DNA of 64,000 nucleotides from Bauldia litoralis. GTDB lineage: Bacteria; Pseudomonadota; Alphaproteobacteria; Rhizobiales; Kaistiaceae. The translations under genes and the position numbers were made by a program. Location: the NCBI GenBank assembly GCA_945882315.1, contig CAMCWB010000012.1, forward strand, positions 1 through 64,000. The letters are read 5' to 3'. Numbering within the stretch: position 1 is the first letter of the stretch; each line of letters starts with the position of its first letter. Shown one piece after another: positions 1-64,000 of this stretch. Under the pieces are notes generated by a model, which saw only the letters and a program-made list of their open reading frames with translations, did not search any database and was not told the DNA's origin.

Positions 1-1
1 C

Positions 2-85
2 GGACAGATCGTCATGCGCAAAATCGACGGTTGGCAGACCCTCGCAACCAAGCCCGTCGATCAGCCGGTTGACCTGCCCGCCTGA
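2..85 (+). CDS. C-terminal end of an unidentified protein (cut by window edge)
   Basis: The frame is open from the left edge and ends at a TGA at 83-85, giving the last 27 residues, which finish in VDQPVDLPA. Nothing in this fragment identifies a family. The next open frame begins immediately after it on the same strand, so the two may be co-transcribed. It is called coding only because it is open from the edge and its residue mix looks protein-like. Confidence 0.35.
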   Translation, partial: GQIVMRKIDGWQTLATKPVDQPVDLPA

Positions 86-381
86 ACCGATACCTTCACC
101 ACGCCGGAGCCACGTCACGCGAATTCCAACACGACCAGCGACGGCACCGCCGCGCCGCAACAGACCTTCTGCGCTGGTCGGTTGGCGCGAAGCCGCGCTA
201 CGGCCACGAGTTCAACGACTACGAGCCGCCGGCCAATCCGGCCACGCCGCCGCCGACCGTCGCCAGCGTCATCCGCGATACAAGAGGCTGGTTTCGTCAG
301 CTCGGCGTCCGCATGCTGAGCGCGGTGCTGATCTGGTGGCTGTCTTTCGACGCCAAGTCCGAAGACGAGGAGCAGGCCTAG
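73..381 (+). CDS. Small hypothetical protein with C-terminal hydrophobic segment; start unresolved
   Basis: This frame is open from 73 to a TAG at 379-381 and ends one base before the next gene's ATG, a typical operon junction. The last 65 residues look like a real protein: a Pro-rich stretch (YEPPANPATPPP), a basic patch and a hydrophobic helix (LSAVLIWWL), then an acidic tail (AKSEDEEQA). No ATG, GTG or TTG occurs before the ATG at 313, which would leave only about 20 residues. The frame one base over reads plausibly between 86 and about 165, so a frameshift near 165-180, real or a consensus error, may explain the missing start. The function is unknown. Confidence 0.4.
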   Translation, partial: PARLNRYLHHAGATSREFQHDQRRHRRAATDLLRWSVGAKPRYGHEFNDYEPPANPATPPPTVASVIRDTRGWFRQLGVRMLSAVLIWWLSFDAKSEDEEQA

Positions 382-382
382 G

Positions 383-814
383 ATGCTCGCCGGCCAGCTG
401 GCCCTGATCGTTGCGGCGCTTTTCTCCGGCGCGGCCTTCTACGTGAATTTCGCCGAGCATCCGGCCCGTATGCATCTCGACGACGGCGGCATGCTGAAGC
501 AATGGAAGCCGGCCTATGGACGCGGCTTTCTCATGCAAGGACCGCTGGCGGTCATCGGCGCCCTGCTCGGCGCCCTTGCCTGGTGGCAGACCGGCTCCTG
601 GCTTTTCCTGGACGGAGCCATCCTGATCCTCGCCAATTGGCCCTACACGCTGCTTGTCATCATGCCGGTCAACAATCAGCTGATGGCGACCGATCCGGCC
701 AGGGCCGGCGGCGAAACGCGCGCGCTGCTCAATCGCTGGAACACGCTTCACGCCGGGCGCACCGGCCTCGGCGTCGCCGCGACGCTGATCTTCCTGATCG
801 CTCTCCAAGGCTAA
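383..814 (+). CDS. DUF1772 family integral membrane protein
   Basis: This 143-residue protein has four predicted membrane helices (about residues 3-21, 51-68, 73-94 and 125-141). A C-terminal motif before the last helix, LLNRWNTLHAGRTG, matches the conserved W-x3-H-x2-RT pattern of the DUF1772 (anthrone oxygenase-like) family. Length is normal for the family. Family members are small membrane proteins, some fused to or near oxidoreductases, and no activity can be assigned here. The ATG lies one base after the stop of the upstream small gene, suggesting co-transcription. It converges on the gene at 821. Confidence 0.8.
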   Translation: MLAGQLALIVAALFSGAAFYVNFAEHPARMHLDDGGMLKQWKPAYGRGFLMQGPLAVIGALLGALAWWQTGSWLFLDGAILILANWPYTLLVIMPVNNQLMATDPARAGGETRALLNRWNTLHAGRTGLGVAATLIFLIALQG

Positions 815-820
815 CCGGCT

Positions 821-1117
821 TCAACCGCCAAAGCGAAGCGTCCGGAAGACGCGCACGCAGGCATAGGCGATGCCGAAGCCCACCGCGATATAGATAGCGT
901 ATTTCCGGAAAAGGTTCGGCCCCTGCCGCGCCGGCGCATCGCTGCGCTTCGCTGCCCAGTTATGGGCGTCCTGGTTCTCGACCCAGAGGCGGGCCGCGGC
1001 AAGCTTCTCCTTGTCCCATCGTCGCGCCAGAAGCTTGGAGCGGACGCGGGCGGCGCCGAGCTCCTTGAATTCGGGATTGTAATCCTTGGGCGGACGGGAG
1101 GTGGAGCGAAGGACCAT
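821..1117 (-). CDS. Hypothetical protein with C-terminal membrane anchor
   Basis: This 98-residue protein has a charged, helical N-terminal two-thirds (PPKDYNPEFKELGAARVRSK, many Lys, Arg and Glu) followed by one hydrophobic segment at about residues 74-92 and a short basic tail. That suggests a tail-anchored or single-pass inner-membrane protein. I do not recognise a family. It converges on the DUF1772 gene with a 6-base gap. The start is an ATG at 1115-1117. The downstream spacer 1118-1375 holds no gene that I can support. Confidence 0.55.
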   Translation of the reverse strand: MVLRSTSRPPKDYNPEFKELGAARVRSKLLARRWDKEKLAAARLWVENQDAHNWAAKRSDAPARQGPNLFRKYAIYIAVGFGIAYACVRVFRTLRFGG

Positions 1118-1375
1118 GGGAGCATGCAGCCTGGCGAAGGATATCGCCGATGCGTGAAATTACTCCCGATCATAACGAAAAAGAAGCGATCAAGATCGCG
1201 CCGGCGGGGTCCGGCCGGCGCCCGTGGGGGCGGAGACACCGGCCGGCGAGGCCCGCTACGCAACAAAGGGGGCGGTTGATTGGGCCCGCCACCCTGCCTC
1301 GACGACAAACCAAAGAGATTCGCCGTAACCTCAGATACGGACGACGGGAACGGCCGGTTTCATCCGCGCCAAAAA

Positions 1376-1678
1376 TTATTCTGCCGGCGGAAGCTCGCCG
1401 CCGATCTCGACCTTCCGGGTCTTTTTGTCGAAGACGCAGATGATCCTGAGATCCATTTCGGCGCCCTTGGCCTTGCCGTGGACCAGCGCCAGCCCATAGC
1501 TTTCCGAACCGAACGGGTCGACATCCGCGACCGCCGTCTCGAAGGAGGACTTCGTGGCGTCGAGGCAGGCCACCCTCACCTCTTCACGGAATCCTTCCCA
1601 CGCGTCCGGCGAGGAGGCTGCGGCCGGCATTGCCAGGCCGACCAGGCCGGCAAAGGCCAGGAGAACAATAGGTCTCAT
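1376..1678 (-). CDS. Small secreted hypothetical protein
   Basis: This is a 100-residue protein with a clear Sec signal peptide (about residues 1-21, cleavage after PAAA). The mature part of about 79 residues contains two Cys that could form a disulfide, and it ends in EIGGELPPAE. There is no recognised domain. Its ATG overlaps the stop of the upstream MBL-fold gene (ATGA at 1675-1678), so the two are translationally coupled and probably belong to one periplasmic function. Confidence 0.6.
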   Translation of the reverse strand: MRPIVLLAFAGLVGLAMPAAASSPDAWEGFREEVRVACLDATKSSFETAVADVDPFGSESYGLALVHGKAKGAEMDLRIICVFDKKTRKVEIGGELPPAE

Positions 1679-2520
1679 CGATCACCTTCTTGGAATTCAG
1701 GCAGGGCAAGGACGGTTCGCACGGCAGGAAGGCGGGATCGTGACAGCGTCACGACCGGCGCGTCGCTCGACTGGACCGCGTAGCCGTCCTCTTCGAGCCG
1801 CCCGAGAAAGCGCTCCAGGTTCGAGCGGGTGAAATAATGCATCGGGATGACGAGGGGTGCGCCGATATCCTTCAGGACGCCGATCATGTCGTCGATATTG
1901 AGCGTGTAGCTGCCATCGACCGGCGCCAGCACCACGTCGATCCGGCCGAGCGCCTTCAGGTGGTCCGCCGTCAGGGGATGGTGGAGATGGCCGAGATGCG
2001 CGATGCAGAGCTCCGCCACCTCGAAGACGAAGATCGAATTCATATCGCGCTGGATCGTCGCGGAAGCGCCGAAGCCGCCGCGGATATTGGTCGTCACGTT
2101 CCTGATCCAGACATCGCGCACCGTCACTTCGTGCTGCACCGGGCGGCCGTCTTCACCCCAGCCGCGCAGCACGTGCCGGATCTCCGGCTCTGGATAGGCG
2201 GTGAAATGCGTCGAATGCGCTTGGTTCATCGTCACGATGTCGGGGACGATCGAAGGCCGCACGCCGTCATTGTAATCGGTCGCGATAGTGACGCCGGCCG
2301 GGCTTTCGATGAGGAAGGTGGCGTGGCCGATAAAGGTCAGCCGAACCTGCCCTTCCTCGGCCGCCTGCACCGGCACGACGAAGCGCGCCGGCATCAGGTA
2401 GGGAATCGAGGCGACGAAGCGCGGGCAGCGTTCCGGCTCCTCGTCCTGCTATGCCGCCGCCGGCAGCGTCAGGGCAATGAGGGCCGTCAAGGCGAGCGCG
2501 ACGATCGGCGGACGAAACAT
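1675..2520 (-). CDS. Secreted UlaG-like MBL-fold metallo-hydrolase, interrupted by in-frame TAG after the signal peptide
   Basis: From the ATG at 2520 the frame encodes a textbook signal peptide (23 residues ending LTLPAAA), then TAG at 2449-2451. The same frame continues through EEPERCPRFVASIPYLM into a complete MBL-fold domain. The part downstream of the stop has its own ATG at 2394 (239 residues). Metallo-beta-lactamase features are a GHATFLIES strand, an AHSTHF segment where the metal-binding His motif is expected, HLGHLHHP, and a C-terminal IPMHYFT. Read without the stop, the protein is 281 residues, normal for exported UlaG-type MBL proteins. The TAG is one C-to-T change from CAG (Gln). 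Either the export signal is cut off from the enzyme or the base is a consensus error. The substrate is unknown. Confidence 0.75.
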
Positions 2521-2640
2521 CGCCCGTTCTCCCTTTCCCGGTCGCGCCCCCGCGCCTCCGAAAGACTTGCATGCAATGCACTATAGGCCAAGCCGGAACT
2601 CGCCTTCCGCCCGACCGTGGCTTCCTGCTAGATTGCACCC

Positions 2641-3171
2641 ATGAAGATTCCCGCCATTGCCGTTGTTTTCGCCGCCGTCCTCGCCGTTCCGTTTGCCGCC
2701 GTCGCGCAGGACGGCCCCACCGGCATAGGCTTCGTCCAGGCCGAGGAAGGCACCTGGTGGTGCCGTGACTTCGAGCCCGGCAAGGCGTTCGCCTGCGCAA
2801 CGCAGAAATGCACCACGGAAAGCAGCGGCCAGGATTGCCATCCGACGCGGTGGTGCTCGCCGGCCGGCTGGTCCGGCCTGATGACAGTCTGGCTCCCCGA
2901 ATTCCACGCCACGACGCCGCTCTGCGGCGTTTCCGGCGAGGTCGCCCTGATTGCGGCCTTCGAGGCTCTCTGCGCCGGCAGCCCCGACGTTACCCGCTGC
3001 GACGTGACCATGATCATCGATCCGGACGGCACCGAGCATCCGATCGATGACGCAAGCTGGGAAGGCCCCGCCGTCGCGACACCCGAACCCGAGGCGCCGG
3101 AACTGCCCGCTGTTGAATCGCCCGAGCCTCCCGAAACGCCGACGGCCCGCGAAACCCAACCCGTCCAATAA
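2641..3171 (+). CDS. Cys-rich secreted hypothetical protein with Pro/Glu-rich tail
   Basis: This 176-residue protein has a signal peptide (about residues 1-22, cleavage near AAVA-QD). The mature domain contains eight Cys, consistent with four disulfides in an oxidising periplasm, and ends in a low-complexity Pro/Glu tail (TPEPEAPELPAVESPEPPET) typical of linkers or wall-spanning tails. There is no recognised family. It is divergent from the MBL gene and followed at once by a DUF1993 gene. The ATG at 2641 is the only start that preserves the signal peptide. Confidence 0.65.
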   Translation: MKIPAIAVVFAAVLAVPFAAVAQDGPTGIGFVQAEEGTWWCRDFEPGKAFACATQKCTTESSGQDCHPTRWCSPAGWSGLMTVWLPEFHATTPLCGVSGEVALIAAFEALCAGSPDVTRCDVTMIIDPDGTEHPIDDASWEGPAVATPEPEAPELPAVESPEPPETPTARETQPVQ

Positions 3172-3199
3172 ATTTCACGAACCCACAGGAAACGCCGCC

Positions 3200-3706
3200 A
3201 TGGCTCTCTCAATGCATCAAGTCTCGGTACCCGTCTTCGAGCGCTCGCTGAAGGCGCTGTCGAACTGCCTCGACAAGGCGGCCGCGCATGCCGAAGCGCA
3301 CAAGATCGACCCGCTGGCGCTGACGGGCTTCCGCCTCTATCCGGACATGTTCCCCTTCGCCCGCCAGGTACAGTTCTCGACCGACCACGCCAAGGGCGCG
3401 CCGGCCCGCCTCGCCGGCATCGAAGTGCCGAAATACGAAGACACCGAAACGACCATTCCCGAACTCCAGGCACGCATCGCCAAGACGCTCGCCTTCATGG
3501 CCTCGATCGACCCGAAGAAGATGGACGGCGCCGAGGACCGGGAAATCAAGATGATGGCGGCCGGCAAGGAGCGGGGCTTCACCGGCTACTCCTATCTCTT
3601 CACCCATGCGATGCCGAACTTCTTTTTCCATGTCACGACCGCCTACGACATGCTCCGGCACAACGGCGTCGTCCTCGGCAAGCGCGACTTCCTGAACAAT
3701 CCGTAA
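3200..3706 (+). CDS. DUF1993 family protein
   Basis: This 168-residue protein matches the DUF1993 family, cytosolic helical proteins with a DinB-like fold. It has an N-terminal VPVFERSLKALSNCLDKA helix, a central FRLYPDMFPFARQVQ segment, and the C-terminal pattern HAMPNFFFHVTTAYDMLRHNGV-x2-GK-x-DFL that defines the family. I chose the ATG at 3200 because it precedes the conserved MHQVSVPVF start. Longer in-frame extensions run into the upstream gene. The biochemical role is unknown. A strong hairpin follows at 3716-3749. Confidence 0.85.
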   Translation: MALSMHQVSVPVFERSLKALSNCLDKAAAHAEAHKIDPLALTGFRLYPDMFPFARQVQFSTDHAKGAPARLAGIEVPKYEDTETTIPELQARIAKTLAFMASIDPKKMDGAEDREIKMMAAGKERGFTGYSYLFTHAMPNFFFHVTTAYDMLRHNGVVLGKRDFLNNP

Positions 3707-3715
3707 TGCGCATGT

Positions 3716-3749
3716 CCGGCAAGGCGCCGCACTTTCGCCGCCTTGCCGG
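3716..3749 (+). terminator. Strong hairpin after the DUF1993 gene
   Basis: A perfect 11-base inverted repeat (ccggcaaggcg at 3716-3726 and its complement at 3739-3749) with a 12-base loop lies 10 bases past the stop. There is no U-tract afterwards, so it may be a weak intrinsic terminator or a transcript-stabilising stem. Confidence 0.5.
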
Positions 3750-3805
3750 CCCCATGGAATGGAAACCCTGTTGTCGCGCCTGAACCGGTGCATCGGAGAA
3801 ACCAA

Positions 3806-4948
3806 ATGCGGACCACTTCCTTGCGGCGTCTAGCGCTCGGGGTCGCCCTTGGCGCCCTCCTTTTCGCGGGTCATCCGGCCTTTGCGGCGCCCGACGCGAA
3901 GCAGGTCGCCGACGCGCTGGTCGCGGCATCGACCGCCACCGGCCGCGTCAAGGCGAGCTATGAATCGGCCGCGGAGGAAGGCGGCGCGATCGCCATCACG
4001 AATTACAAGGCGGTCCGCACCGACGCGCAGACGGTGACGATCCCGAAGCTCGTGATCACCGGCACCGCCGAACGCCAGCCCGGCGGGTTCACCGCGGAGA
4101 GCATCGCCTTCGACGGCGGCAAGGCGACGCACGGCAAGGACACCGTCACCTGGGCAACCGGCCTCGTCGAAGAAGCGGTCATCCCGACTGCCGAAGAGGT
4201 CAAGGCCGAGAGCAATATCCGGCCCTTCTCCAAGCTCGGCATGTCGACCATCAGCGTGAGCGAATCCAATCTCGCCGAACCGATCACCGTCTCCGACGTC
4301 AGCATGGTCCTGCAGAGCGCGTCGGACGGCTCGACCAGCGCCTTCGCGAGCCAGGTCGGCGGCATTCACTTCACATCCGAAGTATTCAAGGACGAGCCGC
4401 AGCAGAAAGCCATCATCGACGCACTTGGCTACGAGAAGTTCGACATCAACGTCGCCGCGGCGGGTGCATTCGACGCCGCCGCCACGGAGATGACGCTGAG
4501 TTCGCTCACCATCAACACCGCCGATGTCGGCACGCTGACCGTCAAGGCGCAGTTGAGCGGCGTCTCGCCCGGCGGCGCCATGACATCGAACAAGGAAAGC
4601 CAGACCAAGTCGGATGCCAAGCTGAACAATCTCGAGATCCGCTTCGACAATAGCGGCGTCGTCGAGCGCGCCCTCGACATGCACGCCGCGATGATCTTCG
4701 GCACGCGCGCCGACGCGGCCGCACAGGCCAAGGCGCTGGTCCCGATCGGCCTGAATTTCCTCGGCGGCGACGCCGCGTTCCAGGCCAAGGCAGCGAAGGC
4801 CGTCGGCGACTTCCTCGACAATCCGAAATCGATCACCTTCTCGGCAGCGCCCACCGTGCCGGTGACGATCGAGGAGATCGGCAGCGCCGCGATGGGTCGC
4901 CCGGATACGCTGCCTGCCCTCCTCGGCGCAGACATCACCGCCAACTGA
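3806..4948 (+). CDS. Secreted protein of unknown function (first of two tandem paralogues)
   Basis: This 380-residue protein has a signal peptide (about residues 1-27, cleavage after AFA). The mature part is rich in alternating beta-type segments and has no recognised domain. Its C-terminal 150 residues align by eye with the end of the next gene: a 'VERALDMHAAMIFGTRAD' block, a 'NFLGGDAAFQAK' block, and a final VPVTIEEI...RPDTLPALLG block. I chose the ATG at 3806 because it begins the signal peptide. It lies 35 bases upstream of its paralogue on the same strand, so the pair is probably one transcript. Confidence 0.65.
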   Translation: MRTTSLRRLALGVALGALLFAGHPAFAAPDAKQVADALVAASTATGRVKASYESAAEEGGAIAITNYKAVRTDAQTVTIPKLVITGTAERQPGGFTAESIAFDGGKATHGKDTVTWATGLVEEAVIPTAEEVKAESNIRPFSKLGMSTISVSESNLAEPITVSDVSMVLQSASDGSTSAFASQVGGIHFTSEVFKDEPQQKAIIDALGYEKFDINVAAAGAFDAAATEMTLSSLTINTADVGTLTVKAQLSGVSPGGAMTSNKESQTKSDAKLNNLEIRFDNSGVVERALDMHAAMIFGTRADAAAQAKALVPIGLNFLGGDAAFQAKAAKAVGDFLDNPKSITFSAAPTVPVTIEEIGSAAMGRPDTLPALLGADITAN

Positions 4949-4983
4949 CAGCGCAGCGCAAACGGCGGCACCGAAAGCAGTCG

Positions 4984-7050
4984 ATGAGAAAAACCGTCGC
5001 CCTCCTCGCCGTGCTGATGCTGGGAGTCACGCCGGCGGCCGCGCAAAGCGACCAGCTTGGTCTCGCCCTGATTGCCTGGGTCCAGTCGATCGACGCGACC
5101 GCGAACTGGCAAGCTCGCCTGGACGGCCTGACGCTGAATGAAGGCACGCGCTCGGCAACTGTCGGCACCCTGACAATCGCCGCCGAAGCCGGCGGCATGA
5201 CGGTCGAGTTGAAAGGCATCACCCTCGACGACTACGCCGAGCTGGCCGGCGGCGGCTTCACCGCGAGAGCGCTCAAGGTCGATCGCGCCACGGTGAAAAA
5301 CGCCGAGACCGACATCGCGATATCGAACGTCGAATTCGAGGAGATCGCGGTGCCGGCGCTGGCCGGTCTCGCCTTCCAGAGGCGCGAACCCTTCACCTCG
5401 ATGCTGCCGGTGCTTGCCGCCGTCGCGAAGAGCAAGTCGGCGCGCGGATCGGTCGGCGAGATCGCCATCGTCGAGCGCTTCCAGGGCGTCGAGAGCCGGA
5501 TAACCTACCGCAACATCACGTTCACCGGCGTCGTCGACGGCAGGATCGAGTCCGTTCGCGCCGCGCCGCTGACGGTCGAGTCGCCCTCGCCCAATCCGCT
5601 CGTCGACATGACCATCGCGATAGCCGAGGCGCGCGGCATCGACCTCGACGCCTTCCTCGCGGTCTACGATCCGGCCCGCTATGCCGGCGCCGGCGACCGC
5701 CAATGGCGGACGGCCGTCGCGCATACATCATATTCCGACATCACCTTGAACGCGCCCGGCCTCGGCATGCGCGTCGCCGGAGCCGTGGTCGAGAATTTCT
5801 CGCTCCGCCAGCCCTCGGAGCCTTTTGCTCCGCTGGCCGACGCCTCGCTCACCGATACCGATGTCTCGCCGGAACTGATGGCCGCGTTCCAGGCGCGCTA
5901 TCTCGCCGATCTCCTCAGTGCCTACGGCATCGGCAAATTCATCTTCACCGACGTTTCTTTCACGGCACAGGGCGTCGACGAGTTGACGCTCGATCGCTTC
6001 CTCCTCTCCGAAACGTCGAGCGACCGCATCGGCGAGATCGCAATCGAAGGCTTCGTCGGCGCCATTCCGGGCCAGGGCGGCATCGCGATCGGCCGCCTCG
6101 CCTTCGGCGGCATCGTGCCGCCCGCCACCGAAAAGCTCATCGCCGCCAGCGAGCAATCCGCCCGCGGCATGGATGTCGATTTCTCGGCGCTGGCGCCACA
6201 GATCGATTTCTTCGAAGCGTCCGGGATCAACCTCCAGGCAGTCGATTTCCCCGGCGCCACGCTCGCCAAGATGCGCATCGACACCAAGGATTATGTCGGC
6301 TCGGTGCCGACCAGCACCGCCGTCAGGATCGAGGGACTGGATATTCCGGTGGCCCAGCTCCTGCCGGGGCGGGCGAGCGGCATCATCACCAGCCTCGGCT
6401 ATGAGCGGCTCGACGCCGATCTCGCCTTCGACCTCGCCTGGAACGAAACCGACGATACCTTCAAGCTCGACGGCTTCGACCTCGACATCGACGATTTCGG
6501 CAGGACGACCGCCGATATCGTCCTAACCGGCCTCACCCGCGAAATGCTCGAGAGCGCCGATCCAGCCGACCTCCTCGGCGGTCTTGGCTTCGACAGTGCC
6601 AGCCTCACCTTCGAGGACAAGTCGCTGGTCGACCGCAGCCTGTCGATGCGCGCCGATCTCCTGAAGGTCCCGCTCGATCGGCTGAAGCAGCAATTGGCCG
6701 GAGCGCTGCCGCTGATGCTGGCTTTCGTCGGCAATCCGGACACGGTGCAGAAGATCGTTCCGGCGCTCCAGACCTTCATCAAGACGCCAGGCACGCTGAC
6801 GATCGATGCGAAGCCGTCCGATCCGGTGCCGGTGTCGACGATCGAGGCCGCGATCAAGACCCGGCCGCAGAGCTTGCCGGGCCTCCTGTCGATCACGCTG
6901 AGCGGCACGCCGGGCGCCGGCGGAGAGGCCCCGAAGGCCGTCGAGCCGGAAAGCCCGCCGACCGAGGCGCCCATGCGCAAGACGCTGGCGCCGGAAGTCC
7001 GCCCCGATACGACCGGTTCGACCAAGCCTATTCCGGCAGAACGACCCTGA
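4984..7050 (+). CDS. Large secreted protein of unknown function (second tandem paralogue)
   Basis: This 688-residue protein has a signal peptide (residues 1-20, cleavage after PAAA). It is longer than its upstream paralogue. The shared C-terminal part includes '[14 protein letters not shown]', '[14 protein letters not shown]' and '[21 protein letters not shown]', and it ends in a Pro-rich tail. Repeated segments of the type '[12 protein letters not shown] / [14 protein letters not shown]' in the body suggest an elongated beta-repeat protein. It is probably periplasmic or surface-exposed and its function is unknown. Its 3' end overlaps the convergent aspS by 23 bases. Confidence 0.65.
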
Positions 7051-8821
7051 TATGCAGCTCGCGGAGCTGCTTGGCCGTCACGTCCGACGGCGCCCCCATG
7101 AGCAGATCCTCGGCGCGTTGGTTCATCGGGAAGAGCGTCACCTCGCGGAGATTCTCCTCGCCGCAGAGCAGCATGACGATGCGGTCGACACCGGGCGCGA
7201 TGCCGCCATGCGGCGGCGCCCCATATTGCAGAGCCCGTAGCATGCCGCCGAACTTGCTCTCCAGCACGTCCTCGCCATAGCCGGCGAGCGCGAAGGCCTT
7301 CCGCATAATCTCCGGCTTGTGGTTCCGGATGGCGCCGGACGACAATTCGATGCCGTTGCAGATGATGTCGTACTGGAAGGCGTTGATCGCCAGGATCCGG
7401 TCCTTGTCGCCCGGATCGAGCGCCAGGAACGCCTCATGGTCGAAGTTCGGCATGGAGAACGGATTGTGCGAGAAGTCGATCTTCTTCTCGTCCTCGTTCC
7501 ACTCGAACATCGGGAAATCGACGACCCAGCAGAATTCGAAGCGGCTGTCGTCGATCATGTTGAGGTCGCGCCCGACCTTCTGGCGGGCAGCACCTGCAAA
7601 GGCGACGAACTTGTCCGGTCGCCCGCAGATGAAGAACACCGCGTCGCCGGCATCGAGCGACAGTTGCTCCTGGATGGCGCGCGTCCGCTCCTCGCCAATA
7701 TTCTTGGCGATCGGCCCGGCGCCTTCGGCGTCGCCCTCGCGGAAGAAGATGTAGCCAAGGCCCGGCTGGCCCTCGCCCTGCGCCCAGGAGTTCATCCGGT
7801 CGCAGAAGGCCCGCGAGCCGCCGCCCTTGGCCGGGATCGCCCAGACCTCGACGCGCGGATCAGCGGCGATCTGGCCGGCAAAGACCTTGAAGCCAGAGTC
7901 GCGGAAATGGGGGGTGACGTCCTGCATCTCGATCGGGTTGCGCAGGTCCGGCTTGTCGGAACCGTATTTGCGCATGGCGACGGCATAGGGAATGCGCGGG
8001 AACTCCGACGTCGCGGGCTTGCCGTTGCCGAATTCCTCGAAGACACCGCGCAGCACCGGCTCGATCGCCTGGAAGACGTCTTCCTGCTCGACGAAGCTCA
8101 TCTCGATATCGAGCTGGTAGAACTCGCCCGGCGAGCGGTCGGCGCGCGCGTCCTCGTCGCGGAAACAGGGCGCGATCTGGAAATAGCGGTCGAAGCCGGC
8201 AATCATCAGCAACTGCTTGAACTGCTGGGGCGCCTGCGGCAGCGCGTAGAACTTGCCGGGATGGTTGCGGGCCGGCACCAGGAAGTCGCGGGCGCCTTCC
8301 GGGCTCGACGCCGTCAGGATCGGCGTCTGGAACTCGAAGAAGCCGCCGTCGCGCATCCGCCGGCGGAGCGAGGCGATGATCTCGCCGCGCTTCATGATGT
8401 TCTGGTGCAGCTTGTCGCGACGAAGATCGAGGAAGCGGTATTTCAGCCGCGTCTCTTCCGGATAGTCGAGCTCGCCGAAGACCGGCACCGGCAGTTCGGC
8501 GGCGGTCGACAGCACCTCGATTTCGCGGGCGAACACCTCGATGGCGCCGGTCGGCAGATTGGCGTTGGCGGTCTCGGCCGGCCGCGCCCTCACCTCGCCA
8601 TCGACCCGGATCACCCATTCCGAGCGCGCCGTCTCGGCCACCGCGAAGGCGGGCGAATCGGGGTCGGCGACGATCTGCGTCAGGCCGTAATGGTCGCGGA
8701 GGTCGATGAACAGCAGGCCGCCATGATCGCGGACACGATGCACCCAGCCGGCAAGGCGGACGGTCTGGCCGACTTCGGCCGGGCGAAGGGCGCCGCAAGT
8801 GTGCGAGCGATAGCGATGCAT
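7028..8821 (-). CDS. aspS: Aspartate--tRNA ligase
   Basis: This class II aminoacyl-tRNA synthetase of 597 residues charges tRNA-Asp. Most alphaproteobacteria that lack AsnRS use a non-discriminating form with GatCAB, but I cannot decide that here. An N-terminal OB-fold anticodon-binding domain ([20 protein letters not shown]) is followed by the class II core: [35 protein letters not shown], the motif 2 region [21 protein letters not shown], the bacterial GAD insert, and motif 3 ([14 protein letters not shown]). I chose the ATG at 8821 because the upstream extension lacks similarity. It heads away from rnd across a 304-base divergent spacer. Confidence 0.97.
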
Positions 8822-9125
8822 GGAATGTTCCCGGCCGGTCGGAAATGGTCGAAAAGCGGCCGCGAAGCAGGCCGCAAACGCGCCGGAAAAGCACATGCAA
8901 GCCGGGCTTTGTCAAGGCGTCGGAGGCGTGACGGCGGCTTGCTCCTCGCCCATTTTGCCGGTCTCGCGGAGGACCTAAATGCAGGCCGTCGGCCACACGA
9001 CGCGCAGTATCGTATCAAATTTGCAACAGTCGAGACGCTGCTGCCATTCCGTCGCAGGAATTTTTGCCCTCCGGAGCCCCCCCGACAGGGCGACAAGGGG
9101 GCGTCAGCGGGCTATACGACGGATC
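8822..9125. other. Divergent intergenic region between aspS and rnd
   Basis: This 304-base spacer has no convincing gene. It must hold both divergent promoters. The only clear box is a perfect TTGACA on the minus strand (8910-8915). A C-run/G-run region at about 9077-9098 and the ATG of rnd close the spacer. I see no riboswitch or T-box-like structure. Confidence 0.5.
8886..8915 (-). promoter_or_regulatory. Candidate aspS promoter
   Basis: On the minus strand a perfect -35 hexamer, TTGACA, occurs at 8915-8910. A T-rich but poor -10 (GCTTTT) follows after a 17-base spacer. The transcript would start about 60 bases upstream of the aspS ATG. Alphaproteobacterial -10 boxes are often poorly conserved, so only the -35 is strong evidence. 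Confidence 0.35.
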
Positions 9126-10274
9126 ATGAGCATGATCGACTCCACCGCCAACCTAGCCGCCGTCTGCGAACGGCTGTCTGCCGCCGATTTCGTCACGGTC
9201 GACACCGAATTCATGCGCGAAACCACCTATTGGCCGCGCCTTTGCGTCATTCAGATGGCCGGGCCGGACGAAGCGGTTATCATCGACGCCATGGCGCCGG
9301 GTATCGAGCTTGAGCCATTCTTCAAATTGATGGCGGACGAGCGGGTCATGAAGGTCTTTCATGCCGCCCGCCAGGACATCGAAATCGTCTTCCATCGCGG
9401 CGGCCTGATCCCCCACCCGATCTTCGACACCCAGGTGGCCGCCATGGTCTGCGGCTTCGGCGATTCGATCAGCTACGACCAGCTCGTCCAGCGCCTGACC
9501 GGCGCGCGCATCGACAAATCCTCGCGCTTCACCGATTGGGCCCGCCGCCCGCTGAGCGAGCGCCAGATCGAATATGCGCTCGCCGACGTGACCCATCTCC
9601 GCGACGTCTATCAGGCCCTTGCCGACCGCCTCGAGCAGCAGGGCCGCGCCGACTGGGTCCGCGAGGAAATGGGCGTCCTGACCTCTCCCGCGACCTATCA
9701 GCTCGAGCCGGAAGAATCCTGGAAGCGCCTCAAGATGCGCGTCCGCAAGCCGATCGAGCTCGCCATCCTCCAGGAAGTCGCCGCCTGGCGCGAGCGCGAG
9801 GCGCAAAGCCGCGACGTGCCGCGCAGCCGCGTCATCAAGGACGACGCGATCTACGAGATCGCCTCGCAGCAGCCGGCCAACGCCGCGGCGCTCGGCCAGC
9901 TCCGCACCATTCCGCGCGGCTTCGAGCGGTCGCGCTCGGCCGACAACATCCTCGCCGCCGTGCAGCGCGCCCTCGCCATCCCCAAGGAAGAACTGCCGAA
10001 GGTTCCCAAGCAGCGTCCCGCTTCCAACGGCAGCGGCGCTACCGTCGACCTGCTGAAGGTCCTCTTGAAGATGATGAGCGAGAGCCACGGGGTCGCCTCG
10101 AAGGTCATCGCCACGGTCGACGACCTCGAAGCCATCGCCGCCGACGACGCGGCCGACGTGCCCGCCCTGCATGGCTGGCGGCGCGAGCTGTTCGGTGAGA
10201 CGGCGCTGAAGCTGAAGCGCGGCAGGATCGCGCTGGCCGTCGAGCAGAACCACGTCGTAGCGGTCGAGCAATAG
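9126..10274 (+). CDS. rnd: Ribonuclease D
   Basis: This 382-residue 3'-5' exoribonuclease is involved in tRNA 3'-end maturation. The DEDD-y exonuclease fold is visible: Exo I VDTEFMRE (D26, E28), Exo [12 protein letters not shown], and Exo III with the YALADVTHL motif (Y-x3-D). A C-terminal HRDC-type region follows, including [15 protein letters not shown]. Length is normal for the family. The ATG at 9126 is preferred over upstream in-frame codons because the conserved domain starts at once. It converges on ppx with zero spacing: the two stops are adjacent at 10272-10277. Confidence 0.95.
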
Positions 10275-11870
10275 CTACTCGACTTTCACCACGGCTTCCA
10301 TGCCGCTCAGCTTGGCGAGCTGGCCGAGGCGGCGCTGGACGCGCGAGCCGCCGAGCGGCGCAAGATCGGTCGGCAGCACTAGGATGAGCTGCCGGCTCGT
10401 CGATTCGATCCGCGCCCGGCTGACCACGCCCGGCATCGCCCCGGAAATCAGGTAGGCAACCCGCAAGGTCGCACCGAGCGCCCGCGCCCGTTCGAGGAGG
10501 CGGGTCGGCGCAATCTCGCGGATGCGCGGCGACAGATGCTCGTCGACCAAGCCCTCGTGATGATAGAAATTGGCGAGCGCCAGATAGGCCCGCCCGGGAT
10601 GGTCGATGCCGATGAAGGCGGCATGGGCGATCAGGTTGAGGCTCTGCTCGCCGCGATATTCCGGATGCGCCCGCCAACCGATGTCGGCAAGCAGGCAGGA
10701 CGCGTGCCGGAGCCGCGTCTCCTCCTCGGTCTCGTCGAGCCCCAGCGCCACAAAGACCTGCGTGCTCCACGGGAAGAGTTCGTGGACATGGCGCGGCGAA
10801 CGCGACCGGAGATAGGCGAGTTCCTCGCAAGCGGCGATCAGCGGATCTTGCGCTTTCGCCTCCGCATCGAGGAGGTCGTAAAGCCGCCCCTCGCGGACGC
10901 CGAGCGCCGACATGACGATCTGTGACGGCTTCATGATCTTGATGATCTGGTCGAGCACCACCGCGCCGTAAGGCAGGAGCCCGCGCCTGGCTCGCGACAC
11001 CACCTCGATCGAATCGAGCGAGTCGAGGTCGCGGCGCGAGACCATGCGGCAGAACTCGCTCGCCTCGCCGGGATCGATCCCGTACTGGTGCATGACGTGG
11101 AGCGGATAGCCCTTCTGGCGCATGTGCAGCCGGGCGAGCGACCGCCACGAGCCGCCGATCGCATAGAAGGCGCGCTTGCCGTTCGTATCGGTCAGGACAT
11201 TCGAGGCCGACAAAAGGTCGACCGCGATCTTCTCCGCCCTCTTCACCGATTTGTCGGATGCATCTTCGAGCCGCACGCCGCCGAGCGGGAAGGTCTCGCC
11301 GGTCCCGATGCGGGTGCCGCTGACGTCGACCAGTTCAAGGCTGCCACCGCCGAGATCGCCGGCGATACCATCGGCGTTGTGGATGCCCGAGACGATGCCC
11401 ATTGCCGTCAGCCGCGCCTCTTCGGCGCCGCTGAGGAGCGAGACCTTGCAGCCGGTGATCGCTTCGACCGAGGCGACGAATTCCGGCCCATTGACCGCCT
11501 CGCGGGCCGCGGCCGTCGTCAGGACATGGGTCTCGGTGACGCCCATCTGCCGGGCGAGTGCCGTAAAGCGCCGGAGCGCCGCCAGCGCCGAAGCGATCGC
11601 CGCCGGGTTCAGCCGGCCGGTGATCGCGACGCCGCGCGCCAGCTCGCAAAGCTCTTTTTCGTTGAAGAGCGGCGTCGCCGATCGCGACAGCCGCTCAAAG
11701 ACGACGATACGGACCGAATTCGAGCCGATGTCGACGATCGCAACCGGCCCGCCATCGTGAATCCTTCCGGGCGCGATCTCGGGTCCTTCGCCGAAGGACA
11801 GCAAGACGTCGGACCTAGCGGGCACGACGACCCGAAGATTTCGACGCGTTTGCCTTAATGGATTTGCCAC
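10275..11870 (-). CDS. ppx: Exopolyphosphatase / guanosine pentaphosphate phosphohydrolase (Ppx/GppA)
   Basis: This enzyme hydrolyses terminal phosphates of polyphosphate or pppGpp and has the ASKHA-fold nucleotide-binding motifs: [16 protein letters not shown] near the N-terminus and [13 protein letters not shown] for phosphate 2. An HD-like helical C-terminal domain follows. From the GTG at 11870 it has 531 residues and overlaps the end of ppk by 56 bases. GTG at 11825 or TTG at 11804 are alternative starts that would nearly remove the overlap, and the first 35 residues are not conserved. Directly downstream of ppk, it forms the usual ppk-ppx polyphosphate operon. Confidence 0.93.
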
Positions 11871-14022
11871 GTCCGGAGAGGCTCGGGTTGGTCATGAAAT
11901 ACTGGTGGGCATTGACGGGCGATTCGCCCTTTTTTGCAACAATACGAACCGAGCTGCCGTCCGGCAGGACCTTCCAGCTCTCCTGGTTGTCGGCAAGGTT
12001 GGTCACCATGATCTGGTCGAGGATCTGCTCATGCACGGTCGGGTTCAGGATCGGCACGATCGCCTCGACGCGCCGGTCGAGGTTGCGCGGCATCATGTCG
12101 GCCGAGCCAATATAGACGATCGCGTCCGGCGACGGCAGCTCATGGCCGTTGCCGAAGCAGAATATCCGGGCATGCTCGAGGAAGCGCCCGACGATCGACT
12201 TGACGTAGATATTCTCCGACAGACCCGGAATGCCCGGCCGCAGGCAGCAGATGCCGCGCACGACGAGCTCGATCTTCACGCCCGCCCGGCTGGCGTCGTA
12301 AAGCGCGTCGATGACCTGGCCGTCGACCAGCGAGTTCATCTTCATCCAGATGCCGCTCGGCCGCCCTGCCTTGGCGTGCACGATCTCGGCGTCGATCAGG
12401 TCGAGGATGCGTTTTCTCAGCATATGCGGCGAGACCGCAATGCGTTCGAGTTCGGCCGGCTCGGAATAGCCGGTGATGTAGTTGAAAAGGTGCGCCACGT
12501 CGCGCGCAATCGCCGGATCGGCCGAGAAGAAGGACAGGTCGGTGTAAACCCGCGCCGTCACCGGATGATAGTTGCCGGTGCCGATATGGACGTAGCTGGT
12601 GAGCTGGCCGTTCTCGCGCCGCACGACCATCGACAGCTTGGCGTGGGTTTTGAGCTCGATGAAGCCGTAGACCACCTGCACGCCGGCTCGCTCGAGATCG
12701 CGCGCCCAGCGGATGTTGGCTTCCTCGTCGAAGCGCGCCTTCAGCTCGACCAGCGCCGTGACCGACTTGCCGGCCTCGGCCGCCTCGGCGAGCGCCCGCA
12801 CGATCGGCGAATCGTTGGACGTGCGATAGAGCGTCTGCTTGATCGCGATGACGTCCGGGTCCGACGCCGCCTGCCGCAGATATTGCACGACGACGTCGAA
12901 GGATTCGTAGGGGTGATGGACGACGAGGTCTTTTTGCCGGATCGCCGCGAAACAGTCGCCGCGATGCTCCAGGATGCGCTCGGGAAAGCGCGGCGTGTAA
13001 GGGACGAATTTCAGGTTCGGCCGGTCGACGCTGGCAAGCTGCGAAATATCGTTGAGCGCCAGCATCCCGTTGACGAGGAAAACCTCGTCGCCGATGACGC
13101 CAAGCGCCTTCGCGACGAGCTGCCGCAGGCTGTCGGGCGTCGCCGCTTCGATCTCCAGCCGGATGACCGAACCGCGCCGCCGCCGCTTGAGCGCACTTTC
13201 GTAAAAGCGGACGAGATCTTCCGCCTCTTCCTCGATCTCGATGTCCGAGTCGCGGATGAGCCGGAACGCTCCCTGCCCTTCCACCGCGTAACCGGGGAAG
13301 AGCCGTGGGATGAACAGGAGCACCGCCTGGTCGAGGCTGATGAAGCGATCGTTGTCGGCGTCGCCGCCGGGCAGGCGGATGAAGCGGCCGAGCGTCGCCG
13401 GCATGCGGATGAGCGCCGTCATGCCGCGGCCGCTCGAACGACGCGTCAGTTGCAGCGCCACGGTCAGGCCGAGATTGGGGATGAAGGGGAACGGATGTGC
13501 CGGGTCGATGGCGAACGGCGTCAGGACCGGAAAGATCGAGTCGAGGAAATGATGCTCGAGCCAGTCGCGATCCGCGTCCGAGATGCCGGCGGCATCGACG
13601 AGCCCGATGCCCGCCTTCGCCAGGTCGTGCCGCAATTGGCCCCAGCGATGCTGCTGGTCGCTGGCGAGCACCGCGACGGCGTCGCCAATCTGCCGCAGCT
13701 GCTCTGTCGGCGAGAGGCCATCATCGGACGCCATGCTGATGCCCTGGCGTTGCTGGCCCTTCAGGCCGGCAACCCGGACCATAAAGAATTCGTCGAGGTT
13801 GTTCGCGGAAATCGATAGAAAGCGAAGCTGCTCAAGGATGGGGTGGTTGGGATTGGACGCCTCTTCCAGCACGCGCCGATTGAAATGAAGCCAGGAAAGT
13901 TCCCGATTGATGAAACGCTCCGGCTTCTCGCGAAGCCGGCCGCCAGCCACCGCCTCGATCTCGACAACCGCGATTTCCCGCGGGGTATTCACGTCGGGGT
14001 TCTTCTGTTCCATTTCCGTCAT
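11815..14022 (-). CDS. ppk: Polyphosphate kinase 1
   Basis: This enzyme reversibly transfers the ATP gamma-phosphate to polyphosphate. About 735 residues contain the N-terminal helical domain ([19 protein letters not shown]), the head domain ([14 protein letters not shown]), and two phospholipase D-like catalytic domains with the autophosphorylated His in [15 protein letters not shown] and the second motif in [36 protein letters not shown] is also intact. The frame opens at a TTG (14070), but I prefer the ATG at 14022 because it leaves promoter space to the divergent gene at 14102. ATG 14043 and ATG 14013 are alternatives. It is co-transcribed with ppx. Confidence 0.95.
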
Positions 14023-14101
14023 GTCCAACCGATAGAGGACCATAACCCGCAATTGTGACGATTCTGCCAAGGAATCAGCCTATTGGGTCAACGCCGGCAA
14101 A

Positions 14102-16177
14102 ATGGACATAAACATCACCGAAACCCTGCTGCATTTCGCCAGCACCTATCCGTGGCTGGTCGGCGGCCTGATTTGTCTCTCGGCCTTCCTTGAGGCAATT
14201 CCCTTTGTCGGATCCCTGTTCCCGGGCTCGGCAACCGTTCTCGTGCTTTCCGGCGCCGTCGGGGCCGCCGGCGGCCCGGTCTGGCCGCTGGTCGCCTGGG
14301 GCTGTCTGGGCGGCTTTATCGGCGACACGCTCGGCTACTGGATCGGCCGCCGCTACGGCGTGACGCTGCGCGAGGTCTGGCCCTTCACCAGCCGGCCGGC
14401 GCTCTGGGACAATGTCGCAGGCTTCCTGCAGAAGCATGGCGGCAAGAGTGTCGTCATCAGCCGCTTCCTGCCCGGCGTCCGCGCCGTCACGCCGATCGCG
14501 GCCGGCGCGATGGGCATCAAGGCGCCCTTCTTCGTCGTGACCAGCATCATCGCGGCATTCGCCTGGGCGCTCGTCTATGTCGTTCCCGCCGCCCTCCTCG
14601 GCCAGCTCCTGTCGACCGCCGGGCAGATCAGCGGCCGCCTCGTCGGCGCCGTGCTGACGGTCATCGTCGCGCTGGCGCTGGTCGTCTGGCTCGCCCGCGT
14701 CGCGGCGGCGGTGATCGGGCCGCGGATCTACCGCTTCTACCGGCTGACGGTCAGCCAGATGGAGGTCTCGTCGAACCCGGTGGCACGCAAGATCGGCGGC
14801 CTCCTCGATCCGGCGCTGGCGACGATCGGCCCGCATCTCATCTGGGGTACGGTCGCCCTCGTCTCCGCCATCGGCCTGTTCGGCATCGTCGAGAGCATCC
14901 TCGCCAGCACCCAGCTGGTCGACATGGACAGCTCGATCCGCTCCTTTGCGCTCTCGATCCGCTCGACGCCGATCGACTCCGTGATGGTTGCCGTGACTTC
15001 CTTCGGCGAGGGCTGGGTGATCGCCATCTCGGCGACGCTTCTGGCGCTGGCGCTGCTCATCGGCGGCAACCGGCGTACCGCGGCGATCGTCGCAATCGTC
15101 TTTGGCGCCACCTTCATTTTCGTGCCGATCATCAACACGCTGCTGCGCAAGGAATATCCGGCAGCCGACATCCACCCGGCCTTCCTGGCGGCCAGCTTCC
15201 CGAGCAGCCACGCCACGCTGGTGACGCTCTTCTGCGGCGTGCTGGCGGCGCTTGCCACCCCGGCGCTGAGCGTCGTCGGGCGCATGGTCGCCTGGTCGCT
15301 GGCGGTCGCCGTCGCAACGCTGGTCGGTATCTCGCGCATCTATCTCGATGCGCTGTGGCCGTCGGACGTCGCCGGCGGCCTGCTTCTCGGCCTCTGCCTG
15401 ACGGCGGTCTTCGCCATGATCCGTACTGGCTTCGAGTTCGAGCTCGGCAAGACGCTCCGCTATCCGCTGATCGCCTGCGCCGTGTTCGGCATCGTCGGCG
15501 GCACACACGCGATTTCCTACCAGGAGACCGACCTCGCCCGCTATGCGCCCCGGCCGGAGGCGATCGCACTCGCCGAGGGTCATTGGCTGGCCGAGGCCTG
15601 GCGCGACCTGCCGGCCCACCGCCTCGACCTCATGGGCGATTCCGAGGAGACCATTTCGCTTCAGGTCATCGCCGAGCCCAAGGCTTTCGCCGAGGTCCTG
15701 GCGCGGAGCGGCTGGACATCGCGGCCGGGCTTCTCGGTGCGCGACACCGTGCTCTTCCTGTCCGCTTCGACGCCGCTCTCTGCCCTGCCGCCACTGCCGC
15801 TGATGGAAAGCGGCCGCCTGCCGGCGGAGACCTTCGTGCACGACGGCGCGACGGAAAATGAGCGGCTGGTCATCCGCCTCTGGCCGAGCCCGGTCACCGT
15901 CCTCTGGGGGGATCAGGACCGGCCGCTGCTGGTCGGTTCGATCACGGCCGAAAAGATCATACGTCCCTACGAGGCGCTGACGATGCTCGACACGTTCGCG
16001 CCGGCCGGCGGCGTCGGCTCCATCCTCGACGACATCACCCGGAATGCCCAGTCCTCGCTGAGCGTCGTCCGCCGCCAGGGCGCGGCCGGGCCGGTGCTCC
16101 TCGTCACCCCCTACCGCCCGGCCACCGCCGTCAGCTCAGTCCTCGGCAAGCCCCGCCTCCGCCTGGCCGTCAAATAG
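14102..16177 (+). CDS. DedA / PAP2 / LssY fusion membrane protein
   Basis: This 691-residue integral membrane protein has three modules. Residues 1-210 are a DedA (SNARE-associated) domain with SAFLEAIPFVGSLFPGSA and the GR-FxPG-R motif (SRFLPGVRAVTPIAAGAMG). Residues about 225-440 are a PAP2 phosphatase-like domain, and 450-691 are an LssY C-terminal domain. PAP2 motif 2 is present (PSSH, residues 367-370). Motif 3 reads SR-IYLDA-L-WPSD, with Leu418 where the nucleophilic His is expected, and motif 1 is also poor, so the phosphatase domain may be inactive. Related fusions are linked to lipid or undecaprenyl-phosphate handling. It overlaps the convergent hdaA by 42 bases. Confidence 0.88.
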   Translation: MDINITETLLHFASTYPWLVGGLICLSAFLEAIPFVGSLFPGSATVLVLSGAVGAAGGPVWPLVAWGCLGGFIGDTLGYWIGRRYGVTLREVWPFTSRPALWDNVAGFLQKHGGKSVVISRFLPGVRAVTPIAAGAMGIKAPFFVVTSIIAAFAWALVYVVPAALLGQLLSTAGQISGRLVGAVLTVIVALALVVWLARVAAAVIGPRIYRFYRLTVSQMEVSSNPVARKIGGLLDPALATIGPHLIWGTVALVSAIGLFGIVESILASTQLVDMDSSIRSFALSIRSTPIDSVMVAVTSFGEGWVIAISATLLALALLIGGNRRTAAIVAIVFGATFIFVPIINTLLRKEYPAADIHPAFLAASFPSSHATLVTLFCGVLAALATPALSVVGRMVAWSLAVAVATLVGISRIYLDALWPSDVAGGLLLGLCLTAVFAMIRTGFEFELGKTLRYPLIACAVFGIVGGTHAISYQETDLARYAPRPEAIALAEGHWLAEAWRDLPAHRLDLMGDSEETISLQVIAEPKAFAEVLARSGWTSRPGFSVRDTVLFLSASTPLSALPPLPLMESGRLPAETFVHDGATENERLVIRLWPSPVTVLWGDQDRPLLVGSITAEKIIRPYEALTMLDTFAPAGGVGSILDDITRNAQSSLSVVRRQGAAGPVLLVTPYRPATAVSSVLGKPRLRLAVK

Positions 16178-16837
16178 CGGTTGCAGCGCCGTCGCCGCGA
16201 AGCGGGCGGTGATCGGCCGGGCTTCGGCCAGCGCCTCACGATCGAGTTGCTCGACGATGCGGCTGGCCGCATCGAAGGAACGCTCCATCCGCGCAACGAT
16301 GAAATCGACGACGCTACGGTCGATCATCAATTGCCGGTCGGCGAAGAGCTTGGTGAGCACCCGCCGCAGGAGGTCGTCGTCCGGCGCCGCGAGCTCCAGC
16401 GGCTGTGCAGCGCGAAGCCGCGACGCAAGATCGGGCAGCGTCAGCGGCAGCGCCGCGGCCGGCAGGCGGCTCGTCAGCAGCAGCGCCGCCTTCCGTTCGA
16501 CGGCGAGATTGAGGACGTGAAACAGCACCGCCTCGTCGAACGGGCCGCCATGCAGATCCTCGATCGCCAGCGCCCCGCGTGCGATGGAATCTTCCGCGGA
16601 CTCGATCGTCAGTTCCGCGGCTCGCAGCGCCTCGGCGCCGCTCTCGGCCCGCCATATCTCGACGAGATGGCTTTTCCCCGACCCGGCCGGTCCATAAAGC
16701 AGCACCGGCCGCGCCGGCCACTCCGGCCAGCCGTCGAACAGGGCGATCGCGGCGGCATTCGCCGTTCCTGTCAGGAAATCGGCGCGGCCGAGCGAGGCCC
16801 GATGCGGCAGGGAAAGTGGCAACTGGCGGGGAGACAC
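16136..16837 (-). CDS. hdaA: DnaA-related regulatory inactivator HdaA
   Basis: This 233-residue AAA+ protein is homologous to the DnaA ATPase domain but lacks the DNA-binding C-terminus. In alphaproteobacteria HdaA with the beta-clamp promotes DnaA-ATP hydrolysis. An N-terminal RQLPLSLPH segment fits the clamp-binding motif (QLxLxL). Walker A GPAGSGKS is at 49-56, a Walker B-like ALAIEDLH follows, and a sensor-type LLTSRLPAAALPL segment and lid helices come after it. The start is GTG at 16837, 12 bases after the stop of the permease gene, because it places the clamp motif at the N-terminus. It is in an operon with the upstream permease and CDP-alcohol transferase. Confidence 0.9.
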   Translation of the reverse strand: MSPRQLPLSLPHRASLGRADFLTGTANAAAIALFDGWPEWPARPVLLYGPAGSGKSHLVEIWRAESGAEALRAAELTIESAEDSIARGALAIEDLHGGPFDEAVLFHVLNLAVERKAALLLTSRLPAAALPLTLPDLASRLRAAQPLELAAPDDDLLRRVLTKLFADRQLMIDRSVVDFIVARMERSFDAASRIVEQLDREALAEARPITARFAATALQPLFDGQAEAGLAED

Positions 16838-16848
16838 GATGCCGCCGG

Positions 16849-17928
16849 CTATTCGCGCTCGGAGCCGACGCCGACGCCGCGATAGATCGGGCTGTCGAGA
16901 TAGCGGCCGAGCGCATAGCGCACGAGCACGCCCACCGCGGCAGCGGCCGGGATCGCGATCATCACACCGACGAAGCCGAACAGGTAGCCGAAGGCAAAGA
17001 GCGCGAACATCACCCAGACCGGATGAAGGCCGACATTCTGCCCGATCAGCCGCGGCTGCAGGACGTAGTTCTCCATGAACTGGCCGGCCACGAAGACGCC
17101 CATCGTGGCGATGATCCACGGCCAGTCCGGCCAGAACTGGACGATGGCCACCGCCACCGCGACGATGAATCCGCCGGTCGCGCCGACGAAGGGGATGAAG
17201 CTCAGGATGCCGGCGGCGAGGCCGATCAGGAAGCCGAAATTCAGGCCGATCGTGACCAGCCCGGTCGAATAGAAGGTCGCCAGGATCAGGCAGGTCAGGC
17301 CCTGCCCGCGGATGAAAGCGGCAATCGCCCGGTCGATCTCGCGCGCGATGCTGCGAATCTCTTCGAGATGGTCGCGCGGCAGCCAGGAGTCGACATGCGC
17401 GACCAGCCGGTCCCAGTCGTAGAGGACATAGAAGGCGACCACCGGCGTCACGATGAAGAGCGCGACGATGTTGAGAAAGGCCTGTCCGCCGTTCCACAGC
17501 GACGCGAGGATGGCGGCAACCCAGGTCGACCCCTGGCTGGTGAGGCCGCGAAGCGACGTGCCGATCTGGTTCGGGTCGATGCCGAGATGGGCTGAGAGCC
17601 GGCTATGGATCAGGGTCGTGAACAGCGTCTGCAGCTTGTCGGCATACTCCGGAATGCGCTGGATGAAGTCGGCGAGCTGGTTGGCGAGCACCGGGACCAG
17701 CAGGATGACCGCCAGCACGACAACGACGATCACGACGACCAGAATGGTCAGGGTCGCGCCAAGTCGGCCGAGCCCGCCCTGCTCCAACCGGTCGGCGATC
17801 GGGTCGAGGGCGTAAGCGAGCACCATGCCTGCCACAAACGGCAGGAGTATCTCGCTGAAGATCAGCAAGAACAAAAGGAGCGCTACGAACGCTCCGATCC
17901 AGAAGCCGGTCTGACGCCAAACAGTCAT
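16849..17928 (-). CDS. AI-2E family transporter (PerM-like)
   Basis: This 359-residue membrane protein of the AI-2E exporter/PerM (UPF0118) family has an N-terminal helix pair (TGFWIGAFVALLLFLLIFSEILLP), a family-typical GMVLAYALDPIADRLE, a central amphipathic region, and a C-terminal GFLIGLAAGILSFIPFVGA helix containing the conserved PFVG motif. The transported substrate is unknown, and the family name comes from a few members linked to autoinducer-2 or sodium export. Its ATG overlaps the stop of the upstream gene (ATGA at 17925-17928). This arrangement next to hdaA is common in Rhizobiales. Confidence 0.9.
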   Translation of the reverse strand: MTVWRQTGFWIGAFVALLLFLLIFSEILLPFVAGMVLAYALDPIADRLEQGGLGRLGATLTILVVVIVVVVLAVILLVPVLANQLADFIQRIPEYADKLQTLFTTLIHSRLSAHLGIDPNQIGTSLRGLTSQGSTWVAAILASLWNGGQAFLNIVALFIVTPVVAFYVLYDWDRLVAHVDSWLPRDHLEEIRSIAREIDRAIAAFIRGQGLTCLILATFYSTGLVTIGLNFGFLIGLAAGILSFIPFVGATGGFIVAVAVAIVQFWPDWPWIIATMGVFVAGQFMENYVLQPRLIGQNVGLHPVWVMFALFAFGYLFGFVGVMIAIPAAAAVGVLVRYALGRYLDSPIYRGVGVGSERE

Positions 17929-18485
17929 GCAAGCGGGTCCGCCGAGGGAGGTACATCCTCACTCATATGCCGAACCCAATCCACCGCATAGACGATCGCC
18001 GAGCCGAGCGTCAGCAGGCCGACCACGACGATCAGCGCATCCGGGAGCCATCCGAGCGCCCGCGCGAAGGCCTGGTCGGCGAGGACGACTGCCGCGAGCA
18101 CGATCTGGAAGACCGTGTTGACCTTGCTGATCGCCCGCGGCCGCATCGCGACCGGCTGGTCGACCATCCATGACAGCACGACGCCGCCGACGATGAGGAG
18201 ATCGCGGCTGACGACCAGGATGGCAAGCCAGACCGGCAGGGCGCCGGTGATCGAGAAGGTGACGTAGATCGAGACCAGCAGCGCCTTGTCGGCGATCGGG
18301 TCGAGATAGGCGCCAAGGTCGGACCGCTGGTCGAAGGTGCGGGCAATGAAGCCGTCGACGCCATCGCTGACGCCGGCAATGATGAAGGCCCAGAATGCCA
18401 GGACGTGCTCGCCGCTGACGATCAGCCAGATCGTCAGGGGCACGATGAACAGGCGGCCGATCGTAATCAGATTGGGGATCGTCAC
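17925..18485 (-). CDS. CDP-alcohol phosphatidyltransferase family protein
   Basis: This 186-residue integral membrane enzyme swaps the CMP of a CDP-activated lipid for an alcohol. The signature D-G-x2-A-R-x8-G-x3-D-x3-D is fully present, with D41, D44, A48, R49, G58, D62 and D66. About six membrane helices are predicted. The start is GTG at 18485 (MTIPNLITIGR), typical of PgsA-like proteins. A second enzyme of this family, closer to true PgsA, lies at 40393, so this copy probably uses another alcohol or makes cardiolipin-type products. It is translationally coupled to the AI-2E permease. Confidence 0.88.
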   Translation of the reverse strand: MTIPNLITIGRLFIVPLTIWLIVSGEHVLAFWAFIIAGVSDGVDGFIARTFDQRSDLGAYLDPIADKALLVSIYVTFSITGALPVWLAILVVSRDLLIVGGVVLSWMVDQPVAMRPRAISKVNTVFQIVLAAVVLADQAFARALGWLPDALIVVVGLLTLGSAIVYAVDWVRHMSEDVPPSADPLA

Positions 18486-18595
18486 ATGCAGGTGGGGAGC
18501 ATCCCCTCCTCTACTTTACTCGGACCGCGCGGCGGCGCGGTAGGTTTGACAGGCCCGGCGCCGAAAGCCAAGCGCCGCGCCGAATCCCAAGGATT

Positions 18596-19852
18596 TCAGC
18601 CACCGCAACGGGCGAGATTAAGGCCCGAAATGTCGATATCCGGACGCTTTCCGGAAATCACGTCCGCGATCACCCGGCCGGAACCGCAGGACATGGTCCA
18701 GCCGAGCGTCCCGTGGCCGGTATTGAGATAGAGATTCGGCAGCTTGGTTCCACAGACCAGCGGCGGCCCATCCGGGGTCATCGGCCGGAGCCCGCACCAG
18801 AAAGTTCCCGCCGCGAGATCGCCGCCGCGCGGGAAGAGATCGGCAACCGAATGCTCGAGCGTCGCCCGCCGGGCCGGACGCGGCGTCATGTCGAATCCGG
18901 AGACTTCCGCCGTGCCGCCGACCCGGATGCGGTCGCCAAGACGGGTGATCGCGATCTTGTAGCTCTCGTCCATCACCGTCGAGACCGGCGCCCCCGCCGC
19001 ATCCTTGACCGGCACCGTGATCGAATAGCCCTTCACCGGATAGACCGGGACGGAAATGCCGAGCGGCCGCAGGGTTTTTGGCGAATAGCTGCCGAAAGCA
19101 ACGACATAGGCGTCGGCCTTCAGGATGCCGGCGCCGGTCGCCACGCCCGACACCTTGCCGGCCTCGGTCAGGATGGTGTCGACCACCGTCGAGAAATGGA
19201 AGCTGACGCCGCGCGCTTCGGCCATTTTTGCGAGCTTGTCGGTGAATATCTTGCAATCGCCGGTCTCGTCACCCGGCAGCCGCAGGCCGCCGACGAATTT
19301 GCCGCGCACGTCGGCCAGGGCCGGCTCCGCCGCGATGCAGCCCGCCGGATCGAGGAGTTCGTACGGAACGCCGAACTGCCTGAGCACGGCGATATCCTCG
19401 TCGGCGCCGTGCAACTGCTTCTCCGTGCGGAAAAGCTGCAAGGTCCCCTGCTCGCGCTCGTCATAGGTGATGCCGGTCGAGCCGCGCAGGTCGCGGAGCA
19501 GGTCGCGGCTATATTCGGCGATCGGCACCATGCGTGCCTTGTTTTCGGCATAGCGCGCCGAGGTGCAGTTGCGCAGGAGCCGCAGCAGGAAGACGAACAT
19601 CGCCGGATCGAAATGCGGCCGGATCACCAGCGGCCCGAAGGGCATGGTCAGCCATTTGACGACTTTGCGGGGGACGCCAGGGCCCGCCCAGGGCGAGGCG
19701 TAGCCGGGCGACACCTCGCCGGCATTGGCGTAGCTCGTCTCGAGCGCCGGACCGGGCTGCCGGTCGACGACCTCGACCTCATGGCCGGCCTCGGCGAGAT
19801 ACCAGGCGGACGTGACGCCGATGACGCCGCCGCCGAGAACAAGAACTTTCAT
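18596..19852 (-). CDS. dadA: D-amino acid dehydrogenase
   Basis: This 418-residue FAD-dependent oxidoreductase deaminates D-amino acids such as D-alanine at the membrane. It has the N-terminal dinucleotide-binding motif GGGVIG at residues 7-12 with [20 protein letters not shown], the DadA-type [17 protein letters not shown] loop, and the C-terminal FAD motif [20 protein letters not shown] chose the ATG at 19852 because it directly precedes the FAD motif. It is divergent from purM. The 110-base gap downstream holds nothing recognisable. Confidence 0.93.
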
Positions 19853-19985
19853 GCGCCGCCCAATAGTCGTCTCGCCGCGAAGCCTAGCACGGCTCCACGG
19901 ACATATGGGGCGCAAGCGTCGGAATTGCTTGCAATCCCCGCCCCTTTGCCGTTTCTCATCGCCCGCATGGAGGCGCGAATCCTGA

Positions 19986-21071
19986 ATGACTGCGGATAAT
20001 GATCCTGGACGCGATTCGGTGTCCTATAGCGATGCCGGCGTCGATATCGATGCCGGAAATGCCCTCGTCGAGGCGATCAAGCCGCTCGTCAAATCGACGC
20101 GCCGTCCCGGCGCCGATGCCGAGATCGGCGGCTTCGGCGGCCTCTTCGATCTTGCCAAGGTCGGCTACAGGGACCCCGTCCTCGTCGCCGCCACCGACGG
20201 CGTCGGCACCAAGCTGAAGATCGCCATCGAGACCGGCATCCTCGACACGATCGGCATCGACCTCGTCGCGATGAGCGTCAACGACCTCGTCGTCCAGGGT
20301 GCGGAGCCGCTGTTCTTTCTCGACTATTTCGCGACCGGCAAGCTCGACCCGGCGGCCGGGGCGCGCATCGTCGGCGGCGTCGCCGAAGGCTGCCGCCAGT
20401 CCGGCGCGGCGCTGATCGGCGGCGAGACGGCGGAGATGCCCGGCATGTATGCCGGCAAGGATTTCGACCTCGCCGGCTTTGCGGTCGGCGCCGTCGAGCG
20501 CGACGCGATCCTGCCGCGCCCCGACATCGGCCCCGGCGACCGGCTTCTCGGCCTCGCCTCCTCCGGCGTGCATTCCAACGGCTATTCGCTGGTCCGCAAG
20601 CTCGTCGAGCGCTCCGGCCTCGGCTATGACGCACCAGCTCCATTCGAGCCATCGTCCCCCCTCGGCAAGGCGCTGCTGACGCCGACCCGCATCTATGTGA
20701 AACCGCTCCTCAAGGCGTTGCGCGCGAGCAAAGGCATCAAGGCCCTCGCCCACATCACCGGTGGCGGCCTCACGGAAAACCTGCCGCGCGTCCTGCCCGC
20801 CGCCACGGCCGCACGCATCGACCTGTCGCGCATCGCCGCGCCGCCGGTCTTCGGCTGGCTCGCCCAGACCGGCAATGTCGAGGAGCGCGAGATGCTGCGC
20901 ACCTTCAACTGCGGCATCGGCATGGTGATCGTCACCGCCGCAGCGGAAACCGACGCGATCGCGAAGCTGCTCCGGGCCGAGGGCGAGACCGTCATCGATC
21001 TCGGCGTCATCGAGCAACGTCGCGATGCGGCGGTCGTCTATGACGGCAAGCTCGGCCTGAAAGCGAATTGA
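19986..21071 (+). CDS. purM: Phosphoribosylformylglycinamidine cyclo-ligase
   Basis: This 361-residue AIR synthetase catalyses the ATP-dependent ring closure of FGAM in purine synthesis. Signature elements are [68 protein letters not shown] and [16 protein letters not shown]. The length is family-typical. It overlaps purN by one base (TGATG), so the two are translationally coupled. The pair is a conserved operon, and I see no purine riboswitch in the 133-base leader. Confidence 0.97.
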
Positions 21072-21727
21072 TGCCGCGCCGCCGCGTCGCGATCCTCATT
21101 TCCGGCCGCGGCACCAACATGACCGCCCTCATCGAGGCGGCAAAGGATCCTGCCTTTCCCGCCGAGATCGCGCTGGTCCTCTCGAACCGAGCCGACGCAG
21201 CCGGCTTGTTTCACGCCAGGGAAAACGGCAACGAGACGGCGGTCGTGAACCACAGGGAGCACGCCTCGCGTGAATCCTTCGACCTCGCGCTCGACGCAAG
21301 GCTGAAGGCGACCGGCATCGACCTCGTCTGCCTCGCCGGCTTCATGCGGCTCCTGACCAATGATTTCGTCGAAGCCTGGCGCGACCGGATGATCAACATC
21401 CATCCCTCGCTGCTGCCGCTCTTCCCCGGTCTCGACACCCATGCAAAGGCGCTCGGCGCCGGCATGAAGCTGCATGGCTGCACGGTGCATTTCGTCCGCA
21501 GCGCCGTCGACAGCGGGCCGATCATCGCGCAGGCGGTCGTGCCGGTGCTGGCCGGCGATACGCCCGACACGCTCGCCGCCCGCGTGCTCACTGCCGAGCA
21601 TCGTATCTACCCCTTGGCGCTCGGCCTCGTCGCCGGCGGCAAGGTGCACGTCGTCGATGAAAAGGCGGTCATCGACGCGCCCGGCCCGGAATCCGAAGGC
21701 TTTCTGGTCGCTCCAGTCTATCGCTAG
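21071..21727 (+). CDS. purN: Phosphoribosylglycinamide formyltransferase
   Basis: This 218-residue enzyme transfers a formyl group from 10-formyl-THF to GAR. It contains the substrate-binding ISGRGTNMTALIEA, the LAGFMRLLTNDFVE segment, the catalytic block INIHPSLLPLFPGLDTHAKAL (Asn, His and, downstream, Asp), and GCTVHFVRSAVDSGPIIAQA. I chose the ATG at 21071, which overlaps the purM stop, over an in-frame TTG three bases earlier. The 207-base gap that follows separates it from the transglutaminase cluster. A small GGCAG/CTGCC stem at 21730-21742 may end the transcript. Confidence 0.96.
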   Translation: MPRRRVAILISGRGTNMTALIEAAKDPAFPAEIALVLSNRADAAGLFHARENGNETAVVNHREHASRESFDLALDARLKATGIDLVCLAGFMRLLTNDFVEAWRDRMINIHPSLLPLFPGLDTHAKALGAGMKLHGCTVHFVRSAVDSGPIIAQAVVPVLAGDTPDTLAARVLTAEHRIYPLALGLVAGGKVHVVDEKAVIDAPGPESEGFLVAPVYR

Positions 21728-21934
21728 GGCAGTTCCTGCCTTGAAAAGCGTCGCTCAGGTCGGGACAAAACGTTCTCTTCGCAGGCGCAACATAAACCTC
21801 TAGTCTTAGGTATCGGGCCGGATCGGTCGAAGACGGCCATACGGGCTGATGCCCGGCCTGGTTGTAGTCCGTCGCGCCGCCCGACCCGGCCACGACGAAA
21901 GAGGGTGCCTCAGAGAATGCGAGCCGGATAGACG

Positions 21935-24900
21935 ATGTCGATCGAAGCCGCCCTCTATCACCTCACGCATTATCGCTACGACCGGCCGGTCACGCTCGGT
22001 CCCCAGATCATCCGCCTGCGGCCGGCGCCGCATTCGCGGACGAAGGTCCTCAGCCACTCGATCAAGGTCAGCCCTGCCGGCCATTTCGTGAACCTGCAGC
22101 AGGACCCCTATGGCAATTTCCTTGCCCGCTATGTATTTCCCGAGCCGACGCGCGAGTTCAAGATCGAGGTCGATCTCGTCGCCGACATGACGGTCTACAA
22201 TCCGTTCGACTTCTTCGTCGAGCCGGATGCCGAGCGCTGGCCCTTCGCTTATCCGGAAGAGATTCGGGACGATCTCGCGATCTATCTGAAGACCGAACCG
22301 GTCGGCGAGGCGATGGAACGTTTCCTCGCCACCATCGACCGCGGCGGGCAGAAGACCGTGGACCTGGTCGTCGGGCTGAATGCCAGGCTGCAAAGCGAGA
22401 TCGCCTATCTGATCCGGCCCGAGCCCGGCGTGCAGAACCCGGACCAGACGCTGACGCTTGCCCGCGGCTCCTGCCGCGATAGCGGCTGGCTGCTCGTTCA
22501 GGTGCTGCGCCACCTCGGCCTCGCCGCGCGCTTTGTCTCGGGCTACCTCATCCAGTTGAAGCCGGATCTCGTCTCCCTCGACGGCCCGCCCGGCACCGAT
22601 CACGACTTCACCGATCTCCATGCCTGGTGCGAGGTCTATATCCCAGGCGCCGGCTGGATCGGCCTCGACCCGACCTCCGGCCTGCTCACCGGCGAAAGCC
22701 ACATCCCGCTCGCCGCGACACCGCATTATCGCAACGCCGCGCCGATCTCAGGCATGGCGAGCTTCGCCGATGTCGATTTCGCCTTCGCCATGAAGGTGAC
22801 GCGCATCGCCGAGCATCCGCGCATATCAAAGCCCTTCTCCGACGAGTCCTGGGGCGCGCTCGATACCCTGGGCGAGCAGGTCGACCGCGTGCTCGTTGCG
22901 GAGGACGTCCGCCTCACCATGGGCGGCGAGCCGACCTTCGTCTCGATCGACGACTATCAGGCGGAGGAGTGAAACACGGCTGCCGTCGGCCCGACCAAGC
23001 GGGCCAAGGCCGACGCCCTGATCCGCTGGCTCGGCGAGCGCTTCGCCCCCGGCGGCCTCATTCATCACGGTCAGGGCAAATGGTATCCGGGCGAGACCCT
23101 GCCGCGCTGGGCCTTCTCGCTCTATTGGCGCAAGGACGGCAAGCCGATCTGGTCCGACACGGCGCTGATCGCCCGGGATACCGCCGATACCGGCGCGAAG
23201 AGCGGCGACGCCGAGCGACTGCTCGCGGCCGTCGCCGCGACCCTCGAACTTCCCGCCGGTGCGGTCGTCCCGGCCTTTGAAGATCCGGCCGAATGGATCC
23301 TCAAGGAAGGCAAGCTGCCGGAGAATGTCGACCCGACCAATTCGAAGCTCGAGGATCCGGAGGAGCGCAGCCGTATCGCCTGCGTCTTCGAGCGCGGCCT
23401 CACGAAGGCGACCGGCTATGTGCTGCCGATCCAGCGCTGGCAGGCCGAGGCACGCCCGCGCTGGCGCACCGAGACGTGGCAGACGCGGCGCGGCAAGCTG
23501 TTTCTTGTTTCCGGCGACTCGGCCCTCGGCTACCGCCTGCCGCTCGGCACGCTGCCTTATGTCCCGCCGGCCGCCTACCCCTATGTCATCCCGCTCGACC
23601 CGACCGTGCCGCGCGGCCTTCTGTCGGATCCGAGCCAGCCGACCTTCGACAATACGGCGTCGCCGCCGGTCATGCCGCCGGCCGCCGAGCGCGAACTCGC
23701 CGCCGCCTCCTTCAGCGCCGCGACCGGCCGGCAGGATGTCGTCGAGCAGGAGGTTCCGGTCATTGGCGGCGCGGTGCGCACGGCCCTCACCGTGGAGGTG
23801 CGCGAAGGCCGGCTCTGCGTCTTCATGCCCCCGGTCGAGAAGCTCGAGGATTATCTGGACCTCGTCGGCGCCGTCGAGGCCGCCGCCCGGAAGCTCAGCC
23901 TGCCGATCCAGGTCGAGGGCTATCCGCCGCCCAGCGATCCGCGCATCAACGTCATCCGCGCCACGCCCGATCCGGGCGTCATCGAGGTCAACATCCACCC
24001 CGCCGCCAACTGGCGCGACTGCGTGGAGACGACGACGGCCGTCTATGACGAGGCGCGCCAGTGCCGCCTAGGCGCCGACAAGTTCATGATCGATGGCCGC
24101 CACGCCGGCACCGGCGGCGGCAACCATGTCGTGGTCGGTGGCGAGACGCCCGCCGACAGCCCCTTCCTGCGCCGGCCGGACCTCCTGAAGAGCCTGGTGC
24201 TCTACTGGCAACGCCACCCGGCGCTCTCCTATCTCTTCTCCGGCCTCTTCATCGGGCCGACGAGCCAGGCGCCGCGCATCGACGAGGCGCGCCACGACTC
24301 GCTCTATGAGCTTGAAATCGCGATGGCACAGGTGCCGCTGTCCGGTGCCAGCGCTGCCGCGCCGCTGCCCTGGCTGGTCGACCGGCTGTTCCGCAACTTG
24401 CTTGTCGACGTCACCGGCAACACGCACCGCGCCGAGATCTGCGTCGACAAGCTCTACGCGCCCGAGACCGCTTCGGGCCGGCTCGGTCTCGTCGAGTTCC
24501 GCGGCTTCGAGATGCCGCCGAGCGCCCGCATGAGCCTCGCCCAGCAATTGCTGATCCGGGCGATCATCGCCCGCCTGTGGCAGGCGCCGCTCTCCGGCGG
24601 CTTCGTGCGCTGGGGCACAGCGCTGCACGACCGTTTCATGCTGCCCTATTTCGTCTGGCAGGATTTCCTCGACGTGCTCGCCGACCTCGCCGCGGCCGGC
24701 TTCACGTTTCGGCCGGAATGGTTCGAGGCGCAGAAGGAATTCCGTTTCCCCTTCTGCGGCGCGGTCACCTATTCGGACGTGAAGATCGAGCTGCGCCTCG
24801 CCCTCGAGCCCTGGCATGTGATGGGCGAGGAAGGCGCGATCGGCGGCACGGTGCGCTATGTCGATTCCTCGGTCGAACGGCTGCAGGTCATGACCGAAGG

Positions 24901-25294
24901 CCTGGTGCCGGAACGGCATCTGATCCTCTGCAACGGCCGGCCCATGCCGATGACGCCCGCCGGCACCGCCGGCACATGCGTCGCCGGCGTGCGCTACAAG
25001 GCCTGGCAGCCGCGCTCAGGTTTGCATCCGATGGTGCCGGTCGACGCGCCGCTGACCTTCGAGCTCTACGATACCTGGACCGGCCGCGCGATCGGCGGCT
25101 GCACCTATCACGTCGCCCATCCGGGCGGCCGCAATTACGAGACCTTTCCGGTCAACGCCAATGAGGCGGAGGCGCGCCGCCTCGCCCGCTTCGAGCCGAA
25201 CGGCCATATCGGCGGCGACCGCTCCGTGCCGCGGGAGGAGCCCAGCCGGGACTTCCCGCTGACGCTCGACCTCCGCCGTCCCGGGGGCATCTGA
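21935..25294 (+). pseudogene. Transglutaminase-like + DUF2126 protein, interrupted by in-frame TGA
   Basis: Read straight through, this frame encodes about 1,119 residues, the normal size for transglutaminase/DUF2126 proteins. Residues 1-345 hold an N-terminal transglutaminase region and a papain-like triad (GSC180RD, LH229AW, LD245PTSG). A TGA then follows at 22970-22972. The same frame continues [10 protein letters not shown]...[19 protein letters not shown], which in the family is preceded by EWNTAA, so TGA stands where TGG (Trp) is expected. The large DUF2126 part runs to 25294 with no other defect. It could be a recent pseudogene, a consensus error, or readthrough. It is first in a cluster with the ATP-grasp/alpha-E gene and a second transglutaminase. 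Confidence 0.85.
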
Positions 25295-25297
25295 CGC

Positions 25298-27691
25298 ATG
25301 GCACAGCGGGCCACCGCCGGGAAGCCGAGACCCAGTCTCGCCGCCGACTACCGTCCACGGCCCGGCACCACCGACGAGATGGTGGGACCAGACGGCCGTG
25401 TCCGGCCGCTCTGGCAGCCGCTGATCGACCGCCTCGACGGACTCACCCGGAGCGGCGTCGAAACCCGCTTCGCCCGTGCCGACCAGTATCTGCGCGAGGC
25501 CGGCGTCTATTATCGCGCCTATGGCGAGGGCGGTTCCGACGCGCGTGAATGGCCGCTCGCCCATGTGCCGCTGCTTATCGAGGAGGGCGAATGGCAGGCA
25601 CTGGCGGCCGGCCTCGTCCAGCGCGCCGAACTGCTCGAGCGCGTCTTCTCCGACATCTATGGCGACAACCGCCTCGTCGCCGCCGGCCTGCTGCCGCCGC
25701 AGATCATCGCCAACAGCCCCGAATATCTGCGCGCCGTGACCGGGCTGAAGCTCCGCGAGTCCCCCCTCCATTTCATCGCCTTCGAACTCGGTCGCGGTCC
25801 CGACGGGCGCTGGTGGGTGCTGGCCGACCGCACCCAGGCTCCGTCCGGCGCCGGCTTCGCGGTCGAGAACCGCGTCGCCACGCTGCGGGCGCTCTCCGAC
25901 CTCCTCGTCGACATGAACGTGCATCGCCTCGCCGGCTTCTTCCGCTGCCTGCGCGACGCGCTGTTCGGCCTTGCCGGCGGGTCCGGCGGCGTCGCCATAT
26001 TGACGCCCGGCCAGCATAACGAGACCTATTTCGAGCACGCCTACATCGCCCGCTATCTCGGCCTGATGCTGCTCGAAGGCAGCGATCTCATGGTCACCAA
26101 CGGCAAGGTGATGGTGCGCACGGTCGAGGGGCCGCGCGAGATCGGCGTGCTCTGGCGCCGGCTCGATTCAACTTTCATGGACCCGCTCGAGCTGAAGCCG
26201 GAGTCGCGCATCGGTACGCCGGGCTTCGTCGAGGCGATCCGCCGCGGCGGTGCCACGCTGGTCAACGCCATCGGCTCCGGCGTCCTGGAGACGCGTGCCC
26301 TCCTCGCCTTCCTGCCGGCGATCTGCCGGCATCTCGACGGCAACGACCTCATCCTGCCCCATATCGCCACCTGGTGGTGCGGAGCGGAAAAGGAGCTCGA
26401 ACACGTCATCGCCAATCTCGACCGGATGATGATCGGTCCGGCGCAATCCACCGTGCCGCCCTTCGAGGATAGCGAGGGGACGAAGCTCACCGCCTGGATG
26501 AACGCGAACGAGAAGGCCGGGCTCGTCCAGCGCCTGCGCCAATCGGGAGGACAGTTCGCGGCGCAGGAGTCGGTGACGCTCTCCACCATGCCGGTCTACG
26601 CCAAGGGCAGGCTGGAGCCGCGGCCGGTGACGCTTCGCGCCTTCGCCATGCGCACCGCCCAGGACTGGACGGTGATGCCCGGCGGCTTCGCCCGCGTCGG
26701 CGCCAGCGCCGACACGATGGCCATCGCCATGCAGAAAGGCGGCCGCGCCGCCGACGTCTGGATCGTTGGCGCCAGGCCGGTCGAGCAGGTCTCCCTGCTT
26801 CCCTCCGCGGACGACACCGTCGACGCGACGGCTGCCACCGCGCTGCCGAGCCGCGCTGCCGACAATCTGTTCTGGCTCGGCCGTTATATCGAGCGGGCCG
26901 ACAGCCTCGCCCGCGTGCTGCGCGCCTATAACAGCCGCATCGCCGAGGCGCCCGACCCGCGCAATCCCGTGATACCTGCCATCCGCGCCGTGCTGCGCGA
27001 GATCGGTATCGACGCGCGCGAACCGATCCCGGCCCGCCTGATCTCCAGCATCGACGACGCGGCCGACAGCGCCGGCCGCATCCGCGACCGCTTCTCGCCG
27101 GACGGCTGGCTGGCCCTTACCGACCTGTCCAAGACCGTGCACAGCTTTGCTGAAAAGGTCGAGCCGGGCGGAGACGCGACGCGCGCCATGACGGTGCTCT
27201 TGCGCAAGCTCGCCGGCTTCGCCGGGCTCGTCCACGAGAACATGTATCATGCCGTCGGCTGGCGCTTCCTGGAGATTGGCCGGAGATTGGAGCGCGCGCT
27301 GGAGATGTCGCGCCTCACCTCCCATCTTGCCGGCCCTGGCGCGCCGCTGGAACTGCTCGACCTTCTCGTCGAGATCGGCGACAGCGTCATGACCCATCGG
27401 CGCCTGCACAAGGTCAATTCCGGCCGCCTCACCGTCATCGACCTTCTCGCGCTCGATGAGGCCAATCCGCGCGCCATCGTCTTCCAGCTCTCCGAGATAA
27501 AGGCGCATGTCGCGACCCTGCCGGTGCGCGAAGGCAGTGGCCACGCCAATCCGGTGAGGCGCGAGGCACTGCGGCTTCACACCGAGCTCGCCGTCTGCGA
27601 GCCGGCCAATGCAACTCCGGAATTCCTCAAGGGCCTGGCGACCTCGATCACCGGCCTTTCGGACCTCATCGACATCGCCTATTTCCGCTGA
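25298..27691 (+). CDS. Circularly permuted ATP-grasp type 2 / alpha-E fusion protein
   Basis: This 797-residue protein joins a circularly permuted ATP-grasp domain (about residues 1-480, DUF404/DUF407 type) to an alpha-E helical domain (about 500-797, DUF403 type). Landmarks are VYYRAYGEG and LLPPQIIANSPEYLRAVTGL, the AILTPGQHNETYFEHAYIARYLG stretch, and ATP-binding HIATWWCG in the first part. The second part shows AADNLFWLGRYIERAD, the alpha-E hallmark. ATP-grasp enzymes form amide bonds through acyl-phosphates, and neighbourhood studies propose that this set ligates peptides or modifies protein ends. It starts 3 bases after the DUF2126 gene and ends 3 bases before the second transglutaminase. 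Confidence 0.88.
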   Translation: MAQRATAGKPRPSLAADYRPRPGTTDEMVGPDGRVRPLWQPLIDRLDGLTRSGVETRFARADQYLREAGVYYRAYGEGGSDAREWPLAHVPLLIEEGEWQALAAGLVQRAELLERVFSDIYGDNRLVAAGLLPPQIIANSPEYLRAVTGLKLRESPLHFIAFELGRGPDGRWWVLADRTQAPSGAGFAVENRVATLRALSDLLVDMNVHRLAGFFRCLRDALFGLAGGSGGVAILTPGQHNETYFEHAYIARYLGLMLLEGSDLMVTNGKVMVRTVEGPREIGVLWRRLDSTFMDPLELKPESRIGTPGFVEAIRRGGATLVNAIGSGVLETRALLAFLPAICRHLDGNDLILPHIATWWCGAEKELEHVIANLDRMMIGPAQSTVPPFEDSEGTKLTAWMNANEKAGLVQRLRQSGGQFAAQESVTLSTMPVYAKGRLEPRPVTLRAFAMRTAQDWTVMPGGFARVGASADTMAIAMQKGGRAADVWIVGARPVEQVSLLPSADDTVDATAATALPSRAADNLFWLGRYIERADSLARVLRAYNSRIAEAPDPRNPVIPAIRAVLREIGIDAREPIPARLISSIDDAADSAGRIRDRFSPDGWLALTDLSKTVHSFAEKVEPGGDATRAMTVLLRKLAGFAGLVHENMYHAVGWRFLEIGRRLERALEMSRLTSHLAGPGAPLELLDLLVEIGDSVMTHRRLHKVNSGRLTVIDLLALDEANPRAIVFQLSEIKAHVATLPVREGSGHANPVRREALRLHTELAVCEPANATPEFLKGLATSITGLSDLIDIAYFR

Positions 27692-27694
27692 ACC

Positions 27695-28570
27695 ATGAAA
27701 TACGATGTCCGCCTCCAGCTTGAATATGCCTACCGGCCCGCCGCCGCCGCAGGCCGCCATCTCGTCCACGTCGCGCCGACGACCATCGCCGACAGCCAGC
27801 GCGTCGTCGCCTCCTCCATCACATTCGATCCGGTCCCGGTCGAGCGCGTCGACGGGCACGATTTCTTCGGCAACGCCATCGTCTCGGTCGCCTTCGACGA
27901 GCCGCACGCCATGCTGAAGGTCGGCATGAGCGCCCGCGTACAGGTCGAGGCGCCGGGCGCCACATTCGACGTGTCGCCCGACATCACGCGGCTCCGGCGC
28001 GAGATCGCCGGCGTACTGTCGCTGGCGCCGGACTCGCCGCATCATTTCTCCCCGGCAAGCCCGCGCATCGGACTCGACGAAGACATCACCGCCTATGCCC
28101 GCGAGGCGGTGGCCGGCGCCGCCACGGTCCGCGAGATGGTGCGCGACTTCGGCCAGCGCATCCATGAGGATTTCGTCTTTGACGCGAAATCGACCGAAGT
28201 GGATACGGCGCCGAAGGAAGCCTTCGAGCTCAGGCGCGGCGTCTGCCAGGACTTCACACAGGTCATGATCGCAGGACTACGCGGCCTCGGCATCCCGGCC
28301 GGCTATGTCTCGGGCTTTCTTCGCACCACGCCGCCGCCCGGCAAGGAACGGCTGGCCGGCGCCGACGCCATGCATGCCTGGGTGCAGGCCTGGTGCGGCA
28401 ACCAGACCGGCTGGGTCAGCTACGATCCGACCAACGCCGTCTTCTCCGGCGAAGATCACATCGTCGTCGCCAAGGGCCGCGACTATCAGGACGTCACGCC
28501 GATCTTTGGCGTGCTGCGCACCTCCGGCCGGCAGCGCACCGCCCAGTCGGTCGACGTGATCCCGGTCTGA
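27695..28570 (+). CDS. Transglutaminase-like protein with N-terminal beta-region domain
   Basis: This 291-residue cytosolic protein (no signal peptide) has the bacterial transglutaminase N-terminal region (about 1-150) followed by a transglutaminase core. The triad is intact: C184 in RRGVCQDFTQV, H227 in ADAMHAWVQAW and D244 in SYDPTNA. Such proteins are thought to act as peptidases or amide transferases. It starts 3 bases after the ATP-grasp/alpha-E gene and completes the cluster. The proteasome-like Anbu peptidase gene that often accompanies this set is not adjacent here. Confidence 0.88.
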   Translation: MKYDVRLQLEYAYRPAAAAGRHLVHVAPTTIADSQRVVASSITFDPVPVERVDGHDFFGNAIVSVAFDEPHAMLKVGMSARVQVEAPGATFDVSPDITRLRREIAGVLSLAPDSPHHFSPASPRIGLDEDITAYAREAVAGAATVREMVRDFGQRIHEDFVFDAKSTEVDTAPKEAFELRRGVCQDFTQVMIAGLRGLGIPAGYVSGFLRTTPPPGKERLAGADAMHAWVQAWCGNQTGWVSYDPTNAVFSGEDHIVVAKGRDYQDVTPIFGVLRTSGRQRTAQSVDVIPV

Positions 28571-28603
28571 CCGAAGGGCCGCATGACTTCGACAACACAT
28601 ACT

Positions 28604-28690
28604 CCGCTCTTCCCGCTGCAAGCAGGAATCCAGGGTTTCGCGGCACGCCTGTGTTTGTCGCCCCTGGGTCCCCGCTCGGTGGCGGGGACG
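28604..28690. repeat. Palindromic intergenic repeat, copy 1 (degenerate)
   Basis: Two short stems occur, one around cccgctgcaagcaggaa and one around tccccgctcggtggcgggga, joined by a spacer that includes 'aatccagg' and 'cccctgggtcc'. The same arrangement, with better-preserved stems, recurs at 63165-63258. It lies between the convergent transglutaminase and molybdopterin oxidoreductase genes. Confidence 0.75.
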
Positions 28691-28729
28691 CGCGGAAGTT
28701 GGGGCAGCGTCAACGCTCCGGCTCGCCCG

Positions 28730-30838
28730 CTACGCCGCTTTGATCCACACCCGGTTGTCATGGAAGGCGGCCCCGCCATAGGGCGCCACCGGATCGGCGC
28801 CGGTCAGCGTGTTGATGCCGCGGCCGTCGGGATAGGCGGCGTTCGGCCAGATGCCCTCGGCGATGACGACACCACGCCGCAGCCCGTCGAAATGCCGGGC
28901 ATGAAGGGTCACGACGCCGCGGTCATTGCCCATCCGGACAAGCGTCCCGTCGGCAATGCCGTGGTCGCCGGCATCCTCGGGATGGATCATCACCTCCGGC
29001 CGGCCGCCCTCTTTCGCAGTGCCCGACGGCGTCTCGTTGAAGGACGAGTTGAGGAAGGAGCGCGCCGGCGAGGTCGCCAGCCGGAAGGGATGCTCGCCAT
29101 TGGCTGCCTCGCTGGTCGGCCAGTAATCCGGCAGCGACGGCAGCGACGTCCACGGCCCCATCGTACCGTTATTCGGCGCCTGCACCGCCGGCCATTCCGG
29201 CTTGAAGCGGAACTTGCCGTCCGGATATCCAAAGCCGTCCAGGTAATGAGCGCGTGCGAACTCCGGCTGGCAGTCGATCCAGCGCTTCTCACGAAGCGCC
29301 TCGAAGGTGCCCCAGCCGGAATGGCGCAGCATCCAGTCGATATGCTCGCGCTCGCTCATCGCGAATCCGGGATGGTCGAAGCCGAGCCGCTTTGCCAGGC
29401 CCGCGAAGACCTGATGGTTGGTCCGGCACTCCTGCGGCGGCTCGATCAGCTTCGGCCCGAACAGAATGTATTGGTGGCCGCCGCCCTTGTAGACGTCGTC
29501 ATGCTCCATGAACATCGTCGCCGGCAGCAGGATGTCGGCCATCGCCGCGGTGTCGGTCATGATCTGCTCATGGACGCAGACGAAGAGGTCGTCGCGCGCG
29601 AAGCCGCGCCGCACCTTCTCCTGCTCCGGCGCCACCGACATCGGATTGGTGTTCTGGATCAGCATCGCCGTCACCGGCGGCCCGCCTTGCAAAGTGTCGT
29701 CCTCGCCGCAGAGGATCGCGCCGATGCGCGACTGGTCGAGCTGGCGCACCGACGGGTCGCGGATGTCGAGCCCCTCGATCATCGTCTTGTTCAGATGATA
29801 GATCGCGCCATTGTTATGGAAGGCGCCGCCGCCCTCATATTGCCAGGCGCCGGTGATCGCCGCGATCGACGCCGCCGCATGCATCGAGACCGCGCCGTTC
29901 CGCGAGCGCGTGAAGCCGTAGCCGAGACGGAAATAGGTCCGCTTGCGCTCGCCGATCAGTTTGGCGAAAGCCTCGATATCCTCAACCGGCAACCCGGTGA
30001 TCGCCGAGGCCCATTCCGGCGTCTTCGAGCGGAGATGCGCTTCGAGCTCGCGCGGCACGTCCGTATATTTTTCGAGATAGTCGCGGTCGGCATAGCCGTC
30101 GCGGAAAAGGATATGCATCGCCGCGCAAGCGAGCGCCGCATCGGTGCCCGGCCGCAGGCACAGTCCAAGGTCGGCCTGCCGGAGCGTCTCGGTGCGGTAG
30201 ATGTCGATCGCGACGATCTTGGCGCCGCGTTCCTTCCGCGCCTTGACCGCATGGGTCATCACATTGATCTGCGTCGAGACGACATTCGTCCCCCATATCA
30301 CGACGCAATCCGAGACCGCCATCTCGCGCGGATCGGGACCGGCGAGCCGCCCGGTGCCGGCGATATAGCCGGTCCAGGCCGGGTTGGTGCAGATCGTGTC
30401 GAACTGCTCGGAGTAGCGCCCGGCATGGCGAAGGCGATGGACGCCGTCGCGCTGCACGAGTCCCATCGTGCCGGCATAGAAATACGGCCAGACCGTCTCG
30501 CTGCCGTAGCGCGCCGCGGCGCTCTGGAATTTCTCGGCAACGATGTCGATCGCATCGTCCCAGTCGAGCCGCTGCCAGGCAGCCGGGTCACGCCAGTCGC
30601 GCGCCCCTTTCTCGCCGACGCGCCGCAGGGGATGGACGAGCCGGTCCGGGTTGTGGATGCGCTCGGCATACCGGGCGACCTTCGCGCAGATCACCCCGGC
30701 CGTGTAATCGTGATCCTTCGCCCCATGCACGCGCCCGATCGTACGCTCGTCCAGCACCTCGATTTCGAGAGCGCAGGTCGACGGGCAGTCATGCGGACAG
30801 GCCGAGTAATGCAGCTTCGACGACAGCGGTCGGTTCAT
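28730..30838 (-). CDS. Molybdopterin oxidoreductase (DMSO reductase / formate dehydrogenase-like family)
   Basis: This 702-residue protein binds bis-MGD and an N-terminal 4Fe-4S cluster through C14-x3-C18-x3-C22-x28-C51. Further family landmarks are the VWPYFYAGTMGLVQRDG region, WTGYIAGTGRLAGPDPREM and VIWGTNVVSTQ. The C-terminal molybdopterin dinucleotide-binding fold shows HPEDAGDHGIADGTLVRMGNDRGV. There is no Tat signal, so it is likely cytoplasmic. It stands alone, with no electron-transfer subunits next to it, so the substrate (formate, an N- or S-oxide or another) cannot be assigned. MoaDE for its cofactor are encoded at 41 kb. Confidence 0.88.
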   Translation of the reverse strand: MNRPLSSKLHYSACPHDCPSTCALEIEVLDERTIGRVHGAKDHDYTAGVICAKVARYAERIHNPDRLVHPLRRVGEKGARDWRDPAAWQRLDWDDAIDIVAEKFQSAAARYGSETVWPYFYAGTMGLVQRDGVHRLRHAGRYSEQFDTICTNPAWTGYIAGTGRLAGPDPREMAVSDCVVIWGTNVVSTQINVMTHAVKARKERGAKIVAIDIYRTETLRQADLGLCLRPGTDAALACAAMHILFRDGYADRDYLEKYTDVPRELEAHLRSKTPEWASAITGLPVEDIEAFAKLIGERKRTYFRLGYGFTRSRNGAVSMHAAASIAAITGAWQYEGGGAFHNNGAIYHLNKTMIEGLDIRDPSVRQLDQSRIGAILCGEDDTLQGGPPVTAMLIQNTNPMSVAPEQEKVRRGFARDDLFVCVHEQIMTDTAAMADILLPATMFMEHDDVYKGGGHQYILFGPKLIEPPQECRTNHQVFAGLAKRLGFDHPGFAMSEREHIDWMLRHSGWGTFEALREKRWIDCQPEFARAHYLDGFGYPDGKFRFKPEWPAVQAPNNGTMGPWTSLPSLPDYWPTSEAANGEHPFRLATSPARSFLNSSFNETPSGTAKEGGRPEVMIHPEDAGDHGIADGTLVRMGNDRGVVTLHARHFDGLRRGVVIAEGIWPNAAYPDGRGINTLTGADPVAPYGGAAFHDNRVWIKAA

Positions 30839-30885
30839 GGCGGAAGGGTCGGCCCGGAGACGAAGGGTGTCAATCAGGGTTTCAT

Positions 30886-30914
30886 TTGTTTTCGGACCGT
30901 AAGAGACCTATTTT
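30886..30914 (+). promoter_or_regulatory. Sigma-70-like promoter for hicBA
   Basis: A TTGTTT box (30886-30891) and a TATTTT box (30909-30914) are separated by exactly 17 bases, 22 bases before the hicB ATG. The region is visibly more A+T-rich than its surroundings. An autoregulated operator would be expected to overlap it, but I see no clear palindrome. Confidence 0.6.
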
Positions 30915-30936
30915 CAGCCGATCGGAGAGCATCCCT

Positions 30937-31140
30937 ATGAAAATCAAAGTTGTTATTCACGAGGCGGAGGAAGGCGGATTCTGGGCTGAAGTTCCCGCAA
31001 TCCCCGGCTGTGCTACCCAGGGCGAAACGATCGATGAGCTCCTGGCAAATCTCCAAGAAGCCATCGAGGGCTGCCTGTCTGTCGAAATTGCTGAGCCAAA
31101 GCCGGGCGGGACAGACAGGATTCTGGAAATCGCCGTATGA
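30937..31140 (+). CDS. hicB: HicB-like antitoxin
   Basis: This 67-residue protein has the partial RNase H-like HicB fold. The sequence MKIKVVIHEAEEGGFWAEV, then PAIPGCATQGETIDELLANL and a short C-terminal strand, is the canonical pattern. It neutralises HicA by binding over its active site. No C-terminal helix-turn-helix or ribbon-helix-helix DNA-binding domain is present, so it is the short form. The ATG at 30937 starts the conserved strand. Its stop overlaps the hicA start (ATGA). Gene order is antitoxin first. Confidence 0.9.
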   Translation: MKIKVVIHEAEEGGFWAEVPAIPGCATQGETIDELLANLQEAIEGCLSVEIAEPKPGGTDRILEIAV

Positions 31141-31346
31141 GGTCGATTGCCGGCCGCGAGTTCGTCCGCATGGTTGAGCGGCGCGGTTGGCAACTGCTCC
31201 GCATCAACGGATCACATCACATATATGGAAAACCCGGAAGCATCGTCCGGCTTTCGATACCGGTTCATGGTAGTCAGCCGTTAAAGGCTGGATTGTTGCG
31301 GCACCTCTCAAAGCTCGCGGATATTCCCGAAGACGAATTGCGATAG
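31137..31346 (+). CDS. hicA: HicA-like mRNA interferase toxin
   Basis: This 69-residue double-stranded-RNA-binding-like fold protein cleaves mRNA in a ribosome-independent way. It has the family pattern GREFVRMVERRGWQLLRINGSHHIYGKPG, with the catalytic His in GSHHIY, then VRLSIPVHG and a C-terminal LKAGLLRHLSKLADIPEDEL helix. It is coupled to hicB by a 4-base overlap and forms a type II toxin-antitoxin pair. It looks intact. The lower G+C of the pair suggests horizontal acquisition. Confidence 0.9.
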   Translation: MRSIAGREFVRMVERRGWQLLRINGSHHIYGKPGSIVRLSIPVHGSQPLKAGLLRHLSKLADIPEDELR

Positions 31347-31369
31347 CCGCCAAGCGGTTCGTCGCGGGC

Positions 31370-32389
31370 TCACCCCACCCGCGGCATCACCTCATGCGCC
31401 AGCAGCTCGGTCGCATCCGCCACCTTGGCAAACGGAATCCCGCCGAGATCCATCTGGCCGAGATAGCGATCGTGCCGGAACAAGCCCTTCGCCTTGCCGA
31501 TCTTATCGATGATCTCCTGCGGGCTGCCGACATAGAGCGGGCCGTCCGGCCCGGCGCGCTTGTCGAACTCCTCGCGGCTGACCTCCATCGCATATTTGCC
31601 CTTCACCGCATGCTCGCGGAAATAGGCGGCGTAGTGGGGGTAGAAGGTGTCGCGGGCCTTTTGTGAATCCTTCTCGACATAGAGATGCCCGGCGATGGCA
31701 ACTTTCAGCGCCGCCGCATCATGCCCGACCTCCTTGCCCGCCTGCCGGTAGGCCTCGATCTGCGGCGCGAACTTCGCCGGTGGCTGCGTGATGTTGGCGA
31801 GCGTCAGCGGCAGGCCGAGCTTGCCCGCTCTCACCGCGCTTTCCGGAGTGCCGCCGACGCCGATCCAGACCGGCAGCCTGCCCTTCGCCGGCCGCGGCGA
31901 GATTTCCGCATCTTCCAGCGGCGTCCGGTATTTGCCGCTCCAGGTGACGCGTTCCGACGCATCGAGCTTCATCAGGAGGTCGAGCTTCTCGGCAAAGACC
32001 GCGTCATAGTCGGCGAGGTCGACGCCGAAAAGCGCGAAGGATTCGATGAAGGCGCCGCGCCCGACGGTGATCTCGGCCCGCCCGCCCGAAACCAGGTCGA
32101 GGGTCGCGAAATCCTGGTAGACGCGCACCGGGTCGAGCGTCGGCAGGATGGTCACCGTGCTGGTCAGCCGGATGCTGCGCGTCGCCGCGCCGATCGCCGC
32201 CAGGACCACGGCCGGCGAGGCCGCCGCCATGTCGAGCCGGTGATGCTCACCGACGCCGAACACAGATAGCCCGACATCGTCGGCAAGCCGCGCCGCGCCG
32301 AGCACCTCGCCCATGCGCTTGGCGAAGGACGGCGCGGCCCCGGTCGCGTCGCGCGTCAGGTCGGCGAAGGTATAAAGACCGATTTCCAT
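31370..32389 (-). CDS. LLM-class flavin-dependent oxidoreductase
   Basis: This 339-residue bacterial luciferase-like monooxygenase has a TIM barrel and uses FMN or F420. Recognisable parts are MEIGLYTFADLTRD, DVGLSVFGVGEHHRLDMAAASPAVVLAAIGAATRSIRLTS (split here across strands), DLVSGGRAEITVGRGAF and LPVWIGVGGTPESAVRAGKLGLP, then the C-terminal VGSPQEIIDKI. It is close to the alkanal monooxygenase-like LLM group. It is divergent from rlmJ with a 67-base spacer. The substrate is unknown. Confidence 0.88.
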   Translation of the reverse strand: MEIGLYTFADLTRDATGAAPSFAKRMGEVLGAARLADDVGLSVFGVGEHHRLDMAAASPAVVLAAIGAATRSIRLTSTVTILPTLDPVRVYQDFATLDLVSGGRAEITVGRGAFIESFALFGVDLADYDAVFAEKLDLLMKLDASERVTWSGKYRTPLEDAEISPRPAKGRLPVWIGVGGTPESAVRAGKLGLPLTLANITQPPAKFAPQIEAYRQAGKEVGHDAAALKVAIAGHLYVEKDSQKARDTFYPHYAAYFREHAVKGKYAMEVSREEFDKRAGPDGPLYVGSPQEIIDKIGKAKGLFRHDRYLGQMDLGGIPFAKVADATELLAHEVMPRVG

Positions 32390-32456
32390 TGGCGAATTTG
32401 TTCCTGTCGAAAGATTTCACTTGGCCGGATCATGCCCCAGTGGCAACCAGTTGGCC

Positions 32457-33314
32457 ATGAACTATCGCCACGCCTTTCATGCCGGCAACTTCGCCGACGT
32501 GGTCAAGCACGCCGTACTCGCGCTGCTCATCGAGCGGCTGAAGGAGAAGGAAGCCGCCTTCCGGGTGATCGACACCCATGCCGGTACCGGCTTCTACGAT
32601 CTGACCGCCAGCCAGGCGGCCCGCACCGGAGAATGGCGGCAGGGCATCGGCCGCCTGATGACGCACACGCTCGACCCGGCCCTGACCGACCTGTTGCAGC
32701 CCTATCTGACCGTCCTCAAGATCGCCAATGGCGGCGGCGAGCTGACCCGCTATCCCGGCTCGCCCTGGATCGCCCGCGAGTTGATGCGCCGGCAGGACCG
32801 GCTGACCGCCTGCGAATTGCACCCCGAAGACGCGGCGACGCTCCGCGACCTCTTCGAGGGCGACCGTCAGGTCAAGACCATCATGCTCGACGGCTGGCTG
32901 GCGCTGGGCTCCTTCGTGCCGCCGAAAGAACGTCGCGGTCTCGTCCTCGTCGATCCGCCCTTCGAGGAGCGCGACGACTTCGACAAGCTCGTTAGCGGCC
33001 TAAAGGCCGCGCACCGGCGCTGGCCGGCAGGCACCTACGCGCTCTGGTATCCGGTCAAGGATGTCGTCGCGATCGACCGCTTTCGTGCCGACCTGGCGCG
33101 GAGCGAAATTCCCCGCATCATCCGCGCCGAGCTCCTGATCCGCAGCCGTGCTGCGACCGGGCGCTTCAACGGCACCGGCCTGGTCATCTGCAACCCGCCC
33201 TGGAAGTTCGAGGAGACGCTGGCAGCACTTCTGGCCGGTCTCGCGCCCCATCTCGCCGATGGACCCGGCGCCGGCAAGGTGATCGACGTCATAGCCGGCG
33301 AGCAGAAGGCCTAG
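32457..33314 (+). CDS. rlmJ: 23S rRNA (adenine(2030)-N(6))-methyltransferase
   Basis: This 285-residue SAM-dependent methyltransferase modifies A2030 of 23S rRNA. It starts MNYRHAFHAGNFADVVKH, the hallmark of RlmJ, followed by DTHAGTGFYDL (SAM-binding), YPGSPWIARELMR, and the catalytic LVDPPFE (DPPF motif). I chose the ATG at 32457 because it begins this conserved motif. It has the normal length and is followed 17 bases later by the TPR gene. Confidence 0.96.
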   Translation: MNYRHAFHAGNFADVVKHAVLALLIERLKEKEAAFRVIDTHAGTGFYDLTASQAARTGEWRQGIGRLMTHTLDPALTDLLQPYLTVLKIANGGGELTRYPGSPWIARELMRRQDRLTACELHPEDAATLRDLFEGDRQVKTIMLDGWLALGSFVPPKERRGLVLVDPPFEERDDFDKLVSGLKAAHRRWPAGTYALWYPVKDVVAIDRFRADLARSEIPRIIRAELLIRSRAATGRFNGTGLVICNPPWKFEETLAALLAGLAPHLADGPGAGKVIDVIAGEQKA

Positions 33315-33331
33315 GATAGAACCGCGACCTC

Positions 33332-34948
33332 ATGCCAGAGAGAGTCCGAATGCACGCCCGTGCCATCGCCCTTTTCGCCATCGCGCTGCTCGTCGGCCCG
33401 GCCGGCGTCCTCGCCTCGACCGACCAGGACCGCGAACGCTGCGCCGCGTTCCAAGCCGACCCCAACTTCGCCATCGAAAGCTGTTCGCGCATCATCGACG
33501 ACAACGATGTCGGCCGCGACCGCCTGGTCGAGGCCCTGTCGGGACGCGGCGAAGCCTATGAGCTGAAGGGCGAGGTCGCAAACGCGCTCCTCGACTACAG
33601 TGCTGCAATCGAGCTCGATCCGGACTATGTCTTCCTCTGGGTCAATCGCGGCGAGGCCTATGCCGCGTCGGGCGACCATGACAGCGCCATCGCCGATTTC
33701 AGCGAGGCGATCCGTCTTGCGCCCGAGAATGACGGTGCGTTTCTCGCCCGCGGCGATTCCTATCGCGCCAAAGGCGACTACGACCTCGCCATCGACGACT
33801 ACAGCGAGGTCATCAAGCTCCGGCCCGACATGATGGCCTATTTCAACCGCGCCATGGCCTACAACGCCAAGGGTGACCTCGACCTCGCTATCATCGGCTA
33901 TGGCGAGGCGATCAAGATGAACCCGCGCGCCGCGACGTCCTTCTACAATCGCGGCAATGCCTATCTCGACAAGGGCGAATTCGATCTTGCCATCGCCGAC
34001 TACGACGTGGCGATCCGCATCGAGCCGGATAGTGCTGCGGCCTGGCTGAACCGCGGCGCCGCCTGGCAGGAAAAGGGCGATCTCGATCGCGCCGTGGCCG
34101 ATTTCGACGAGGGCGTCCGCCTCGATCCCGCCAATCCCAACTCCTTGGTCAACCGGGGCAATGTGCATTACGCCAAGGGCGACTTCGACCGCGCGATCAC
34201 CGACTACAAATCGGCCCTCGCGCTCGATGCGAAGAACGCCTCCATCCACTTCAACCTCGGCCTCGCCCTTCACAGCAAGGACGATTCAGAGGCCGCCCTT
34301 GCCGCCTTCAATGACGCGCTGAGGCTCGAACCGTCATGCGCCGATATCCTCGCCTCGCGCGGCGAGGTGCAGCTCTACGTCGGCGAGACCGACAAGGCAG
34401 AAGCCGACTACAACGCAGCCCTGAAGCTCGATCCGAAGAATGCCGCCGCCTGGTACGGCCTCGGCAGCGTCGACCAGGCGCGCGACGACCACCGCAAGGC
34501 CGTCGAGCACTTCGCAAAGGCGATCGAACTCGACCCGAAGGATCCCGAAGCGCTCAACGGCCGCTGCTACTCGCTGGCCATCACCGACCGGCTACAGGAG
34601 GCCCTGGCCGACTGCGACGCGTCGCTGGCGCTCGCCCCCGCCGACTACCGCACGCTCGACAGCCGCGGCTTCACCTTCCTCAAGCTCGGCGATCTCGACA
34701 AGGCGATCGCCGATTTCGACGCCGCCCTCGCCCAAGCTCCCCAGCTCACGGAATCGCTCTATGGCCGCGGCATCGCCAAGGCGCGTAAAGGCGACATGGA
34801 CGGAAGCGGCGCCGACATCGCCGCGGCTATCGCGGTCATGCCCACCATCGGGGAGGATTTCGTGGCCTATGGCATCCCCCGCCTTGACCCGCCGCAGGGC
34901 GCGGCGCATCTTCGTCAGGCACTACCAAAACCGGGGTTCCAGCCATGA
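33332..34948 (+). CDS. Secreted TPR-repeat protein
   Basis: This 538-residue protein has an N-terminal signal peptide (MHARAIALFAIALLVGPAGV) followed by about 13-14 tetratricopeptide repeats of roughly 34 residues (pattern 'A...RGxAYxxKGDYDLAIxDYSEAIKLxP'). It is therefore an exported protein-interaction scaffold. The first ATG is at 33332, but ATG 33350 gives the cleaner signal peptide. Its stop overlaps the ATG of the next secreted gene (ATGA at 34945-34948), which itself overlaps the RNase T2 gene. This makes a three-gene secreted operon. Confidence 0.85.
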   Translation: MPERVRMHARAIALFAIALLVGPAGVLASTDQDRERCAAFQADPNFAIESCSRIIDDNDVGRDRLVEALSGRGEAYELKGEVANALLDYSAAIELDPDYVFLWVNRGEAYAASGDHDSAIADFSEAIRLAPENDGAFLARGDSYRAKGDYDLAIDDYSEVIKLRPDMMAYFNRAMAYNAKGDLDLAIIGYGEAIKMNPRAATSFYNRGNAYLDKGEFDLAIADYDVAIRIEPDSAAAWLNRGAAWQEKGDLDRAVADFDEGVRLDPANPNSLVNRGNVHYAKGDFDRAITDYKSALALDAKNASIHFNLGLALHSKDDSEAALAAFNDALRLEPSCADILASRGEVQLYVGETDKAEADYNAALKLDPKNAAAWYGLGSVDQARDDHRKAVEHFAKAIELDPKDPEALNGRCYSLAITDRLQEALADCDASLALAPADYRTLDSRGFTFLKLGDLDKAIADFDAALAQAPQLTESLYGRGIAKARKGDMDGSGADIAAAIAVMPTIGEDFVAYGIPRLDPPQGAAHLRQALPKPGFQP

Positions 34949-35355
34949 TCCGCCTTGCCGTCGGACTTCTCGCTTTCGCCTTCCTGGCGGCGCCTGCCAA
35001 CGCCTATCCGAGCTGGTGGCGCGGCACACTGCCCGGCTGCGAGTCGCCTGCCGTGCTCGCCAAGGTGCAGAAGAAGATCGCCTATGGCTCGCCGCGCGTC
35101 CTCGGCTACAACATTGCGATCCAGCAGATCGAGGGCATCACTCAAAACGACATCAAGGCGCATGAGAAGAGCCTGATCGACCGCCGCTATTGCAGCGCGA
35201 CGGCCTGGCTTTCCAATGGCAAGCAATCCGAGGTGGTCTATCTGATCGAAGCCTCGCAGGGCTTCGCCTCGATCGGCTTCAATGTCGAGTCCTGCCTGCC
35301 CGGCTATGACCGCTGGCGCGTCCACGACGCCTGGTGCCGTTCGATCCGACCTTGA
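34945..35355 (+). CDS. Small secreted four-Cys protein, partner of RNase T2
   Basis: This 136-residue protein has a signal peptide (residues 1-20, cleavage after PANA) and four Cys in the mature part (GC32ES, RYC, ESC, AWC), probably two disulfides. It contains QKKIAYGSPRVLGYNIAIQQIE and a C-terminal GFNVESCLPGYDRWRVHDAWCR. Rhizobial genomes often have a similar small protein next to RNase T2, from memory of the neighbourhood, so it may be a chaperone, inhibitor or co-factor of the nuclease. It is coupled at both ends: ATGA with the TPR gene and a 4-22-base overlap with the RNase gene. Confidence 0.7.
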   Translation: MIRLAVGLLAFAFLAAPANAYPSWWRGTLPGCESPAVLAKVQKKIAYGSPRVLGYNIAIQQIEGITQNDIKAHEKSLIDRRYCSATAWLSNGKQSEVVYLIEASQGFASIGFNVESCLPGYDRWRVHDAWCRSIRP

Positions 35356-35990
35356 GGAAAACCGTCCTCGCCTTTCTTGGTCTGCTCGCGGCCGGCTGCC
35401 TGCCGGCTCTCGCCGAGGACCAGCCCGGCGATTTCGATTTTTACGTCCTCGCGCTGTCCTGGTTGCCGACCTACTGCACGCTCGAGAACCAGCCCGACGA
35501 CGCCCAATGCGGCGTCGAGGAGCACGGCTTCATCCTGCACGGCCTCTGGCCGCAATATGAGAGCGGCTATCCCGAATATTGCTGGAGCGCGATGAGCGAC
35601 CGCATCTCGAATGCGACCATCCGTTCGATCTTCGAGATCATGCCGAGCGCTGGCCTCGCCCGCTACCAGTGGCGCAAGCACGGCATCTGCACCGGCCTTC
35701 GCCAGGACGCCTATTTCGCGGTCGCTCGCGACGCCTTCCGCAAGATCAAGGTGCCGGCGCAGTTCATCGATCCGCCCGAAGATGCGACGCGTGCCCCGCT
35801 TGATATCGAGCGGGCCTTCATCGCCGCCAATCCTGGCCTGCAGAGCAACGCCATCTCGGTCGCCTGCAAGAATCGCCATCTCAGCGATGTGCGCATCTGC
35901 CTGAGCAAAGACCTGCAATTTCGGGCCTGCCCCGAGGTCGATGCCGACTATTGCCGGACCCGGCAGATCGCCGTTCCGGCCATCCAATAA
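35334..35990 (+). CDS. Ribonuclease T2 family protein (active-site Glu replaced by Gln)
   Basis: This periplasmic endoribonuclease of about 212-218 residues has a signal peptide. A LLAAGC lipobox-like sequence is also present, so lipidation is possible. CAS I is intact (FILHGLWPQYE, catalytic His). CAS II reads YQWRKHGIC where the family has HEWxKHGTC, so Lys and His are kept but the acidic residue is Gln. The disulfide Cys are present. The start is GTG at 35334 or, more natural for coupling and the signal peptide, TTG at 35352 (TTGA overlap with the upstream stop). A terminator shared with the opposite gene follows. Confidence 0.85.
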   Translation: MPFDPTLRKTVLAFLGLLAAGCLPALAEDQPGDFDFYVLALSWLPTYCTLENQPDDAQCGVEEHGFILHGLWPQYESGYPEYCWSAMSDRISNATIRSIFEIMPSAGLARYQWRKHGICTGLRQDAYFAVARDAFRKIKVPAQFIDPPEDATRAPLDIERAFIAANPGLQSNAISVACKNRHLSDVRICLSKDLQFRACPEVDADYCRTRQIAVPAIQ

Positions 35991-36024
35991 GAAACGCCCC
36001 GCAAAGGCGGAGCCATGCGGGGCG
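35986..36024 (-). terminator. Intrinsic terminator of the porin gene
   Basis: A perfect 9-base stem (cgccccgca at 35995-36003 and its complement at 36016-36024) has a 12-base loop. On the minus strand it is followed by TTTCTTATT, a good U-tract, so it mainly ends the porin transcript. It could also act as a bidirectional stop for the RNase T2 operon. Confidence 0.7.
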
Positions 36025-36105
36025 TGGGCACCCTGGGGGGTGTGCTTTCCTGGCAATGCCGGGCGGTCTAGTTCCCGCCCCGCATCGCGATGCTTCGACT
36101 GCGCG

Positions 36106-36753
36106 TTAGAACTTCACGCCGACGCCGACCATGACGCCGTGCGAGGTCAGGCTCGCATCGGTTTCGCCGGAATCGAGCGTATAGCTCTCCGAGCCGAGAT
36201 CGGTGTAGCGGTACTCGACACGACCGAAGACGTTGTTGGTGAAGGCCGTTTCGATGCCCGCACCCGCCGTCCAGCCGATCGCCGTCTTGGAATCCGAACT
36301 GTTCAGGTCGCTCGCCTCGGCATTGGCGACCGCGAGGCCGCCGGTGCCGTAGACCATGAAGCGATCCATGGCGTAGCCAAGGCGGCCGCGCACGGTCCCG
36401 TTCCAGTCCGTGCCGAATTCGACGGCGGCATTGCTGCCCTCCTGGTCGTGATAGGTCACATCGCCTTCAAGACCGACGACGACACCGTTGCCGAGATCGA
36501 AATTGTAGCCGGTGAAGACGCCGCCGAGGAAGTTGTCGGTTTCGAAATCGCCCTGGTCGGTATCCATATCGGCCCATTCATATCCGGCGATGCCGCCGAC
36601 ATAGAAGCCGGTCCACGAAAAGGCGGGGTCGGGATTGTAGGTGGCTTCCGGAGCCGGCGTGTAGGTCTCCTGAGGAATGTCGGCCGCCAAGGCGCCCCCC
36701 ATTCCAGCGGAAAGTGCGATCAGGCTTGCGCCAAAAACGCGTACTCTAGACAT
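36106..36753 (-). CDS. Small outer-membrane beta-barrel protein (Omp25/Omp31-like porin family)
   Basis: This 215-residue protein has a signal peptide (about residues 1-23, cleavage after ALA). A short Pro/Thr-rich linker (PQETYTPAPEATYNPDP) is followed by an eight-stranded beta-barrel: SWTGFYVGGIAGYEWAD, ... GNGVVVGLEGDVTY, VRGRLGYAMDRFMVYGTGGLAVA, VFGRVEYRYTDLG and a terminal VMVGVGVKF ending in the Phe typical of outer-membrane proteins. I chose the ATG at 36753 because it begins the signal peptide and has GAGGAG in front. It resembles Omp25/Omp31-type proteins of Rhizobiales. It is divergent from the reductase gene. Confidence 0.88.
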   Translation of the reverse strand: MSRVRVFGASLIALSAGMGGALAADIPQETYTPAPEATYNPDPAFSWTGFYVGGIAGYEWADMDTDQGDFETDNFLGGVFTGYNFDLGNGVVVGLEGDVTYHDQEGSNAAVEFGTDWNGTVRGRLGYAMDRFMVYGTGGLAVANAEASDLNSSDSKTAIGWTAGAGIETAFTNNVFGRVEYRYTDLGSESYTLDSGETDASLTSHGVMVGVGVKF

Positions 36754-37029
36754 TCTCGTTCTCCTCAAAACATTGGCGTAGGGACGGCGTTTCCGCTTGG
36801 ACGACCGTCCCGCATAGTCCGCAGATGACCCCGGCAATGGGGCGACAAGGCAGGCGGAATGCGGCGCCCGCCGGGCGATGACAAGGCGCAATAAGGCGTG
36901 TCCGAAATGCCACGTCTTCAGGGAGTTAAGCCGTAGACGCCTCTGGATTCCTTGATTTCTGGCGCTATCTTGGCGGTCGATCGACCCGCCATTGCCCTTT
37001 CCGGGCTTGAGAGAGGTTCCGCCCCCAAA

Positions 37030-37794
37030 ATGGCCACGACACTGAACGTCGCCATCGTCACCGGCGGGGCGCGCCGGGTTGGCCGCGCCATTGTCGAAGA
37101 CCTCGCCGCGCATGGCTGGGCGGTGGCAATCCACTGCAATCGCTCGCGCGAGGAAGGCGACGCGCTTGCCGCCGCGATCAATTCTGCCGGCGGCCGCGCT
37201 GTCGTTGTCGTCGCCGACCTCGCGAAGACCGAAACCGTGGCGACGATCGTCGCCGACACGGTCTCTGCGTTGGGCGCCCCGACGCTGCTCGTCAACAACG
37301 CCGCCACCTATGAGCGGGATGCCTTCGGCAATCTCGACCTGTCCGCCTGGCGCCGGCAGATGGCGATCAATTTCGAATCGCCGGTCTTTCTCGCCGATGC
37401 CTTTGCCGCCGCCGTGCCGGCCGATGCCGAGGGCAATATCGTCAGCATCATCGACCAGGTCGTCTGGCGGCCGACGCCGCGCAATGTCTCCTATGCGCTC
37501 GCCAAGTCAGGTCTCTGGACCGCGACCCAGATGCTTGCCCAGGCGCTGGCGCCGCGCGTCCGCGTCAACGGCATCGCCCCCGGCCCGACGCTGCCCAACG
37601 ACCGGCAGTCACAGGACCGGTTCCGGATGCAGGCCCGCTCGGTCATTCTCGAGCGCGGCCCGGAATTGGCCGAATTCGGGCGCACCGTGCGCTTCTTCGT
37701 TGAAAATCGGTCGATCACCGGCCAATTGATAGGATTGGACGGCGGCCAGCATCTCTCCTGGGCGACGCCGGACACCGCCGAATTCGACGAGTAG
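37030..37794 (+). CDS. SDR-family reductase, FolM / pteridine reductase-like
   Basis: This 254-residue short-chain dehydrogenase has the NADPH motif TGGARRVG (residues 11-18) with basic residues after it, and NNAA downstream. The catalytic Y155-x3-K159 falls in SYALAK, preceded by a SIIDQVVWRPTP loop. The RRVG signature and the 'IIDQ' loop are typical of the dihydromonapterin/dihydrofolate reductase (FolM, pteridine reductase) branch. I chose the ATG at 37030 because it starts the Rossmann strand. It is followed 3 bases later by uvrC, an order common in Rhizobiales. Confidence 0.85.
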   Translation: MATTLNVAIVTGGARRVGRAIVEDLAAHGWAVAIHCNRSREEGDALAAAINSAGGRAVVVVADLAKTETVATIVADTVSALGAPTLLVNNAATYERDAFGNLDLSAWRRQMAINFESPVFLADAFAAAVPADAEGNIVSIIDQVVWRPTPRNVSYALAKSGLWTATQMLAQALAPRVRVNGIAPGPTLPNDRQSQDRFRMQARSVILERGPELAEFGRTVRFFVENRSITGQLIGLDGGQHLSWATPDTAEFDE

Positions 37795-37797
37795 AGA

Positions 37798-39717
37798 ATG
37801 ACCGACATAACGGGCGATCCGCCCGACGACGTCGCTCCGGCCGGCACGGCCCTGACCGGCGCCGCGGCGATTGCCGACATCGTCAAGCGTTTGCCGAACG
37901 GCCCGGGCGTCTACCGGATGATCGACGCCAAGGGAGCGGTCCTCTATGTCGGCAAGGCGCGGAGCCTGAAGCGGCGCGTCGCGAACTATACGCGCCTCGG
38001 CCAGTCCGGCCGGCTGACCCGCATGATCCAGCAGACCGCGACGATGGAATTCGTCTCGACGCGGACCGAGACGGAAGCGCTGCTGCTCGAGGCCAACCTC
38101 ATCAAGCGCCTGCGGCCGCGCTTCAACGTGCTGCTGCGCGACGACAAGTCGTTCCCCTATATCCTGCTCACCGGCGACCACCCCGCCCCGATGATCGCCA
38201 AGCATCGCGGCGCACGGAGCCGCAAGGGCACCTATTTCGGCCCCTTCGCCTCGGCCGGCGCGGTCGGCCGCACGATCAACGCCCTGCAGCGCGCCTTCCT
38301 CATCCGCTCCTGCTCGGATGCGGTCTATGAGAGCCGCACCCGGCCCTGCCTCCTCTTCCAGATCAAGCGCTGCTCGGCGCCCTGCACCGGCGAAATCTCG
38401 CTCGAGGACTATGGCGAGCTGATCAAGGAGACGAAGGACTTTCTCTCCGGCCGCAGCCAGGTCGTCCGCACCGAGCTGGCAAAGCATATGGAGGCGGCTT
38501 CGGAACGCCTCGAATTCGAGACCGCCGCCGTCTATCGCGACCGCATCACCGCGCTCTCGCATGTCTCGGCCCATCAGGGCATCAATCCGCGCACCGTCGA
38601 CGAGGCCGACCTCTTCGCCATCCATCAGGAGAGCGGCCAGAGCTGCATCCAGGTTTTCTTCTTCCGCACCGGCCAGAACTGGGGCAACCGGGCGTATTTC
38701 CCCCGCGCCGACAAGAGCTTCGCGCCGGGCGAGGTGCTTGGCGCCTTCCTGGCGCAGTTCTACGATGACAAGCCGGTGCCGCGGCAGATCCTGCTCTCGC
38801 ACGACATCGAGGAGCGCGACCTTCTCGCCGCGGCCCTGTCGGAGAAGAGCGACTACCGCGTCGAGATCGCGACGCCGCAACGCGGCGAAAAGAAAGAGCT
38901 TGTCGACCACGCCGTCGCCAATGCCCGCGAAGCGCTTGGCCGCGAGCTGGCTGAATCCTCGACGCAGAAGATGCTGCTCACCGCCATCGCGGAGCGCTTC
39001 GGCCTCACCGAGCCGCCGCGCCGCATCGAGGTTTACGACAACAGCCACATCATGGGCACCAATGCCGTCGGCGCCATGATCGTCGCCGGCCCCGAAGGCT
39101 TCGTCAAAAGCCAGTACCGCAAGTTCAACATCCGCTCCGAGGAGCTGACGCCCGGCGACGACTACGCGATGATGCGCGAGGTGCTAGGCCGCCGCTTTGC
39201 CCGCCTCGTTCGCGAAGCCGGCCCGCGCGTCGCCCGGGCAAGCGACGACGAGGCCGTCGGCCCGTGGCCCGATCTGGTCATCATCGATGGCGGCCGCGGC
39301 CAGCTCGCGGTTGCCGCCGAGACGCTGGCCGAGCTCGGCATTTCCGACCTGCCGCTGATCGGCGTCGCCAAGGGCCCCGACCGCGACGCCGGCCGCGAGC
39401 ATTTCCATGTGGCCGAGCGCGAGCCCTCCATGCTGCCGCCGCGCGATCCGGTTCTCTATTTCGTCCAGCGCCTCCGCGACGAGGCGCATCGCTTCGTCAT
39501 CGGCACGCATCGCGCCAAGCGCAAGGCCGAGCTTGCCCGCAACCCGCTGGACGAGATCGCCGGCATCGGCCCGACCCGCAAGCGCGCTCTGCTTCGCCAT
39601 TTCGGCACCGCCAAGGCCGTTAGCCGGGCAAGCATCACCGATCTCGTCGGCGTCGAAGGCATTTCAGGCGAGATGGCCCGCGCCATCTACGACCATTTCC
39701 ACGAGACGTCGGCCTGA
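37798..39717 (+). CDS. uvrC: Excinuclease ABC subunit C
   Basis: This 639-residue nuclease makes both cuts in nucleotide excision repair. It has an N-terminal GIY-YIG domain ([27 protein letters not shown]), a Cys-rich segment ([13 protein letters not shown]), UvrBC coiled-coil helices, the RNase H-like C-terminal nuclease ([31 protein letters not shown]), and two HhH motifs at the end ([34 protein letters not shown]). Length is normal for alphaproteobacteria. It is probably co-transcribed with the upstream reductase. Confidence 0.97.
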
Positions 39718-39728
39718 CCCTCCTTGGG

Positions 39729-39855
39729 TCCTCCCCCGTTTACGGGGGAGGTGGCGCTGCGAAGCAGCGACGGAGGGGGCGGCGGCACATTCAGAGCAAG
39801 CACCGGCCCCCACCACCGCCTATCGGCGGTCCCCCTCCCCCGCTGCGCGGGGAGG
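39729..39855. repeat. Palindromic intergenic repeat (cctccccc type)
   Basis: It has a left hairpin, cctcccccgtttacgggggagg (interrupted here by its loop), and a right hairpin, cctccccgcgcagcgggggagg, on opposite ends. An inner stem, gctgcgaagcagc, lies between them. It separates convergent uvrC and dgkA and may also end their transcripts. No gene is present in the gap. Confidence 0.7.
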
Positions 39856-39899
39856 AACAACCTCGTGGTTCCGAGGGTCCACCTAATCCGGAAGTCCAC

Positions 39900-40271
39900 C
39901 TAGTAAGCGATCAGCCCGAAGGCGTCGGCCGTGTTCGCCGCGATATAGAGCTCGCCGGCGGTGAGCATGAAGAAGACCGCCGTCGAGCCGAGATCCTTGG
40001 CGCCCCTGGCAAAATCCGACTGTTCCGGCGACATCTTGTCGACGATGTCCTCGATGGCCGTATTGAGCGCTTCGACGCTCATCAGGACGCACGCGATGAC
40101 CGCCAGCCCGAGGAAATCGACCAGCGAACGCCCGAGCAGCGCGAACCACACAAAGGCCAGGAGAATGATCGTCCCTTCGATCCGGGCAGCGATCTCCCCC
40201 TTCAAAAGATACCGCAGCCCCGCCATTGAATAACCCGCGGCGTGGACGAAATGGCGAAAGGCTTCTAGCAT
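39900..40271 (-). CDS. dgkA: Diacylglycerol kinase
   Basis: This 123-residue membrane enzyme phosphorylates diacylglycerol, recycling it to phosphatidate. It has three membrane helices and the signature EALNTAIEDIVDKMSPEQ in which the catalytic Glu is kept, preceded by an N-terminal amphipathic helix and a GLRYLLKGEIAARIEGTI region. It converges on uvrC across the palindromic repeat and diverges from pgsA. Both neighbours act in phospholipid synthesis or repair, but no common operon is possible. Confidence 0.92.
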   Translation of the reverse strand: MLEAFRHFVHAAGYSMAGLRYLLKGEIAARIEGTIILLAFVWFALLGRSLVDFLGLAVIACVLMSVEALNTAIEDIVDKMSPEQSDFARGAKDLGSTAVFFMLTAGELYIAANTADAFGLIAY

Positions 40272-40392
40272 GCCGGGTACACGAGCCCCTCAGACGCGCC
40301 TATAAAAGGCACAAATCGCTGTAAGCTTAGCGCGATTCTTATGGCGGGCTTATATCTTACCCAAACCGGCGGCCCCTAGGCTGGAACCGAGA

Positions 40393-41004
40393 ATGCACGA
40401 GACTCAGCCTTTTCCGGCCACGCCCGCGCGCAAGATGCAGGCGCTGTCGCTGCCCAACATCCTGACCTATGGCCGGATCGCAGCCGTTCCCGCCATTGCG
40501 CTGGTATTTCCCTTCTGGGGCGATGTCGGCCGCCTCCTGGCGCTTTTCGTCTTCATCGCCGCCAGCGTCACCGACTGGCTGGACGGCTACCTCGCCCGCG
40601 CCTGGCAGCAGCAATCGGCGCTCGGCCGCATGCTCGACCCGATCGCCGACAAGCTGCTGGTCGGCATCGTCCTCCTGCTGCTCGTCTCCGACAACACCAT
40701 CGGCGGCTGGTCGCTGATCGCCGCCATCATCATCCTGTCGCGCGAGATACTGGTCTCGGGCCTCCGCGAATTCCTCGCCGAGGTCCATGTCCGCGTACCC
40801 GTCTCGCAACTCGCCAAATGGAAGACGACCCTTCAGATGGTGGCGCTCGGCTTCCTGATCTGCGGGCCTGCCGGCGACCGTTTCTTACCCTACATCTCCT
40901 ACACCGGGCTGCTGCTGCTCTGGGTGTCGGCGCTGATCACCATCTACACCGGCTACGACTATCTCCGCGCCGGCCTTCGCCACCTGATGTCGGAGGAGGC
41001 GTGA
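40393..41004 (+). CDS. pgsA: CDP-diacylglycerol--glycerol-3-phosphate 3-phosphatidyltransferase
   Basis: This 203-residue integral membrane enzyme makes phosphatidylglycerol-phosphate. The CDP-alcohol signature is complete: D61-x2-D64-G65 ... AR 68-69, G78, D82, D86. The LSLPNILTYGRIAAVP start and SREILVSGLREFLAE, VPVSQLAKWKTTLQM are typical of PgsA. The GTGA overlap with moaD at 41001-41004 couples it to molybdopterin synthesis genes. It is more similar to true PgsA than the copy at 17925. Confidence 0.94.
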   Translation: MHETQPFPATPARKMQALSLPNILTYGRIAAVPAIALVFPFWGDVGRLLALFVFIAASVTDWLDGYLARAWQQQSALGRMLDPIADKLLVGIVLLLLVSDNTIGGWSLIAAIIILSREILVSGLREFLAEVHVRVPVSQLAKWKTTLQMVALGFLICGPAGDRFLPYISYTGLLLLWVSALITIYTGYDYLRAGLRHLMSEEA

Positions 41005-41252
41005 AGCTCGTCTATTTCGCCTGGGTGCGCGAACGGATCGGCCTGACGGAAGAAGAGATCGATCCGCCGGGCGGCGTCAGTACGGCCGGCGACCTGCTCG
41101 ACTGGCTCCGGGGCCGCGGTCCCGAATATGAGCACGCGCTTGCCGAACCGAGGGCGATCCGCATCGCGCTCGACAAGGTCCATGCCTCGCGGACAGCACC
41201 GATTGCCGGCGTCCGGGAGATGGCGCTTTTCCCGCCGATGACCGGCGGTTAG
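41001..41252 (+). CDS. moaD: Molybdopterin synthase sulfur carrier subunit
   Basis: This 83-residue ubiquitin-fold protein ends in the Gly-Gly tail (PPMTGG) that is thiocarboxylated and passes sulfur to precursor Z in complex with MoaE. KLVYFAWVRERIGLTEEE and MALFPPMTGG are standard MoaD features. The start is GTG at 41001, overlapping the pgsA stop. It is followed by moaE 10 bases later. Confidence 0.93.
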   Translation: MKLVYFAWVRERIGLTEEEIDPPGGVSTAGDLLDWLRGRGPEYEHALAEPRAIRIALDKVHASRTAPIAGVREMALFPPMTGG

Positions 41253-41262
41253 GCCGAAGCCC

Positions 41263-41724
41263 GTGACCGCCACGCTCGATATTCGTATCCAGGCCGCGGA
41301 CTTCGACATCGCCGCCGAGGTCGATCGCCTGCGCGGCGCCGGCACCGGTGCCATCGTCACTTTCAGCGGCATCTGCCGCGACGAGGACGGCCGCCTCGCA
41401 GCCCTGGAGCTCGAGCATTATCCCGGCATGGCCGAAGCCGAGATCGCCCGCATCGCCGAAGACGCCGCCGCCCGCTGGCCGGTGACGGCGATCACCGTCA
41501 TCCACCGCCACGGCCGCATCGCCCCCGGCGAGAATATCGTCCTCGTCGTCACCGCGTCCTCGCATCGGCAGGCGGCCTTCGCGGCGGCCGACTTCCTGAT
41601 GGATTTCCTGAAAACCAGGGCGCCTTTCTGGAAGAAAGAACATGAACGGGACGGCAAATCCGGCGATTGGGTGGCCGCCACCGACACCGACGACGAGGCG
41701 GCGACCCGCTGGGGCCGGGAATAA
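41263..41724 (+). CDS. moaE: Molybdopterin synthase catalytic subunit
   Basis: This 153-residue subunit contains GAIVTFSGICRDE, LELEHYPGMAEAE, VIHRHGRIAPGENIVLVV and FLKTRAPFWKKEHERDG with the conserved active-site Lys pair. The start is GTG at 41263. With MoaD it makes molybdopterin, needed by the two molybdoenzymes encoded in this window (28730 and 56226). Confidence 0.95.
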   Translation: MTATLDIRIQAADFDIAAEVDRLRGAGTGAIVTFSGICRDEDGRLAALELEHYPGMAEAEIARIAEDAAARWPVTAITVIHRHGRIAPGENIVLVVTASSHRQAAFAAADFLMDFLKTRAPFWKKEHERDGKSGDWVAATDTDDEAATRWGRE

Positions 41725-41812
41725 TACCGCGCCGGGAACCGTCTTTCCCCGGCATACGTTGTGCTCGATGGCGCCCACTCAACAGCGCCCGCCATCTCCC
41801 GGAGGAACACCT

Positions 41813-42448
41813 ATGAAGAAGACGCTTTGGACCGCCCTCGCCTGCTGCACGGCCCTCACCGGCGGCGCCTTCCTTGCCCAAGCCCAGCCGTCACCTGACA
41901 TGTCCTTCTTCGTATCGAGTGTCGGCGGCGGCAACGGTGCCAATCTTGGCGGCCTCGACGGCGCCGATGCGCATTGCCAGGAATTGGCCGTGGCGGTCGA
42001 TGCCGGCGCCAAAACCTGGCGCGCCTATCTGAGCACCGGCTCGGTCAACGCCCGCGACCGCATCGGCGACGGACCCTGGGTGAACGCCAAGGGCGAGATC
42101 ATCGCTTCGACCGTCGACGAGCTTCACAGCGACGCCAACAAGATCAGCAAGCAGACCGCGCTTAACGAGAAGGGCGAAGTGGTCAACGGCCGCGGCGACC
42201 AGCCGAACCGCCACGACATCCTGACCGGCTCGAACCCCGACGGCATGGCTTCCGCGGACACCTGCAACGACTGGACATCGGACGGCGCCGGCGCCGCCAT
42301 GATGGGCCATCACGACCGCACCGGCCTCGACGAGTCCGCAGCGGCAAAGTCGTGGAATTCGTCGCATGCCTCACGCGGCGGCTGCGGCCAGGACGCCCTC
42401 AAGGGCACCGGCGGCGACGGCCTCCTCTACTGCTTCGCCTCGGACTAG
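41813..42448 (+). CDS. Secreted lectin-like protein (DUF1554-type, C-type lectin-like fold)
   Basis: This 211-residue protein has a signal peptide (cleavage after AQA, residue 24). The mature domain begins MSFFVSSVGGGNGANLGGLDGADAHCQELA and continues through WRAYLSTGSVNARDRIG, NRHDILTGSNPDG and a C-terminal GDGLLYCFASD. This order (a GG-L-x-GADA-x-C start, a W-x-AYLS strand and a C-terminal CF) matches the DUF1554/endostatin-like, C-type-lectin-fold proteins, best known in Leptospira and some proteobacteria. It has three or four Cys. I chose the ATG at 41813 for the signal peptide. The ligand is unknown. Confidence 0.7.
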   Translation: MKKTLWTALACCTALTGGAFLAQAQPSPDMSFFVSSVGGGNGANLGGLDGADAHCQELAVAVDAGAKTWRAYLSTGSVNARDRIGDGPWVNAKGEIIASTVDELHSDANKISKQTALNEKGEVVNGRGDQPNRHDILTGSNPDGMASADTCNDWTSDGAGAAMMGHHDRTGLDESAAAKSWNSSHASRGGCGQDALKGTGGDGLLYCFASD

Positions 42449-42788
42449 GCGCGGCGCGGTAATCGAGCTTCTAGAGCATTCACCGATTGACAGAAGCCCT
42501 CGTTGTTAGCCTCTCCCGTAGGGAGAGGGCTTTGAGCCTTAATGAGCGGAGCGAATTTAGGCGAGAAGGGTGAGGGGTTGAAGGTCATCCGTATCGTCAG
42601 AAAGCTCTGCCACCGGGAGCAAAAATAACTTGCGCCTTAACCCCTCACCCCAGCACGCTAAGTCGCTACGCTCTTAAGCGCGCTGGCCCTCTCCCTGTGG
42701 GAGAGGGTGACCGGCCAATTCCATCGATCGCTGAAACGCTCTAGCCAATGGGAAGAAGGCCGGCCACACGCCGGCTGTTCTCGGCTCC
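42449..42788. other. Gene-free region dominated by a long palindromic repeat
   Basis: There is no credible ORF in these 340 bases. Most of the stretch (42510-42708) is a large inverted repeat described separately. The ends are short A+T-richer flanks containing the motif 'tagagcatt'/'aaacgctcta', which may mark the borders of the element. Confidence 0.6.
42510..42708. repeat. Long inverted repeat (gggtgaggggtt / aacccctcaccc)
   Basis: It has outer arms cctctcccgtagggagaggg and ccctctccctgtgggagaggg, each itself a hairpin, and inner arms gggtgaggggtt and aacccctcaccc as a perfect inverted pair around a central spacer. This mosaic palindrome type is common in rhizobial intergenic regions and is probably a non-autonomous element. 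Confidence 0.7.
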
Positions 42789-43964
42789 CTACGCGATCGG
42801 GACCATCGACAGCATCGGGTTGGTCGCCGGGATGTCGGTCTCCGGAAGGCCGAGTTCGTTCCGCACGATATTCGTGCCGCGCACCAGGGCGACCATCTTG
42901 TAGAAGGCGTGCATGCGGCTGATGCCCTGGCGGCCGAAGCCGCAGTCGCTAGTCAGGATCAGTCGCTCCGGCTCGATATGCTCGAGTGCCTTGCGGATCA
43001 GGTCGGCGATATCCTCGGGACGTTCGATCTGCAGCGTCCGGTGGCTGACGACGCCGAGCGCGATCTTCTTGTCCTTGGAGATCTGCTTGCCGATATGCGG
43101 CAGGTCGGCGCCCTGATTGGCGGCGCCCTCGAAAGTCAGCACGTCGACGTCGAACTGGTCGAAATAGGCGAGCGCCGGCTGGTAGGAGAAGTCCTGGTTG
43201 GCGACACGCTGGGCGGCCGGGCTGCCCCAGCAGGTGTGGCACCAGACTTCGCATTTGGCGCGCAGCCCCGCGACCTCGCGATTGAAGGCATCGGCCCATT
43301 GCTGGGGTGACGTTCTCGAATTCGGATCGTTGACGATCTGGTGGATCGCCGGCTCCTCGATCTGGACGATCGGCGCACCCGCGTCGGCGAGCGCGTGATA
43401 TTCGCGGTTCAACGCCGTAGACAACGCGTTCAGCAGGTCCAGCCGGTCCTTGTAATATTCGTCGGCCAGCATCAGGGCCAGGATCTGGGCGGACACCGAG
43501 CCGATCTTGACCGGCCGGTCGGTCATCCCGGCCATGGCCTTATAGGCCCGGTCGAGCTCGAGCCGCGTCGCCCCGATCGGACCCGTCACCGGCGGGGTCA
43601 TACGGGTCTCGACGACCTCCCACATGATGTCGCCGGGCTTCTTGTCCGCCATGAAGCCGGCTGGCTGCACCTCGATGCGCGGCGGCCCGATGCCCTCGAT
43701 GCGCTCGCAGGCATAGGCGACCCAGCTCCGGCCGGCGACGTCGTCGTCGAGCCGGGTGTCGCCATCCGTCATGATGTCGATGCCGGCGCGATACTGCATC
43801 GCGACATGGGCGGCGAGGCAATCGAAATGCTGCTCGCGATAGCCCCGTTGCGAAAATCCGCGCGACAGCGATTGGCCGCGCAGATTCTCCGTGTACCAGC
43901 CAGGCCGCGGCAGCGACCCGGTGGTGGTCGTCTGCAGCGCCTTATCCTTGGTCGCGATGAACAT
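42789..43964 (-). CDS. Cobalamin-independent methionine synthase-like (MetE C-terminal domain) protein
   Basis: This 391-residue protein corresponds only to the C-terminal catalytic barrel of MetE (true MetE is about 750). Zinc-site residues are visible: EVWCHTCWG, with the ligand His and Cys, and SDCGFG with the third Cys. It also has LTFEGAANQ. Family members without the N-terminal domain act on other methyl donors or on unknown thiols. It is flanked by a divergent 34-base gap to ndk. The substrate is not assignable. Confidence 0.82.
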   Translation of the reverse strand: MFIATKDKALQTTTTGSLPRPGWYTENLRGQSLSRGFSQRGYREQHFDCLAAHVAMQYRAGIDIMTDGDTRLDDDVAGRSWVAYACERIEGIGPPRIEVQPAGFMADKKPGDIMWEVVETRMTPPVTGPIGATRLELDRAYKAMAGMTDRPVKIGSVSAQILALMLADEYYKDRLDLLNALSTALNREYHALADAGAPIVQIEEPAIHQIVNDPNSRTSPQQWADAFNREVAGLRAKCEVWCHTCWGSPAAQRVANQDFSYQPALAYFDQFDVDVLTFEGAANQGADLPHIGKQISKDKKIALGVVSHRTLQIERPEDIADLIRKALEHIEPERLILTSDCGFGRQGISRMHAFYKMVALVRGTNIVRNELGLPETDIPATNPMLSMVPIA

Positions 43965-43998
43965 TGGGCCCTCCCCGCCCGCCGATCAGTCCCCGAAG

Positions 43999-44421
43999 CT
44001 AGCCGACGATTTCGGTCTCCGCGAACCAGTAGGCGATTTCCTGTGCCGCGGTCTCGGGAGCATCCGAGCCATGCGCCGAATTCTCGCCGATCGAATTGGC
44101 GAATTCCTTCCGGATGGTGCCCGGAGCGGCCTTGGCCGGATCGGTGGCGCCCATCACTTCGCGGTTCTTGAGGACGGCATTCTCGCCTTCGAGCACCTGC
44201 ACCACGGTCGGGCCGGACGACATGAATTCGCAGAGCTCGTCGAAGAACGGCCGGCCCTTGTGGACGGCATAGAAGCCTTCGGCCTGACGCCGGCTCATCC
44301 ACACGCGCTTCGAGGCGACGACCCGGAGGCCGGCATCTTCCAGCTTGGCGACGATCTTGCCGGTCAGGTTCCGCTTCGTCGCATCCGGCTTGATCATTGA
44401 GAAAGTACGCTCGACGGCCAT
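43999..44421 (-). CDS. ndk: Nucleoside diphosphate kinase
   Basis: This 140-residue enzyme phosphorylates NDPs at the expense of ATP. It contains [19 protein letters not shown], the [16 protein letters not shown] helix, [18 protein letters not shown] and the catalytic His in [13 protein letters not shown] chose the ATG at 44421 because [14 protein letters not shown] is the universal start. Length is typical. Confidence 0.97.
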
Positions 44422-44491
44422 TGCAGGGTCCTTGGGTTTTGAAAGGGTCGCCGGCTGTATAGCCAAGGCACCCGGCAGCGACAAGCGCATG

Positions 44492-44528
44492 AAAAAAAGC
44501 GGCGGCAGGCCGATCCGCCCGCCGCCGC
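44492..44528 (-). terminator. Intrinsic terminator of aqpZ
   Basis: An 8-base perfect stem (gcggcggc 44499-44506 and gccgccgc 44521-44528) has a 14-base loop. On the minus strand it is followed by seven T (44498-44492), a classic rho-independent terminator 26 bases after the aqpZ stop. Confidence 0.85.
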
Positions 44529-44553
44529 CCGGAAATGATCCGAAATGCTTAGC

Positions 44554-45264
44554 CTAGGAAGAGGAAAGCACCTTCGTCCTGAACAGGATGCCGGCAATCG
44601 CGGCGCCGACCAGCGGCATCACGATGAAGAGCCAAACCTGCGTCAGCGCCGTGCCCCCGACGAACAGCGCCGGGCCGAAGCTGCGGGCCGGATTGACCGA
44701 CAGTCCGGTGATCTGGATGAAGGGCAGGTGCAGGACGAACAGGGTCAGGCCGATGATCAGGCCGGCGACATTGCCGCCGCCGCCTTTTTCCTGCGTCACG
44801 CCGAGGATGACGGCCGTGAAGAGGAAGGTCGCGATGATCTCGGTCAGGATCGCCGCGGTCAGGCCGTAGTCGCCGAGATAGCCGGTGCCCCAGCCATTCT
44901 GGCCGAGCCCGCCAGCCGCGATGTCGTAGCCGCTCGCCTTGCCGGAAAGGAGCACCATCAGGATCAGCGCGCCGATGATGCCGCCGATCACTTGCGCGAC
45001 GATATAGCCGATCGCGGTGCCCGTCTCCATGCGGCCAGCGGCGACCATCGCCACCGTCACCGCCGGATTGATGTGGCAGCCGGAGACCGGCCCGATGCAA
45101 TAGGCCATGGCCATCACGGCAAGGCCGAACGCCAGGGCGATCGGCACGACGCCGAGCGGCATGTCCGCGCCGTATCCGCCGATGGTCACGGCGCCGCAGC
45201 CGACCAGAACCAGTGTTGCAGTGCCGATCAGCTCGGCCAGATATTTCTTCATCATGCCGCCCAT
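44554..45264 (-). CDS. aqpZ: Aquaporin Z
   Basis: This 236-residue water channel has six membrane helices and two half-helices with NPA motifs (GCHINPAVTVA and LSVNPARSFGPAL), MKKYLAELIGTATLVLVGCG at the N-terminus and the arginine-containing selectivity region after the second NPA. The ATG at 45264 has GGAGG nine bases before it, and ATG 45252 is an alternative. It is followed by a strong terminator. Confidence 0.95.
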   Translation of the reverse strand: MGGMMKKYLAELIGTATLVLVGCGAVTIGGYGADMPLGVVPIALAFGLAVMAMAYCIGPVSGCHINPAVTVAMVAAGRMETGTAIGYIVAQVIGGIIGALILMVLLSGKASGYDIAAGGLGQNGWGTGYLGDYGLTAAILTEIIATFLFTAVILGVTQEKGGGGNVAGLIIGLTLFVLHLPFIQITGLSVNPARSFGPALFVGGTALTQVWLFIVMPLVGAAIAGILFRTKVLSSS

Positions 45265-45331
45265 ACCCTTTGTCCTCCGCGAGATCCGATCCGATTCGCG
45301 GTGGCATTATCGCATTTACCGGCCAATTTTC

Positions 45332-46024
45332 TCAGGCGGCCGCGGGCATCTTGCGGCCTATCGCGCCATGCAGGTCCAGGCAGCGGCCGAACCACGTCCG
45401 GACCGGATCGTCATCGGCGAGGAGACCGGCCGGACTGACGATCCGCGCCCATTGCAGCGCGCCGAAGACGATGTAATCGGCGAAGAGCGAAGCCTCCCCG
45501 CCGATGAAGGCCTGCCTGCCCAGCATCAGCCGAAGCGGCGCCAGAGCGCGCCGGAATTCCTCGATGCGTCCGTCGCGACCGGCCTGGACATCCTCCAGCG
45601 TTCCGCCGAGCCGCTTTTCGCGGCTGTCGCGGAAGTAAGGCTGGTCGGCCGGATCGAGCCTGTCATGGATATCCTTGACGATCAGCCGCGTCAGGAAGGG
45701 ATGTATCTCGCTGAGCGCCCAGCTTTCGACGAAACGCGCATGCGCCTCGCCGCCCTTGCCACGAAAGAGCGACGGCCGCTCCGGATAGGTCGCTTCGAGA
45801 TAGATCGCGATATCGAAGGAGTCGCGGACGAGCCGGCCGCCATCGTCGATCACCGGCACGGTCGGCGAGAAGCCGGCGCCGATCGCCTTGATCCCGGTGA
45901 AGGGCGTCGCGCGCGTCTCGAAAGCAAGCCCCTTATGGGCCAGCGCCATCTTCGCTTTCCAGCAATGCGGGCTGAAGCGCTTCTCGGCATCGCGGGCGCA
46001 AAGATCGTAAAGGATGATGCTCAT
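45332..46024 (-). CDS. Glutathione S-transferase family protein
   Basis: This 230-residue protein has an N-terminal thioredoxin-fold GST domain starting MSIILYDLCARDAEKRFSPHCWK, with FSPHCW near the catalytic position, and TVPVIDDGGRLVRDSFDIAIYLEATYP as the glutathione-binding loop. The alpha-helical C-terminal domain includes EASLFADYIVFGALQWAR. I chose the ATG at 46024. It is divergent from the DinB gene. The substrate is unknown. Confidence 0.85.
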   Translation of the reverse strand: MSIILYDLCARDAEKRFSPHCWKAKMALAHKGLAFETRATPFTGIKAIGAGFSPTVPVIDDGGRLVRDSFDIAIYLEATYPERPSLFRGKGGEAHARFVESWALSEIHPFLTRLIVKDIHDRLDPADQPYFRDSREKRLGGTLEDVQAGRDGRIEEFRRALAPLRLMLGRQAFIGGEASLFADYIVFGALQWARIVSPAGLLADDDPVRTWFGRCLDLHGAIGRKMPAAA

Positions 46025-46103
46025 CGGCGTTTTCTCCGCGCGTGTTGAACCGATACTGCCTCTGTGCGAGCATTTCGGCACGCAAAAAAGCCCCGGAGCG
46101 ACG

Positions 46104-46619
46104 ATGAAAGACTACTTCTCGATGTTCGCGCTCTATAATCGCTGGGCGAACGAACGGCTCTACGAGGCTGCCGCCGGCGTCAGCGACGACGACTACCGGC
46201 GCGAGCGCGGCGCCTTTTTCGGCTCGCTCCACGGCACGCTCAACCATCTCGTCGTCGCCGACCGCATCTGGATGCGCCGTTTCACGCATGAAGGCCCGGT
46301 CCACAAGAAGCTCAACGAGACCGCCTATGACGATCTCGTCAGCCTCAGCGCGGCGCGGCGCGACGAGGACGAGCGGATCATCTTCTATATCGAGACCCTT
46401 GCCGACTCCGATATCGCCGGCACCTTCGCCTATACGCCGACGACTCATCCGGTCGAGGTCACCCAGCCGCTCGCCTCGGCGCTGGGGCATTTCTTCAATC
46501 ACCAGACGCACCACCGCGGCCAGACGCACGGGCTCCTGACAGCCATTGGCGGCCGCGACTACGCGCCGTCCTTCGATCTCGTCCAGTTTCAGCGCGAAAC
46601 CGGCATCGGCATGGGCTGA
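46104..46619 (+). CDS. DinB family protein
   Basis: This 171-residue four-helix bundle metal-binding protein has His residues at the expected places, GSLHGTLNHLVVAD in helix 2 and FFNHQTHHRGQTHGLL (H-x3-H) in helix 4. The N-terminal MFALYNRWANERLYE is a typical DinB start. DinB-like proteins include damage-induced and bacillithiol-related enzymes. The role here is unknown. The ATG at 46104 precedes the conserved helix. Confidence 0.85.
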   Translation: MKDYFSMFALYNRWANERLYEAAAGVSDDDYRRERGAFFGSLHGTLNHLVVADRIWMRRFTHEGPVHKKLNETAYDDLVSLSAARRDEDERIIFYIETLADSDIAGTFAYTPTTHPVEVTQPLASALGHFFNHQTHHRGQTHGLLTAIGGRDYAPSFDLVQFQRETGIGMG

Positions 46620-46693
46620 TCCGGCACCGGAAGCATGGGGAGCCGCGCGAAGCCCGGTTCTCCGAAACCTCAAGGCTTGGGAGGGCCGTCGAA

Positions 46694-47071
46694 ATGCAAG
46701 TCCATACGCTCGATCACATTGCTCTCGTCGTCGCCGACCTGAAGAACACCTGCGACTTCTACGAACGCGTCCTCGGCATGAAGTCGCGCGAGGAACGTCC
46801 CGGCAAATGGTGCCTCGAATTCGGCGCCAGCAAGATAAGCCTGCATGACCCGCGTCACGTCCCGCCGGATGCCGCCGGTGCATCGCCCGGCACCGGCGTC
46901 TTCTGCGTTCTCACCGATGCGTCGGTGACCGACATCGTCGCCCATCTGAAGCGCGAAGGCGTCACAATCCTGATGGGCCCGATCGATCGCGTCGGCGGCG
47001 TCGGCCCGATGACCTCCGTCTACTTCAAGGACCCCGACGGCAATCTCCTGGAAGTCAGCAAGCCGCACTGA
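46694..47071 (+). CDS. VOC family protein (glyoxalase/dioxygenase fold)
   Basis: This 125-residue protein has one vicinal oxygen chelate domain: MQVHTLDHIALVVADLKNTCDFYERVLGM with H8 as metal ligand, KISLHDPRHVPP and SVYFKDPDGNLLEVSKP with the C-terminal Glu ligand. It is a single module, so it probably dimerises. The substrate is unknown. It lies 74 bases downstream of the DinB gene on the same strand, and a shared transcript is possible. Confidence 0.85.
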   Translation: MQVHTLDHIALVVADLKNTCDFYERVLGMKSREERPGKWCLEFGASKISLHDPRHVPPDAAGASPGTGVFCVLTDASVTDIVAHLKREGVTILMGPIDRVGGVGPMTSVYFKDPDGNLLEVSKPH

Positions 47072-47094
47072 ACCCAGCCCGATTGGCCGCCGCG

Positions 47095-47949
47095 TCACAG
47101 ATAGGGATCGTCGAGCCGCGTGATGTCGCCGTCGCTCCGCTGGAGGCGGGCCGCCGCATAGGCGATCGAGCGGCCGTCGACGATCCGCTCGGGCGCGATC
47201 TCGGCGAGCGGCAGGAGCACGAAGGCGCGCTTCAGCATTTCCGGATGCGGCAGCGTCAGCTCGGCGGTCTGAAGCGCTGCGTCGCCGGCATAGAGAATAT
47301 CGATGTCGATAATCCGCGGCCCCCAATGGACGCCGGGCAGGCGCCCGACCTGGATTTCGATCGCCTGGCAGCGCCGGAGCAGTGCCTGCGGCGCCAGCGA
47401 GGTGCTTCCCCGAATGCAGGCATTGATAAACCAATCCTGGTCCGTCTTGCCCCAGGGCGCCGTCTTGTAGAGATGCGAAACCGCCTCGATCTCGATCCCG
47501 GCTTCGCCGTCGAGCCGCGCGATCGCGGAGCGGATGTTGGCGATCTTGTTGCCGACATTGCTGCCGAGCGACAGGGCAAAGTCCGCCTTGCGGAACCGCT
47601 TCGCCTCGACGCTGACATGATCGAACACCGCCGCGATCGGCGCCGACGGCTTGCGGACCCGGACCGACACCTCGGACACGGCTGGAAAGCTGTCGAGAAT
47701 CCTGCCGGCAATCCCGTCCGCCAGCGTCTCGATCAGGTTGAAGCGCGTCGCACCGGAAACCTCGGCGGCGATGGCGCACAGCCGCTCGTAACCGACGGTC
47801 CTGCGATAGTCGTCGTCGCGCAACGCCTCCTCCATGTCGACCACGCATTCGATGTCGACAAAGAATTTCTGCCCGAGCGTCGACTCTTCCTTCAGCACGC
47901 CGTGACGGCCGTACAGGCAGAGGTTCGACACGAAGATGCGATTGCTCAT
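47095..47949 (-). CDS. FolB-FolK fusion: dihydroneopterin aldolase / HPPK
   Basis: This 284-residue bifunctional folate enzyme has residues 1-118 as dihydroneopterin aldolase (IFVSNLCLYGRHGVLKEE, FFVDIECVVDM, FNLIETLADGIAG) and about 122-284 as 6-hydroxymethyl-7,8-dihydropterin pyrophosphokinase (FALSLGSNVGNKIANIR, HWGPRIIDIDILYAG with the metal-binding DIDI). It makes and activates the pterin that FolP joins to pABA. It overlaps folP by 4 bases and is last of the three-gene operon. Confidence 0.93.
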   Translation of the reverse strand: MSNRIFVSNLCLYGRHGVLKEESTLGQKFFVDIECVVDMEEALRDDDYRRTVGYERLCAIAAEVSGATRFNLIETLADGIAGRILDSFPAVSEVSVRVRKPSAPIAAVFDHVSVEAKRFRKADFALSLGSNVGNKIANIRSAIARLDGEAGIEIEAVSHLYKTAPWGKTDQDWFINACIRGSTSLAPQALLRRCQAIEIQVGRLPGVHWGPRIIDIDILYAGDAALQTAELTLPHPEMLKRAFVLLPLAEIAPERIVDGRSIAYAAARLQRSDGDITRLDDPYL

Positions 47950-48782
47950 CGGGGCAGTCCTTTCAGCGCCTTGAAGACGGCGAGCGCGGCGTGATGCTCG
48001 CCGACATCGTGAACCCGGAGGATCGCGGCCCCCCCGGCCAGAGCGATCATATTGGCCGCCAGCGTGCCGACCAGCCTCTCCTCGACCTTGTTGTCGAGGA
48101 TGCGTCCGATGAAGGATTTCCGCGACAGTCCGACGAGCAGCGGAAGGCCGTAATCGGCGAAGCGGTCGAGATGCCGGATGCAGGCAAGATTCTGCTCGAA
48201 GGTCTTTCCGAAGCCAACGCCGGGATCGAGAATGAGACGGTCCGCCGGGACGCCGGCCTGCGTGGCGATGGTAATCGAGCGGTCGAAGAAGCGCCGCACG
48301 TCGCCGACGATCTCGACCGCGCCGTCGATCTCGCGCCGGTTATGCATGATGATCGCCGCCGACTGCGTCTCCGCGACGACGTCGGCCATGAGCGGATCGG
48401 CCTGCAGCCCCCAGATGTCGTTGATCACGACGGCACCGAGCCGCGCCGCCTCGCGCGCCATGCGTGGCTTGGTCGTGTCGATCGATATCGGCACCGCGAT
48501 CCTGCCGGCGAGCCCGCTGATCACCGGCGCGACGCGACCGAGCTCGTCATCCTCCGTCACCGGCGCGAATCCGGGTCGCGTCGATTCACCGCCTATGTCG
48601 ATGATCGCCGCGCCCTGCCCTTCCATCGCGACAGCATGGGCCACCGCCGCGTCGAACGCGTCGTGCTGCCCGCCGTCGGAGAAGGAGTCCGGCGTGACGT
48701 TGAGAATCCCCATCACGACCGGCGCTCGCCGGATCGCCGCGAGGAAATTGTCACGCTGCCTAATGCGGCTGTCGTCGCTCAT
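47946..48782 (-). CDS. folP: Dihydropteroate synthase
   Basis: This 278-residue TIM-barrel enzyme condenses pABA with the pterin pyrophosphate and is the sulfonamide target. Both Prosite-type loops are present: MGILNVTPDSFSDGGQ and IIDIGGESTRPG. VINDIWGLQ and LILDPGVGFGKT are also present. The ATG at 48782 overlaps the pabBC stop (ATGA), which supports it over the earlier ATG at 48803. It overlaps folBK by 4 bases. Confidence 0.95.
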   Translation of the reverse strand: MSDDSRIRQRDNFLAAIRRAPVVMGILNVTPDSFSDGGQHDAFDAAVAHAVAMEGQGAAIIDIGGESTRPGFAPVTEDDELGRVAPVISGLAGRIAVPISIDTTKPRMAREAARLGAVVINDIWGLQADPLMADVVAETQSAAIIMHNRREIDGAVEIVGDVRRFFDRSITIATQAGVPADRLILDPGVGFGKTFEQNLACIRHLDRFADYGLPLLVGLSRKSFIGRILDNKVEERLVGTLAANMIALAGGAAILRVHDVGEHHAALAVFKALKGLPR

Positions 48783-50545
48783 GTCCCGTCCCTGCCGATC
48801 CACTCCGCCGCGACGAGGCCGCGCACCGAGTTGCCGAGATAGATCGCGTCGGCCGTGGCGAGGTCGTCGGCGGTGAGAATACGCTCTGCCGCCGCGCCGG
48901 TCGCGATAAGCTCTTCGCGAAGCGTGCCCGGCAGCAGGCCGCAGGCCAGCGCCGGCGTCACCAATGCGCCGCCCAAGCGGAGGAAGAGGTTGGTGAAGCT
49001 GCCCTCGGTGAGCTCGCCGCGCTCATTGACGAAGACGACTTCATCGGCACCGGAGTCGACCCGCGCCCGGTCGTAGAACGCGCGCCGCGTCGTCTTGTGA
49101 TAGAGCAGCGGCTCGGCCGAGCTGACGCGATCCGGCGCAATCCGAAAGCGGAGCCGGGTGAGCGCCGTCAGCGGCGCCGTCGTCACATCGATGCCGTCTT
49201 CGCCGAGCACCAGGCGGACGCGCAAGGCGTCGGCCCGTGATGCCACGGCCTTGGAGAGCGCCGCAATCGCCTCCCCCTCATTGAAGGGGATGGCGAAATA
49301 TCGGGCCGATCTCTCCAGCCGCCGCATGTGGCGGTCAAGCAGCGCGAAGCGCTGGCCGTCCCAGAGAAGCGTTTCGATGAGGCCGAGCGGCGGCTCCGCC
49401 CGGAGGAAGCGGAGCTTCAGAAGCGCCTCCTGATATTCCGCCTCCTCACCGGAGTCGGCGACGATGCCGCCACCTGTGCCGATTTCGCCGACGCCGTCCC
49501 GGCCGATCACGGCGGTGCGGATGGCGACGTTGAAGGCGAAATCGCCGCCCGGCGCGGCGTAGCCGATGCTGCCGCAATAGAGCCCGCGCGGTCCGCCTTC
49601 CAGTTGGTCGATGATCTCCATGGCGCGGATTTTTGGCGCGCCGGTCACCGAGCCGCAAGGAAACAGCGCGGCGATCACCCCGCCGAAGGAAACCTCAGGC
49701 TGGAGCTGCGCTTCGATGGTCGAGGTCATGGCGTGAAAGCTGCGATAGGTCTCGACTTCGAAGAGGCGCGGCACCGAAACGCTGCCGGTTTCGGCAACGC
49801 GGGCGATATCGTTGCGCAGGAGATCGACGATCATCAGATTCTCGGCCCGCGCTTTCTCGGACGCGCGGAGTGCATGGACAAAGTCCGCGTCTTCCTCGGC
49901 CGTGCGGCCGCGTCCGCTCGTCCCTTTCATCGGCCGTGTCACGATCCTGCCGGCCCGGCTCTCGACAAAAAGCTCAGGCGACAGGGACAGCACGTCGAAC
50001 GTATCGGTGGCGATCAGCGCTCCATGCGCGACCGGCTGGCTGCGGCAGAGATCGCGATAGAGAGCCGCCGGATCGCCGGAGAGCTCGAAGCCGGCCCGGA
50101 GCGTGAGGTTGACCTGATAGACGTCACCCGCCGCGATATAGTCCATCGCGCGGCGGAAGGCAGCGCCGTAGTCCGCCCGCGTCATTGAAAAGGCCAGCGC
50201 CGATATCTCAGCCGTGGCCATGCCTGCCTGACCGTTCAGCCAGTCGCGCGCCTCATCGCGGGAAAGCTCCTGCGGCCGGTCGAAAACGCCCAGCCACAGT
50301 AGCGGAAAAGCGGCTTCCGCCGGCAGCAGCGCGGCGAGCTTCTCCTCGAAGACCAGTCCCAGCTCATAGGAAAGAAAGCCGGCTACATGGGCCCCACGCG
50401 AAAGGGCCTCCTCCGCACGCCTGATCAGCCCTGGTGCTTCGGAGGGAAGCCGCGTGGTCAGGATTTCGCTCGGACCGGCAAACAGGCGGCTTGGGCCGCC
50501 GCTCGGGGAATTGTCGTGGAGGAAGACCGTCCCTGACGCCAGCAT
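48779..50545 (-). CDS. PabB-PabC fusion: aminodeoxychorismate synthase component I / lyase
   Basis: This 588-residue bifunctional pABA enzyme has residues about 1-355 as the chorismate-binding PabB with the MKGTSGR (PMKGT) lysine motif, LMIVDLLRNDIARV and APKIRAMEIIDQLEGGPRGLYCGSIGY. The C-terminal 200 residues are a PLP-dependent fold IV lyase (PabC) with YHKTTRR (catalytic Lys), EVVFVNERGELTEGSFTNLF and LACGLLPGTLREELI. A PabA glutaminase must come from elsewhere, because none is encoded in this window. It is the first gene of the operon with folP and folBK. Confidence 0.92.
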   Translation of the reverse strand: MLASGTVFLHDNSPSGGPSRLFAGPSEILTTRLPSEAPGLIRRAEEALSRGAHVAGFLSYELGLVFEEKLAALLPAEAAFPLLWLGVFDRPQELSRDEARDWLNGQAGMATAEISALAFSMTRADYGAAFRRAMDYIAAGDVYQVNLTLRAGFELSGDPAALYRDLCRSQPVAHGALIATDTFDVLSLSPELFVESRAGRIVTRPMKGTSGRGRTAEEDADFVHALRASEKARAENLMIVDLLRNDIARVAETGSVSVPRLFEVETYRSFHAMTSTIEAQLQPEVSFGGVIAALFPCGSVTGAPKIRAMEIIDQLEGGPRGLYCGSIGYAAPGGDFAFNVAIRTAVIGRDGVGEIGTGGGIVADSGEEAEYQEALLKLRFLRAEPPLGLIETLLWDGQRFALLDRHMRRLERSARYFAIPFNEGEAIAALSKAVASRADALRVRLVLGEDGIDVTTAPLTALTRLRFRIAPDRVSSAEPLLYHKTTRRAFYDRARVDSGADEVVFVNERGELTEGSFTNLFLRLGGALVTPALACGLLPGTLREELIATGAAAERILTADDLATADAIYLGNSVRGLVAAEWIGRDGT

Positions 50546-50652
50546 CGGAGATGTGACAACGCCTTCCTGTATCGCCGGCTTCTCGAAGCCTCGCCGCCCG
50601 GCTCAATCCGACAAAGCCGGCCGGAAAGCAACCCGGCAGACTGCCTCAGCCG

Positions 50653-51132
50653 CTAGGGCGCCTTGTGGATCGGGTCGACCCAGGCGACGGCTTCCGGCTT
50701 CTCGACCGGCTCGATCTCGAGATTGACAACCACCGCCTCCTTGTCGCTCCGCACCAGGACGCATTCGAGGGGCTCGGCGGTCGAGGCGTTGATTTCCTGA
50801 TGGGGAACGTAGGGCGGGATGAAGATGAAGTCGCCCGGTCCCGCCTCGGCGACATATTCGAGCTTCTCGCCCCATCGCATCCGGGCCTGGCCCTTGACCA
50901 CATAGATGACGCTTTCGAGCCCGCCGTGATGATGCGCGCCGGTCTTGGCGTTGGGATGGATCGTGACCGTGCCGGCCCAGAGCTTCTGCGCACCGACGCG
51001 GGCGAAATTGATCGCCGCCTTGCGGTCCATGCCCGGCGTCTGCGCGGTGTTCGGATCGAGCTGGTCGCCGGGGATGACCTTGACCCCGTCATGCTTCCAG
51101 TCGGTCGGATGCTCGTGATCGCCGTGGCTCAT
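50653..51132 (-). CDS. Cupin domain-containing protein
   Basis: This 159-residue protein has one beta-barrel cupin core: TGAHHHGGLESVIYVVKG gives the first metal-binding motif (two adjacent His and a Glu). GDFIFIPPYVPHQEIN gives the second (His). The length allows one barrel plus a short C-terminal arm. Small metallo-cupins include dioxygenases and sugar isomerases, and this one is unassigned. It is upstream of a repeat unit and divergent from the LprI-like gene. Confidence 0.8.
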   Translation of the reverse strand: MSHGDHEHPTDWKHDGVKVIPGDQLDPNTAQTPGMDRKAAINFARVGAQKLWAGTVTIHPNAKTGAHHHGGLESVIYVVKGQARMRWGEKLEYVAEAGPGDFIFIPPYVPHQEINASTAEPLECVLVRSDKEAVVVNLEIEPVEKPEAVAWVDPIHKAP

Positions 51133-51164
51133 ACTGTCTCTCCAGGCCCCAGGACTCTCCCGAT

Positions 51165-51208
51165 CCTCGTCCTTCGAGGGCCGCTGACGCGGCCACCTCA
51201 GGATGAGG
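51165..51208. repeat. Palindromic unit (cctcgtccttcgaggg...cctcaggatgagg)
   Basis: A hairpin-forming unit lies 33 bases upstream of the cupin gene, in the divergent gap 51133-51329. Its ends, cctcgtccttcgaggg and ccacctcaggatgagg, with an inner ggccgc..gcggcc stem, match a repeat type often seen between alphaproteobacterial genes. It lies outside the region expected for the promoter of the LprI-like gene. Confidence 0.6.
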
Positions 51209-51329
51209 CGGAACGCCGGCCTGTCAAGCAGCCGAACACCTTCTACTCGCTACTCGCTATTCCCATTGTTCCCTGCACCATTGCCTTCGCTGCCGGTCTG
51301 CTAAGATCGCCGGACCAGCGGAGGCAATT

Positions 51330-51698
51330 ATGAAAACCCTAGCGATCCTCGCCGCCCTCTTCGGTCTCGCCACCCTCAGCACGACGGCCGATGCGGCAAG
51401 CTTCAATTGCGGCAAGGCGACCACCGGCGACGAAATCGCCATCTGCCGCACGACGGTGCTGTCCGAGCTCGATGTCGCGATGGCAACGCTTTACGGCGTC
51501 CGCATGCAGTTGCCGATGCTGATGGGGTCGCGCGGCGCCGCGCAGGACGAGCAGCGCGCCTTTCTGCAGTCCCGCGCCGCCTGCGGCCCGGACGTTCCCT
51601 GTCTCGAAGCGGCCTATCGCCGGCGTAACGCCGAGTTGAACGCCACCATCGCCGCGGCAATGCAGGATTATTGCCGGAAGCTGGGCATCTGCGGCTGA
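51330..51698 (+). CDS. Secreted LprI-like protein (DUF1311-type)
   Basis: This 122-residue protein has a signal peptide (cleavage about residue 22-23, TADA-ASF). The mature part shows NCGKATTGDEIAICRTTVLSELDVAMATLY, a C-x11-C-x7-LD-x7-Y pattern typical of the LprI/DUF1311 family, some of which inhibit lysozyme. Its C-terminus has four further Cys (ACGPDVPC, YCRKLGICG). The start has GGAGGCAATT in front. It is a stand-alone gene. Confidence 0.75.
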   Translation: MKTLAILAALFGLATLSTTADAASFNCGKATTGDEIAICRTTVLSELDVAMATLYGVRMQLPMLMGSRGAAQDEQRAFLQSRAACGPDVPCLEAAYRRRNAELNATIAAAMQDYCRKLGICG

Positions 51699-51822
51699 AA
51701 TCCCCGCCCCGGCCCCTCGACGCTGCATCCTGAAAATGCAAGCTTTTCGCGCATGCCGGGGGGCACTCCATTTTCTGGGAAACGATTTCCTCCGGCCAAT
51801 CGAACCGGAGGAACGTTAGCCG

Positions 51823-52791
51823 ATGTCCGACCCTGCCCGCCCGCGTATCATTGCCATCGAAGAGCACTATCAGGACCCGGAGCTCGCAAAGCATTACCGG
51901 CCCGGCGACGGCTCACGCAATTCACAGCTCGTCGCCAAGCTCGAGGACCTCGGCGAGGCGCGCCTGAAGGATCTGGACGAGGCCGGCATCGACGTCCAGG
52001 TCCTGTCGCACGCGCAGCCGGCGACACAGAATTTCGATGGCGAGACCGCGACGCGGCTGGCGCGCGAAACCAATGACCGGCTCCACCGCGTCATCCAGGC
52101 GAGCCCGAAACGCTACGCGGCCTTCGCAATCCTGCCGACGCCCGACCCCAAGGCGGCGGCCGACGAACTCGAGCGGAGCGTCACCAAGCTCGGCTTCAAG
52201 GGCGGCGTCGTCCACGGCCTGACCAACGGCCATTTCCTCGACGAGAAGCAGTTCTGGCCGCTTTTCGAGCGCGCCGAGGCGCTTGACGTGCCGATCTACC
52301 TTCATCCCGGCCCGCCGGCGCAGACCGTCATCGACACCTACTACAAGGACTATGTCGCCGACTATCCGATGATCACCAGCGCCGGCTGGGGCTATACGGT
52401 GGAGGCCGCGACGCAAGGCGTCCGGCTCGTGCTCAGCGGCGTCTTCGAGAAATATCCAAAACTCCGTTTCATCCTCGGCCATCTCGGCGAGGGCATCCCC
52501 TTCCTGATGTGGCGGATCGACTATTCCTTCGCGCGGCCGGGCAACAAGCCAGGCATGAAATTCCGCGACCTCTTCACCGAGCATTTTTACATCACGACCA
52601 GCGGCAACTTCTCCGACACCGCCCTCCTCTGCTCGATGCAGGAAATGGGCGTCGACCGCCTCATCTTCTCCGTCGACTATCCCTTCATCCCGAACGCACC
52701 GGGACCGAAATGGATGGACCGCGTCGCGCTATCGCCGGCGGACAAGGTCAAGATCCTGTCCGGCAATGCCGAGAAGCTGTTGAAGCTGTAG
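51823..52791 (+). CDS. Amidohydrolase family protein (gamma-resorcylate decarboxylase-like)
   Basis: This 322-residue TIM-barrel metal enzyme begins IIAIEEHYQ (the E-x-H metal motif), has VPIYLHPGPPAQ (His ligand) and FILGHLGEGIPF (His), and ends with FSVDYPFIPN (Asp ligand). This set fits the amidohydrolase-2 group of aromatic-acid decarboxylases and hydrolases such as gamma-resorcylate decarboxylase, with loop GMKFRDLFTEHFYITTSGNF. It therefore probably handles an aromatic or cyclic carboxylic acid. A palindromic repeat follows at 52794. Confidence 0.85.
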   Translation: MSDPARPRIIAIEEHYQDPELAKHYRPGDGSRNSQLVAKLEDLGEARLKDLDEAGIDVQVLSHAQPATQNFDGETATRLARETNDRLHRVIQASPKRYAAFAILPTPDPKAAADELERSVTKLGFKGGVVHGLTNGHFLDEKQFWPLFERAEALDVPIYLHPGPPAQTVIDTYYKDYVADYPMITSAGWGYTVEAATQGVRLVLSGVFEKYPKLRFILGHLGEGIPFLMWRIDYSFARPGNKPGMKFRDLFTEHFYITTSGNFSDTALLCSMQEMGVDRLIFSVDYPFIPNAPGPKWMDRVALSPADKVKILSGNAEKLLKL

Positions 52792-52793
52792 AT

Positions 52794-52867
52794 CGTAGGG
52801 CGGATTAGCGAAGCGTAATCCGCCGAAACAGCGGCGGGTTACGCCCTTCAGGCTAACCCGCCCTACG
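52794..52867. repeat. GTAGGG/CCCTAC palindromic repeat, copy 1
   Basis: The element begins cgtagggcggattagcgaag and ends aacccgccctacgg. It lies just after the amidohydrolase stop, and its far end supplies the TAG stop codon (complement of cta at 52863-52865) of the convergent propeller gene. Confidence 0.75.
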
Positions 52868-53834
52868 GATCTGCGCGACCGGCCGCCGAAGGCGCGTCAC
52901 CCATCGTCGTCAAAGCAGAGACATCCGCGATCCTGGTCGTTCTCACGGTCCCGAGAGCTACCTTCTCACCGCCAGGTAGGAAAGTGATGCTCGCCGGCCG
53001 ATCATCATTTTTGGTACTGGCGACTGCTTGGCTGCCGACGACGGTGAGACCGTCGGCACGGAAGAAGATAAAAATTTTGTCGTCTGTCCATCCAATATGC
53101 CGGCCGTCAGTCGACCACGACAATCCATCAAGACGGTATGCCGACGTGGAGATGGTGCTGCGCGCGAGGATTTGGCCGTCTGAGACGCGGGCGACATAAA
53201 TTCGCTGCTCGCCATGCCACTCTGCAAAGCAAACGCGCTCGCCGTCGGGTGACAATTTCATCGACTTGATTAGAAGGCCAAATGAAATCTGATGTGTTTT
53301 CGTTGTCAGCGATGGCCATCGACGGACCGTCAGATAAGATGGTGGGAGGCGTTGCTGAGGATGCCGCGACTTGGGCGAGTGCAGCACCAGCCATATCCGA
53401 CGGCTTCGATCGTGGGAGATGGAAGAGACTTGTTCGCCGAGATTCTCTTCACGACTACGTATCGCCCCATCCGCTACCCGGCGCTCAGTGAGGACGCCGC
53501 CCCAAGAGCCGTCGATCAAAGCATCGCCATCTGGGGAAAAAAGGACTTGGCAGCCTTCGCCGTCCTTCTGGTTCTTGCAATCGCGTGAAATGCTTCCCGT
53601 TAGAGGATCGAGGAGAAGAATTCTGCCGCTGGTTGACTTCACTACCAGGAGTCGACCGTCCGGCGAGAACGCAGCCTCGCTTGGATTCGATATCGGGTGG
53701 GTCGACGAAATGCGCCTTCGGGCCTGGACATCTACAACCACGACGTTCTGACCGATACAGGCAAGCATCCGGCCGTCGTCGCTAGACGCCACAGAAAAAC
53801 CGGCGGGCCAGCTCATTCGCGGGAGCTTGGTCAA
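52863..53834 (-). CDS. WD40-like beta-propeller protein
   Basis: This protein of up to 323 residues repeats the pattern 'L..SPDGxxLxxxxxDxxIxLxD/W': SDDGRMLACIGQNVVVVDVQ, AAFSPDGRLLVVKSTSGRILLLD, VLFSPDGDALIDGSW, LKLSPDGERVCFAEWHGEQRIYVARV, SWSTDGRHIGWTDDKIFIFFR. It is an incomplete WD40/PD40-type propeller of about six blades. There is no signal peptide. The start is a TTG at 53834, or the ATG at 53816. The base composition is visibly lower in G+C than the neighbours, suggesting transfer. The function is unknown. Confidence 0.65.
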   Translation of the reverse strand: MTKLPRMSWPAGFSVASSDDGRMLACIGQNVVVVDVQARRRISSTHPISNPSEAAFSPDGRLLVVKSTSGRILLLDPLTGSISRDCKNQKDGEGCQVLFSPDGDALIDGSWGGVLTERRVADGAIRSREENLGEQVSSISHDRSRRIWLVLHSPKSRHPQQRLPPSYLTVRRWPSLTTKTHQISFGLLIKSMKLSPDGERVCFAEWHGEQRIYVARVSDGQILARSTISTSAYRLDGLSWSTDGRHIGWTDDKIFIFFRADGLTVVGSQAVASTKNDDRPASITFLPGGEKVALGTVRTTRIADVSALTTMGDAPSAAGRADP

Positions 53835-53856
53835 CGAAGCCTCGCTCGCCGCACGG

Positions 53857-55302
53857 TCACGGCAACACCTTGCCCGGATTGAACAGCCCCTTCGGATCGA
53901 GGAGCGTCTTGAAGCCGCGCATCAGGTCGAGTTCAACCTCGGAACGATAGCGCGCCATCTCGTCGAGCTTGACGATGCCGACGCCGTGCTCGGCCGCGAA
54001 GCTGCCGCCATACTCCGCCGCGATGTCGTAGACGGCGCGATGCAGGTCGGCGGCGCGCGCCATGAAGCTTGGCGCGTCCATGCCCTCCGGCGCGGCGAGA
54101 TTGAAATGGATGTTGCCGTCGCCAAAATGTCCGTAGGCGACGGTCCGCGTCCCCGGCACGGTCTTCTCGACCGCGGCGGTGGCGCGCCGGACGAAATCCG
54201 GCTGCTTGGAGACCGGCACCGACACGTCATGCTTCACCTCGGCGCCGACCTTGGCAAGGTTCAGCACCAGCGCCTTGCGGATGCGCCAGATGGCTTTCGC
54301 CTGCGCGGTGGATGCGGCGATCGCGGCGTCGAGGACGATGCCCTGCTCCATCGCGTCGGCAAGTGCGGCCTCCAGCGTGGCGTTGGTCTGGCCGTCGGCC
54401 TTGGTGCCGGAGACCTCGACGATCGCATACCACTCATGCTTGCCTTCGAGCGGATCGCCGACTTCGGGATCGAACTGCATGGCGATGTCGATGCCGATCC
54501 GCGGCAGCACCTCGATGCTCGACAGCGCATCGCCGGTCGCGGCCCGGAGCAGCGCCAGAAGCTCGATCGACGCATCGAGATCGCGGATCGCGACGAAGGC
54601 CGTCGCCACTTCCAGCGGCTTCGGGAAGAGCCGCAGCACGATCGCCGTCACCACGCCAAGCGTGCCTTCCGCACCCATGAAGAGATGCTTCAGCGCGTAG
54701 CCGGTATTGTCCTTGCGAAGCCGCCGGAGCCCGTTCCAGATGCGTCCGTCGGGCAGCACTACCTCGAGCCCCAGCACGAGGTCGCGCATGTTGCCAAAAC
54801 GGAGGACTGCCGTGCCGCCGGCATTGGTCGAAACATTGCCGCCGATCGTGCAGCTTCCCTCCGAGCCGATGCTCAGCGGAAAGAAGCGCCCGGCCTCCAG
54901 CGCCGCCACCTGGACCTCGGCGAGGATCACGCCGGCCTCGACGGTCATCGTGTAGTCGGCGGCATCGACCTCGCGGATACGGTTCATGCGCTTCAGGCTG
55001 AGAAGCACCTCGCCATGCGGCACGCCGCCGGCGACCGAGCCGGTATTGCCGCCCTGCGGCACGACCGGCACGCCCGCCGCCGCGCAGGCCTTGACCACCG
55101 CCGCGACCTCGTCGGTGTTCTTCGGCATCACCATCAGGGGCGTCGAGCCCTGGGCATAGCCGACCCAGTCCTTGAGATGCGGCTCGAGCGTCATCGCATC
55201 GTCGCTCCAACCCTTCTCGCCGACGATCGCCTTCAGCGCCTCGACGAGCGCCGGCGGCAGGCCGGGCGAGCGGGTGGTGTTGCGGAGGGCGGTGATCGAC
55301 AT
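53857..55302 (-). CDS. FAD-binding oxidase, D-lactate dehydrogenase / glycolate oxidase GlcD-like
   Basis: This 481-residue flavoenzyme of the FAD-linked oxidase (PCMH-type) family has AAGVPVVPQGGNTGSVAGGV (FAD loop), SIGSEGSCTIGGNVSTNAGG (the FAD-binding GG-N-STNAGG motif), MGAEGTLGVVTAIVLRLFP and YGHFGDGNIHFNL near the C-terminus. It oxidises a 2-hydroxy acid or a similar substrate. The ATG at 55302 (MSITALRNTTR) is a sensible start, and longer in-frame starts lie upstream. The adjacent propeller gene starts 22 bases downstream on the same strand. Confidence 0.88.
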   Translation of the reverse strand: MSITALRNTTRSPGLPPALVEALKAIVGEKGWSDDAMTLEPHLKDWVGYAQGSTPLMVMPKNTDEVAAVVKACAAAGVPVVPQGGNTGSVAGGVPHGEVLLSLKRMNRIREVDAADYTMTVEAGVILAEVQVAALEAGRFFPLSIGSEGSCTIGGNVSTNAGGTAVLRFGNMRDLVLGLEVVLPDGRIWNGLRRLRKDNTGYALKHLFMGAEGTLGVVTAIVLRLFPKPLEVATAFVAIRDLDASIELLALLRAATGDALSSIEVLPRIGIDIAMQFDPEVGDPLEGKHEWYAIVEVSGTKADGQTNATLEAALADAMEQGIVLDAAIAASTAQAKAIWRIRKALVLNLAKVGAEVKHDVSVPVSKQPDFVRRATAAVEKTVPGTRTVAYGHFGDGNIHFNLAAPEGMDAPSFMARAADLHRAVYDIAAEYGGSFAAEHGVGIVKLDEMARYRSEVELDLMRGFKTLLDPKGLFNPGKVLP

Positions 55303-55471
55303 GGCGGCAGCGTCTCCCGAAGATTTGATTGCCGTTGAGCCGGCAGGATTTCCCTCTCTCATACGGCATCGGCGGGCCGGCCGGTAGCATCCCCGGCGAT
55401 GATGCAATAACCTCCGGCCGCCAAGTCTGAAAACACGAACAAAACTACCGATACGGGGAGGAAACTGAGCC

Positions 55472-56158
55472 GTGAGAATCGTCGATCTCAGCCGCGAGCT
55501 GTACCACCGGGCCATGCAATATCCGGGGCAGCCCACCATCATCCACGGCGTCTGGAAGACCCATGCCGAAGCCGCCGCCGAGAATAACCACGGCCATGGC
55601 AACAGCGTCATGTACTTCACCATGCCTGACCACGGCGGCACCCATATCGACGCGCCTCGTCATTTCGGTGCCGAGGGCATCCCGATCAACGAATATCCGC
55701 TCGAGAACTGCATCGTGCCGGGCATCTGCATCGACTTGCGCCACATCGCGCCGAAGGCCGAGATCGGCGTCGACGAGCTGAAGGCCGCCGTCGAGAAGGC
55801 CGGCGCGCCGATCCCGAAGGGCGGCACCGTCCTCCTCTGCACTGGCCACCATCAGCGCACCTATCCGAACCCGGCCTACGCTTCCGACAATCCCGGAGTG
55901 AACGTGCCGGCGACGGAATGGCTCGCCCAGCAGGGCATCGTCCATTTCGGCATCGATTCCATGCGCCCCGGCCCCGCCGGCAAGGTCAACTCGCTGGTCC
56001 ACAAAGCCTGTCTGGAGCTCAACATCACGCATATGGAGAGCCTCTGTAACCTCGAAGCCCTGCTCGGCGCCGGGCCGTTCCAGTTCATCGGCCTGCCGCT
56101 CAAATGGCGGGGCGGCACCGGCTCGCCAATTCGTGCTGTTGCAGTGTTCCAAGACTAG
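55472..56158 (+). CDS. Cyclase family protein (kynurenine formamidase-like)
   Basis: This 228-residue metal-dependent hydrolase has the cyclase/arylformamidase signature DHGGTHIDAPRHFG (H-x-GTH-x-D-x-P-x-HF), which supplies the metal ligands. Also present are VLLCTGHHQRTYPNPAYA and VHFGIDSMRPGPAGK. The start is a GTG at 55472 with GGGGAGG about ten bases before it, which decides it. It is followed by a molybdenum hydroxylase gene on the same strand. The substrate may be a cyclic amide or N-formyl compound. Confidence 0.85.
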   Translation: MRIVDLSRELYHRAMQYPGQPTIIHGVWKTHAEAAAENNHGHGNSVMYFTMPDHGGTHIDAPRHFGAEGIPINEYPLENCIVPGICIDLRHIAPKAEIGVDELKAAVEKAGAPIPKGGTVLLCTGHHQRTYPNPAYASDNPGVNVPATEWLAQQGIVHFGIDSMRPGPAGKVNSLVHKACLELNITHMESLCNLEALLGAGPFQFIGLPLKWRGGTGSPIRAVAVFQD

Positions 56159-56225
56159 CCTCTATTGAATGGAAGGGCGCCGCCGCGGCGCCTTTCCACA
56201 GCGCCCTATCCCGGAGTCCAGAAAA

Positions 56226-58529
56226 ATGGCCCTGCGCATTGGTCAGTCTCAGGTCCGCTACGAAGACGACTCCCTGATCCGCGGCACCGGCTCCTATGTC
56301 GGCGACGACCCTATGGAGGGCGAGGTCGCCATCGCCTTCGTCCGCTCACAGGTTGCCCACGGCGTCATCCGGAGCGTCGATATCTCCGCCGCGAAAGAGG
56401 CGCCCGGCGTGCTGGCCGTCTTCACCGGCGAAGACGCGGTCGCCGACAAGCTCACCGGCTTCACCCCGCGCCTGAAGCCGCCGGCCGCCAACGGCGGCGA
56501 ATTCTTCAACCCGCCCGCCCCGCCGCTTCGTTCCGGCCGCGTCCGCCATGTCGGCGACGTCATCGCCGCCGTCGTCGCCGAAACCCGCGCCGAAGCCGAG
56601 GCCGCCGCCGAACTCGTCATCGCCGAGATCGATCCGCTGCCCGCCGTCACCACCGCTGCGGCTGCCGCCGCCGAAGGTGCGCCGCTGGTGTGGGATGAAG
56701 TTCCCGGCAACATCGCCTTCCTCGGTGAGCAGGGCGACAAGGCCAAGGTCGACGAAGCCTTCGCCGGCACCGCCCATATCGTCGAGCATTCCTTCCCGAT
56801 CACGCGGGTCTCGCCGGTCTGCATGGAGCCGCGCGGCATCGTCGTCCGCTTCGACGCCGCGGCCGGCACCTACACCGTCCGCGTCGGCACCCAGGCGACG
56901 CACCGCATGGCGCAGAGCATCGGCCCGTCCATCGGCGTCGACCCCGCCACCATCCGCGTCGTCTCGCATCAATGCGGCGGCTCTTTCGGGATGCGCAACA
57001 ACCCCTTCGCCGAGGAAGTCGTTGCCTGCTATGCCGCCGCCAAGGTCGGCCGCCCCGTGCGCTGGACGGCAAGTCGCACCGATTCCTTCATGTCGGACGC
57101 CCATGCCCGTGAGATGGTCGTCGATGCCGCCCTGGCGCTCGATGCAGAGGGCCATTTCCTGGCGCTCCGAGCCCTCTCGCTGCCGAGCGTCGGCGCCTAT
57201 TACGGCATCATGAGCACGATGCCGCTCTTCGGTAACCTCGGCGGCATCGCGGGCGTCTACCGGACGCCTGCGATCCACGTCACTGTCAAGGGCGTCCACA
57301 CCAACACCCAGTGCATCGGTCCCTATCGCGGCGCCGGCCGTCCCGAAATGACCTATGTCATGGAGCGGATGGCCGACCTCGCCGCCGCGAAGATCGGCAT
57401 CGACCGCGTCGAGATCCGCCGCCGCAACATGATCGCGCCCGACCAGATGCCCTTCAAGACGGGCCTCGTCTTCACCTATGACAGCGGCGACTTCCCGACC
57501 GTCATGGCGAAGACCCTGGAAGCCGCCGACTGGGCCGGCTTCCCGGCGCGGCGCGCGGAATCGAAGCAGCGCGGCAAGCTTCGCGGCATCGGCATCTCCA
57601 ACCCGATCGAGATCGCCGGCGGTCCCGCCAACGCGCCGCAGCCCGAATTCGCCCGGCTGACCATCGCCGCCGACGGCAAATACATCGCCAAGCTCGGCTC
57701 CGGCGATTCAGGCCAGGGCCATATCACCACCTTCCGGCAGATCCTCGGCGACCGCTTCGATTGCGAGCCGGAGGATATCGCCATCATTGCCGGCGACACG
57801 GGCGCCGTGCCGAAAGGCACCGGCACCTTCGGCTCGCGCACCGTCGCGGCCGCCGGCACCTCGCTCGCCATTGCCGGCGACAAGATCATCGAGGAAGCAA
57901 AGCATGACGCCGCCAATGCCCTCGAAGCCTCGCCCAACGACATCGTCTTCGACCGCGGCACCTTCGCCATCGCCGGCACCGACCGCCGTATCTCGCTGGT
58001 CGAACTCGCCGCCAAGAAGCCCGACGGTTATACCGGCGAATTTATGGGCGCCACCGAGGCCGCGACCTTCCCCAACGGCTGTCATGTCTGCGAAGTCGAA
58101 ATCGATCCGGAGATCGGCACCACCGAGATCGTCCGCTACACCGTGGTCGACGACGTCGGCATCATGGTCAATCCGCTGCTGGTCAAGGGCCAGATCCATG
58201 GCGGCATCGTCCAGGGCCTTGGCCAGGTCTTCGGCGAGCAGGTCGTCTATGACGAGGACGGCCAGCTCATCACGGCGACCTTCATGGACTACTACATGCC
58301 GCATGCCGACAGCGTCCCGTCCTTCGACGTCACCGGTCACGGCGTGCCGACCAAAGCCAACCGCCTCGGCGTCAAAGGCGCCGGCGAGGCCGGCACGGTC
58401 GGCGCCCTCGCGGTAGGCATCAGCGCGGTGGCAGACGCCCTCTCCCCACTCGGCATCACCCACATCGACATGCCGGCAACGCCGGAGCGGGTGTGGCAGG
58501 CGATACGGGAAGCCCGTAGGGCGGATTAG
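56226..58529 (+). CDS. Xanthine dehydrogenase/CO dehydrogenase family molybdopterin-binding subunit
   Basis: This 767-residue large subunit of a molybdenum hydroxylase has the N-terminal a/b hammerhead domain ([18 protein letters not shown]), the molybdopterin-binding [44 protein letters not shown] and the active-site Glu in [14 protein letters not shown]. It has the AYRGAGRPE-type loop rather than the CO dehydrogenase AYxCSFR, so it is not a true CO dehydrogenase. No small (2Fe-2S) or medium (FAD) subunit is adjacent. Its last codons and stop lie inside a GTAGGG repeat. Confidence 0.88.
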
Positions 58530-58589
58530 CCCCAACGGGGCGTAATCCGCCGCCTTTCGGCGGAATACGCTCCGCTATTTCGCCCTACG
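58515..58589. repeat. GTAGGG/CCCTAC palindromic repeat, copy 2
   Basis: It begins cgtagggcggattagcccca and ends tatttcgccctacgc. It contains the last four codons and the TAG of the molybdenum hydroxylase (58527-58529) and, at its right end, the TAG stop (complement of cta at 58585-58587) of the convergent MFS gene. Confidence 0.8.
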
Positions 58590-59778
58590 CATTGCGCCTC
58601 AAGAAATACCAGGCAAACGCCGCCAACTGCAGCGCCACCAGCGCGCCGATCGCCACGTCGAAGGCGCCCTCGATGCCCATCGACGGGGTCAGCCGGTCGA
58701 CGACGACGCCGAACGACCATTGCAGCAGGAAGCCGCCGACGAAGAGCGTGAAGTTGAGTGACGCGTTCACCCGTCCCGCCTGCGACACCGGGAAATGGCG
58801 GCTGAGAGCCGGGTAGCTGAGCGCCGTGAAGGTCCCGAACAGCGCGAAGCCGATCCAGAAGGCCGCCGAGAGCGCCGGGTCGAAGACGATGACGAAGGTC
58901 AGCATGGCGCAGACCAGCGCGCAGCCGACCAGCATCACGGTCGAGACCGGAATGCCCCGCCGCCGCACCAGCCGGTCGGCGACGCCGGCCGAGAGCGCGT
59001 AGCCGGCGATGACCGCGACGCCCATGCCGGAAAGGATCGTCGCCGCGGTTGCCGGCGTATAGCCGGCGACGTCGCGCAGGAACGGCCCGACCCACAGCGC
59101 CTGCATCGCCATCATCGCCGATTGCACGGCCATCGCGATCGGCGCGATCCGGATGAAGGGCGCCGAGACCATCACCCGCCCGGCGCCACGCATGAGATCG
59201 CCGAACGTCTCGGTCCGCGGCGATTGCGGAATGCCGCGCACGAAGAAGAGAAGCAGAACCCCGACCGACGCGGTCAGCGCCGCGAGCCCGATGAAGAAAC
59301 CGCGCCAGCCGAAGGCCTCGATGGCAAGTTCGACCGGCAAGCCGCCGGCGAGCACGCCCAGCGAGCCCGCTGCCATGTGCAGGCCGTTGGTGAGCGGCAG
59401 CCGCTCCGGCGGCACCATCGCCGAGAACGCCTTGAAGGCCGCCATCAGGCCGGCCGACACGCCGATGCCCATCAGGGCCCGCCCGACGGTCAGCATCAGG
59501 ACACTGTCGCTCAGGGCAAAAATCGTGGTGCCGACCGCCGCGATGAGGAGGAGCGTGCCTTCGACGCGGTTCGGCCCGTAGCGGTCGAGGAGCACGCCGA
59601 GCGGCAACTGGATCGAGGCATAGGCCAGGAAATAGAAGCTCGTGACGAAACCGAAGGTCGCGATATCGAGGCCGAGTTCCCCCGACACGGCCGGCCCCGC
59701 CACCGCGTTTACGACGCGGAAGAGCTGGGTCAGGAAATAGCCGAGGACGAAGGCGATGAAGATGCTGGCGGGGATCAT
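58585..59778 (-). CDS. MFS transporter
   Basis: This 397-residue protein with about 12 membrane helices has the MFS pattern: PLGVLLDRYGPNRVEGTLLL between helices 2 and 3 (motif A, GxLLDRxGxNR) and VADRLVRRRGIPVSTVMLVG in the second half. The N-terminal MIPASIFIAFVLGYFLTQLFRVVNAVAG is typical of anion:cation or sugar-type permeases. No close substrate group can be named. Its stop lies in a GTAGGG repeat, and a second MFS gene lies 173 bases upstream on the same strand. Confidence 0.88.
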   Translation of the reverse strand: MIPASIFIAFVLGYFLTQLFRVVNAVAGPAVSGELGLDIATFGFVTSFYFLAYASIQLPLGVLLDRYGPNRVEGTLLLIAAVGTTIFALSDSVLMLTVGRALMGIGVSAGLMAAFKAFSAMVPPERLPLTNGLHMAAGSLGVLAGGLPVELAIEAFGWRGFFIGLAALTASVGVLLLFFVRGIPQSPRTETFGDLMRGAGRVMVSAPFIRIAPIAMAVQSAMMAMQALWVGPFLRDVAGYTPATAATILSGMGVAVIAGYALSAGVADRLVRRRGIPVSTVMLVGCALVCAMLTFVIVFDPALSAAFWIGFALFGTFTALSYPALSRHFPVSQAGRVNASLNFTLFVGGFLLQWSFGVVVDRLTPSMGIEGAFDVAIGALVALQLAAFAWYFLRRNA

Positions 59779-59861
59779 TTCAAGTCCGGTGCGCCGGCAG
59801 AGTCGCGGGCGGTGGCAAGGTGATAGGGGGTAAGGTGCATCGGCTCAAGCACCACCGCTCT

Positions 59862-59955
59862 GTAGGGTGGGCAAAGGCCGAAGGCCGTGCACACGCGGGG
59901 CCGTTCGCTGACGCGACCGCGTGGGCACGCTGCTTCGCAGCTTTGCCCACCCTAC
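59862..59955. repeat. GTAGGG/CCCTAC palindromic repeat, copy 3
   Basis: It has perfect 15-base ends, gtagggtgggcaaag at 59862-59876 and ctttgcccaccctac at 59941-59955. It lies in the 173-base gap between two MFS genes of the same strand. The right end supplies the TAG (complement of cta at 59952) of the upstream MFS gene. Confidence 0.85.
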
Positions 59956-61163
59956 GATTTCGGCGCCCGCGCGAAGGCCATCGCAGCCAGCACCGAGACG
60001 AGAGTCCCGACGCCGAGGATTGCCAGGATCCACGGGAATAGGCCGAAATTCTCCATGGGCAGGGTGGCGACTGTTACCGCGACAATGCCGCCCACCGTGA
60101 ACTGCATCGAGCCGAGGAGCGACGAGGCCGAGCCGGCGATGCGCGGATCGACCCCGATCGCACCGGCGAGCGCGTTGGCAAAGATAAAGCCGGCGGAGAA
60201 AGCGTGCGCGCACATCGCCAGAGTGATGCCGACAACGGTCGGCGACTGCGCCACGAGGGCGAAGGCGATGGCCGCGAGAACCTGCAACACCGCGCCGACG
60301 AGGAGCACCTTGTCGATGCCGCGGCGCATCACCATCCGGCTCGCGACATATTGCGAGAGCGGGAACTGGACGGCGATCGTGCAGAGGATGAGGCTGAATT
60401 GCCAGGCGGCGAGGCCCATGTCGCCGATCAGCACGGCCGGCCCATTGGCGAGGAAGCCGAAATAGCCCGTGGTCCCGAGGGCGAAAGCAAAGACATAGGC
60501 GAGATAGCGGCGGTTGCCGAGGAGGCGGCGGTAGCGCGACAGGATGGTCGACCAGCTGGCGACGACGCCGCCCTCGGTCGGCCGGCTCTCCGGCAGCTTG
60601 GCATAGGATGTGGCGACGATGCCGACCGCGTAGACCGACAGAAAGAGAAAGATCATATGCCAGCCGAAGACGGCGTCGATGACCCCGCCGACGACCGGCG
60701 CCATGATCGGGGCGGAGGACTGGATCATCGAGACGAGGCCGAGGACGCGCGCCGCTTCGAGGCCGGAGAGCCGGTCCTGGATGACGGCGCGCGGCGTGAT
60801 CAGCGAAACGCAGCCGCCGGCCGCCTGGAGCATGCGCGCCGCGATCATGATCTCGATGGTCGGCGCCACCGCCGCAAGCAGGGAGCCGATGGCAAAGATG
60901 CCCATGCCGACGAAAAGCACCGGTCGCCGGCCGAAGCGGTCGGACATCGGCCCGACGAAGAGCTGGACGAAGGCAAAGGTAAAGAGGAAGAGCGAAACAG
61001 TGAGCTGCGCCGCGCCGTAGCTCGTATCGAGATCGGAGGCGATGGCCGGGATCGACTGGACGTGAATCGACATGCTGAGCGGCGTGATCGCCGTTGTCAG
61101 TCCCAGCATGAGGATGAAACGCCCCCCGATGGCAACCCGGGCGGCGTGGGTGGGGTCAGTCAT
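59952..61163 (-). CDS. MFS drug-resistance transporter, Bcr/CflA-like
   Basis: This 403-residue protein with 12 membrane helices shows the Bcr/CflA signature GAAQLTVSLFLFTFAFVQLFVGPMSDRFGRRPVLFVG (motif A, split by helix 2) and AARMLQAAGGCVSLITPRAVIQDR (motif C-like). The second half has VASRMVMRRGIDKVLLVG. Such proteins export drugs and small molecules by proton antiport. It is followed by a palindromic repeat that includes its stop. The gene upstream is an alpha/beta hydrolase. Confidence 0.9.
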   Translation of the reverse strand: MTDPTHAARVAIGGRFILMLGLTTAITPLSMSIHVQSIPAIASDLDTSYGAAQLTVSLFLFTFAFVQLFVGPMSDRFGRRPVLFVGMGIFAIGSLLAAVAPTIEIMIAARMLQAAGGCVSLITPRAVIQDRLSGLEAARVLGLVSMIQSSAPIMAPVVGGVIDAVFGWHMIFLFLSVYAVGIVATSYAKLPESRPTEGGVVASWSTILSRYRRLLGNRRYLAYVFAFALGTTGYFGFLANGPAVLIGDMGLAAWQFSLILCTIAVQFPLSQYVASRMVMRRGIDKVLLVGAVLQVLAAIAFALVAQSPTVVGITLAMCAHAFSAGFIFANALAGAIGVDPRIAGSASSLLGSMQFTVGGIVAVTVATLPMENFGLFPWILAILGVGTLVSVLAAMAFARAPKS

Positions 61164-61210
61164 TTTATGCTGCCGCTATGCCGGATGGCATAGCGGCAAA
61201 CCTTCTTTCC

Positions 61211-62059
61211 TCAGGCTGCGGCCCGCTCCTGGCGGCGCATGAAGTCGATGAAGGTCGCGGCGATCTCCGGCTCGAGTGGCGACCAGCCGGTCCACGGGAC
61301 GAGATCCAGATCCTGATCGGTGATCGGCAACTCGTGCATCTCGCTGCCGTGGATCAACTCATGCGCGATGCGGCCGCTCTTCGAGGAGTGGGTGTTGTCG
61401 TTCCCCGGGATGACCAGCACCGGCACCTTGATCGAGCCGAGGTCCTCCTTGGTCATGCCCATGACCGGCAGCTTCGCGCCGGCCAGAAATTTCTCGAGAA
61501 GCCTCTTCTGGCCCGCGATGAATTTGTTCGGGTCCATGGCGAGGATCTGCTCCTTCACCTTGGGATTGGTCCCGATATATTCGCGGAAACGGTCCATCTC
61601 GGCCACGGCCGCCATGCCGCCCTTCTCCGCCGTCTCGATGAAGACGCGGTAGTAGTTCTGCGGCAGCTTGTTGGCGGCATATTCGCCGCCGGTGACGCGC
61701 ATGATGAGGAGGCCGCGGAGCGCTTCCGGATGCCGCAGCGCGAAATTGAGAGCCGTGCGGGCCCCCGAAGACGAGCCGCTGACATAAGCCGGCAGCAGGT
61801 TGAGCTGCTTCAGAAGCGCATGCAGCTCGTCGGCCCAGACATTCTCCTCGGTCTCGTTCTCATCGATCAGCATGTCCGAGGCGCCGGTGTTGCGACGATC
61901 ATGCAGGAGGACACGGAAGCCGCCCGCGGCAAGCTTCTCGGCAAGCGGTTTCATCTCGGCGGAACCGCGGCGGGCGCCGGGCATCAGCGCGATCACCGAA
62001 CCGGAGGTGCCGACGATCTCGTAGAAAATATTCAGTTCGCCAACTTTCGCTGTGGGCAT
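61211..62059 (-). CDS. Alpha/beta hydrolase
   Basis: This 282-residue alpha/beta-fold hydrolase has LLHDRRNTGASDM (DxRxxGxS), the nucleophile elbow GSSSGARTA with catalytic Ser, and VLVIPGNDNTHSSKSGRIAHELI with the acid Asp and a following His. The ATG at 62059 has GGGAGAACGAAA before it and is preferred over 62104. The substrate is unknown. It lies 47 bases upstream of the MFS gene on the same strand, and may be in one operon with the EamA permease. Confidence 0.85.
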   Translation of the reverse strand: MPTAKVGELNIFYEIVGTSGSVIALMPGARRGSAEMKPLAEKLAAGGFRVLLHDRRNTGASDMLIDENETEENVWADELHALLKQLNLLPAYVSGSSSGARTALNFALRHPEALRGLLIMRVTGGEYAANKLPQNYYRVFIETAEKGGMAAVAEMDRFREYIGTNPKVKEQILAMDPNKFIAGQKRLLEKFLAGAKLPVMGMTKEDLGSIKVPVLVIPGNDNTHSSKSGRIAHELIHGSEMHELPITDQDLDLVPWTGWSPLEPEIAATFIDFMRRQERAAA

Positions 62060-62107
62060 TTTCGTTCTCCCTTTGATTTTCCGGATCGACCGGCTTTGGG
62101 GCAATCT

Positions 62108-63082
62108 TCAAGGCCATGGAATACGGAGAATATCCGCTATCCCGGCCAACAATGGAACATGCTCGATCAGCATTTCGACATTGACCGTGACGGCGGCGAC
62201 GCCAAGCGCCGAAACCCCGATGCCGATCATGGCCGGAAGCCCCAGAACCTCGTGGTCGCGGTTCAGCATCCAGCTGAAAACCACGCGGAAAACCAGGCCC
62301 GTCCGCTGGACTGCCGCCACGATGGAAACGGGCGCAAGCGCCAGGGCGATGTAAAGTAACATCTGCGAGATGAAGACGAGGACGCCCGTCGCGGTGAACC
62401 AGCCCGCCGAGGCCCGGTCCATCGCCCGCATATGCGCGATCTTGCCGGGCAAGGCGAGGATGCAAAGGATGACCACCGTCCCGGCCGCGTAGGAAACGAG
62501 CCCGCCGGCGACGCTTTCCGCGACGCTCTTTTCCTCGAGCCCGAACCGGATGAGCAGCGGGCTGATGCCGAAGCTGATCGCGCAGACGATCCCCCAGAAA
62601 TAGCCGTCGACATAGTCGAGCGTCTGTCCGGCGCGGGTCTTCACCTTGCCCTTCCTGGCAACGTTGCCGAGCAGCACCAGCGGCCCGAGCAGGGTGAGGA
62701 GGATGCCGATGACGCTGAGCGTCGTCAGCGTCTCGCCGAGGAAGGTCATGGCGAGCGCCAGCGAGATGAGGAGGCTGATCTGCTGGATCGGCCCCGACTG
62801 CGCGGCGCCGAGGACCCGCGTCGCCCGATAATTGCCGTAGCGCCCGACGATGAAATGGACGATTCCGGCCGCCGCGAACCAGCCCAGTTGCTCCGCCGAA
62901 AGGCCGAAGAGCGCGTCGAAGCCGCCCAAGAAGAAACAAGCAATGGCGAAGAGCGGCACGCCGGCACAGACAGTGATCGCCAGGGCCTGCAGGACGGAGC
63001 CTTCGAGCACGCCACGCCGCAGCGTCGCGACATTCATCCCGAAGGTTGCGGCAGACAACAATGAGAGAAGCGCGCCAAGCAC
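62108..63082 (-). CDS. EamA / DMT family permease
   Basis: This 324-residue protein has ten membrane helices in two repeats of the drug/metabolite transporter fold. Examples are LLSAATFGMNVATLRRGVLEG, QISLLISLALAMTFLGETLTTLSVIGILLTLLGPLV and the second-half VSIVAAVQRTGLVFRVVFSW. The start is a GTG at 63082. It is probably co-transcribed with the alpha/beta hydrolase and MFS genes. The substrate is unknown. Confidence 0.85.
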   Translation of the reverse strand: MLGALLSLLSAATFGMNVATLRRGVLEGSVLQALAITVCAGVPLFAIACFFLGGFDALFGLSAEQLGWFAAAGIVHFIVGRYGNYRATRVLGAAQSGPIQQISLLISLALAMTFLGETLTTLSVIGILLTLLGPLVLLGNVARKGKVKTRAGQTLDYVDGYFWGIVCAISFGISPLLIRFGLEEKSVAESVAGGLVSYAAGTVVILCILALPGKIAHMRAMDRASAGWFTATGVLVFISQMLLYIALALAPVSIVAAVQRTGLVFRVVFSWMLNRDHEVLGLPAMIGIGVSALGVAAVTVNVEMLIEHVPLLAGIADILRIPWP

Positions 63083-63164
63083 GTCGGAAGATTCTCAGGG
63101 TTGGGGTGGGATGCCGGTCAGTAGCCAGAACGGGACGAGGGAAAAAGCAAACGGCCTGACTATC

Positions 63165-63258
63165 TCCGCTCGTTCCCGCTGCAAGCGGGAATCCAGGACC
63201 CGCGGTACCGCTTCAGTTTGCCCGCCCCTGGGTCCCCGCTTTCGCGGGGATGAGCGGA
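63165..63258. repeat. Palindromic intergenic repeat, copy 2 (well preserved)
   Basis: It contains tcccgctgcaagcggga and tccccgctttcgcgggga hairpins joined by 'aatccagg' and 'cccctgggtcc', the same layout as 28604-28690. It lies in the gap 63083-63297 between the EamA and RidA genes, both on the minus strand. Confidence 0.8.
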
Positions 63259-63297
63259 CTGGGTTAAAGCCGACGATCCAATACAATACATCGAACC

Positions 63298-63690
63298 CTA
63301 GCCGTCTATCACGGCGACGGGCGTGATCTCGACCATCATTTCCGGCTTGGCAAAGCCGCTGACCGTGATCAGCGTGCTCGCCGGGAAGCGGTCCGGAAAG
63401 AACTCCCGACGGATTTCGACGAAGCGGTCGCCGTGCCGGGCGTCGCCGATATAGACGGTCATGCTGACGATGTCGGAGAGCGTCGCGCCGGCTTCCTTGA
63501 GGGTCTTTGCGATATTCGCGAAAGCCTGCCGCGCCTGCGCATCGAAGTCGCCCTTGATCATCCTGTGGTTGTCGTCGAAGAGGCCGCCATGCCCGGCGAC
63601 CCAGACGATCTTGCCAGCACGATCCGTGATCACAGCCGGCGAGAAGCTCCGCTCCTTCTGCCAGGTCCCCTCGAGATAGTCCCGCGCCAT
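63298..63690 (-). CDS. RidA family protein
   Basis: This 130-residue trimeric Rid/YjgF-type deaminase has SFSPAVITDRAGKIVWVAGHGGL, a DARAR-type helix (DFDAQARQAFANIAKTLKEAG), SMTVYIGDARHGDRFVEIRREFF and a FPASTLITVSGFAKPEMMVEITPVAV tail. The usual Arg105-type residue of true RidA is replaced (the region is STLITVSG), so it may act on another imine or an aromatic-pathway intermediate. The ATG at 63690 has GGAGGG seven bases before it, which decides the start over 63726. Confidence 0.88.
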   Translation of the reverse strand: MARDYLEGTWQKERSFSPAVITDRAGKIVWVAGHGGLFDDNHRMIKGDFDAQARQAFANIAKTLKEAGATLSDIVSMTVYIGDARHGDRFVEIRREFFPDRFPASTLITVSGFAKPEMMVEITPVAVIDG

Positions 63691-63833
63691 AGCTCCCTCC
63701 CCGGGCTTTGCTTTGCTGGCGTCCATTATGCCCGGCTACTCGCAATTTCCTACCCGCTGTGCCAAAAGGGCGCCGCCAACCAATCCCTGCGGCGCCGACC
63801 GGGCGCCACCATCCAAAAAAGAGGAAGCTGGAC

Positions 63834-64000
63834 ATGTCCGAACCCGTCGTTCCGCTGGATCCCTACGGCCCGTCAGCCGGCCGCAAGCACATGACCGGCA
63901 AGCCGCCGCGTCCGAAAACCGTGACCCTCGACCTGCACAGCCATCTGCGCATCGTCGAGGCCGACGAATTCGTCAAGCCGCATCTCCCGCCGGAAGGTTC
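63834..64000 (+). CDS. Amidohydrolase family protein (ACMSD-like), cut by window edge
   Basis: The first 55 residues start MSEPVVPLDPYGPSAGRKH, with TVTLDLHSHLRIVEADEF as the first metal motif (H-x-H in LHSH). This matches the start of amidohydrolase-2 proteins such as aminocarboxymuconate-semialdehyde decarboxylase. GAGGAAGC lies before the ATG. It runs off the right edge and is divergent from RidA with a 143-base gap. Together they suggest degradation of an amino-aromatic compound. Confidence 0.75.
   Translation, partial: MSEPVVPLDPYGPSAGRKHMTGKPPRPKTVTLDLHSHLRIVEADEFVKPHLPPEG

Follow-up and report, generated by a model that had tools for sequence, protein, structure and literature searches.

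The three-gene locus found in the window, that is, in the whole stretch of 64,000 nucleotides analysed here, is rather likely to be a degraded copy of a widespread amide ligase/transamidase set, linked to nitrogen stress and acting beside the Anbu set, from which an in-frame TGA removes the DUF2126 ligase. The best reading is that of a set of known kind, a nitrogen-stress amide ligase/transamidase, which is here partly lost; such a set probably serves bacteria in the formation or remodelling of amide bonds during nitrogen shortage. The first-pass annotation had proposed a probable peptide-ligation system. While amide ligation holds at fold level, the idea of a complete machine does not, as DUF2126 is interrupted and relaxed in this genome, and the word "peptide" is unproven.

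The open reading frame listing and Pfam describe three genes on the same strand and in fixed order, gene 1 (21935-25294) being followed by genes 2 and 3 (Table 1). Coordinates, strand and gene order agree with those first proposed, and the 3-base gaps read CGC and ACC. Gene 3 consists of Bact_transglu_N and Transglut_core, and gene 1 of the same two domains plus DUF2126. Both catalytic triads are invariant, in 81/81 gene-1 rows and in 74/74 gene-3 rows, window included. Gene 1, nevertheless, had been taken as complete, and this had to be corrected: its 345-aa frame ends at the TGA of codon 346, after the first 68 residues of DUF2126 (Pfam), and the open reading frames are listed separately as 21935-22972 and 23420-25294. 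Genes 2 and 3 are intact whereas gene 1 is interrupted, and any annotation of this copy should mark gene 1 accordingly. No match was obtained in NCBIfam, nor for 21000-31400 in Rfam at the gathering score, and sigma-70 promoter and terminator scans gave chance level only.

Table 1. Features of the three-gene locus (nucleotide positions in the window; residues are those of the corresponding protein)
Feature	Position	Strand	Description
Region upstream of gene 1	21685..21934	+	without sigma-54 -24/-12-like site; closest candidate has 4 mismatches
Gene 1, 5' part of interrupted gene	21935..22972	+	345-aa frame
Bact_transglu_N in gene 1	residues 8-83	+	Pfam
Transglut_core in gene 1	residues 132-246	+	triad C180/H229/D245; Pfam, alignment
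In-frame TGA, codon 346	22970..22972	+	DUF2126 profile position 71
Gene 1 remainder, same frame	22973..25294	+	most of DUF2126, profile 72-826
Gene 2, intact, 797 aa	25298..27691	+	CP_ATPgrasp_2 and Alpha-E, fused (Pfam)
Circularly permuted ATP-grasp of gene 2	residues 91-467, about 25568-26698	+	Pfam
Alpha-E of gene 2	residues 516-796, 26843-27685	+	Pfam
Gene 3, intact, 291 aa	27695..28570	+	transglutaminase-like cysteine enzyme, triad C184/H227/D244

DUF2126 was present in 120 of the 398 genomes of the phylum sample. The operon layout, which the first-pass annotation had suggested comparing, was recovered in 72 of 80 named loci, with all three genes full-length, ordered and within 500 bp, and in 18/18 same-family or same-order loci with a full-length gene 1 (20 had been fetched, and the length filter dropped L135, where gene 1 is split, and L136, at a contig end). 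As regards the other eight named loci, genes 2 and 3 are absent from the flank examined in L077 and L093, the locus runs off the contig or the stretch examined in L106, L075, L098, L113 and L096, and L110 presents the gene order outside the full-length/500-bp filter. The Rhizobiales set, exemplified by Mesorhizobium locus L035, shows the same domains, order and strand, with identities of 74%, 61% and 58% for genes 1, 2 and 3, respectively. Unlike in that set, gene 1 of the window is interrupted at codon 346 and has no continuous transglutaminase-DUF2126 frame. Due to this TGA, the locus is classed as a degraded copy and not as a working member of the transglutaminase-DUF2126/ATP-grasp-Alpha-E/transglutaminase set. 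It had been stated beforehand that the system would be refuted if close relatives had lost their active-site residues, but this was not observed: the relatives compared are intact, and the loss is found here.

The alignment places Trp at codon 346 in 98/98 compared relatives (80 named loci and 18 of the 20 fetched same-family/order loci), and TGA in the window copy. The interrupted gene 1 is, moreover, the sole DUF2126 match of the genome in the profile search, and one of the two ligases is probably no longer produced as a whole protein from this copy. Among 34 positive relatives, only this genome has a stop inside DUF2126, and of the 120 genomes positive in the phylum sample two have one, this genome included. 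Two forms of recoding were ruled out: TGA read as Trp, given that genes 1, 2 and 3 all terminate in TGA, and selenocysteine, given that the relatives carry Trp at that codon. As a separate observation, DUF2126 is also split or fragmented in G047, G460, G339 and G129, and lies in pieces on two contigs in G015.

Lineage-only changes, counted at sites at least 90% conserved, were compared between this genome and its nearest relative (G006/L119). Downstream of the stop, 19 were found here vs 5 in the relative, and upstream 3 vs 10, a contrast with a Fisher p of 0.0015 which 0 of 79 control pairs equalled (lowest control p 0.033); the corresponding counts were 7 vs 5 for the gene 2 domains and 2 vs 1 for gene 3. 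At the strictest cut-offs, 98% and 100%, changes are few and the relaxation test gives no significant contrast (p 0.49 and 1.0). In a leave-one-out analysis, 11 of 288 invariant sites were changed in the window copy, the highest of 81 with the stop itself counted, and at 4 of those 11 positions the same residue occurs in one same-family row once the nearest relative is added. Substitution counts of this kind show relaxed constraint on the DUF2126 part in this genome's lineage, and nothing comparable is seen in the truncated transglutaminase or in genes 2 and 3. Since the extra changes lie downstream of the stop and not upstream, the TGA looks real. A sequencing or assembly error, the gene 1 of the organism being intact, would suit a single substitution in a draft assembly (162 contigs, 2.36% contamination). 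Nevertheless, we consider it improbable: one wrong base would not give acceleration confined to the part after the stop, stops are uncommon in this assembly (1 of 89 ABC_tran matches carries one), and the sigma-54-like site which 10 of 16 same-family loci have upstream of gene 1 (longer pattern) is missing as well.

Downstream of codon 346 the frame continues for 773 codons with zero further in-frame stops. In a domain left unselected for long a second stop or an indel would be expected, so that this absence counts against loss and in favour of a leaky TGA, where read-through would yield some full-length protein and the set would work at a low level with its DUF2126 half partly relaxed. TGA is the leakiest stop codon, and E684, H731, E854 and R856, which we take by analogy to be the glutamine synthetase (GS)-like motif residues, are on the invariant list that includes the window copy. 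However, TGA acts as an ordinary stop here, ending genes 1, 2 and 3, and it is the part after the stop which is accelerated in this lineage; read-through is therefore regarded as unlikely. The open frame of 773 codons could also be that of a functional split, giving a separate transglutaminase and a re-initiated DUF2126 ligase, to which we assign a very small probability: the stop falls at position 71 of the 826 in the DUF2126 profile, inside the GS-fold-aligned stretch (residues 297-940 of the L035 relative), the first ATG/GTG/TTG in frame is the GTG at 23420, 149 codons after the stop, and the downstream part is relaxed, not conserved. Under the preferred reading, a degraded copy, the locus resembles a naturally occurring knockout in which one ligase domain is lost and everything else retained, and its comparison with intact relatives represents a ready test of what DUF2126 contributes.

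The resemblance of DUF2126 to glutamine synthetase has moderate support, obtained with the model of the intact gene-1 relative L035 (pLDDT 67.4). In fact, this model matched glutamine synthetase with a VIA Z of 13.2 (247 residues, 4.1 A) and plant glutamate-cysteine ligase (GCL) with 12.3, GS/GCL entries making up 49 of its 50 VIA rows, while Foldseek alone gave glutamine synthetases E values no better than 0.11 and ranked unrelated proteins among them. The likeness (VIA Z 12-13) concerns the fold in the intact relative; unlike GS/GCL, DUF2126 is fused to a transglutaminase and is interrupted in this genome.

As regards gene 2, the circularly permuted ATP-grasp fold was recovered with Pfam, Foldseek and VIA. 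Its model (pLDDT 84) matched 3n6x (Foldseek E 9e-29, VIA Z 40.8), human glutathione synthetase (VIA Z 24), YgiC (Z 22) and GspS (Z 19.3-20.7). The predicted structure clearly resembles glutathione and glutathionylspermidine synthetases, which points to an amide-ligation role at fold level. The likeness to the E. coli glutathionylspermidine synthetase/amidase and to YgiC/YjfC lies in the ATP-grasp fold (Z about 19-22), with only 10-12% identity. In E. coli GspS the ligase is paired with a papain-like amidase, YgiC/YjfC is said to be a peptide-spermidine ligase, and neither GspS nor YgiC/YjfC is known to contain Alpha-E or DUF2126. Residues D177, E190, N191 and R192, putative ATP and metal ligands, are kept in gene 2, three lysine positions of the stand-alone relatives are changed, and its Alpha-E domain presents the ER pairs E532-R533 and E665-R666, the family being marked by a conserved ER motif (Pfam description). 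For this domain, as taken from within the whole gene 2 model, the best whole-domain match was NasR (Z 9.9, 233 residues, 5.8 A), which lies in the range of helical coincidence, and no fold relative is claimed.

Anbu is not adjacent to the three-gene locus, as first noted, and the genome search then recommended located a complete Anbu set on contig C9, with its own ATP-grasp, Alpha-E and transglutaminase. The Anbu operon (ATP-grasp, Alpha-E, transglutaminase, Anbu) is alike in these three homologous components and in its expression under nitrogen limitation in P. putida, whereas the three-gene locus lacks Anbu, has ATP-grasp fused to Alpha-E and adds DUF2126. The ATP-grasp of the Y. bercovieri Anbu operon was reported to release phosphate from ATP, and the same study detected neither Anbu peptidase activity nor a specific complex among the operon proteins (PMC6376114). 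In the relatives sample, a stand-alone-type Alpha-E accompanied DUF2126 in 34/34 genomes vs 26/47 of the others (stand-alone and fused types being told apart by score and frame length, with 20 stand-alone loci read and the G027 match partial), and in the phylum sample at least two Alpha-E were present in 111 of 120 DUF2126 genomes vs 12 of 278 others, nine DUF2126 genomes having a single one. Furthermore, three positions that are lysine in at least 95% of 23 stand-alone ATP-grasps mostly carry other residues in the 94 fused ones, R in 92, G/A in 86 and A in 90, respectively; these lysines could contribute to nucleotide binding in the stand-alone enzyme. From the Alpha-E co-occurrence in both samples and these lysine changes, the DUF2126 set could be seen as an add-on working only with the Anbu set, the fused ATP-grasp being a partner or regulator of the stand-alone enzyme and DUF2126 a second ligase, with DUF2126 lost first, a proposal to which we give little credence.

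The Anbu link and the sigma-54-like sites suggest nitrogen limitation as the condition in which to study the set, with the two loci considered jointly. Upstream of gene 1, sigma-54-like sites with at most one mismatch were found in 9 of 99 loci vs 0.8 in shuffles; upstream of the Anbu-set ATP-grasp, sites matching at least 10 of 13 positions were found in 9 of 21 vs about 1 expected, and in the same family 7 of 8 loci had one upstream of the Anbu set, most sites coming from related genomes which are not independent. Over the whole window the pattern remained at chance level (55 matches vs 53 expected), and NtrC-like sites were not clearly enriched (6 of 19 rows, the window and L117-L134, with at most 3 mismatches, the shuffled rate being 0.20). 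In B. cenocepacia, the cluster I35_5080-83 groups ATP-grasp (DUF404/407), Alpha-E (DUF403), transglutaminase-like and large transglutaminase-like genes; it is reported as dependent on NtrC/sigma-54, with nitrogen-limited cells of an ntrC mutant showing log2 changes of -6.0 to -9.4, and is listed among common NtrC/sigma-54 targets (PMC5491218). It differs in that ATP-grasp and Alpha-E are separate genes, and its large protein would carry DUF2126. In P. putida, nitrogen limitation was reported to raise PP_2686-2688 11- to 15-fold (PMC7801951), while nitrate as compared with ammonium raised PP_2685 by log2 4.4 and PP_2688 by log2 4.0 (PMC8050072). Anbu itself was nearly flat in the wild type (1.12-fold), and the set was still induced without rpoN (PP_2686, 12.6-fold in the wild type and 14.2-fold in the rpoN mutant; PMC7801951), observations that weigh against the preferred reading. 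Neither ATP-grasp, nor proteasome, nor alpha-E is mentioned in the main text of a paper on Caulobacter NtrC.

In intact relatives, DUF2126, with its GS/glutamate-cysteine-ligase-like fold, would couple a carboxylate, activated by ATP, to an amine; the same kind of reaction would be carried out by the circularly permuted ATP-grasp, of glutathione-/glutathionylspermidine-synthetase fold. Amides of this type would be transferred or cleaved by the papain-like transglutaminase domains through their cysteine, with Alpha-E as a putative helical partner. The DUF2126 set would act beside the Anbu set, both probably being induced by nitrogen shortage, in some lineages via NtrC and sigma-54, a nitrogen link which we infer for this family. 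In this genome the premature TGA would abolish the DUF2126 ligase, and at most one ligase and two transglutaminases would remain, presumably in use, since relaxation is not seen in the truncated transglutaminase or in genes 2 and 3.

What the intact sets produce could be a protein or peptide tag, ubiquitin-like, which Anbu would remove or degrade, instead of a small molecule. Such a tag has been proposed for the Anbu operon (PMC6376114, citing Iyer 2009), and the constant presence of a stand-alone-type Alpha-E alongside the DUF2126 set in the relatives sample is in line with it; nevertheless, the closest solved folds to gene 2 include glutathione, spermidine-conjugate and small-amide enzymes, and no further frame of at least 60 aa, hence no candidate substrate peptide gene, recurs beside the three in more than 26 of 98 loci, for which we hold the tag to be a possible but doubtful product. 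No published substrate for the DUF2126 set was found in the literature searched by titles and listings. An anti-phage defence system was also considered and rejected, 0 PADLOC families being matched at E <= 0.01 by gene 2, gene 3 and the intact gene-1 relative. Among the 60 widest clusters of open reading frames, every one that occurred in more than 26 of 98 loci had its midpoint inside the three genes, and representatives of eight flanking clusters corresponded to an acyl-CoA dehydrogenase, a LysR protein, TadE/VWA, a topoisomerase IB, a 2OG oxygenase and three proteins without family.

The three-gene set is a known kind of locus, rightly spotted by the first-pass annotation but wrongly read as complete. 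Its layout, with 3-base gaps between the genes, and its Pfam domains agree with that annotation, and the two transglutaminase triads it described as intact are invariant across the compared rows. Gene 1, however, which it had taken as complete, carries a TGA at codon 346, inside DUF2126. On the 5' side, the set is preceded on the same strand by AIR synthase and formyl transferase matches (purM-/purN-like), and on the 3' side a molybdopterin oxidoreductase lies on the opposite strand. No cluster of ORFs of at least 60 aa outside the three genes recurred in more than 26 of the 98 loci, and the conserved unit is the three genes themselves. The set is patchy within the window's family, since DUF2126 was found in 19 of its 28 genomes. 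Two other loci, L077 and L093, hold the TG-DUF2126 gene with neither the ATP-grasp-Alpha-E gene nor the second transglutaminase gene in the flank examined.

Features of the locus and of related loci (window positions unless a genome and contig are named)
Feature	Position	Strand	Content
Three-gene set	21935-28570	plus	genes 1 to 3
Gene 1	21935-25294	plus	Bact_transglu_N + Transglut_core + DUF2126 (Pfam)
In-frame TGA, gene 1	22970-22972	plus	codon 346
Loop, gene 1	24458-24475	plus	residues 842-847
Gene 2		plus	CP_ATPgrasp_2 + Alpha-E (Pfam)
Gene 3		plus	Bact_transglu_N + Transglut_core (Pfam)
Second set (L034)	L034:5638-12032 (G000:C9)		M24 peptidase, RadC, ATP-grasp (476 aa), Alpha-E (314 aa), transglutaminase (273 aa), RidA-like, Anbu (250 aa)
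ABC transporter ATPase match	G000:C93:7607-8032		internal TAA
Fragmented or split DUF2126	L135 (G047)
Fragmented or split DUF2126	G460:C1:389621-392279
Fragmented or split DUF2126	G339:C1
Fragmented or split DUF2126	G129:C41

Two Pfam DUF2126 pieces abut at the stop (profile 3-70 upstream, 72-826 downstream), which falls inside the stretch resembling glutamine synthetase (GS), and the genome search returned a single DUF2126 match in the whole genome, with one TGA inside. Tryptophan occupies this column in all 98 other full-length gene 1 rows (80 named loci plus 18 of 20 fetched same-family/order loci). Among relatives, DUF2126 was present in 34 of 81 genomes, the window's included, and an internal stop only in the latter; in the phylum draw (DUF2126 in 120/398) two of the 120 bore one, namely the window's genome and G129 (TAG, fragmented). 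G047, G460, G339 and G015 carry the domain split or fragmented but free of stops; in G047, G460, G339 and G129 it may have been lost independently. The gene 1 break itself is ordinary.

Private changes were counted in the window's genome and in its nearest relative (G006, locus L119; 76% identity in gene 1) at positions where conservation among the remaining rows is 90% or more, giving 3 vs 10 upstream of the stop, 19 vs 5 downstream, 7 vs 5 in the gene 2 domains and 2 vs 1 in gene 3. The upstream/downstream contrast gave Fisher p values of 0.0063, 0.0010, 0.0065, 0.0015 and 0.0086 at conservation cut-offs of 60, 70, 80, 90 and 95%; at 98 and 100%, which leave few changes to compare, p was 0.49 and 1.0. 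Among 79 control pairs formed by other genomes (90% cut-off), one fell below 0.05 (p 0.033) and none below 0.005. Branch dN agreed in direction (0.061 vs 0.079 upstream, 0.090 vs 0.080 downstream; dS between the two genomes 0.73-0.75). Together, private changes and branch dN show relaxation of the downstream part of gene 1 in the window's lineage, and none upstream, so that the TGA is probably genuine. A long-dead domain is disfavoured, since no additional in-frame stop occurs across the 773 codons after codon 346, 2.7% of point changes being able to create one; the data agree best with a stop that is leaky or with a loss that is fairly recent. The window's copy has lost or is losing the GS-like ligase, the rest being retained. 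Nearly all relatives have SPDGPT in the gene 1 loop; the window's copy reads APETAS and that of G006 SPDLAS, so that part of its change is older than the split of the two lineages. Elsewhere in the genome, one of 89 ABC_tran matches contains an internal stop.

Structures were predicted for an intact gene 1 from Mesorhizobium (L035, pLDDT 67.4) and for the window's gene 2 (pLDDT 84). In the VIA comparison, residues about 297-940 of the former matched glutamine synthetases, with a best Z of 13.2 over 247 residues at 4.1 A, and glutamate-cysteine ligase (GCL) from plants at Z 12.3; GS or GCL made up 49 of 50 rows and a transglutaminase-like protein (residues 1-296) the other, while Foldseek significance was confined to the transglutaminase part (3isr, E 1e-10), GS rows starting at E 0.11. 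Gene 2 matched 3n6x at Foldseek E 9e-29 and at Z 40.8 over 441 residues (3.4 A); lower Z scores were reached with glutathione synthetases (Z about 24), fungal Cp1B (Z 22.3), YgiC/YjfC (Z about 22) and glutathionylspermidine synthetase (Z 19.3-20.7); Alpha-E matches were weak and helical only. Cp1B is described as a demonstrated amide-forming ATP-grasp in E-64 biosynthesis (PMC12568646). Judging from these fold matches, intact relatives would combine two ATP-dependent amide ligases with two cysteine transamidases or amidases. No substrate of the general DUF2126 system was found.

A second, uninterrupted set, which includes the proteasome-like Anbu, lies on contig C9 of the same genome, followed by an SDR gene and a transposase close to the contig end. 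In the relatives sample, the 34 DUF2126 genomes are the same 34 with fused-type Alpha-E (long frame, 798-981 aa), and all 34 also hold the stand-alone type, recognised by a higher score and mostly a short frame (the G027 copy is partial); of the 47 genomes without DUF2126, 26 hold the stand-alone type only (Fisher p 1e-6 for the association, phylogeny ignored). In the phylum draw, Alpha-E was present in 120/120 DUF2126 genomes, with two or more copies in 111/120 vs 12/278 without DUF2126. Of the 20 stand-alone loci that were fetched, 17 had all four Anbu-set genes. When 23 stand-alone and 94 fused ATP-grasp sequences were compared, 37 of the 92 strongly conserved polar/aromatic positions of the stand-alone type, including D177, E190, N191 and R192, were kept in the fused type and 55 were altered; K322, K369 and K469 (numbering of the genome's own stand-alone copy) become mostly R, G/A and A. 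The pairing with the Anbu set and the divergence of the fused ATP-grasp are leads that can be tested.

Published expression data from other species suggest a link with nitrogen. Under nitrogen limitation, a B. cenocepacia four-gene cluster with these domains, listed among common NtrC/sigma-54 targets, is given at log2 -6.0 to -9.4 when ntrC is mutated (PMC5491218). P. putida PP_2686-2688 are reported 11- to 15-fold up under nitrogen limitation, but a rise is also reported in an rpoN mutant, with hardly any change of Anbu (PP_2685) in the wild type (PMC7801951); for nitrate vs ammonium, log2 values of 4.4 (PP_2685) and 4.0 (PP_2688) are listed (PMC8050072). RpoN is present in the window's genome. 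Sigma-54 sites follow the pattern TGGCAC-N5-TTGC, which was searched in 99 sequences covering the 250 bases before gene 1 and its first 30. At most one mismatch was seen in 9 (0.8 in base shuffles), of which eight, with sites at -68 to -106, belong to the window's family, and a longer pattern reached at least 10/13 upstream of gene 1 in 23/98 (about 6.6 expected; 10/16 in the same family, the nearest relative included) and upstream of the stand-alone ATP-grasp in 9/21 (about 1 expected; 7/8 in the same family), all counts that overstate independence because the genomes are related. Upstream of the window's gene 1, the best match to TGGCAC-N5-TTGC has four mismatches; the genome's own stand-alone ATP-grasp copy has a sigma-54-like 9/13 match at -52.
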